In this document: positions 1-37,792 of the stretch, piece after piece
Position numbering within the stretch: position 1 is the first letter of the stretch
Layout: every line of letters begins with the position of its first letter
Assembly (NCBI GenBank): GCA_022510545.1
Contig: JAFLTG010000023.1
Location: 1-37,792, forward strand
Source: Lachnospiraceae bacterium
GTDB lineage: Bacteria; Bacillota; Clostridia; Lachnospirales; Lachnospiraceae
Direction: 5' to 3'
DNA: 37,792 bases
Translations under genes and position numbers: made by a program
The notes under the pieces: generated by a model
Database searches by the model: none
The model's input: the letters and a program-made list of their open reading frames with translations, nothing else
Told to the model about the DNA's origin: nothing

Positions 1-6303
<6,303 letters not shown>

Positions 6304-6340
6304 TCTTTTCAAAAAAGTGTAACGAAATAATAGTAAAAAT

Positions 6341-6383
6341 TGACCTCCAATAGTTAGACTTTATGCCTGGCTTTTGGAGGTCA
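6341..6383 (+). terminator. Hairpin after the GH53 gene
   Basis: Perfect 10-bp inverted repeat TGACCTCCAA / TTGGAGGTCA (6341-6350 and 6374-6383) with a 23-nt loop, 38 nt after the stop. The following T content is modest, so it is a plausible but not textbook intrinsic terminator. Confidence 0.5.
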
Positions 6384-6431
6384 GTTCATTCTATTGGATT
6401 TCTAAAAAATTGTATTTCTTACTAATTTATG

Positions 6432-6461
6432 GTTTCCTTTTTTTTGCTAATGCGTTATAAT
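6432..6461 (+). promoter_or_regulatory. Probable promoter of fba
   Basis: Perfect -10 TATAAT at 6456-6461, about 60 nt before the aldolase start. The -35 region (around 6432-6438) is a T-rich, poor match to TTGACA. Confidence 0.4.
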
Positions 6462-6519
6462 TACATCAAAGATTAAGGCGGACAGCCTGAATATAAAATT
6501 TTTATGGAGGTAGTGAAAA

Positions 6520-7383
6520 ATGTTAGTATCAGCAACAGAAATGCTTAAAAAAGCAGTAGCCGGCCATTATGCCGTAGGACAGTTCAACATCAACAACCTT
6601 GAGTGGACCAAAGCAATCCTTTTAACAGCACAGGAGTGCAATTCACCTGTTATCCTCGGCGTATCTGAAGGTGCAGGAAAGTATATGGGTGGATATGATG
6701 TAGTAATGGGTATGGTAAACGGCCTTATCAAAGACCAGAATATCACAGTACCCGTAGCAGTACATTTGGATCATGGTTCTTATGAACACTGCTATAAATG
6801 TATGGAAGCAGGTTTCCCGTCAGTTATGTTTGACGGTTCTCACTATTCAATCGATGAAAACATCGCTAAGACCAAAGAACTGGTTGAAGCAGCTCACGCT
6901 AAGGGAATTTCCATTGAGGCAGAAGTTGGCTCCATCGGCGGTGAGGAAGACGGCGTAGTAGGAATGGGTGAGTGTGCAGATCCTAATGAATGTAAGCAGA
7001 TTGCAGACCTCGGAGTAGACTTCCTTGCAGCAGGTATCGGTAATATTCATGGTAAATATCCTGAGAACTGGAAAGGCTTACAGTTCAATGTACTTGAAGC
7101 TGTTCAGGAGAAGACAGGTTCTCTTCCGTTAGTTCTTCATGGTGGTACAGGTATTCCGGAAGATATGATTAAGAAAGCAATTTCTCTTGGAGTTGCTAAG
7201 ATCAATGTTAATACAGAATGCCAGTTATCATTTGCAGCAGCTACACGTAAATATATCGAAGCCGGTAAAGACCTTGAAGGTAAAGGTTTCGATCCTCGTA
7301 AACTTCTTGCTCCCGGTTTTGATGCAATCAAAGCAACAGTCAAAGAGAAAATGGAACTGTTTGGCTCAGTTGGCAAGGCATAA
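6520..7383 (+). CDS. fba: Class II fructose-bisphosphate aldolase
   Basis: Cytoplasmic zinc-dependent glycolytic enzyme that interconverts fructose-1,6-bisphosphate with dihydroxyacetone phosphate and glyceraldehyde-3-phosphate. The 287-residue protein carries the class II signature: catalytic Asp84 and zinc ligand His85 in VHLDHGSY, the glycine-rich SIGGEEDG loop (138-145), and further zinc ligands His177 (GNIHGKY) and His207 (LHGGTG), followed by the phosphate-binding KINVNTE segment (227-233). The length is normal for the short bacterial GatY/FbaA-type enzymes. The start has a strong TGGAGG Shine-Dalgarno 10 nt upstream. The gene stands alone between a promoter and a hairpin terminator. 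A tagatose-bisphosphate aldolase is the only serious alternative from family similarity. Confidence 0.95.
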   Translation: MLVSATEMLKKAVAGHYAVGQFNINNLEWTKAILLTAQECNSPVILGVSEGAGKYMGGYDVVMGMVNGLIKDQNITVPVAVHLDHGSYEHCYKCMEAGFPSVMFDGSHYSIDENIAKTKELVEAAHAKGISIEAEVGSIGGEEDGVVGMGECADPNECKQIADLGVDFLAAGIGNIHGKYPENWKGLQFNVLEAVQEKTGSLPLVLHGGTGIPEDMIKKAISLGVAKINVNTECQLSFAAATRKYIEAGKDLEGKGFDPRKLLAPGFDAIKATVKEKMELFGSVGKA

Positions 7384-7425
7384 AAAGTACACTGACATAT
7401 ATTTATTAAAGTATACTTACATTTT

Positions 7426-7450
7426 AAGGGTTGCCTGTTTGGCAGCCCTT
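7426..7450 (+). terminator. Terminator of fba
   Basis: Stem AAGGGTTGCC / GGCAGCCCTT with one G-T wobble and a 5-nt loop TGTTT, 43 nt after the fba stop. The trailing sequence is only weakly T-rich. Confidence 0.6.
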
Positions 7451-7537
7451 TAATATGCGATATGAGCAAGTTATAAGATTTTAAAAGAGGTTTATGATTC
7501 TTTAAATAAAGTTGTATGAAATGAGGGTATAAAAACA

Positions 7538-8014
7538 ATGATGAAAACATGGGATATAAGAGTAGATGATATTGAATATCGTATTGAACTGAAAAACAAT
7601 AAAAAAGTTTTTGTAAACGGTGAAGAACTTAAGCTCAAAAATTATGTCAAGAAAACCGGTCTGGTACATACCGAATATGAAATCCCCTTTGGTCCCAAAA
7701 CAGGAGTCTTGGTGCTGATGAGTATGAATGCACCGCATCTTTATATTGATAACAGGGATTGTGAAACCGGACAGGAATATTCTCCGTTGAAAATACCCGT
7801 ATGGGCATATATTTTTATGGTACTCCATTGCATCAACTTCTTAAACGGTGCATTAGGCGGCGCGATGGCAGTTGTCGGAATTACATTCGCAACCTACATA
7901 TCCTGTAATAAAAATATGAACATCATGCTAAGGCTGATACTTAACATATTATTACTTATAGTCATTTATGCAGTTGTTTTCGGAGTAGCGGTTGTTTTGG
8001 CAGGTCTTCTATAA
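7538..8014 (+). CDS. Two-helix membrane protein with N-terminal beta domain, unknown function
   Basis: Not recognised as a named family. The 158-residue protein has a soluble N-terminal part (about 1-85) of short beta-like stretches beginning KTWDIRVDDIEYRIEL and containing KVFVNGEELKLK, followed by a short hydrophobic stretch (about 88-122, probably one helical hairpin or helix) and a strong C-terminal transmembrane helix (about 130-158). There is no signal peptide, so the beta domain should be cytoplasmic or the N terminus loops. The N-terminal pattern resembles the FAIM1-like fold by eye (inference only). A GAGGG Shine-Dalgarno lies upstream. It is a single gene that converges on the AGCS transporter gene and shares a bidirectional terminator with it. 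Confidence 0.75.
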   Translation: MMKTWDIRVDDIEYRIELKNNKKVFVNGEELKLKNYVKKTGLVHTEYEIPFGPKTGVLVLMSMNAPHLYIDNRDCETGQEYSPLKIPVWAYIFMVLHCINFLNGALGGAMAVVGITFATYISCNKNMNIMLRLILNILLLIVIYAVVFGVAVVLAGLL

Positions 8015-8038
8015 TACCAAATATAAATATGAGTAGAA

Positions 8039-8066
8039 GATGGTGGGACATATATGTCCCACCATC
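8039..8066. terminator. Bidirectional terminator between convergent genes
   Basis: A perfect 28-nt palindrome (14-bp arms starting GATGGTGGGACATA) sits in the 61-nt gap between the stop of the small membrane protein gene (+) and the stop of the symporter gene (-), ideally placed to end both transcripts. Confidence 0.8.
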
Positions 8067-8075
8067 GTTCCCTCA

Positions 8076-9569
8076 TTATTTTGAAACAGCATCTTCCTGC
8101 ATCTTCTGTATCTCCGGATCATACGAAAGCATCGGCTTCTCATCCTTCCCTTTCAAAACCCGGTTTACATAATTCATAGTAATTTTATATACCAACGGAG
8201 ACAGAACCAGCACACCAATCAAGTTGGGAATCATCATAAGCCCGTTAAATGTATCCGCAAGGTCCCACGCAAGGTTATCACCCATTACAGCACCACCAAA
8301 GATTGCTATTACAAAAATTACTCTATATACAATAGTAAACTTTTCACCGAACAAAAATTCACATGCCTTGGTACCGTAATGACTCCAGCCAAGCACGGTA
8401 GAGAATGCAAACAACATAACCGCAATCGCTATAAAGCCGGCTCCGATTTGACCAAAGTGTATGGAAAATACCGTTGATACGATATTTGCCTTGGTCAGCT
8501 CGATTCCGTTATATGTTTCAAGAGCAACTCCGGTTTCCAGATCAACCAGTCCTGAAGACAGTACTGAAAATGCTGTCAGCGTACATACAATGATTGTATC
8601 TGCAAACACCTCAAATATTCCCCACATACCCTGACGTACCGGCTCACTTACATTAGAATTGGAATGAACCATAACAGAAGAACCAAGACCGGCTTCGTTG
8701 GAGAAAACGCCTCGTTTCATACCCTGTTCAATTGCCAGTTTTGCACCGTAACCTACAATACCGCCGCCGGCTGCCTGCATTGCAAACGCACCTTTGAATA
8801 TAGCTCCGAATACGGCTCCGACATGAGATATATTTGTAATAAGTATTACAATGGATCCTACTATGTATATAACAACCATAAAAGGAACAATCTTTTCGGT
8901 AACGGAAGCAATACGTTTAAGGCCGCCGACAATTACCAGACCACCCATTATAAGAACAAAAATTCCGGTAACCCATGTAGGCACTCCGAATACGGTATTC
9001 ATATTTCCGGATATAGAGTTAACTTGTGTCATATTACCGATTCCGAATGATGCAAGGAAGCAGAAGATTGAAAAAAGTACCGCCAGAATCATACCAATCT
9101 GTTTACAGCCTTTTTTACTTCCAAGTCCGTCTTTCAGATAGTACATAGCACCACCGGACCATTCATCTTGCTTATTTTTACGACGATAATAAATACCAAG
9201 TACATTTTCTGAAAAATTAGTCATCATTCCAAAGAATGCAATCAGCCACATCCAGAACACTGCCCCGGGACCGCCGACCATAATTGCACCTGCCACACCG
9301 ACGATATTTCCTGTTCCTACCGTAGCAGCAAGCGCTGTACACAGTGATTGGAACTGTGAAATAGATTTGTCCTTGGTATGACCAAGAACATCCTTATCTT
9401 TAAAAATCGCACCGATTGTCATCTTCATCCAGTGACCGATATGACCAATCTGGAAAAACTTAGTCAGTATAGTCATAAGTACACCCACGACCGATAAAAG
9501 AATCAGTGCCGGCCATCCCCAGACAAAGCTGTTGACGGCATCGTTGACATTTGTAATAATCTCTAACAT
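8076..9569 (-). CDS. Alanine/glycine:cation symporter (AGCS family)
   Basis: Inner-membrane secondary transporter that imports small neutral amino acids (alanine, glycine or related) with sodium. The 497-residue protein has about ten hydrophobic segments and the AGCS hallmarks ALAATVGTGNIVGVA and GGPGAVFWMW in its N-terminal third, plus the GMKRGVFSNEAGLGS segment further on. The reading frame extends to 9641, but the ATG at 9569 (MLEIITN) is preceded by GGAGGG at a good distance, so that start is chosen; the extra 24 residues would be an atypical extension. It is monocistronic and ends at the shared palindromic terminator. The amino acid specificity cannot be read from sequence. Confidence 0.92.
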   Translation of the reverse strand: MLEIITNVNDAVNSFVWGWPALILLSVVGVLMTILTKFFQIGHIGHWMKMTIGAIFKDKDVLGHTKDKSISQFQSLCTALAATVGTGNIVGVAGAIMVGGPGAVFWMWLIAFFGMMTNFSENVLGIYYRRKNKQDEWSGGAMYYLKDGLGSKKGCKQIGMILAVLFSIFCFLASFGIGNMTQVNSISGNMNTVFGVPTWVTGIFVLIMGGLVIVGGLKRIASVTEKIVPFMVVIYIVGSIVILITNISHVGAVFGAIFKGAFAMQAAGGGIVGYGAKLAIEQGMKRGVFSNEAGLGSSVMVHSNSNVSEPVRQGMWGIFEVFADTIIVCTLTAFSVLSSGLVDLETGVALETYNGIELTKANIVSTVFSIHFGQIGAGFIAIAVMLFAFSTVLGWSHYGTKACEFLFGEKFTIVYRVIFVIAIFGGAVMGDNLAWDLADTFNGLMMIPNLIGVLVLSPLVYKITMNYVNRVLKGKDEKPMLSYDPEIQKMQEDAVSK

Positions 9570-9777
9570 AACACCCTCCATTCGCAATTTTGCTAATATT
9601 TTAACAAAATTAAGTTTTAAACTAAATGATATAGTTTGCAATAAAAAAAGTATAATAGAATATTAAATAGACTATTACACCCTCGTAATGTTATTATTTT
9701 ATACTAGATATATAATTATGTCAATAAAAATGTATAATTGTATACAATGTGGGATACATGAAATAATTAAAATTATT
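9570..9777. other. AT-rich intergenic region upstream of the symporter
   Basis: 208 nt between two minus-strand genes; it must hold the symporter promoter. A minus-strand TATACT-like -10 can be seen near 9648-9653 but without a convincing -35. A perfect 12-nt palindrome ATTGTATACAAT lies at 9737-9748 and could be an operator; no gene is seen. Confidence 0.35.
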
Positions 9778-10674
9778 TTAATCAATTTTAGTGGACTGGT
9801 GAAATATCATACGGTCATACCATGTACCATCAATTTCAACTTTTTCATACTGCTCAAACCCCAGCTTCCTGCAGAGGGCCATAGATATTTCATTACCCTC
9901 CATAACAAGTACCTGAAAAGAGTTAAAGCCTAATTCTTCCCGGCCATATTTGATAATCGCCTGACAAACCTCATAAGCATACCCTTGTCCTTGGAATGGT
10001 ACGGCAATCACAAAACCAAGCTCCGGAATATCATAGCCCTCACGCCAGCTAATACCTGCCCTGCCGATAACCGTTTGTGAACTCTTTTCTAATACTGTCC
10101 ACATTCCATAACCATAAAAAGAATATACTTTCTTAATATAATCTTTAATATATTCAACTTCTTCATCTCGATCAACATACAGATTTTCCATATATTTTGT
10201 AATAGATGGTTCACTATATATTTCATAAAAACTGTCTACATCATCAACCGTACTTTCCCGAATTGTGCACCTGTCCGTTTCCAGAATAGTCCAAGGTTGT
10301 CCTGTCAGTCGCAGATATCCCAGCTTAAGAGATTCATATTCTATCTCCCTAATATCCTCAATAGCATATTCGGCGTATGAAAAAGTCTTATCACGGTTGC
10401 CTTCATGCAAATAAACAATAACCGGCAGGCCTTTCAATTTCAACTGATTGTGATAAACCGGATTATCTGTAATATAGAGTGTGTCTATGATCTCAGTTCT
10501 TGTACATTTATTAACAATCTCCTGATTGGACAACGTCTCGTCTGTATTTTGGTATCTGAGCGGTTTCCCTATTATAGAAACCGTTATACCATATAGCGCA
10601 AGCTCATCCACAAGATTCTCAATATCATATATAGATTTTTCATCATCTAAAATAAATATAACCTTTTTCAACAT
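9778..10674 (-). CDS. GNAT N-acetyltransferase with N-terminal HAD-like domain
   Basis: The C-terminal part (about 130-295 of 298 residues) is a RimJ/RimL-type GNAT acetyltransferase: it opens with the typical LETDRCTIRESTVDDVD stretch, has the acetyl-CoA loop in VPFQGQGYAYE (225-235) and the MALCRKLGFEQYEKV segment near the end. The N-terminal 125 residues look like a degenerate HAD-type domain (KKVIFILDDE at the start, then LYITDNPVYHNQLKLKGLPV at 66-85, resembling the HAD TDS...A...G motif), but the DxDGT nucleophile motif is not intact (ILDDE), so phosphatase activity is doubtful. The substrate is unknown. A weak AAGGTAA precedes the start. It is transcribed divergently from the cyclophilin gene. 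Confidence 0.8.
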   Translation of the reverse strand: MLKKVIFILDDEKSIYDIENLVDELALYGITVSIIGKPLRYQNTDETLSNQEIVNKCTRTEIIDTLYITDNPVYHNQLKLKGLPVIVYLHEGNRDKTFSYAEYAIEDIREIEYESLKLGYLRLTGQPWTILETDRCTIRESTVDDVDSFYEIYSEPSITKYMENLYVDRDEEVEYIKDYIKKVYSFYGYGMWTVLEKSSQTVIGRAGISWREGYDIPELGFVIAVPFQGQGYAYEVCQAIIKYGREELGFNSFQVLVMEGNEISMALCRKLGFEQYEKVEIDGTWYDRMIFHQSTKID

Positions 10675-10688
10675 TTATCTTTACCTTC

Positions 10689-10716
10689 TTGTTTGTTTAC
10701 TATAAAATTATATAAT
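10689..10716 (+). promoter_or_regulatory. Probable promoter of the cyclophilin gene
   Basis: TTGTTT (10689-10694), 16-nt spacer, perfect TATAAT (10711-10716), ending 24 nt before the chosen ATG at 10741. It lies outside the coding region chosen here, which supports the later start. Confidence 0.55.
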
Positions 10717-10740
10717 AAACCCAGAAAGGAATCAAAAACT

Positions 10741-11274
10741 ATGTCACAAAATCCAATAGTAACATTTACTATGAAAAGCGGCGAAACTTTTAAAGCCGAA
10801 CTTTACCCCGATATTGCACCGATATCGGTCAATAACTTTATCAGTCTGATACAGAAAAATTTCTACGATGGTCTTATTTTTCACCGGGTTATCAAAAACT
10901 TTATGATTCAGGGCGGTGATCCGGAAGGAACAGGTATGGGAGGCCCGGGTTATTCTATACGCGGCGAATTTGAGCAGAACGGTTATCCCAATGACTTAAA
11001 GCATACCGCAGGAGTACTTTCTATGGCAAGGAGCATGCATCCCAATTCTGCAGGGAGCCAGTTCTTTGTAATGCACAAAAATGCTCCTCACTTAGACGGC
11101 TCTTATGCTGCATTTGGAAAAGTTACAGAGGGTATGGAAGTTGTAAATAAGATTGCGGAAACCGCAACCGATGCCAATGACAGACCAATTGAGCCACAGG
11201 TAATTGATACGGTTACCGTGGAGACATTCGGGGTGGATTATCCGGAACCGGATAAGATTCAGGGAGTATTTTAG
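10741..11274 (+). CDS. Cyclophilin-type peptidyl-prolyl cis-trans isomerase
   Basis: Catalyses cis-trans isomerisation of X-Pro bonds during protein folding. The 177-residue protein is a single cyclophilin domain with the core FHRVIKNFMIQGGDPEGTG (47-65), whose Arg49 corresponds to the catalytic arginine, and further conserved GSQFFVMHKNAPHLDGSYAAFG. It has no signal peptide, so it is cytoplasmic. The frame extends to 10693, but the ATG at 10741 has AGAAAGGAA in front and the earlier start would overlap the promoter. Monocistronic. Confidence 0.94.
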   Translation: MSQNPIVTFTMKSGETFKAELYPDIAPISVNNFISLIQKNFYDGLIFHRVIKNFMIQGGDPEGTGMGGPGYSIRGEFEQNGYPNDLKHTAGVLSMARSMHPNSAGSQFFVMHKNAPHLDGSYAAFGKVTEGMEVVNKIAETATDANDRPIEPQVIDTVTVETFGVDYPEPDKIQGVF

Positions 11275-11554
11275 TGAACTGTCGAACATGGTTTTGTTCA
11301 CAATTTGTTAAAATTTATTTTAAAGAAACTTCATTTACATATCATTCTTTAGACATTTCTTTTGCATATACTAAATACATAAGATGACAAAAGATATTAA
11401 CAAAGATAGATAGTTTAATCAATACTTTTTCATAATAAATGCCAAGTAAATTATTTTACTTGGCATCCTCCCTTTTTATAAGAAAAATAATATATTACTA
11501 AAATTTTTGATAATGCAGGATTAAATTGTATTAAAAAATGTGCAATGTTTTCTA
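11275..11554. other. Non-coding spacer downstream of cyclophilin
   Basis: AT-rich stretch without a supported reading frame. It contains a weak GAACA/TGTTC hairpin at 11284-11299 just after the cyclophilin stop and the strong hairpin listed separately at 11439-11466. Nothing else was recognised. Confidence 0.5.
11439..11466 (+). terminator. Strong hairpin with downstream T-run
   Basis: Perfect 12-bp stem ATGCCAAGTAAA / TTTACTTGGCAT around a TTAT loop, followed eight nucleotides later by TTTTT. It is 165 nt after the cyclophilin stop, so it ends either a long 3' UTR or an unannotated small RNA. Confidence 0.6.
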
Positions 11555-11583
11555 TTGACAGAAATTATTGGCGGTGATAGAAT
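11555..11583 (+). promoter_or_regulatory. Near-consensus promoter of the amt leader
   Basis: TTGACA (11555-11560), 17-nt spacer, TAGAAT (11578-11583). Transcription would start near 11590, only about 10 nt before the first terminator-like hairpin and about 165 nt before the amt start codon. Confidence 0.7.
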
Positions 11584-11598
11584 CCATTTCATAAGAGC

Positions 11599-11631
11599 AA
11601 AGGCGCTGTGAAATTTTCATGGCGCTTTTTT
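11599..11631 (+). terminator. First leader terminator/attenuator of amt
   Basis: Thirteen-pair stem between 11599-11611 and 11617-11629, including GGCGC / GCGCT-type pairing with three G-U wobbles, followed by a run of six T at 11626-11631. It is positioned directly after the predicted transcription start. Confidence 0.6.
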
Positions 11632-11638
11632 ATTATAT

Positions 11639-11697
11639 AAAATGTGGAGCAATGGCGCTTCTTCAATTGGAAGAGCATTGTATCCACATTTTTTATT
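11639..11697 (+). terminator. Second leader terminator/attenuator of amt
   Basis: Outer stem AAAATGTGGA / TCCACATTTT (11639-11648 and 11683-11692), inner pairing CAATG/CATTG and CTTCT/GGAAG with a six-base loop, followed by T-rich sequence. It contains ATGGCGCTT, the same sequence as the right arm of the first hairpin, so alternative pairing between the two is possible. Confidence 0.6.
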
Positions 11698-11755
11698 TAT
11701 AACAACAGAAAGTTCGTATAGCGTGCTTTCTATTGTATAGAAGGAGGAGAAAATT

Positions 11756-13504
11756 ATGACGGAAGAAATTTTGAGTGTTGTAAGTGGTGAAGTTTTTGGC
11801 GTCTGGTTTCTAATTGGCGCCGCGTTGGTGTTCTGGATGCAGGCAGGTTTTGCAATGGTTGAAGCCGGATTTACCAGAGCTAAGAATGCAGGAAACATTT
11901 TGATGAAAAATCTTATGGATTTCTGTATCGGTACTGTGGTTTTCATACTGATTGGTTTTGGACTGCTCTTTGGTGAAGACCTGGTCGGTTTGATCGGAAC
12001 TCCCGGTTTTGACATTTTTACGGATTATGCCAATTTTGACTGGTCCAACTTTGTATTCAACCTTGTGTTCTGTGCAACGACAGCAACAATTGTTTCCGGA
12101 GCTATGGCGGAGAGAACTAAATTTTTGTCCTACTGTATTTACTCCGGAATAATATCGGCATTGATTTATCCGATCGAAGCCCATTGGATATGGGGAGGCG
12201 GTTTTCTTGCACAGATGGGCTTCCATGATTTTGCGGGTTCGTGTGCAATACATATGGTAGGCGGTATATCCGCCTTAATCGGAGCTAAGATATTAGGACC
12301 TCGTATAGGTAAGTTCACTAAGGAAAAAGGCAGCAAAGCTATAAAAGTAAACGCTATTCCCGGACACAATCTTCCGATGGGCGCCCTTGGAGTATTCATC
12401 TTATGGCTTGGATGGTATGGTTTTAACGGTGCAGCTTGTACCAGCGTAGCACAGCTTGGCTCGGTTTTTGTAACAACAACGGTTGCGCCCGCAATTGCGA
12501 CAGTGGTGTGTATGATATTTACCTGGGTTAAATACGGTAAACCGGATGTTTCTATGTGTTTAAACGCATCTCTGGCAGGCTTGGTTGCTATCACGGCGCC
12601 CTGCGATGTTACGGATGTAACAGGTGCATTGATTATTGGTGCGGTATCCGGACTACTGGTTGTATTTGGCGTCTGGTTCCTGGATTATAAGCTTCATATT
12701 GATGACCCTGTAGGTGCGGTGGCGGTTCACTGTTTAAACGGTATCTGGGGTACGATTGCGGTAGGTCTTTTTGCCACAACATCTGCTCCGGGAAATGACA
12801 GTGTTGTCGGTCTTTTCTATGGCGGTGGATTCACACAGCTTGGATTACAGTTGATAGGTTTTGTTTCCGTAGCAGCATGGACTGCAGTAACAATAACTGT
12901 TACGTTTATGATTATTAAATCGGTTGCCGGACTTAGGGTTACCGAGGAAGAAGAAATTGTCGGACTCGATTCCTGTGAGCACGGACTTGCATCGGCATAT
13001 TCAGGTTTCAGTATTATGGATATATCTAACTCTATGACTATGGATATCAATGAAAATACCAGTCTGGGAACGGATGACTACGATGAGGCTTCCAATGTAC
13101 AAAAAGATGCGGCAGTGCCTGTTATAACACAGTTCTCAGAGCCGTCAACAGGAATGCACAAAGTAGTTATTGTAGCTAAGCTCTCCAGATATGATAACTT
13201 AAAGAAAGCAATGAATGACTTAGGCGTAACCGGTATGACAGTTACACAGGTAATGGGCTGTGGTGTTCAGAAAGGTTCCGGAGATAAATATCGTGGAGCA
13301 GAAGTAGATGCAACCCTTCTTCCTAAAGTTAAGGTTGAAGTAATCGTAAGTAAGATTCCTGTTGATTCTGTTATTGCGGCAGCTAAGAAAGCGCTTTATA
13401 CCGGACATATCGGAGACGGTAAGATTTTTGTATACAATGTAGCCAAGGTCGTAAAAGTACGTACCGGTGAAGAAGACTATGCAGCGCTTCAGGATGTTGA
13501 ATAA
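11756..13504 (+). CDS. amt: Ammonium transporter fused to a PII signal protein (Amt-PII)
   Basis: Membrane ammonium channel with its own regulatory domain covalently attached. Residues 1 to about 397 form the Amt domain of eleven helices, with the pore twin histidines at His166 (DFAGSCAIHMVGG) and His325 (DDPVGAVAVHCLNG). A linker of about 70 residues (398-466), rich in Ser, Asp, Asn and Glu, leads into a complete PII (GlnB/GlnK) domain from Met467 to 582: T-loop KYRGAEVD with Tyr512 at the position uridylylated in enterobacterial PII, and HIGDGKIFV (551-559) at the nucleotide site. In most bacteria GlnK is a separate protein that plugs the Amt pore; here it is tethered. GAAGGAGGAG precedes the ATG. 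The gene is alone behind a promoter with two leader terminators, consistent with nitrogen-dependent attenuation (inference). Confidence 0.95.
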   Translation: MTEEILSVVSGEVFGVWFLIGAALVFWMQAGFAMVEAGFTRAKNAGNILMKNLMDFCIGTVVFILIGFGLLFGEDLVGLIGTPGFDIFTDYANFDWSNFVFNLVFCATTATIVSGAMAERTKFLSYCIYSGIISALIYPIEAHWIWGGGFLAQMGFHDFAGSCAIHMVGGISALIGAKILGPRIGKFTKEKGSKAIKVNAIPGHNLPMGALGVFILWLGWYGFNGAACTSVAQLGSVFVTTTVAPAIATVVCMIFTWVKYGKPDVSMCLNASLAGLVAITAPCDVTDVTGALIIGAVSGLLVVFGVWFLDYKLHIDDPVGAVAVHCLNGIWGTIAVGLFATTSAPGNDSVVGLFYGGGFTQLGLQLIGFVSVAAWTAVTITVTFMIIKSVAGLRVTEEEEIVGLDSCEHGLASAYSGFSIMDISNSMTMDINENTSLGTDDYDEASNVQKDAAVPVITQFSEPSTGMHKVVIVAKLSRYDNLKKAMNDLGVTGMTVTQVMGCGVQKGSGDKYRGAEVDATLLPKVKVEVIVSKIPVDSVIAAAKKALYTGHIGDGKIFVYNVAKVVKVRTGEEDYAALQDVE

Positions 13505-13548
13505 TTATTAGCAAGTGACGTTTCTTTTTTCTATATCCCTTAATGAAA

Positions 13549-13572
13549 CCCTCGGCGAATTATCGCCGGGGG
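13549..13572 (+). terminator. Terminator of amt
   Basis: GC-rich stem CCCTCGGCGA / TCGCCGGGGG (one T-G wobble) with loop ATTA, 45 nt after the amt stop, then CTTTG. Directly precedes the pyk promoter. Confidence 0.65.
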
Positions 13573-13574
13573 CT

Positions 13575-13603
13575 TTGTATATTCAAATAAACTATGATAT
13601 AAT
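13575..13603 (+). promoter_or_regulatory. Promoter of pyk
   Basis: TTGTAT (13575-13580), 17-nt spacer, perfect TATAAT (13598-13603) with an extended TGA just upstream of the -10. The transcript would have a leader of about 55 nt before the ATG at 13665. Confidence 0.65.
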
Positions 13604-13664
13604 GTACGAAAAGGGCAGTTGCGCGTTTTCCGGGTCTCTGCCCATCACGAAAGGACATAAAAAC

Positions 13665-15083
13665 ATGCGTAAAACAAAAATAATCTGTACCCTCGGCCCC
13701 GCCACAGACAATGAAGAAATCTTAAAAAAAATCATGTTGGAAGGCATGGACGTTGCCAGATGCAACTTCTCCCACGGAGTCTATGAAGATCATAAAAAGA
13801 GAATGGACATGGTAAAAAAAGTTCGTAAAGAAGTAAAGAAACATGTTGCCATCCTTTTAGATACCAAGGGTCCTGAAGTTCGCGTAAAACAATTTAAAGA
13901 CGGCAAAGTCACCTTGAAGGAAGGTCAGCTTTTTACGCTGACATCCGATGAAGTGGAGGGAACCGAAGAAAAGGTTTCCATTACATATAACCGTCTATAT
14001 GAAGACTTAGAGACCGGGATGAAAGTATTGATCGATGACGGTCTTATTGAGATGCGTGTGGAAAAAGTGGAGCATAGCAATATTGTGTGCCGCGTAGTAA
14101 ACGGTGGAGTAGTTTCCAATAACAAAGGAATCAACATACCTGATGTAGATCTTTCTATGCCGTATTTAAGTGAAAAGGACAGGGATGATATTCTGTTTGG
14201 AATAGAACAGGATGTGGATTTCATTGCAGCTTCTTTTGTCCAGAAAAAAGATGACGTTATGCAGCTTAGAAAACTGCTTAATAAAAACGGCGGTGAAAAT
14301 ATTAAGATTATTGCAAAAATTGAAAATGCGCAGGGTGTTGAAAATATAGATGAAATTCTGGACGTTGCCGACGGCATTATGATAGCAAGAGGTGACATGG
14401 GCGTAGAGATACCATATGAGGAAGTACCCGTAATCCAGAAAATGATCATCAAAAAAGTATATGAAGCCGGTAAGCAGGTTATCACGGCAACACAGATGTT
14501 GGAATCTATGATTAAGAATCCAAGACCTACCAGAGCGGAGGCAACCGATATTGCCAATGCGGTATATGACGGAACAAGCGCAATCATGCTTTCCGGTGAA
14601 ACCGCGGCAGGAGCTTATCCGATTGAGGCCGTTAAAACTATGGTGAGGATAGCAGAACGCACGGAACGGGATGTTGATTATCGTATGAGATTTTTCCATC
14701 ATGACAGAAAAGCCAATCCGGATATCACCGATGCAATCTGTCATGCGACTTGTACCACAGCACATGACCTTAATGCCAAAGCCATAGTGACTGTAACCAA
14801 GTCCGGCAACTCTGCAAGGATGATTTCCAGATACAGACCCGCCAGCGATATTATAGGCTGCGCAACTTCGGAAAAGGTATGCAGACAGCTTAATATGGCC
14901 TGGGGAGTCATACCTATTCTTACTAAAGAGGAAAAGGATGTTTTTGAATTATTTGATAATGCAATAATTGCAGCCAAAGATATGAAACTTTTAGAAAAAG
15001 GAGACTTAACCGTAATCACATCCGGTGTGCCTATAGGAATATCCGGAACTACTAATATGATTAAGGTGCAGAATGTGCAGTAA
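13665..15083 (+). CDS. pyk: Pyruvate kinase
   Basis: Last step of glycolysis, making pyruvate and ATP from phosphoenolpyruvate and ADP. The 472-residue protein has the N-terminal KTKIICTLGPA and RCNFSHG (Arg32, Asn34, Ser36) active-site elements, the signature around IIAKIENAQGVENIDEIL with the catalytic Lys and metal-binding Glu, ARGDMGVEIP, and the effector-binding C-terminal domain. It lacks the extra PEP-utilising C-terminal domain of many Bacillus enzymes, so it is the short form. The frame runs back to 13515, but that would include the promoter; the ATG at 13665 has GAAAGGA upstream and gives the standard N terminus. Confidence 0.96.
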   Translation: MRKTKIICTLGPATDNEEILKKIMLEGMDVARCNFSHGVYEDHKKRMDMVKKVRKEVKKHVAILLDTKGPEVRVKQFKDGKVTLKEGQLFTLTSDEVEGTEEKVSITYNRLYEDLETGMKVLIDDGLIEMRVEKVEHSNIVCRVVNGGVVSNNKGINIPDVDLSMPYLSEKDRDDILFGIEQDVDFIAASFVQKKDDVMQLRKLLNKNGGENIKIIAKIENAQGVENIDEILDVADGIMIARGDMGVEIPYEEVPVIQKMIIKKVYEAGKQVITATQMLESMIKNPRPTRAEATDIANAVYDGTSAIMLSGETAAGAYPIEAVKTMVRIAERTERDVDYRMRFFHHDRKANPDITDAICHATCTTAHDLNAKAIVTVTKSGNSARMISRYRPASDIIGCATSEKVCRQLNMAWGVIPILTKEEKDVFELFDNAIIAAKDMKLLEKGDLTVITSGVPIGISGTTNMIKVQNVQ

Positions 15084-15142
15084 TAAGAGCTTGTATAATT
15101 GCGACGTAATTCTTAAGGATTCGGTTTCGTAATAAACTCATT

Positions 15143-16069
15143 TTAAACTGTAAATAAAGTAACTATCGGAATCGTCACAAGGCTTAAAACGGTCGATAAG
15201 ATTATGCCCTGTGAAATAGTGGATTCGTCTATATGCAGCTGTTTGGACAGCATCAGCGGCATATTTCCGGCAGGTACGGACAGCATCAGAGCAGCCGTGT
15301 TGACTATCAAAGGCTCTTTGATGAACTGACCAAGAATCAGTGTAAAGCCTATTGGCAGCAGTATATATCTGATAAGTATGAACGCATAGATTTTCGGATT
15401 GGAAAGAATGCTTTTTAACGTCATCTGTGCCACTGATACACCAAGTACCAGCATTGACAGGAAGGTTGTTGTCCTGCCTGCGTATGTAAGAGTAGAAGAT
15501 ATTATTGTCGGAACCTTAAAATTACCCAAATAGAATATTATTGTAAGCAGGGCAGATATTGTTCCGGTATTTATTATTTTCTTAAAAAAGTTTTCCTTGT
15601 TTTCAGAATGGGCAGCTTTTTTAAGCACAGCCATTCCGTATGTATAAAGCAGGATATTATAAATCAGGTTGCTTAGTGATACAAAGATCAAAGACCCTGA
15701 ACCCAATACGGCAGAAGCAAGGGGGATTCCGATAAAACCCACGTTTCCGAAGATAGTCAGCATGCGATAGGAATAACGAGCAGGCTGTGGAATCTTAAGT
15801 ACCCATGGGATCAGGTAGGCAAATAAGATTAGTACCGCATAAGAAGTCAGAAAAACAATTAAACCTATGAGCAGATCATATGCAGATAGTTTAGGCGAAT
15901 CGTCAAAGGCTGAACATATAAGTAATGCAGGATTGGTAACGTTGACTATTAATCCGGATATCTGACCGGAAGTGGTTTCGGTTATCATTTGTCTGCGGTA
16001 AAGCAGCACTCCTGTAAGAATAAGTATAAGTATGATTATCATCTGTTCCAAAACAACTGTAACGCTCAT
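15143..16069 (-). CDS. AEC family transporter (auxin efflux carrier-like permease)
   Basis: Integral membrane protein of 308 residues with about ten hydrophobic helices arranged as two five-helix halves. It begins VTVVLEQMIIILILILTGVL, has NVTNPALLICSAFDDSP after the second helix and NVGFIGIPLA mid-way, all typical of AEC/malate-type permeases. Substrates in bacteria are mostly organic acids; none can be assigned here. The ATG at 16069 (MSVTVV) has AGGAG 10 nt upstream and is preferred over the ATG at 16099. It converges on pyk, with no clear terminator in the 59-nt gap, and diverges from the coiled-coil gene. Confidence 0.88.
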   Translation of the reverse strand: MSVTVVLEQMIIILILILTGVLLYRRQMITETTSGQISGLIVNVTNPALLICSAFDDSPKLSAYDLLIGLIVFLTSYAVLILFAYLIPWVLKIPQPARYSYRMLTIFGNVGFIGIPLASAVLGSGSLIFVSLSNLIYNILLYTYGMAVLKKAAHSENKENFFKKIINTGTISALLTIIFYLGNFKVPTIISSTLTYAGRTTTFLSMLVLGVSVAQMTLKSILSNPKIYAFILIRYILLPIGFTLILGQFIKEPLIVNTAALMLSVPAGNMPLMLSKQLHIDESTISQGIILSTVLSLVTIPIVTLFTV

Positions 16070-16141
16070 GGTATTGATACTCCTTATTATTGAAAACAAT
16101 AATTATGGTATCACATCTGTAGAAAAAGTAAAGTGGTTAAT

Positions 16142-16176
16142 TAAGTATTTACACGGGGTAAGCCGATATATATAAT
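16142..16176 (+). promoter_or_regulatory. Sigma-28 (SigD/FliA)-type promoter overlapping a sigma-A promoter
   Basis: A perfect sigma-28 -10 element GCCGATAT sits at 16162-16169 with a TAAG -35-like element at 16142-16145, 16 nt upstream (consensus TAAA-N15-GCCGATAT). The same stretch also holds TTTACA (16148-16153), 17 nt, TATAAT (16171-16176), a good sigma-A promoter. The downstream genes could therefore be driven by both the housekeeping and the motility sigma factor. Confidence 0.6.
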
Positions 16177-16261
16177 GAATTATACACTTTTTTAGAAAGT
16201 TAAGTGTGTTTGGGACAATGTAACGGATATATTTGTATTTAAGCGCATGAATATGACACGC

Positions 16262-16300
16262 ATGTCAGAAAGGAATCTGACATAAGTAATTACAAGGAGG
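16262..16300 (+). promoter_or_regulatory. Leader hairpin with GGA loop plus Shine-Dalgarno: CsrA-like target
   Basis: Perfect 8-bp stem ATGTCAGA / TCTGACAT (16262-16269 and 16276-16283) presenting the hexaloop AAGGAA. The real Shine-Dalgarno AAGGAGG follows at 16294-16300, so two GGA motifs lie about 24 nt apart, the arrangement of CsrA sites BS1 and BS2 in the Bacillus hag leader. Function is inferred. Confidence 0.45.
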
Positions 16301-16307
16301 TATTTTT

Positions 16308-17369
16308 ATGGTATTACGTTTATTGGGAAGAGACGAAAACAGTTTCGTCATCAGTCATAATGAAAAAGCACAGGAACGCAGCGAAGCAAGAAACGGCAAG
16401 GCAAATGACGCTAAAGCAAGCAGTAAGTCCATCAATATGAGTGGTCTGGGCTTTACTGATGACGCAGTCCTTTTTCGTAAGCAGCTTGCAAGAAAGCGTG
16501 CAATGAAGATTATAAGTGATGCATGGGCAGGGGATAAGAAAATAAATCAGAATCTGGATGATATAAGAAGCGACCGTGATAGAGCCAATGCGGAAATTTC
16601 TGAGTATACGGATTATATCATGGGATATAAGGATAAGAAAGCGCAGCTCAAAGAATATTACGGTATAGAAGATGAAAACTATACCAAGGAGGAAGCTGCA
16701 CTGCTTAAGAAAGAAGCCGAAGCAGCTGAAAATCCCGAAATAACTCTTACGCAGGAAGAACAGGAAAAATTGGAACAGCTTAAGAATTCTCCGCTTTACA
16801 AATATAAACAGGAGATATCCGGACTGGATGCTGCGATTTCCAATTATGAGCTCAAAATCGATAAAGCCAAAAATGAGGTAATAGCAGCCAATTCACAGAT
16901 TACAGGGATTCAATTAGAGCGGCTTAAATATTATGAAATGTTGAAGGCTCAGAAAAAAGCAGATAAGATTAATGAAGAAGCCAGTAAGGAAGCCATAGGT
17001 ATGCTCATCGGAGAGGCGCAGGACCATATCAAGGAAGAATTCGAAGAAAAGGTCGAGGAAGCAAAGAAGAGAGCGGAAGAAAAAGAAGAACAGGAAGAGA
17101 AGCTCGAAGAAAAAAGAGAAGAAAAAGAAGAGTTCAAAGAGCAGCTTGAAATTGAGCGTAAAGAAAGCAGAGAAGCCGAAAGGACCCGAATAGAGCAGGA
17201 GAAAAATGCAAGAGAGCAGTCGGATATCATTGAAGGCGCGGAAGCGAATTCCGATGATGCCACTTCTGCACTGCCTTCGGAGATCAAAGCGCAGATCAAG
17301 GAGATGCTTCAAAAGATGAAACTTCTTGAGGAAGATTTAAAGGGAGCGGAAGTAGATGACGTCGTTTGA
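16308..17369 (+). CDS. Glu/Lys-rich coiled-coil protein of unknown function
   Basis: No family recognised. The 353-residue soluble protein has a polar N terminus (1-50, rich in Ala, Ser, Lys, Asn), a conserved-looking segment FTDDAVLFRKQLARKRAMKI (50-69), then long charged helices: about 75-125, 150-170, 178-220 and an almost uninterrupted Glu/Lys/Arg coiled coil at about 235-315, ending in a short helix at the C terminus. There is no signal peptide, membrane segment or cysteine cluster. It has a near-perfect AAGGAGG Shine-Dalgarno, a sigma-28-like promoter and a CsrA-like leader hairpin, and its stop overlaps the start of the glycosyltransferase gene by 14 nt, so the two are translationally coupled. 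A structural or chaperone role connected with motility is a guess from this context. Confidence 0.8.
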   Translation: MVLRLLGRDENSFVISHNEKAQERSEARNGKANDAKASSKSINMSGLGFTDDAVLFRKQLARKRAMKIISDAWAGDKKINQNLDDIRSDRDRANAEISEYTDYIMGYKDKKAQLKEYYGIEDENYTKEEAALLKKEAEAAENPEITLTQEEQEKLEQLKNSPLYKYKQEISGLDAAISNYELKIDKAKNEVIAANSQITGIQLERLKYYEMLKAQKKADKINEEASKEAIGMLIGEAQDHIKEEFEEKVEEAKKRAEEKEEQEEKLEEKREEKEEFKEQLEIERKESREAERTRIEQEKNAREQSDIIEGAEANSDDATSALPSEIKAQIKEMLQKMKLLEEDLKGAEVDDVV

Positions 17370-18573
17370 TGAAAAGAGTTCATCGATGAAAAAGATAATG
17401 CTTTTTGAAGGTGATATTGAGACCCAGGGATATTTTTCGATACAGCTGGCGGAAGCGTTTGAAAAGCTGGGGCATAAGACTTTTATATTTGACCTTGCCA
17501 GCCCCTGGAGCAGTACTGAGAAATTTTTTAAGTTTTATGAAAAAGGAAATACGGTGCTGGTTAATTTCAATTTCCATGGGATGAGCGGAGAAGAATATTT
17601 CCTAGACGAAAATGACCGTATGATGTGGGACGCACTGCAGATACCGGCCTATAATATAGTGGTCGATCACCCTATGTATTATCATCATTTTTTGGAGAAG
17701 GTTCCTAAGGATTACCACCATATAAACATTGACAGAAATCATGAAAAATATATGCGGCGTTTTTTTCCGGAGATTAAGAACGGACCTTTTCTGCCGCTTG
17801 CAGGAACACAGCTATATCCTAATAAATCTTATGTGCCGGCACGGTATCGCAGATATGATGTGACTATGGTTGGGAATTATACCCCGCCTTCTCAGTTTGA
17901 GAAATATATTACAAGGATAGATGATGAATATACTGAATTTTATTACGGTATGATTGATGATTTGCTGGCACACCCGATGCGGACCGTAGAGGATGTTGCA
18001 CAGGAGCATATAAAAAGGGAAATACCTGAAGTGACTGAAGAAGAGCTCAAGATGCTTATGAGCAAGCTCACTTTTATAGATTTGTATGTCCGCTTTACTA
18101 CAAGGGGTGAGGCGGTAAAAGCATTGGCTGACGCCGGTATCAAAGTAAATGTTTTTGGCGGCGGTTGGGACAGGCTGGATTGTAAGAAACCGGAGAATCT
18201 TATTGTGGGCAATAGTCTTGATTCCGTAGGCTGTTTGAAGAAGTTGTGCCAGAGTAAGATTTCTTTGAATGTTATGCCATGGTTCAGAGATGGTGCACAT
18301 GACAGGATTTTTAATTCTATGTTAAACGGAGCTTTATGCCTGACCGACAGCAGCGTATATCTTGATGAAATTCTCACGGATAAAGTGAATAGCATGATAT
18401 ATTCAACCGACAATATTGGCGCATTGCCGGATATGGTTAACTGGCTGCTGGATAATCCCTCAGACTTGCAGAGAATCATAGATAACGGTTATGAACTGGC
18501 TAAATCCGCACATACATGGGAGCATCGTGCTGAGATGCTTCATAACCTGATTGAAAGAGATGGAACATCATGA
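17356..18573 (+). CDS. CgeB-like / GT4-type glycosyltransferase
   Basis: Cytoplasmic 405-residue protein with two Rossmann-like halves: an N-terminal half beginning MKKIMLFEGDIETQGYF after a 10-residue lead-in, and a C-terminal half containing GIKVNVFGGGWDRL and KISLNVMPWFRDGAHDRIFN, then GALCLTDSSVYLDE, the layout of CgeB/DUF3880-type family-1 glycosyltransferases that use nucleotide-sugars. Target unknown. The start at 17356 has AAGGGAG nine bases upstream and overlaps the coiled-coil gene; ATG at 17386 is an alternative. Its 3' end overlaps azlC by 4 nt. Such proteins are common beside flagellin genes, so with the upstream sigma-28-like promoter a role in glycosylating flagellin or another surface protein is plausible but not shown. 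Confidence 0.8.
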   Translation: MTSFDEKSSSMKKIMLFEGDIETQGYFSIQLAEAFEKLGHKTFIFDLASPWSSTEKFFKFYEKGNTVLVNFNFHGMSGEEYFLDENDRMMWDALQIPAYNIVVDHPMYYHHFLEKVPKDYHHINIDRNHEKYMRRFFPEIKNGPFLPLAGTQLYPNKSYVPARYRRYDVTMVGNYTPPSQFEKYITRIDDEYTEFYYGMIDDLLAHPMRTVEDVAQEHIKREIPEVTEEELKMLMSKLTFIDLYVRFTTRGEAVKALADAGIKVNVFGGGWDRLDCKKPENLIVGNSLDSVGCLKKLCQSKISLNVMPWFRDGAHDRIFNSMLNGALCLTDSSVYLDEILTDKVNSMIYSTDNIGALPDMVNWLLDNPSDLQRIIDNGYELAKSAHTWEHRAEMLHNLIERDGTS

Positions 18574-19292
18574 TAAAAGGTAAATATAAACATATAGGTT
18601 TTGCATTTCATATGACGATCCCGGTTATGCTGGGCTACCTTTTTTTGGGGATGGCTTTTGGTCTGATGCTGCAGAATGCGGGATATAATTTTTTGTGGGC
18701 TTTTTTGTCTAGCGTGATAATATATGCGGGAAGCATGCAGTTCGTGCTTGTCACGCTTTTGACCGGAGGAGTCAGTCTTATTTATGCGGCTCTTATGACC
18801 TTTTTTATAAACGGGCGGCATATATTTTACGGAATATCTTTCGTGGAGAAATTTAAAAAAATGGGGAAGGCTTATCCCTATATGATCTTTTCATTGACGG
18901 ATGAGACCTATTCATTATTGTGTTCGCTGCAGGTGCCCAAAGATATGGAAGAGAAAAAAGTCTTTTTCTGGATTTCTTTTCTGGACCAGTGTTACTGGAT
19001 AACCGGTTCAGTGCTGGGGGCGTTGGCAGGACAGTACATTACATTTGATTCAACAGGTATAGACTTCTGTATGACAGCACTTTTTGTGGTCATAGTGGTG
19101 GAGCAGTGGCAGGAAAAATCGGCTCATATATCAGCGATTATCGGAGCGGTAAGCGGGATTGTTTTCTTACTGCTTTTTGGCGCGGACCGTTTTATTTTGC
19201 CGGCACTTTTATGTGCTATGCTGGTGTTACTGGGCATACAAAGAGTGGAGTTTGCACCGGACAAGCAAATTGAAATTGATGGAGAAAAATGA
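18570..19292 (+). CDS. azlC: AzlC family branched-chain amino acid exporter, large subunit
   Basis: Large subunit of the LIV-E type exporter for branched-chain amino acids and analogues, working with AzlD. 240 residues, hydrophobic throughout, with AzlC features: an N-terminal helix followed by GYLFLGMAFGLML, SVIIYAGSMQFV (about 50-61), FFINGRHIFYGIS and FSLTDETYSLL. The start codon overlaps the previous stop (ATGA) and its own end overlaps azlD (ATGA), so it is coupled to both. No regulator is adjacent. Confidence 0.9.
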   Translation: MIKGKYKHIGFAFHMTIPVMLGYLFLGMAFGLMLQNAGYNFLWAFLSSVIIYAGSMQFVLVTLLTGGVSLIYAALMTFFINGRHIFYGISFVEKFKKMGKAYPYMIFSLTDETYSLLCSLQVPKDMEEKKVFFWISFLDQCYWITGSVLGALAGQYITFDSTGIDFCMTALFVVIVVEQWQEKSAHISAIIGAVSGIVFLLLFGADRFILPALLCAMLVLLGIQRVEFAPDKQIEIDGEK

Positions 19293-19618
19293 TGAATGCA
19301 ACATATTCTTTACTTATAATAATAGTAGTATCGGTATGCACCATATTATTGCGTGCTTTTCCTTTTTTGATTTTTGGCGGAAAAAAGGAACTGCCTCAGA
19401 CGGTACAGTATCTGGGGAAAGTTCTTCCACCTGCAATAATGGCAGTATTGGTGGTATACTGTTTGAGAAGCGTATCTTTTCTTGAGGGAAACCATGGAAT
19501 ACCAGAACTTATTTCCGTAGTACTGGTAGCAGGTTTGCATCTGTGGAAGAAGAATATTTTGTTAAGCATAGGCCTGGGAACGGTTTGCTATATGGTATTG
19601 ATACAGCTTGTTTTCTAA
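19289..19618 (+). CDS. azlD: AzlD family branched-chain amino acid exporter, small subunit
   Basis: Partner of AzlC. 109 residues with about three or four helices; has RAFPFLIFGGK and LGKVLPPAIMAVLVVYCL, both characteristic of AzlD. Overlaps azlC by 4 nt. Length is normal for the family. Confidence 0.9.
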   Translation: MMNATYSLLIIIVVSVCTILLRAFPFLIFGGKKELPQTVQYLGKVLPPAIMAVLVVYCLRSVSFLEGNHGIPELISVVLVAGLHLWKKNILLSIGLGTVCYMVLIQLVF

Positions 19619-19640
19619 AATGTATGTAGGAGAATGAATC

Positions 19641-20183
19641 GTGACAATAGCCAATAAAATCAGACGCAGAAAAATCGACAGATTTCAGAAGAGTTTTGAA
19701 CGCTACCGAAAAATCCATCATCTTATGGATAAGTATGGCAGCGATATCATTGATTCTGATAATTTTAAAAAGACCAAAGCTCATATACAGCATGGAAATA
19801 AGACGGTCAATGAACATTGTATGGATGTGGCAATATACAGTCTTCTTTTGTGTAATTCATTGGGGCTGCATTGTAATAAAAGGGATTTGGTAAGGGGAGC
19901 ATTGCTCCACGATTATTTTTTATATGACTGGCATGATAAGGAATACCTGACTCAGCGTAAAAGACTGCATGGATTCAGGCATCCGGGAATTGCACTGAAA
20001 AATGCGGATAAAGAGTACGAATTAACGGACATACAACGTGATATTATTAAAAAGCATATGTTTCCGTTGGTACCTTTTCCGCCAACCTGTAAGGAGGCAT
20101 GGGTGGTAACCGCAGCGGATAAATATTGCTCGTTTATGGAGACCGTCAAACTTCATAAAGGACACGGAAGGCGTGTAGGATAA
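19641..20183 (+). CDS. HD-domain phosphohydrolase
   Basis: Soluble 180-residue protein with an intact HD metal-binding set: His59 in VNEHCMDVAIYS, His90-Asp91 in GALLHDYFLYDW, and Asp160 in VVTAADKYCS, with further histidines at 110 and 114. HD proteins of this size hydrolyse phosphomonoesters, nucleotides or cyclic dinucleotides; the substrate is not readable. The start is GTG, with AGGAG 9 nt upstream. It lies 22 nt after azlD and 14 nt before the decarboxylase gene, so probably in the same transcript. Confidence 0.85.
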   Translation: MTIANKIRRRKIDRFQKSFERYRKIHHLMDKYGSDIIDSDNFKKTKAHIQHGNKTVNEHCMDVAIYSLLLCNSLGLHCNKRDLVRGALLHDYFLYDWHDKEYLTQRKRLHGFRHPGIALKNADKEYELTDIQRDIIKKHMFPLVPFPPTCKEAWVVTAADKYCSFMETVKLHKGHGRRVG

Positions 20184-20197
20184 GGAAAGGCAGGAAT

Positions 20198-21688
20198 ATG
20201 GAATCAGGAAATTTATATGACACTCTTGTCACATATTCGGAGAGCGATTTTTATCCATACCATATGCCGGGACATAAACGCAGGAAGAACATAGGCGCAG
20301 GTGCGGATTGTTTTAATATAGACATTACGGAAATAGACGGTTTTGACAATCTTCATCAGGCAGAGGGAATAATACGGAAGGCACAGGAGAGGGCAGCGGA
20401 TTTATATGGTGCCGATGAAAGTTTCTTTTTGGTAAACGGAAGTACCTGTGGAGTTTTGGCAGCAATTATGTCGGTTACGGACAGAGCGGATGAGGTATTG
20501 ATTGCCAGAAACTGTCACAAGTCGGTTTATCATGCGGCATATCTGCAGGAGCTTGAGCTGCATTACATTTATCCGGACATAATAGAAGAATATGATATCT
20601 ATGATGCTATAAGTCCGGAGGCGGTTAAAGCTGCATTGGAACAATATCCGGAAAGTAAGGCGGTGATAATTACTTCGCCGACTTATGAGGGTATCATATC
20701 CGACATTTCACAAATTGCGGAAATTGTACATAGTAAAGGCAGAATCCTTATCGTAGACGAGGCACATGGAGCACATCTGGGTTTGAGCAGTACGGTACCG
20801 GAGAATGCCGTAAGGCAGGGTGCGGATTTAGTCATACACAGTCTGCATAAAACACTTCCATCAATGACACAGACAGCGCTCTTGCATTTAAAAGGGAGTT
20901 ATGTAAACCGAGCAAAACTGCAGCGTTATCTAAGCATATTTCAGACAAGCAGTCCGTCTTATGTTATGATGTCAAGTATAGATTCCTGCATCACTTATAT
21001 GAGAAAGAATGCAGCAGACGAGTTTGATAAACTAATACGCTGCTATAATGATTTTATAGCACAAATGAAGGCTTGTCGTCATATTCGTATAGCATCACCG
21101 GAATTTCTAGAAAATGGAAAATATCATTTTTTGGCATGGGATATATGCAAATTGGTAATTTCAGTAAAAGGAACTTCTATAAGCGGACAGGAACTTTACG
21201 ATATTTTGCGCGACGAATTTCATTTACAGATGGAAATGTCAGCTGCTACTTATGTACTTGCAATTATGACTATAGCCGATGAATGGAAAGCTTGGAAGAG
21301 ATTGGCTGATGCGTTGATTCAAATTGATGATAGGATAGATGGTGGAATAGATGCCACAGTAGATGCGGCAGAAGATTCTGCAATGGAAGAAGGCGGTTTA
21401 GGAGTCAAAGCAGTGAGTATCTGTCATAAGCCTGTTTCTAAGATGACCATCTCTCAGGCACTGGTATCCGTATCTAGCGACCTGCGTGAGGTGCCGCTTG
21501 AACAGGCACAAGGGGAAATCAGCGGTGATTTTGTGAACATTTATCCTCCCGGAATTCCACTGCTTGTACCGGGGGAGGTCATTGATGCTGAGGTTATCGC
21601 TCAGATACAGTATGGCCTGAAACTTGGACTGAACGTACAGGGTATATCATCTGGGGGAACGGTCTTTATTACCGGACAATCAAATTAA
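20198..21688 (+). CDS. Orn/Lys/Arg decarboxylase family PLP enzyme (YaaO-like)
   Basis: Fold-type I PLP enzyme expected to decarboxylate lysine, ornithine or arginine to a polyamine precursor. 496 residues, the short form without the N-terminal wing domain, as in Bacillus YaaO. Start motif DFYPYHMPGHKRR, FFLVNGSTCGVLAAI, the DEAHGAH motif (187-193) contacting PLP, and the Schiff-base Lys218 in IHSLHKTLPSMTQ. The C-terminal part ends with the family's YPPGIPLLVPGEVI. Bacillus yaaO likewise sits just upstream of a nucleotide kinase, yaaR and holB, supporting orthology. Start has AAGGAAAGGCAGG upstream. Confidence 0.93.
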   Translation: MESGNLYDTLVTYSESDFYPYHMPGHKRRKNIGAGADCFNIDITEIDGFDNLHQAEGIIRKAQERAADLYGADESFFLVNGSTCGVLAAIMSVTDRADEVLIARNCHKSVYHAAYLQELELHYIYPDIIEEYDIYDAISPEAVKAALEQYPESKAVIITSPTYEGIISDISQIAEIVHSKGRILIVDEAHGAHLGLSSTVPENAVRQGADLVIHSLHKTLPSMTQTALLHLKGSYVNRAKLQRYLSIFQTSSPSYVMMSSIDSCITYMRKNAADEFDKLIRCYNDFIAQMKACRHIRIASPEFLENGKYHFLAWDICKLVISVKGTSISGQELYDILRDEFHLQMEMSAATYVLAIMTIADEWKAWKRLADALIQIDDRIDGGIDATVDAAEDSAMEEGGLGVKAVSICHKPVSKMTISQALVSVSSDLREVPLEQAQGEISGDFVNIYPPGIPLLVPGEVIDAEVIAQIQYGLKLGLNVQGISSGGTVFITGQSN

Positions 21689-21775
21689 TAAATAATTGAA
21701 ATTGTAACAAAATTATGGCATTATTGATATAGAGTACAATTTAGTATTAGTTCGTAGGGAAGGCATAATTTTCAT

Positions 21776-22366
21776 ATGGGGAAGATAATATGTCTGATGG
21801 GCAAAAGTTCGTCGGGAAAAGATACCATTTACAAAAGACTGCTGGAACAGGATAATATAAAGTTAAAAGAGATAGTGACCTATACAACCAGACCAATCCG
21901 TGCAGGCGAACAGGATGGTGTAGAATATCATTTTACAGACGAAGCAGGATATCAGCAGTTTTTAGATGCCGGAAGCATTATCGAGATGCGTGTATATAAT
22001 ACTTGTAACGGAGAATGGCGCTATTTCACGGTTGCTGATGAGGACATTGATTTATCTTCACAGTCATATATAATGATTACCACTCTGGAAGGCTACAAAA
22101 AAATAAAGGAATTTTACGGAAAAGAAAAAGTCATTCCTGTTATGATCGAACTGGATGATGGAATACGGCTGCAGAGAGCATTGGACAGGGAAAAGATACA
22201 GGATAACCCCAAATATGAAGAGATGTGCAGACGTTTTCTTGCAGATGCAGAAGATTTTTCGTTAAGGAATCTTGAAGAGGCGGAAATATCACAGAAGTTT
22301 AACAATAATGATGATTTGGAGCAATGTCTTTTTAATATAATGACATACTTAAAAACAAATATTTAA
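21776..22366 (+). CDS. Guanylate kinase-like nucleotide kinase
   Basis: 196-residue P-loop kinase. Walker A is GKSSSGKDT (9-17), followed by the GMP-binding signature of guanylate kinases TYTTRPIRAGEQDGVEYHF in two pieces around residue 36-54, and a lid region near RALDREKI. Expected reaction is phosphoryl transfer from ATP to GMP, though the diverged Walker A and short lid make an altered substrate possible. It occupies the position held by tmk (thymidylate kinase) between yaaO and yaaR in Bacillus. The Shine-Dalgarno GGGAAGG is 11-12 nt from the ATG, rather far. Confidence 0.85.
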   Translation: MGKIICLMGKSSSGKDTIYKRLLEQDNIKLKEIVTYTTRPIRAGEQDGVEYHFTDEAGYQQFLDAGSIIEMRVYNTCNGEWRYFTVADEDIDLSSQSYIMITTLEGYKKIKEFYGKEKVIPVMIELDDGIRLQRALDREKIQDNPKYEEMCRRFLADAEDFSLRNLEEAEISQKFNNNDDLEQCLFNIMTYLKTNI

Positions 22367-22390
22367 ATACGACAAAACATTCATCGATAT
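22364..22390 (+). promoter_or_regulatory. Sigma-28-like promoter before yaaR
   Basis: TAAA (22364-22367), exactly 15 nt, then ATCGATAT (22383-22390), six of eight matches to GCCGATAT. It lies between the kinase stop and the yaaR start. A small TGC-GGAT-GCA loop at 22405-22414 and the GGA of the Shine-Dalgarno follow. Confidence 0.4.
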
Positions 22391-22426
22391 ATAAGTATTT
22401 ACACTGCGGATGCATGGAGGATTCAA

Positions 22427-22867
22427 GTGGATATTAAAGTTAATCAGGCGCAGCAGCCTATGCAGGTGGAGCAGACGCCGCAGGTACAGGAAACAGACGG
22501 AACATTTAAGTTCACGTTAGTCAGCAGAATAGAGGAACAGGATTTACAGAATGCCTTAACCCAGATGATGGAAGAGATTACAATGCAGGGTGAGAAGCTT
22601 GCCAAGCATCGTGATATCAAAGATATGAAGCGGTATCGGGCATTGATAAAGGATTTTATGAATGAAATTGTAAATCGTTCACATGCTTTTTCCAGAGAGA
22701 ATTTCCTCGACAGAAAGGGAAGACACAGAGTCTATGGAATCATTCGCCTTATAGACCAGAATCTGGATGAACTTGCACAGGAACTTGTCAAGGATGAAAA
22801 GGACAATCTGGCGATTTTGAATAAAATAGGAGAGATACGTGGTCTGCTTCTGGATATTTTCACCTAG
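22427..22867 (+). CDS. yaaR: YaaR family protein (DUF327)
   Basis: 146-residue all-helical protein of unknown function. After a Gln/Pro-rich disordered N terminus (1-28) it has the family pattern [18 protein letters not shown] and [20 protein letters not shown], ending [13 protein letters not shown]. Start is GTG with TGGAGG 6 nt upstream. The holB start follows 29 nt later, as in Bacillus where yaaR precedes holB. Confidence 0.88.
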
Positions 22868-22896
22868 AAGTTTTGGGGAAAGGATAAGAGTTATCA

Positions 22897-23886
22897 ATGG
22901 CAAAGTTTAGCGATATTATCGGACAGGAACAATTAAAAGAGCACTTGCAGAATGCAATTTCCTTAAATAAGGTGTCACATGCATATATTATTAACGGAGA
23001 GCGTAGTTCAGGCAAGGAATTTGTTGCAAAGGTCTTTGCGGCTGCGCTGCAGTGTGAAAAGGGCCAAGCGGAACCCTGTATGGAATGCCATTCATGCAAA
23101 CAGGCTTTAAGCGGAAATCAGCCTGATATTATTTTTGTTTCCCATGAGAAACCTAATACAATAAGCGTTGAGGATATAAGGGCGCAGATTAATAATGATA
23201 TTGTGATTAAGCCATACAGCAGCCCCCGTAAGATATATATTATAAATGAGGGTGAAAAAATGACTGTACAGGCGCAGAATGCCCTTTTGAAAACTTTAGA
23301 GGAGCCGCCTGAGTACGCGGTAATTCTTGTTCTCACATCAAATGTGGACACGCTTCTTCCTACGGTACTGAGCCGCTGCGTTGTATTGAATATGAAGCCG
23401 GTTCCGGATAATAAAGTAAAAAAATTCTTAATGGAAGAGCTTGAGATTCCCGATTATAAAGCCAATATCTGTGTGGCTTTTGCGAGAGGAAATATAGGAA
23501 AAGCCAAGATGCTTGCCACAAGTGAGGAATTTGATAAAGTTAAAGAAGAAGCCATTACATTGGTGAAATACATCAATGATATGGATTTAAGTGAAATAGT
23601 AAAGGCAATCAAAAAAATTTCGGAATATAAATTTGACGTAACGGATTATCTGGATATTCTTTCTGTATGGTATCGGGATGTACTGCTTTTTAAGGCCACC
23701 AAGGATGCCAACAGCTTGATTTTTAAAGATGAGATACAATCTATACGTAAGACGGCTGACAGAAGTACTTATGAGGGTATTGAGGTTATTGTCAAGGCGC
23801 TTCAGCAGGCAAAGCGGAGGCTGGAGGCTAATGTTAATTTTGATCTGACTATGGAGTTACTGCTTCTGACTATTCAGGAGAACTAA
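22897..23886 (+). CDS. holB: DNA polymerase III subunit delta'
   Basis: Clamp-loader subunit of the replicative polymerase. 329 residues: AAA+ domain beginning FSDIIGQEQLKEHLQNAI, a degenerate Walker A GERSSGKEF (34-42), a zinc module with Cys53, Cys61, Cys64 and Cys67, the sensor region QNALLKTLEEPPEYAVILVL and an SRC motif (TVLSRCVVL) typical of delta'. The C-terminal collar domain is normal length. In the conserved yaaR-holB-ricT order. Confidence 0.94.
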   Translation: MAKFSDIIGQEQLKEHLQNAISLNKVSHAYIINGERSSGKEFVAKVFAAALQCEKGQAEPCMECHSCKQALSGNQPDIIFVSHEKPNTISVEDIRAQINNDIVIKPYSSPRKIYIINEGEKMTVQAQNALLKTLEEPPEYAVILVLTSNVDTLLPTVLSRCVVLNMKPVPDNKVKKFLMEELEIPDYKANICVAFARGNIGKAKMLATSEEFDKVKEEAITLVKYINDMDLSEIVKAIKKISEYKFDVTDYLDILSVWYRDVLLFKATKDANSLIFKDEIQSIRKTADRSTYEGIEVIVKALQQAKRRLEANVNFDLTMELLLLTIQEN

Positions 23887-23904
23887 AAAAAGGATGGTAA
23901 TACA

Positions 23905-24819
23905 ATGACAAAAATTATAGGTGTGCGATTTCGTGTCGCGGGTAAGATATATTATTTTGCTCCGGGAGAGCTGGATGTTAAGCGGGGAGAACACGTTATT
24001 GTAGAAACAGCAAGAGGCGTTGAATACGGCACAGTGATAGTGGAGCCCAAAGAGGTTCCGGATGATAAGGTAATACAGCCGTTAAAGTCGGTACTGCGTG
24101 TGGCAACTGCGAAAGATGACGAACAGGAGATTGAAAATAAGACAAAAGAAAAAGAAGCCTTTGATATATGTCTGGAGAAGATTAAAAAGCATGAACTCCC
24201 TATGAAACTGATAGATGCCGAATATACTTTTGATAATAATAAAGTGTTGTTCTATTTTACGGCTGATGGACGTATTGATTTCAGGGAATTGGTAAAGGAT
24301 CTTGCATCGGTATTTAAGACCAGAATAGAGCTTAGGCAGATTGGTGTCAGAGATGAAACCAAGATAGTCGGAGGCATTGGAATATGCGGAAGACCTTTGT
24401 GCTGTCATACTCATTTGTCTGAGTTTGTTCCTGTTTCTATCAAAATGGCCAAAGAGCAGAATCTATCTTTGAACCCTACGAAGATTTCCGGTGTCTGCGG
24501 CAGACTTATGTGCTGTCTGAATCATGAAGAGGAGACATATGAGGAGCTTAACAAAAAACTCCCGAATGTAGGAGATTTTGTGACCACTGAAGACGGCCTT
24601 AAAGGTGAGGTTCACAGCGTAAATGTGCTACGACAGCTGGTAAAAGTAGTTGTAGATGTTAACGATGAAAAGGAAATTCATGAATATAAAGCGGACCAGC
24701 TTCATTTCAAAAGAAAACATAATAAGAATAATAAGCTGGATGTAAATGAAGAGGAATTAAAAGAACTTGAGAAACTCGAAAAGCAGGACGATAACAAATC
24801 CAAACTGGATGACAATTAG
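23905..24819 (+). CDS. ricT: RicT (YaaT), PSP1-domain Fe-S protein
   Basis: Member of the RicAFT (YmcA-YlbF-YaaT) complex, which in Bacillus carries Fe-S clusters and promotes RNase Y-dependent mRNA processing. 304 residues: PSP1 domain (about 1-210) with the cysteine sets GICGRPLCCHTH (Cys161, 166, 167) and GVCGRLMCC (Cys198, 203, 204), then a KOW-like segment and a long Lys/Glu/Asn-rich tail (about 265-304). The tail is low complexity and may be disordered. AAAAAAGGATGG precedes the ATG. Its stop abuts the next gene directly. Confidence 0.94.
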   Translation: MTKIIGVRFRVAGKIYYFAPGELDVKRGEHVIVETARGVEYGTVIVEPKEVPDDKVIQPLKSVLRVATAKDDEQEIENKTKEKEAFDICLEKIKKHELPMKLIDAEYTFDNNKVLFYFTADGRIDFRELVKDLASVFKTRIELRQIGVRDETKIVGGIGICGRPLCCHTHLSEFVPVSIKMAKEQNLSLNPTKISGVCGRLMCCLNHEEETYEELNKKLPNVGDFVTTEDGLKGEVHSVNVLRQLVKVVVDVNDEKEIHEYKADQLHFKRKHNKNNKLDVNEEELKELEKLEKQDDNKSKLDDN

Positions 24820-25593
24820 TTGACGAAAAACGTGGATATAAATATGGAGACTGATGTAAAAATTGTGCTGAAAGAAAATGAAAGGATAGACGACTTGCAG
24901 CGCAACGGTTATCAGATAATACAGGATACTGAAAGATTTTGTTTCGGAATGGATGCAGTTCTGCTTTCCGGTTTTACAAAGGTTAAGGCCGGCAGCAGAG
25001 TTCTGGATATGGGAACCGGGACAGGCATTATTCCGATTCTTCTTGAAGCCAAAACTGAAGCAGCACATCTGACCGGTTTGGAGATTCAGGAGGAAAGTGC
25101 GGATATGGCAAGGCGCAGTGTTGCCTTGAATAAATTACAGGATAAGATTACAATTGTGACAGGGGATATAAAAGAGGCGGTGGATATTTTTGACGCGGCT
25201 TCTTTTGATGTTATTACCTGTAACCCGCCTTATATGATAGATGAGCATGGGTTGACCAACTCAGTCAAACCGAAGGCAATAGCCAGACATGAAATTTTAT
25301 GTACATTGGAAGATGTAATATCTCAGGCTGCAAAACTGCTCAAACCCGGAGGAAATTTTTTTATGGTACACAGGCCTTTCAGGCTGGCCGAAATTATGGT
25401 ACTGCTCCATAATTATAAACTTGAACCTAAACGTATGCAGCTGGTATATCCTTTTGTGGATAAAGAGCCTAATATGGTTCTGATAGAAGCAAACCGTGGC
25501 GGAAAGCCGCGTATGAAAGTCGAGAAACCGCTGATCATCTACCGTGAAGCGGGAGTATATATGCCTGAAATTTATGACATATATGGCTACTAA
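24820..25593 (+). CDS. tRNA1(Val) (adenine37-N6)-methyltransferase-like (YabB/TrmN6 family)
   Basis: SAM-dependent N6-adenine methyltransferase. Motif I VLDMGTGTGI (61-70) binds SAM, the catalytic NPPY is at 135-138 in VITCNPPYMI, and the N-terminal ERIDDLQRNGYQIIQ plus FCFGMDAVLLSGF is typical of YabB. The start is uncertain: the TTG at 24820, immediately after the ricT stop, has only a weak GGATG in front; ATG at 24844 is the alternative and gives 249 residues. It is coupled to ricT and lies upstream of rsmI as in Bacillus. Confidence 0.88.
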   Translation: MTKNVDINMETDVKIVLKENERIDDLQRNGYQIIQDTERFCFGMDAVLLSGFTKVKAGSRVLDMGTGTGIIPILLEAKTEAAHLTGLEIQEESADMARRSVALNKLQDKITIVTGDIKEAVDIFDAASFDVITCNPPYMIDEHGLTNSVKPKAIARHEILCTLEDVISQAAKLLKPGGNFFMVHRPFRLAEIMVLLHNYKLEPKRMQLVYPFVDKEPNMVLIEANRGGKPRMKVEKPLIIYREAGVYMPEIYDIYGY

Positions 25594-25615
25594 AAGAAAG
25601 AGGGGTAATATTAGG

Positions 25616-26458
25616 ATGGCTGGGATTTTATATCTGTGTGCAACACCGATAGGGAATCTGGGAGATATGACCCCGCGAGTTATAGAAACTTTAAGAAGTG
25701 TTGATATGATTGCCGCAGAGGATACCCGCAACAGTATTAAATTGTTAAATCATTTTGAAATATCCACTTCTATGACCAGCTACCATGAATATAATAAAAT
25801 AGAAAAAGCAGACTACCTTGTAGCTCAGCTTCTTCAAGGAAAAAATATCGCACTTATAACCGATGCGGGAACCCCTGCAATATCGGATCCCGGTGAAGTA
25901 CTTGTGAAGAAATGTCAGCAGGAAGGAATTACGGTTACTTCCCTGCCCGGAGCGGCAGCCTGCATTACCGCACTGACATTATCAGGGCTTCCTACGGGAA
26001 GGTTTTGCTTTGAAGGTTTTCTCTCTTCTGATAAAAAAGAAAAAGCAAGTGTTCTTTCGGAACTTAAAGAGGAAACAAGGACAATAATCCTATATGAAGC
26101 TCCACATCATTTGGTAAGGACTCTGACCGAACTTCATACGGCATTGGGAAACAGAAAGATTACAATATGCAGGGAACTTACCAAGAAATTTGAAACAATA
26201 CTCCCGACAACTATAGAAGAAGCTCTGAAATTTTATGAGACAAATGAACCCCGCGGTGAGTATGTTCTGGTAATAGAGGGGAAAAGCCGTAAGGAAAAGA
26301 AAGAAGAGGAAATAAAGAGCTGGGAACAGCTGTCCATAGAGGAACATATGGCATATTATACCGATGATGGAATGGACAATAAAGAGGCTATGAAGCGGGT
26401 TGCAAAGGACAGAGGAGTATCAAAAAGAGATATTTACCAATATTTGTTAAATAAGTGA
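25616..26458 (+). CDS. rsmI: 16S rRNA (cytidine1402-2'-O)-methyltransferase
   Basis: Methylates the 2'-O of C1402 in the 16S rRNA decoding centre. 280 residues of the tetrapyrrole methylase fold: ILYLCATPIGNLGDMTPR at the N terminus, AAEDTRNS, LITDAGTPAISDPG (SAM-binding loop) and GAAACITALTLSGLP. A C-terminal helical segment (KDRGVSKRDIYQYL) is as usual for the family. The frame extends to 25544, but ATG at 25616, behind AGAGGGG, gives the standard N terminus and avoids overlap with the upstream gene. Confidence 0.95.
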   Translation: MAGILYLCATPIGNLGDMTPRVIETLRSVDMIAAEDTRNSIKLLNHFEISTSMTSYHEYNKIEKADYLVAQLLQGKNIALITDAGTPAISDPGEVLVKKCQQEGITVTSLPGAAACITALTLSGLPTGRFCFEGFLSSDKKEKASVLSELKEETRTIILYEAPHHLVRTLTELHTALGNRKITICRELTKKFETILPTTIEEALKFYETNEPRGEYVLVIEGKSRKEKKEEEIKSWEQLSIEEHMAYYTDDGMDNKEAMKRVAKDRGVSKRDIYQYLLNK

Positions 26459-26491
26459 ATTGACAAAACCGTTAAAATCCGTAAAATTAAA

Positions 26492-26520
26492 TTGACAAAT
26501 ATATGCGCAAGGAATATACT
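26492..26520 (+). promoter_or_regulatory. Promoter of the fab cluster
   Basis: Consensus TTGACA (26492-26497), 17-nt spacer, TATACT (26515-26520), 57 nt before acpP. A second TTGACA at 26460-26465 lacks a convincing -10. Confidence 0.75.
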
Positions 26521-26532
26521 TTGAATATCAAA
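26520..26532. promoter_or_regulatory. FabT-like operator at the acpP promoter
   Basis: Perfect odd palindrome TTTGA-ATA-TCAAA, matching the TTTGA-N3-TCAAA core reported for the MarR-type regulator FabT of streptococci and lactococci. It starts on the last base of the -10 element, covering the transcription start, where binding would repress. FabT itself is not in the window. Confidence 0.6.
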
Positions 26533-26576
26533 ATATTATTTGCGGAAAAATATTATGATTAAAAAGGAGAACGAAA

Positions 26577-26810
26577 ATGTTAGAGAGAGTAAAAGAAATC
26601 ATTCAAGAGCAGTTAAATCTGGACGGCGTTGAAATCACAGAGGAATCTTCCTTTAAGGATGATTTAGGTGCGGATTCTCTGGATTTATTTGAGCTGGTAA
26701 TGGCATTTGAGGAGGAATACGGTATAGAGATTCCTTCAGAAGAGTTAGAGAAAATTACAACAGTTGGAGCTGTTATAGAGTATATGAAGAGTAAAGGTGT
26801 CGAGAATTAA
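26577..26810 (+). CDS. acpP: Acyl carrier protein
   Basis: 77-residue acidic carrier protein of fatty acid synthesis. Phosphopantetheine attachment Ser34 in [12 protein letters not shown], followed by the [10 protein letters not shown] helix. AAGGAGA precedes the ATG. First gene of the fab cluster; fabK starts 4 nt after its stop, so they are co-transcribed. Confidence 0.96.
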
Positions 26811-26813
26811 AAT

Positions 26814-27737
26814 ATGAAAACAAAAATCACAGAGCTTCTGGGAATCGAATATCCTGTTATTCAGGGCGGTATGGCCTGGGTTGCAGACTATCATCTTGCA
26901 GCGGCGGTTTCGGAAGCCGGAGGTCTCGGAATAATAGGTGCGGGCGGAGCGCCGGCGTCCTTTGTAAGAGAGCAGATTCAAAAAGCTAAAGAGATAACTG
27001 ACAAGCCTTTCGGCGTAAACATTATGCTTATGAATCCGGAAGCGGATCAGATTGCCCAGGTTGTAATTGAAGAAGGCGTAAAAGTAGTTACTACGGGCGC
27101 CGGAAATCCCGGTAAGTATATGGCGGCCTGGAAAGAAGCTGGTATTAAGGTTATACCGGTAGTTGCCAGTGTGGGGCTTGCCAAGATGATGGAACGTGCC
27201 GGTGCGGATGCCGTTGTTGCAGAAGGCACCGAATCCGGTGGACATATTGGAGAGACGACTACCATGGCACTGGTTCCGCAGGTGGTTGATGCAGTTAATA
27301 TTCCGGTCATTGCAGCAGGCGGAATTGCAGACGGAAGAGGTTTTGCGGCAGCTATCATGCTTGGTGCGGATGCGGTTCAGATGGGAACCAGATTTGTAGT
27401 GGCCAAAGAATCTATAGTACATGATAATTATAAGCAGAAAGTTATCTCGGCTAAGGATATTGATTCTGCCGTGACAGGAAGGTCAACCGGTCATCCTGTC
27501 AGATGTATTCGTAATAAGACCACCAGAGAGTATCTGAAACTTGAACAGGAAGGCGCAACTTTGGAAGAACTTGAAAAAATGACTCTGGGCGGACTTAGGA
27601 AAGCGGTGGTAGAGGGCAATGTAGTTGAAGGCTCTATCATGGCAGGACAGATTGCAGGTCTGGTCAAGGAAGAAAATACCTGTAAAGAGATTATTCAGGA
27701 AATCATGTCCCAGGCTAAGACATTGTTAAAGTTATAA
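26814..27737 (+). CDS. fabK: Enoyl-ACP reductase II (FMN-dependent)
   Basis: Reduces trans-2-enoyl-ACP in the last step of each elongation cycle, using FMN and NAD(P)H. 307-residue TIM barrel with N-terminal YPVIQGGMAW, FGVNIMLM, the catalytic His144 in ESGGHIGE (same number as in the pneumococcal enzyme), and the phosphate-binding IPVIAAGGIADGRG and GADAVQMGTRF. It belongs to the nitronate monooxygenase-like superfamily, but the location between acpP and fabD settles the role. FabK enzymes are not sensitive to triclosan. No FabI-type gene is seen. Confidence 0.95.
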   Translation: MKTKITELLGIEYPVIQGGMAWVADYHLAAAVSEAGGLGIIGAGGAPASFVREQIQKAKEITDKPFGVNIMLMNPEADQIAQVVIEEGVKVVTTGAGNPGKYMAAWKEAGIKVIPVVASVGLAKMMERAGADAVVAEGTESGGHIGETTTMALVPQVVDAVNIPVIAAGGIADGRGFAAAIMLGADAVQMGTRFVVAKESIVHDNYKQKVISAKDIDSAVTGRSTGHPVRCIRNKTTREYLKLEQEGATLEELEKMTLGGLRKAVVEGNVVEGSIMAGQIAGLVKEENTCKEIIQEIMSQAKTLLKL

Positions 27738-27744
27738 TACATAA

Positions 27745-27768
27745 AGTGCAAGCTTTCGGGCTTGCACT
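27745..27768 (+). terminator. Hairpin between fabK and fabD
   Basis: Nine-bp perfect stem AGTGCAAGC / GCTTGCACT with loop TTTCGG. It is followed by CTCTTATAAAAAA, not a T-tract, so it may pause, partly terminate or mark an RNA processing point rather than stop transcription. Confidence 0.45.
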
Positions 27769-27784
27769 CTCTTATAAAAAAATA

Positions 27785-27799
27785 TTTTGATATTCAAAA
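27785..27799. promoter_or_regulatory. Second FabT-like operator, upstream of fabD
   Basis: Perfect palindrome TTTTGA-TAT-TCAAAA, containing the TTTGA-N3-TCAAA core, 26 nt before the fabD start and just after the intergenic hairpin. No matching -35/-10 pair was clear around it. Confidence 0.55.
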
Positions 27800-27824
27800 T
27801 AATTTAGAAAAGGAAGTGTTCATA

Positions 27825-28739
27825 ATGGGTAAAATTGCATTTATGTTCCCGGGTCAGGGAGCGCAGTATGTAGGAATGGGTAAGGATTTTTATGATCAGA
27901 TTCCGGTTTGTAAAGAAATGTTTGAACTGGCAGGGAAAGCAAGCGGTCTCGATATAGAAGCATTGTGCTTTGAAGAAAACGACAAAATAAATATTACCGA
28001 ATATACGCAGATTGCTATGCTGGCAGCAGAGGTTGCTATGCTTAAAGCAGTGGAAGAAAAAGGAATTAAACCTGATGTAACAGCGGGACTCAGTCTTGGT
28101 GAATATGGTGCCCTTGCTGCAAGTGGGGTTATGACACCTGAGGATGTATTTAAGATTGTGAGAAAAAGAGGTATATATATGCAGGAAGCCGTACCGAATG
28201 GAGGAGCCATGGTAGCGGTTCTTGGTCTGGATACCGAGGTAATAGAGAAGATATGTGATGAAGTAGAAGGAACCGTATCAATTGCAAACTATAACTGTCC
28301 CGGTCAGATTGTTATAACCGGTGAGGAGGCAGCCGTGCAGGCAGCGGTTACCAAACTTGGCGAGGCAGGCGCCAAAAGATGTGTTCCTTTGAACGTAAGC
28401 GGACCCTTTCATTCCGCGATGCTGACAGGAGCAGGTGAGAAACTTGCGGGAGAGCTTGATCAGGTTGAGATACATGATATCCGGATTCCATACATAGCTA
28501 ATGTAACCGCAGATTATGTATCTGATAAAGCTGACGTCAAACCTCTCTTACAGAAACAGGTTTCATCCTCCGTAAGATGGCAGCAAACCATAGAACGAAT
28601 GATTTCAGACGGAGTAGATACTTTCATAGAAATCGGCCCCGGTAAGACCCTGTCAGGTTTTATGCGTAAAATCAATAAAGATATGAAAGTTTTGAATATA
28701 GAGAAAATTGAAGATTTAGACAAGCTAACTGGTTTGTAA
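27825..28739 (+). CDS. fabD: Malonyl-CoA:ACP transacylase
   Basis: Loads malonyl groups from CoA onto ACP. 304 residues with FPGQGAQYVGMG at the N terminus, nucleophile Ser90 in GLSLGEYG and catalytic His196 in GPFHSAML. The frame begins at 27762, but that would span the hairpin and operator; ATG at 27825 has AAAGGAAG upstream and gives the usual N terminus. It is probably driven both by read-through from acpP and by its own upstream region. Confidence 0.95.
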   Translation: MGKIAFMFPGQGAQYVGMGKDFYDQIPVCKEMFELAGKASGLDIEALCFEENDKINITEYTQIAMLAAEVAMLKAVEEKGIKPDVTAGLSLGEYGALAASGVMTPEDVFKIVRKRGIYMQEAVPNGGAMVAVLGLDTEVIEKICDEVEGTVSIANYNCPGQIVITGEEAAVQAAVTKLGEAGAKRCVPLNVSGPFHSAMLTGAGEKLAGELDQVEIHDIRIPYIANVTADYVSDKADVKPLLQKQVSSSVRWQQTIERMISDGVDTFIEIGPGKTLSGFMRKINKDMKVLNIEKIEDLDKLTGL

Positions 28740-28782
28740 TCGATAACCAGAACTTAGTTCGTCCTCAGAAAGGAGAATTTTA

Positions 28783-29523
28783 ATGCTTAACGGAAAAGTA
28801 GCTCTTGTAACAGGCGCCGGCCGCGGAATCGGCCGCGGAATCGCACTGACGCTTGCAAAGTACGGAGCAGATGTAATTGTAAACTATAACGGTTCTGAAG
28901 AAAAAGCGAAAGAAGTAGTACAGGAAATAGAAAAAATGGGCAGAAAAGCAATCGCTGTTAAGTGCAGCGTAGCCGATTTTGATGCCTGCGGAAAAATGAT
29001 AACCGATATGCTTGAAGAGTTTGGTCATATCGATATACTTGTCAACAATGCAGGAATTACAAGAGATAATCTGGTTATAAAAATGACAGAGGAAGACTTT
29101 GATGAAGTGATTGATACAAACTTAAAAGGGACGTTCAATACCATCAAGCATATGTATCGTCCTTTTATCAAGCAAAAAGCCGGAAGGATAATCAATCTTT
29201 CTTCTGTTTCGGGAGTTCTGGGTAATGCCGGACAAGCTAACTATGCGGCTTCCAAAGCAGGCGTTATAGGTCTCACCAAGTCTATGGCGAGAGAGCTTGC
29301 AAGCCGTAACATTACGGTAAATGCAGTAGCTCCCGGCTATATAGATACCGATATGACACAGGCAATGACAGATGCTGCCAAGGAGGCCACACTTGCACAG
29401 ATCCCTTTGAAAAGGGTAGGAACCCCTGAGGATATTGCAGAGACCGTAGCATTTCTTGCAAGCGATAAGGCATCATATATCACAGGACAGGTTATTTCCG
29501 TAGATGGCGGAATGGCGATATAA
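28783..29523 (+). CDS. fabG: 3-oxoacyl-ACP reductase
   Basis: NADPH-dependent reduction of beta-ketoacyl-ACP. 246-residue short-chain dehydrogenase with [11 protein letters not shown] (10-20), NNAG (88-91), and catalytic Ser141, Tyr154 and Lys158 (NYAASKAG). AGAAAGGAGA precedes the ATG. Lies 43 nt after fabD. Confidence 0.96.
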
Positions 29524-29558
29524 ACAGGGTGAAAAATAGAAAGGTATGGAGGATTAAA

Positions 29559-30794
29559 ATGAGTAGAAGAGTGGTTGTAACAGGTATGGGCGCTATTACC
29601 CCCATCGGTCTTAGCGTAGAAGAGTTTTGGAACAGTGTAAAAGAGGGTAAGACCGGTTTCGGGCCGATTACCTATTTTGATGCATCAGAGTATAAATGTA
29701 AACTCGCAGCAGAAGTAAAAGGCTTTGAAGGTAAAAATTATATGGACTTTAAGGCGGCTAAAAGAATGGAGCTTTTCTGCCAGTATGCTGTAGCGGCAGC
29801 CAAGGAAGCAATCGAAGATTCCGGTCTTGATATGGAAAAAGAAGATCCTTACCGTGTAGGCGTTTCCGTAGGCTCAGGAATCGGTTCATTACAGACCATG
29901 GAAAGAACCCATTCCAGATTGTTGGAAAAAGGACCTAACAAAGTTGAGCCTTTGCTGGTGCCACTTATGATTTCCAATATGGCAGCAGGAAATGTATCCA
30001 TTCAGTTTGGATTAAAAGGAAAGAGCTTAAACGTAGTGACCGCATGTGCAACCGGAACCAATTCCATTGGAGAAGCATTCCGTACCATTCAATACGGTGA
30101 TGCGGAAGTTATGGTTGCAGGAGGTGCAGAAAGCAGTATTACACCGGTAGGTATTTCAGGCTTTGCCGCGCTCACCGCGCTTACAAGCTCAGAAGACCCT
30201 GCCAGATGCTCCATTCCTTTTGATAAAGAGAGAAGCGGCTTTGTTATGGGTGAAGGCTCTGCAGTTGTTGTATTGGAAGAGTTGGAACATGCGAAGGCAA
30301 GAGGTGCAAAAATTTATGCGGAAGTAGTGGGTTATGGCAATTCTTCCGACGCATACCATATTACATCACCGGCCGAAGACGGTTCAGGCGCTGCCAAAGC
30401 TATGGAGTATGCAGTAGCGGACGCCGGTGTAGATATGAACGAAATTACGTATATAAATGCACATGGTACAAGTACACACCATAATGACTTGTTTGAAACC
30501 AGAGCAATTAAACTTGCATTTGGAGAGCATGCCAAGAATATTAGAATTAATTCAACCAAATCTATGATAGGGCATCTTCTTGGAGCAGCAGGCGCAATCG
30601 AATTTGTTACCTGTGTAAAAGAATTACAGGAAGGCTATATCCATAAAACTGTAGGATATCAGGTACCTGATGAAGATTGCGATTTAGATTACTGCATTAT
30701 CCCTGTAGAAGAAGAGTTTACGTATGCACTTTCTAATTCTCTTGGTTTCGGCGGACATAATTCCAGTATATTGATTAAGAAGTATATTGACTGA
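29559..30794 (+). CDS. fabF: 3-oxoacyl-ACP synthase II
   Basis: Condensing enzyme for chain elongation. 411 residues: VVVTGMGAITPIG, catalytic Cys163 in VVTACATGTNS, His302 in NAHGTSTHHND and His339 in KSMIGHLLGAAGA. The usual Pro after NAHGTST is replaced by His, a minor change. The frame starts at 29529, but ATG at 29559 follows TATGGAGG and gives the standard N terminus. Confidence 0.96.
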   Translation: MSRRVVVTGMGAITPIGLSVEEFWNSVKEGKTGFGPITYFDASEYKCKLAAEVKGFEGKNYMDFKAAKRMELFCQYAVAAAKEAIEDSGLDMEKEDPYRVGVSVGSGIGSLQTMERTHSRLLEKGPNKVEPLLVPLMISNMAAGNVSIQFGLKGKSLNVVTACATGTNSIGEAFRTIQYGDAEVMVAGGAESSITPVGISGFAALTALTSSEDPARCSIPFDKERSGFVMGEGSAVVVLEELEHAKARGAKIYAEVVGYGNSSDAYHITSPAEDGSGAAKAMEYAVADAGVDMNEITYINAHGTSTHHNDLFETRAIKLAFGEHAKNIRINSTKSMIGHLLGAAGAIEFVTCVKELQEGYIHKTVGYQVPDEDCDLDYCIIPVEEEFTYALSNSLGFGGHNSSILIKKYID

Positions 30795-30842
30795 TTATTG
30801 TAAGCAATTGACCAAATATATTTTATTATATTAAAATAATAA

Positions 30843-30857
30843 TTGTCTAAAAGACAA
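30843..30857 (+). promoter_or_regulatory. Small hairpin upstream of the fabZ Shine-Dalgarno
   Basis: TTGTCT-AAA-AGACAA, a perfect 6-bp stem with a three-base loop, four nucleotides before AAAGGAGAA. It may stabilise the mRNA or tune translation; no T-run follows. Confidence 0.3.
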
Positions 30858-30872
30858 AAAGGAGAACTAACT

Positions 30873-31307
30873 ATGTCAGTTTTGAGCGCAAAAGAAATCA
30901 TGGATATAATTCCTCACAGACAGCCATTTATGCTGCTTGATACAATTGAAGAATTGGAGCCCGGCATAAAAGCTGTTGCAAGGAAATGCGTTTCATATAA
31001 TGAACCTTATTTTGCAGGACATTTTCCAACAGAACCGGTTATGCCGGGAGTGCTGATCATAGAAGCCTTGGCACAAACAGGAGCGGTAGCGATTTTGAGC
31101 CGGCCGGAGTTTAAAGGAAAGACTGCCTATTTTGCCGCAATCAATTCCGCAAAATTTAAAGGCAAAGTTACACCGGGGGATGTATTGACTCTGGAAACGG
31201 AAATCATTAAAGTCAAAGGTCCTATCGGAGTGGGTTCCGCCAAGGCATATGTAGACGGAAAGTTAGTAACTTCAGCAGAACTTACTTTTGCAATTGGGGA
31301 TGCATAG
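30873..31307 (+). CDS. fabZ: 3-hydroxyacyl-ACP dehydratase
   Basis: Dehydrates beta-hydroxyacyl-ACP. 144-residue hot-dog fold protein with IIPHRQPFMLLD (12-23), catalytic His50 in AGHFPTEPVMPG and Glu64 in IIEALAQ. ATG at 30873 behind AAAAAGGAGAA is used rather than the in-frame codon at 30843, which would include the hairpin. Confidence 0.96.
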   Translation: MSVLSAKEIMDIIPHRQPFMLLDTIEELEPGIKAVARKCVSYNEPYFAGHFPTEPVMPGVLIIEALAQTGAVAILSRPEFKGKTAYFAAINSAKFKGKVTPGDVLTLETEIIKVKGPIGVGSAKAYVDGKLVTSAELTFAIGDA

Positions 31308-31394
31308 ATTAAATTTACGATTGCCATGCAGGATTGACATGCGCTGTCGGAACTAATCTTTGTGTGCAGGAATGAGGGAGGATTGAATAGAAAA

Positions 31395-32357
31395 ATGAGA
31401 ACAAGAATCATAGGGACCGGGAGCTGCATGCCGGAAACGGTTGTGACAAATGATGATTTATCCAGGATAATGGACACGTCAGATGAATGGATAAGCAGCC
31501 GTACAGGAATCAGGGAGCGGAGACTGGTTAAAGACGAAACTACAGCATCTATGTCTATAAAAGCTTCAATTCGTGCGATGGAAAATGCGGGAGTAACTGC
31601 CGATGAAATTGATCTTATTATAGTAGCTACCGTTACAGGCGATCATGTAACGCCATCCACGGCATGTGAGATACAGGCCGCTATCGGCGCAGACAAAGCA
31701 GTAGCTTTTGATATAAATGCGGCATGTTCGGGCTTTTTATTTGCCCTTCATATTGCAGATGCTTATCTTAAAATCGGTACATACAAAACCGCGCTCATCC
31801 TTGGTGCGGAAACTCTTTCAAGGATTATGGATTGGAGTGACAGAAGCACCTGTGTACTCTTTGGGGACGGTGCGGGAGCAGCTATAGTACGTGCCGATCA
31901 GACAGGACTGCTTGCCTATGACCAGGGATCTGACGGAGCAAGAGGTATGGTATTGGCCTGCCCGAACAGAAGCAATAATAACCCATTGGTGAAAAATCCC
32001 ACCGATATGAAATTTGTCAATATGGACGGTCAGGAAGTGTATAAATTTGCAGTTACTACCGTACCGTCATCAATTAATAAAGTGCTTGCTGAGGCAGGAC
32101 TTACAACAGAAGATATAGACTATTTTGCGCTGCATCAGGCGAATATACGTATCATTCAGGCTGTAGCCAAGAGGCTGAAAGTATCTGAAGATAAGTTTCC
32201 TACAAGTCTGGATCATTGTGGAAATATTTCTGCAGCAAGTGTACCGATTTTATTGGATGAAATGAATCAAAAAGGTTTGTTAAAACCGGGAATGAAAATA
32301 GTGCTTTCAGGTTTTGGCGGAGGACTTACATGGGGGTCAGCGGTTATTGAATGGTAA
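31395..32357 (+). CDS. fabH: 3-oxoacyl-ACP synthase III
   Basis: Initiates fatty acid synthesis by condensing an acyl-CoA with malonyl-ACP. 320 residues with IIGTGSCMPE, Cys111 in DINAACSGFLFALHIA, His247 in ALHQANIRI and Asn277 in HCGNISAASVP, the complete Cys-His-Asn triad. The chosen ATG has GGGAGG about 13 nt upstream, somewhat far; a TTG at 31384 is too close to it. Last gene of the fab set. Confidence 0.95.
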   Translation: MRTRIIGTGSCMPETVVTNDDLSRIMDTSDEWISSRTGIRERRLVKDETTASMSIKASIRAMENAGVTADEIDLIIVATVTGDHVTPSTACEIQAAIGADKAVAFDINAACSGFLFALHIADAYLKIGTYKTALILGAETLSRIMDWSDRSTCVLFGDGAGAAIVRADQTGLLAYDQGSDGARGMVLACPNRSNNNPLVKNPTDMKFVNMDGQEVYKFAVTTVPSSINKVLAEAGLTTEDIDYFALHQANIRIIQAVAKRLKVSEDKFPTSLDHCGNISAASVPILLDEMNQKGLLKPGMKIVLSGFGGGLTWGSAVIEW

Positions 32358-32411
32358 ATAACATGTGTTATTTATATCCTATAACATTCAATTGTAATGG
32401 GGAAATGCTAT

Positions 32412-32978
32412 ATGAATAGATTACAAGAGCAAGGTATATATTATTCTTATATAGATTCACCGATAGGAACGCTTAAAGTAGAAGAATGCAAAAATGCAAT
32501 CACTGCATTGCATATATGTATGAATGAAGAGGATAAAACGGAAGTTGATATAAACGGGACTGATAAGATTGATATAAAATATGGAGTCGGGAAGATACAT
32601 ACGACTTATAATGAAACTGCTTTGTTGCAAGAGGCTAAAAAGCAGCTTGAAGAATACTTTGACGGAAAACGCAGAGATTTTGACCTGCCCATATCTCTTC
32701 ATGGAACTGACTTCCAGAAAAAAGTCTGGAATGTACTTCGCAGCATTCCCTACGGAGAAACCCTAAGCTATGGAGAAGTCGCATTAAGAATCGGCAATCC
32801 CAAAGCTTCAAGAGCAGTAGGCGGAGCTAATAATAAAAATCCTGTTATGATTATAGTTCCCTGCCACAGAGTTATAGGTGCAGATGGCAGCCTTACAGGC
32901 TTTGGAGGCGGACTGCCCGCGAAGGAATACCTTATTGCCTTGGAAAAAGGTAATTTTAAAATGCCAAATAAAAAATAG
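32412..32978 (+). CDS. ogt: Methylated-DNA--protein-cysteine S-methyltransferase
   Basis: Suicide DNA repair protein that removes alkyl groups from O6 of guanine. 188 residues: N-terminal ribonuclease-H-like domain beginning YYSYIDSPIGTLKV, then the DNA-binding/catalytic domain with FQKKVWNVLRSIPYGET and acceptor Cys151 in IIVPCHRVIG. A low-complexity insertion rich in Asp, Lys and Ile (about 38-66) separates strands of the first domain. ATG at 32397 is possible, but 32412 sits 10 nt after GGGG. Stands 54 nt after fabH. Confidence 0.94.
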   Translation: MNRLQEQGIYYSYIDSPIGTLKVEECKNAITALHICMNEEDKTEVDINGTDKIDIKYGVGKIHTTYNETALLQEAKKQLEEYFDGKRRDFDLPISLHGTDFQKKVWNVLRSIPYGETLSYGEVALRIGNPKASRAVGGANNKNPVMIIVPCHRVIGADGSLTGFGGGLPAKEYLIALEKGNFKMPNKK

Positions 32979-33065
32979 AGTATAGAAATAATATAATTAA
33001 TTTATTATATAATATAATAATTTGTATTAACATTTCATAAATTTAATATAAGAACAATAAGGAAC

Positions 33066-33103
33066 AGCATGCAATGAATCTTTCATAGGCATGCTTTTTA
33101 TTT
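33066..33103 (+). terminator. Terminator-like hairpin immediately before spmA
   Basis: Stem AGCATGC / GCATGCT (33066-33072 and 33089-33095) with internal ATGAA / TTCAT pairing, then TTTTTATTT ending at 33103. The spmA ATG is at 33106. It could end ogt transcription or act as an attenuator inside the spmA leader. Confidence 0.65.
33074..33088 (+). other. Possible four-codon leader ORF inside the hairpin
   Basis: ATG AAT CTT TCA TAG (Met-Asn-Leu-Ser) begins 9 nt after AAGGAAC, a better-placed Shine-Dalgarno than any in front of spmA, and lies entirely inside the hairpin. It may be chance. Confidence 0.25.
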
Positions 33104-33105
33104 CT

Positions 33106-33768
33106 ATGTTAAATTATATCTGGGCAGCAATGATAATAATTGGTGTTATATATGGAACTTTCACCGGCAATATAGAGGCTGTATCTAAAGCCGCGTTTGA
33201 TTCGGCAGGAGAAGCCGTTTCACTGTGTATTACCATGATAGGTGTCATGTCATTGTGGGTTGGACTGATGGAAATTGCGCGTAAATCCGGTCTGATTGCA
33301 AGCATGACAAAAGGAATTTCTCCTTTTATTTCATTTATTTTTCCTAATATCCCCCACACACATCCTGCAAGGGAGTACATATCCACTAACCTGATAGCCA
33401 ATATCCTCGGCCTGGGCTGGGCCTGTACGCCCGCGGGACTTAAGGCTATGGAAGAGCTTGCAAAGTTGGAAGCGGAGAGAGGGAATCCGGAATATTTGCC
33501 GGCAGCATCAGGTAGCAGGAATCACAACATCATCGGAGATCGCAGTGAGGTCAAAGACCACAGTGTCCTCAGAGAACGCAGCGCCACCAAAGAGATGTGT
33601 GATTTTCTAATCCTTAATATATCCTCTTTGCAGCTGATTCCGGTAAACATGATAGTCTACAGACAGCAGTACGGCAGCGTAAATCCCACCGCCGTTATTG
33701 CACCTGCAATTGTGGCTACGTTTTTTAGTACATTGGTGGCTATTATATTTTGTAAACTAAAAAAATAA
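33106..33768 (+). CDS. spmA: Spore maturation protein A (nucleoside recognition/gate domain)
   Basis: Membrane protein needed in Bacillus, with SpmB, for spore core dehydration. 220 residues with the family N terminus MLNYIWAAMIIIGVIYG, ITMIGVMSLWVGLMEIA, the NLIANILGLGWACTPAGLKAM segment and FLILNISSLQLIPV. Between the two conserved halves (about 124-161) is a hydrophilic stretch of some 25-35 extra residues rich in Arg, Ser, His and Asn compared with a typical SpmA of about 195 residues. ATG at 33106 matches the family start; an earlier ATG at 33091 lies in the hairpin arm. No Shine-Dalgarno is visible. spmB, usually next door, is absent: the next genes are the AbiE pair. Confidence 0.88.
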   Translation: MLNYIWAAMIIIGVIYGTFTGNIEAVSKAAFDSAGEAVSLCITMIGVMSLWVGLMEIARKSGLIASMTKGISPFISFIFPNIPHTHPAREYISTNLIANILGLGWACTPAGLKAMEELAKLEAERGNPEYLPAASGSRNHNIIGDRSEVKDHSVLRERSATKEMCDFLILNISSLQLIPVNMIVYRQQYGSVNPTAVIAPAIVATFFSTLVAIIFCKLKK

Positions 33769-33826
33769 AGTTTTTAAATCTCAGAGTTAGAGGTTTTCTT
33801 AAACAATTAAATGATTATAAATTCTA

Positions 33827-33866
33827 CAGGTTAAAATACAAATAAAAAGTATTTTAGCCTGTTTTT
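33827..33866 (+). terminator. Terminator of spmA
   Basis: Thirteen-bp stem CAGGTTAAAATAC / GTATTTTAGCCTG (one wobble) with loop AAATAAAAA, followed by TTTTT at 33862-33866. Confidence 0.8.
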
Positions 33867-33879
33867 AATATAAAAATGC

Positions 33880-33955
33880 ATTAAAATCAATAAAAAGTAT
33901 TAAAACGAATAAAAAAGGTTAAAAAGGTTAAAAAGGTATTAAAACTAATAATGCA
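33880..33955. repeat. AT-rich short direct repeats upstream of the AbiE operon
   Basis: Three imperfect copies of ATTAAAA(T/C)nAATAA begin at 33880, 33899 and 33938, and between the second and third lie two tandem TTAAAAAGG units (33919-33927, 33928-33936). The block is bounded by ATGCA at both ends (33876-33880 and 33951-33955). Its role is unknown. Confidence 0.5.
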
Positions 33956-33970
33956 TTTAATAATTATTTT

Positions 33971-34025
33971 TACTTGTCAAGTAAAATTGAATTATACTTG
34001 ACAAAATGAATAAAGAAATTATAAT
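33971..34025 (+). promoter_or_regulatory. AbiE operon promoter with overlapping operator repeats
   Basis: Promoter TTGACA (33998-34003), 16 nt, TATAAT (34020-34025). A 13-nt palindrome TACTTG-T-CAAGTA at 33971-33983 and the repeat TACTTGACA at 33995-34003, 24 nt downstream, overlap the -35; together TTGTCAAGTA and TACTTGACAA form a 10-bp inverted repeat. This suits autorepression by the antitoxin. Confidence 0.6.
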
Positions 34026-34045
34026 GTAGATAAGGTGGTGATCTT

Positions 34046-34741
34046 ATGAGAAGTTATGCAAGTATCGTAGAAAATGCTATTGAAGAAATACCATTTAATC
34101 AATTAATTATTGCATCTGAATTATACAAAAAAATTTCTTTGGGGATTACAGAGCAGACTTTTTATAAAATAATAGAGAGATTATCAAAAAACGGAAAACT
34201 GGTGCATTTAACGAAAGGTGTTTATTACCGACCAAAAATAACACGATTTGGTACAGTACCCATTTCGGAAAATGAGATTGCAAACCATTATTTGAAAAAT
34301 CATCAAGGAGTTTTAGTTGGCTATCGGATGTATAATCAGAAAGGAATTACAACACAGGTTGGTAAGAGGGTTGAGATTTTATCAGCTATATTGTCGGAAG
34401 AGCAGAAGCATATATGCAATGTATCCGTGCGAAGGATTACAGCTCCGTTGAATGAGGAGACAATTCCGATAATAGAAACAATGGAAATATTACAAGATTA
34501 TAAAAATATTGAAGATATAAATACAAAAGTACTGGCAGCGTATATGATGCATTTTTCTCAAAATTATTCAGATCCTGCTATGGAAATTGTACTTGCGAAT
34601 CGAAAGTATAAGAAATCAACGATTGCATTTATGGCAGCATTTCTGAACTATCATCAAGTGAAAAATACGTTAAGCGGATATTTGTCGCCTATGTCTGATT
34701 ACAAAATCCCAAACGTGGAGGAATTATATGAATTTGCATAA
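34046..34741 (+). CDS. abiEi: AbiEi-type antitoxin (DUF6088-like, winged helix)
   Basis: Antitoxin and probable autorepressor of a type IV toxin-antitoxin pair. 231 residues: N-terminal winged-helix region (about 1-65) with ITEQTFYKIIERLSKNGKL and LTKGVYYRPK, then the AbiEi-like C-terminal part. AAGGTGGTG precedes the ATG. The last 14 nt overlap the toxin gene, so they are translated together. The gene is more AT-rich than its neighbours, in keeping with acquisition. Assignment rests on the winged helix, length and partner gene. Confidence 0.82.
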   Translation: MRSYASIVENAIEEIPFNQLIIASELYKKISLGITEQTFYKIIERLSKNGKLVHLTKGVYYRPKITRFGTVPISENEIANHYLKNHQGVLVGYRMYNQKGITTQVGKRVEILSAILSEEQKHICNVSVRRITAPLNEETIPIIETMEILQDYKNIEDINTKVLAAYMMHFSQNYSDPAMEIVLANRKYKKSTIAFMAAFLNYHQVKNTLSGYLSPMSDYKIPNVEELYEFA

Positions 34742-35666
34742 AGATATTGAATCTTTTAATGATTTGGCTGCGGTTACGGCTGAATATATCGGTATCCCAA
34801 TGTTAGCTGTAAAAAGAGATTATTATATTGTAATGATGTTGCAAATGTTAGCAGAGAGTGTATATGCAGATAATTGTGTATTTAAGGGCGGAACTTCGTT
34901 GAGCAAGGGGTATCCGGGATCAATTTTAAGATTCTCAGAAGACATCGATCTTACATTTATTCCGGGTGACAATATGAGCAAAAAGCAATATGACAAGGCA
35001 TTAAAGAATATAGAAAAAATTATGACAGTAGATGCATTTATGGAAAAGATTCCAGAGGAGCGGAATGATCGGAATAAAAGTTCCTATGTCTGGTTTGAAG
35101 AGGGTGGTAAAGAGCGGATAAAATTGGAAATTGGCTCCAGCATCCGTCCTGATCCATATTCATATAAGGAAATAAAGACATATATTCAAGAGTATTTGGA
35201 AGTGCAAGGCATGTCAGATGTGATACAGGAATATGAATTTACATCGATATCCGTCAATATTCTATGTATTGAACGGACATTTATAGATAAGGTTATGTCG
35301 GTGAAGCGCCATGCGATTTGTGGCACATTAGATAGAAAAGTGCGCCATATTTATGATGTGACTATGCTCTTTGGACGAAGTGATATTCAGGCATTCTTGA
35401 ATGATAAAATTGTACTGAAAGAGTTGATTCAAAAAACAAAAGCTACAGACAATTTCTATTTAGAAAAGCGTACTATGTCTAAAGAATATAATCCTGTTGA
35501 GAGTTATGATTTTCCAGCATGGGAGAATTGCTTTGATAGTATTATTCGTACCAGATATGAGACACTGCATGAAGATTTGCTATATACAAATGAAAAACAG
35601 GATTTTGATAAAGCAATTTTTGTGTTTCGTAAAATCAGCGAAATGTTTTCTGAATTAGGAGAATAG
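34728..35666 (+). CDS. abiEii: AbiEii/AbiGii family nucleotidyltransferase toxin
   Basis: Toxin of the pair; AbiEii-like enzymes are DNA polymerase-beta-type nucleotidyltransferases, some of which modify tRNA acceptor ends and halt growth, aborting phage infection. 312 residues with FKGGTSLSKGY (52-61) and the metal-binding SEDIDLTF (70-77, Asp72 and Asp74), then ERTFIDKVMSVKRH, all conserved in the family. GGAGG lies 6 nt before the ATG inside the antitoxin gene. The active site looks intact. Whether it protects against phage here is not known. Confidence 0.92.
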   Translation: MNLHKDIESFNDLAAVTAEYIGIPMLAVKRDYYIVMMLQMLAESVYADNCVFKGGTSLSKGYPGSILRFSEDIDLTFIPGDNMSKKQYDKALKNIEKIMTVDAFMEKIPEERNDRNKSSYVWFEEGGKERIKLEIGSSIRPDPYSYKEIKTYIQEYLEVQGMSDVIQEYEFTSISVNILCIERTFIDKVMSVKRHAICGTLDRKVRHIYDVTMLFGRSDIQAFLNDKIVLKELIQKTKATDNFYLEKRTMSKEYNPVESYDFPAWENCFDSIIRTRYETLHEDLLYTNEKQDFDKAIFVFRKISEMFSELGE

Positions 35667-35693
35667 TATCAGATACAATTCTATCTGGAAACT

Positions 35694-35719
35694 AAAAAAA
35701 GGACTGTCTCCAGTCCTTT
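35694..35719 (-). terminator. Terminator of the flagellin-like gene
   Basis: Perfect stem AAAGGACTG / CAGTCCTTT with loop TCTC, read on the minus strand and followed there by seven T (35694-35700 on the plus strand are A). It is 25 nt after the flagellin stop. Confidence 0.85.
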
Positions 35720-35743
35720 CCCATAGCAATATTGTATATTGTA

Positions 35744-36517
35744 TTACAGCAGTGAACCCATTAAGTTCATTCGATGTTTCTGGTTTTGCTTTGACATCAT
35801 GAACTTAAAATGTTCCATGATTTGGTTAGTCTTCAGTTTTGATACAGCATTCCCCACATCCGTGTCTTCCAAACGGCTTCTTGACGCCGTTAAATTTTGA
35901 GAAGCAAGATTGTTGTAATTGCGTACGTGTTCTAAGCCGTTAGATGATGCGCCCAAGCTGCCTCTTGCACTTGATACCTTCTCTAATGCGTTGCTGATGG
36001 TATTCAAGTCAAAATCTTTGGTCACGTCAAAATCAGCAATACCGAGAGATTCCAAGGTTGTATCAACCATCCGGATGTTCATGCCTCCGCCGCTGGGATT
36101 GGTTGCCAGATGTAAATCTGCCATACTGCCGTCCAAAAGCTTCTGCTCGTTTAAGGATGTGTTTTTAGATAATGACTGTATATCCTGCTTAAGCTGATCA
36201 ACTTCTTGTTGAATCATCCTTCTATCGGAATCCGACAACAGACCATTCTGAGCGTATACTCCAAGCTCATTCATTCTCTGTAAAGAATCTGTAATTCCGC
36301 TCATTGCTCCATCTGCAACATTTATGTATCCAATGCCTTCCGAAGCATTTTGTGAGCCGACATTTAATCCGTTCTCTTCCTTAAGAATCTTTTGTATAAT
36401 GGCAAGTGCGGAAGCATTATCTGCTGCAGTGTTGACTTTTTTGCCACTGGACAGCTGATTATACAATTTATGGGTATTATGATTGCCAATTGTATTGATA
36501 TTCATATTAATATTCAT
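35744..36517 (-). CDS. Divergent short flagellin-like protein
   Basis: Filament-type protein of 257 residues. N-terminal D0/D1 region (1 to about 130) has QLSSGKKVNTAADNASALAI, the flagellin LSSG.(R/K)IN.A.D.A..LAI signature, and QNASEGIGYINVADGAM; the C-terminal region has LTASRSRLEDTDVGNAVSKLKTN, parallel to the SR..D.D.A.E...L...I motif. It differs from standard flagellins: the segment before LSSG is about 10-14 residues shorter, there is little variable middle, and the C terminus ends in KHRMNLMGSLL rather than the usual Gln/Leu-rich end. ATG at 36517 with GGAAG upstream is preferred over 36535. It may be a minor or specialised flagellin; no other flagellar structural gene is present here. 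Confidence 0.88.
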   Translation of the reverse strand: MNINMNINTIGNHNTHKLYNQLSSGKKVNTAADNASALAIIQKILKEENGLNVGSQNASEGIGYINVADGAMSGITDSLQRMNELGVYAQNGLLSDSDRRMIQQEVDQLKQDIQSLSKNTSLNEQKLLDGSMADLHLATNPSGGGMNIRMVDTTLESLGIADFDVTKDFDLNTISNALEKVSSARGSLGASSNGLEHVRNYNNLASQNLTASRSRLEDTDVGNAVSKLKTNQIMEHFKFMMSKQNQKHRMNLMGSLL

Positions 36518-36549
36518 ATGGCCACTTCCTTCCATTATTTTGTAATTTT

Positions 36550-36578
36550 ATTATGAGGCAAATCTGGAAATTTGGCAA
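36550..36578 (-). promoter_or_regulatory. Possible sigma-A promoter of the flagellin-like gene
   Basis: On the minus strand TTGCCA (36573-36578), 17 nt, CATAAT (36550-36555). No sigma-28 GCCGATAT-like element could be found upstream, which is unusual for a flagellin gene. Confidence 0.35.
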
Positions 36579-36709
36579 GTTCTAATTATACATTTTTATA
36601 AAATATTAAATAGCAGTCTTAAATTTTGAACATTTGGCTGGTTTACATAATGCAAATATGCTGCAAATATACAGTTCATTCCCTCAAAACTGCAGTTTAT
36701 TCCGAAAGA

Positions 36710-36738
36710 TTGCTAATATAAACAAAATATGATAAAAT
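36710..36738 (+). promoter_or_regulatory. Promoter of the FIST gene
   Basis: TTGCTA (36710-36715), 17-nt spacer, TAAAAT (36733-36738), 22 nt before the start codon. Confidence 0.5.
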
Positions 36739-36760
36739 ATCCGAGGAAAAGAGGTGTTTA

Positions 36761-37792
36761 GATGAAGCAATTTTTTGGAACAAGCAATAAGGGAGATTTG
36801 CGGGAGGCCATAAACGGTTTGACGTCACCATCAGTGATTTTGCTGATGTCCAACGCAGATCAGTTTGAAGAGCACGTGGCAGGATTGGAAGCTGCATTCC
36901 CGGGAATACCCAGCATCGGCTGTATTGATATGTGTTATGATACCAAGGTCATAGAAAAAGGTGTAGGAGTTGTTGCATATGAAGGTGTGACAGCTGTTGC
37001 AGGTGTGTTGGAACAGGTATCCACCATGCCCGTAAAATACATACAGCGTTTTAAAGATGACATGGACAAGGTTAAGGCAGGAGCCAATGATACGGTCTGT
37101 ATCGATTTTTGTACGGGAAATGATGCTTGTGTGCTGACCACGATAGCAAGTGTGCTTGGCAGCAAAAGAATATCCTTGGTTGGCGGAACCGGTGATGCAG
37201 GTAAGGTATCGGTCAACGGTAAGATATATACGGATGCGGATGCCTATGTATTTGTCAAAAATAACGGCGGAAAGGTCGGCGTATATAAAGAAAATATATA
37301 TAGACCTATGGAAGCAGGTTACAGGATGGTTGCATCTAAGACGGACCGCAGCAATTATATCATGGGAGATCTGAATAGTAGAGGCGCAAAACAGGTTTAT
37401 ATGGATATCCTGCAGATTGATGAGAAGGATATCGGTACTCAGACTTTCCAGAATCCTTTTGGCAGATTTAACGGACAGGATGTTAGCATTATTGCCATAA
37501 AAGACGTAGTAGGTAGTACGCTTTCCTGCTACAGACAGGTAAATGATTCAGATGTACTTACCCTATTGGAATTGAAAGATTACAATGAGGTTGTTAATGA
37601 GACTGTTAATAAGATTAAAAATGATTTCTCTCATATATCCGGAGTATTTTCTATAAATTGTCTGTTCCGCTATCTTCTCTTTTCGCAGAATAATGACATG
37701 CAGAGATATTTGAACTCTATGGGTAAATTAGGAAACCATGTAGGTATGGTCGGTTACGGGGAACACTATAATAATCAGTTTTTGAATCAGAC
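36761..37792 (+). CDS. FIST-domain sensor protein (3' partial)
   Basis: Open from ATG 36761, behind GAGGTG, to the window edge (344 codons) with no stop. It starts MKQFFGTSNKGDLREAINGL; the N-terminal half with GIPSIGCIDMCYD and LVGGTGDAG and a C-terminal half with FQNPFGRFNGQDVSII, FSINCLFRYLLF and GMVGYGEHY fit FIST_N followed by FIST_C. FIST domains sense small ligands, probably amino acids, and are often attached to chemotaxis or signalling output domains that would lie beyond the window. Divergent from the flagellin-like gene. Domain identity is by pattern, not by search. Confidence 0.82.

Follow-up and report, generated by a model that had tools for sequence, protein, structure and literature searches.

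The window, i.e. the whole stretch of DNA that was analysed (37,792 nucleotides, contig C95), belongs to a Lachnospiraceae draft genome of 2.85 Mb that is 87% complete. The leader discussed here sits between a transporter gene (PF03547; 15143-16099, minus strand) and a divergently oriented gene on the plus strand (16308..17369, ATG at 16308) for a predicted coiled-coil protein of 353 amino acids, called CC, from an uncharacterised family of flagellated Lachnospirales. The features of the leader are all located on the plus strand. A sigma-28-type promoter of the form TTAAG-N16-GCCGATAT occupies 16141..16169 (TTAAG at 16141-16145, spacer 16, GCCGATAT at 16162-16169) and is overlapped by a sigma-A-type promoter at 16148..16176 (TTTACA-N17-TATAAT, 11 of 12 letters matched). 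Further downstream, a hairpin with eight perfect pairs (ATGTCAGA/AAGGAA/TCTGACAT, 16262..16283, hexaloop 16270-16275) forms a putative upstream CsrA site, followed by ACAAGGAGG at 16292..16300, which includes the Shine-Dalgarno sequence AAGGAGG (16294-16300) and may be a second CsrA site. Behind CC, on the same strand, a frame for a CgeB-like glycosyltransferase (GT; PF13524, E 1.6e-15) is open from 17356 to 18573. The window also contains a short flagellin gene of 263 amino acids (PF00669 and PF00700; 35744-36535, minus strand). DUF6088 and AbiEii genes located next to each other (34046-35666, plus strand) resemble an AbiE-type toxin-antitoxin or abortive-infection pair, and a protein of 2065 aa encoded at 106-6303 (plus strand) has a GH53 domain as well as FIVAR and a match to Flg_new_2.

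The first-pass annotation had proposed a sigma-28 element with a spaced -35 in front of CC, and such an element is present. Its -35, TTAA, differs by one letter from TAAA, and it agrees with what defines a sigma-28 (SigD/FliA) promoter, namely a TAAA-like -35, a spacer of 15-17 and CCGATA(T/A). For Butyrivibrio fibrisolvens, the accessible text of PMC3720852 gives the sigma-28 consensus TAAA (N16-17) MCGATAa. This B. fibrisolvens consensus fits TTAA-N17-GCCGATAT of CC save for the one -35 letter, and the flagellin promoters of Roseburia, Eubacterium and B. fibrisolvens are among the closest known systems. That paper deals with flagellin genes, and neither "regulon" nor "hypothetical protein" occurs in its accessible text. 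The octamer GCCGATAT by itself is weak evidence, because it is found 166 times in the own genome, compared to 89 times for the reversed pattern; it is the conservation in front of CC that carries weight. With the full sigma-28 pattern, 27 loci of the own genome were retrieved (8+7 matches vs 3+6, and 7+5 vs 2+4, for the patterns and their reversed versions). Three of these appear to be genuine targets (flgM, a gene for a DUF6033 protein and one for an unknown protein of 360 aa), and many of the remaining ones may be chance matches. At the DUF6033 gene (L124, 283-984, plus strand), the sigma-28 match is accompanied by an ACGGAT motif that is flanked by short pairing stretches; the 360-aa gene (L101, 247-1326, minus strand) likewise lies behind a sigma-28 match and has the hairpin GGAAA-AGGGAA-TTTCC. 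Both are perhaps further members of the regulon of CC.

The 8-bp hairpin with an AAGGAA hexaloop and the AAGGAGG Shine-Dalgarno sequence, which had been described along with the promoter, were confirmed in the sequence. The distance of about 24 nt stated for them is that between the GGA of the loop and the GGA of the Shine-Dalgarno sequence; the hairpin also ends 24 nt before the ATG. It appears in the minimum-energy fold as well as in the centroid fold, and the overall stability of the leader is unremarkable (z -1.49). In the part of PMC7652899 that is accessible, sites of the CsrA family are described as ANGGAN hexaloop hairpins and as RUACARGGAUGU, and repression by CsrA through two sites, one of them over the Shine-Dalgarno sequence, is exemplified by B. 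subtilis hag with FliW as the antagonist. The window contains the ANGGAN hexaloop hairpin upstream of the Shine-Dalgarno sequence that a hag-type CsrA/FliW leader would have, and over the Shine-Dalgarno sequence UUACAAGGAGGU matches RUACARGGAUGU at 10 of 12 letters (by eye). A difference concerns the stems, which have 6-10 bp at CC and are thus longer than those of most CsrA ligands obtained by SELEX, for which the same text gives four or fewer pairs (PMC7652899). The regulators are encoded in the own genome as well: csrA was found with the PF02599 profile, and a 153-aa open reading frame directly before it is a fliW-like gene, identified by sequence reading. The order on this contig, which thus carries hook genes as well, is by eye flgM, flgN-like, two flgK-like genes, flgL, fliW and csrA as the last gene; the identity of flgM was verified with Pfam, and a sigma-28 match precedes it. 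In many genomes of the genus (G005, G021, G031 and others), CsrA was matched two to four times, once strongly (about 79-90 bits) and otherwise more weakly (mostly 34-60 bits).

To judge the leader, it was compared with those of relatives. A search of 61 genomes for CC yielded 32 with a match at E 0.001; strong matches (best E 6e-33 or lower) occurred in 30 of the 37 genomes of the genus, the own genome included, and 1 of the 24 genomes outside the genus had a match. The comparison comprised 32 leaders with an intact 5' side, including the window's own leader and a single one (L092) that lies outside the genus, three genomes contributing two loci each; these leaders are related to one another and hence not independent. 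A promoter was scored if at least four of the five letters of T[AT]AAG were followed after 14-16 bases by NCCGATA at no more than 250 nt, a rule set after the first leaders had been read, and a hairpin if an ANGGAN hexaloop was closed by at least six pairs and ended no more than 60 nt from the start. By these rules, the promoter was kept in 31 of 32 orthologous leaders, the hairpin in 19 and both together in 18, compared to 2, 2 and 0, respectively, of 251 other genes of the same stretches. Dinucleotide shuffling of the 32 leaders (6400 shuffles in total) produced the promoter 35 times and the hairpin 11 times; a chance origin of the CC leader was rejected on the basis of these shuffles and of the other genes. 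The Shine-Dalgarno sequence reads ACARGGAGG in 23 of 32 leaders but in only 3 of the 251 other genes, start codons having been chosen by Shine-Dalgarno strength in both sets. Lack of hairpin conservation in relatives, which had been named as an argument against the annotation, was not observed, given these 19 leaders and the covariation of the stems.

For the pair count, 20 of 26 hairpins from 83 leaders were used (the 19 selected by rule and L126; L127, L131, L136, L142, L178 and L180 were left out). In these, 95% of the cells are paired and seven of the eight pairs have changed on both sides, which was reached by 5 of 500 shuffles. The covariation score amounts to 0.707, compared to 0.258 after shuffling (reached by 0 of 500) and 0.05-0.16 for slid versions. 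Since the hairpins were collected by their pairing, a fair judgement has to rely on the control rates. All 20 loops read A[ACG]GGA[AGT] and are six nucleotides long while the letters of the stem vary, and the stem changes are compensatory, leaving the pairing intact. Spacing from the GGA of the loop to that of the Shine-Dalgarno sequence ranges from 21 to 54 nt across the 19 leaders. By the rule the hairpin is absent from 13 of the 32 leaders, 8 of which belong to proteins that have one type of C-terminus in common; one of the 13 (L083) was perhaps counted as hairpin-less only through a doubtful start call. In 25 loci from named genomes, a looser rule gave a promoter-like match in 14 and none in 11, and among the 30 leaders of the set covering the order, which again include the window and L092, 13 had the strict promoter and 3 a 6-bp hairpin. 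Comparative evidence for the control of CC is thus strong within the genus, where it is well supported, and less so further out.

In B. subtilis, the flagellin gene hag has a SigD promoter and the CsrA sites BS1 and BS2. The Hag-FliW-CsrA loop is described in PMC6529632, in whose accessible text the names BS1/BS2 and SigD do not occur. The hag and CC leaders have in common a sigma-28-class promoter, an upstream CsrA-type site, a site over the Shine-Dalgarno sequence and the presence of csrA and a fliW-like gene; they differ in that hag encodes flagellin, whereas CC, with its putative CsrA sites, represents an unnamed coiled-coil family. The proposal of the first-pass annotation that CC is arranged like Bacillus hag therefore stood as regards the promoter, the two CsrA-type sites, csrA and fliW in the genome, and conservation with compensatory stem changes, but the hairpin is missing in some relatives. 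The most informative counterpart was detected within the genus. Six flagellin genes of five genomes, whose products start with MVVQHN or MIIEHN, all have an ANGGAN hexaloop hairpin ending 24 nt before the start (6/6), with five pairs, i.e. below the minimum of six set for CC. In five of the six, the promoter -10 lies at 140-143 nt, compared to 146 in the window, where the hairpin likewise ends at 24. One of these flagellins (G010) was identified by a Pfam model, the other five by their protein start. Two flagellins of L202 starting with MLSVQHN showed neither promoter nor hairpin, and the sigma-28/ANGGAN layout was not seen by eye at the C106 flagellin of the own genome or at the short flagellin of the window. 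Because the L202 MLSVQHN genes and the own-genome flagellins are without it, the layout is limited to one flagellin class; it is common to CC and this class of the genus, and is seen at flagellins of relatives only.

The distribution of CC is in line with a link to flagella. Among 344 sampled genomes of the order, CC was found in 31 and flagellin in 218, and all 31 CC genomes are among the 218. The motility link that had been claimed was borne out insofar as CC occurs only together with flagellin in these genomes. Had the gene been equally common without flagella, the annotation would have counted this against itself; CC was found in 0 of 126 flagellin-less genomes (Fisher 5e-7, relatedness ignored). 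Conversely, 187 of the 218 flagellin genomes lack CC, and all seven genomes of the genus without a strong CC match carry flagellin, so CC is dispensable for flagella, absences from draft genomes being soft. Named genome records matching CC are mostly labelled Lachnospiraceae, and some Roseburia, Butyrivibrio or Acetatifactor.

The CC protein itself is predicted to be a coiled coil. It revealed no Pfam or NCBIfam family, no known flagellar domain and no credible relative in Pfam, NCBIfam or the PDB, where the best match, to a small GTPase, had E 0.012 and covered an alpha-helical stretch. In Pfam, one or two of 29 family members gave scattered matches, and a literature search returned no paper recognised as treating the family. 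Neighbouring genes were surveyed from four before to six after CC at 56 loci, after exclusion of two known duplicates and with some genomes represented twice. In 28 of these, a neighbour of CC encodes a protein of 222-304 aa with the C-terminal domain of the FliD cap protein (PF07195; 31.5 bits for a representative vs a Pfam cut-off of 25.4), a domain that CC itself does not have. This FliD_C-like protein is shorter than the FliD-like open reading frame of the flagellar locus, which by reading comprises 731-743 aa. It directly follows CC in ten relatives; in several, CC is followed by genes that by eye resemble a response regulator and a kinase, and then by the FliD_C-like gene and a gene termed cluster 2. 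In the own genome, the FliD_C-like gene is located on contig C169 beside a gene that resembles cluster 2 by eye. A strong FliD_C-like homologue (E 1e-50 or lower, a split chosen by us) was present in every one of the 30 genomes of the genus that have strong CC, compared to 3 of the 7 that do not (Fisher 5e-4); the weaker matches of the other four (about 1e-9 to 1e-11) are probably other FliD_C proteins. Of 28 leaders of the FliD_C-like genes, just one (L145) showed the hairpin, and five had a promoter-like match when a loose rule was applied, which in L137 was complete at 5/5. Eight further such leaders, three of them readable, yielded none with a promoter or hairpin.

Taken together, CC probably belongs to the late, filament-stage genes of the flagellar regulon in Lachnospirales; it is placed under a flagellin-type leader and likely works with the FliD_C-like protein, the GT standing apart. 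Confidence in this reading is good but not higher, because the flagellins of the own genome are without the layout and conservation outside the genus is thin. The type of control is known; the CC family is in neither Pfam nor NCBIfam. The scheme of sigma-28/FlgM followed by CsrA/FliW is established for flagellin elsewhere, and we infer it for CC from its parts, by analogy. According to this scheme, sigma-28 RNA polymerase would transcribe CC once FlgM has left the cell. A CsrA dimer would bridge the ANGGAN hexaloop and the Shine-Dalgarno sequence and hold back translation until the export of flagellin frees FliW, which would remove CsrA and allow CC to be translated. Such flagellin-like timing, the occurrence only with flagella and the FliD_C-domain neighbour are the reasons to regard CC as a filament-stage accessory: most likely, CC and the small FliD_C-domain protein form an accessory of the filament or cap. 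CC may be exported by the flagellar type III apparatus, a reading that is preferred here and for which the low Cys content and the N/Q-rich start give indirect hints. Over 82 CC homologues, the first 40 residues are N/Q-rich and Cys-free, and Cys makes up 0.32% of CC, 0.24% of the FliD_C-like protein and 0.03% of cluster 2, compared to 1.54% of other neighbours; coiled coils are poor in Cys anyway. A wider and tentative version, which is possible though we would not presume it, is that CC, the FliD_C-like protein and the small, almost Cys-free cluster 2 protein constitute an undescribed flagellar accessory that is gated by the hook checkpoint and exported to the filament tip or surface. The main rival, which is somewhat doubtful, is that under the same control CC instead stays in the cytoplasm as a chaperone or scaffold of late flagellar assembly in the manner of FliT, FliS and FlgN. 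The coiled-coil helices, the FliD_C-domain neighbour and the late-class leader would suit this role as well. Two arguments, both weak, speak against it: the first 40 residues look more like an export start, and FliT, FliS and FlgN are smaller than the approximately 350 aa of CC.

Another explanation would be that the promoter is real and the hairpin not a CsrA site but a stabiliser of the mRNA, or that transcription starts from the sigma-A promoter. This is rather improbable. Leaders by rule devoid of a hairpin, the long stems and the sigma-A-type match of the window are compatible with it, but the retention of an ANGGAN loop of exactly six nucleotides while the stem letters vary, the conserved ACARGGAGG and the matching layout before flagellin speak against it. 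Sigma-A transcription alone was rejected as a conserved feature, since a sigma-A-type promoter scoring at least 10 was present in only 4 of the 31 CC leaders scored.

The annotation had further suggested that CC and the GT, with overlapping frames, may be a motility-linked module. The frame open from 17356 indeed overlaps CC, but 14 readable GT orthologues start with MKKI or MKRI, corresponding to 17386 as the likely start, so that the overlap is uncertain. Beyond the window, the GT directly adjoins CC in 2 of 33 stretches of relatives and lies 3-8 kb off in three more; it was not found in the other 28 stretches. Its orthologue is present in 34 of 37 genomes of the genus and in 0 of 24 others, and an association with CC is not clear (29 of 30 genomes with CC, 5 of 7 without; Fisher 0.09). 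At 20 GT loci, 14 leaders were readable, two of them behind CC, and these contained no promoter match of at least 4/5 (L164 reached 3/5) and no hairpin. In the loci compared by eye, the gene is the first of a block that also encodes an HD protein, an Orn/Lys/Arg decarboxylase and other housekeeping-like products; for the window, Pfam identified the HD protein and the decarboxylase. The GT had no PDB match. That CC and the GT act as a pair modifying flagellin or a surface protein is highly improbable: they share strand and adjacency with no terminator-like site seen between them in the window, and several relatives have distant CgeB-like paralogues (30-37% identity) in their flagellar locus, on the contig that carries csrA, but the GT neither stays with CC, being present also where CC is missing, nor shares its control. 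The pair was rejected as a module, and a role of this GT in flagellin modification was not supported. Because of the adjacency, the common strand and the missing terminator-like site, both genes may be read from the sigma-28 promoter here and in G036, which for the window would be a local feature. The GT matches the domain of CgeB-like glycosyltransferases but is no stable partner of CC, next to which it seems to lie by chance; it would be part of a housekeeping block beside which CC sits in this lineage. In the flagellar loci of L201 and L202, flagellin is accompanied by several genes that resemble glycosyltransferases, some of them CgeB-like, and these loci are a better place to seek flagellin glycosylation.

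The analysis thus assigns to the flagellar regulon a protein family that is widespread among motile gut Lachnospirales but has no name, most probably under a flagellin-type control region, and its leaders provide a ready set for testing control by CsrA and FliW beyond flagellin. If CC is exported, these commensals have a flagellar component that is not mentioned in the literature found. Should the accessory composed of CC, the FliD_C-like protein and cluster 2 prove true, gut commensals could display this set to the host or to their neighbours, with CC being made at the stage of flagellin.
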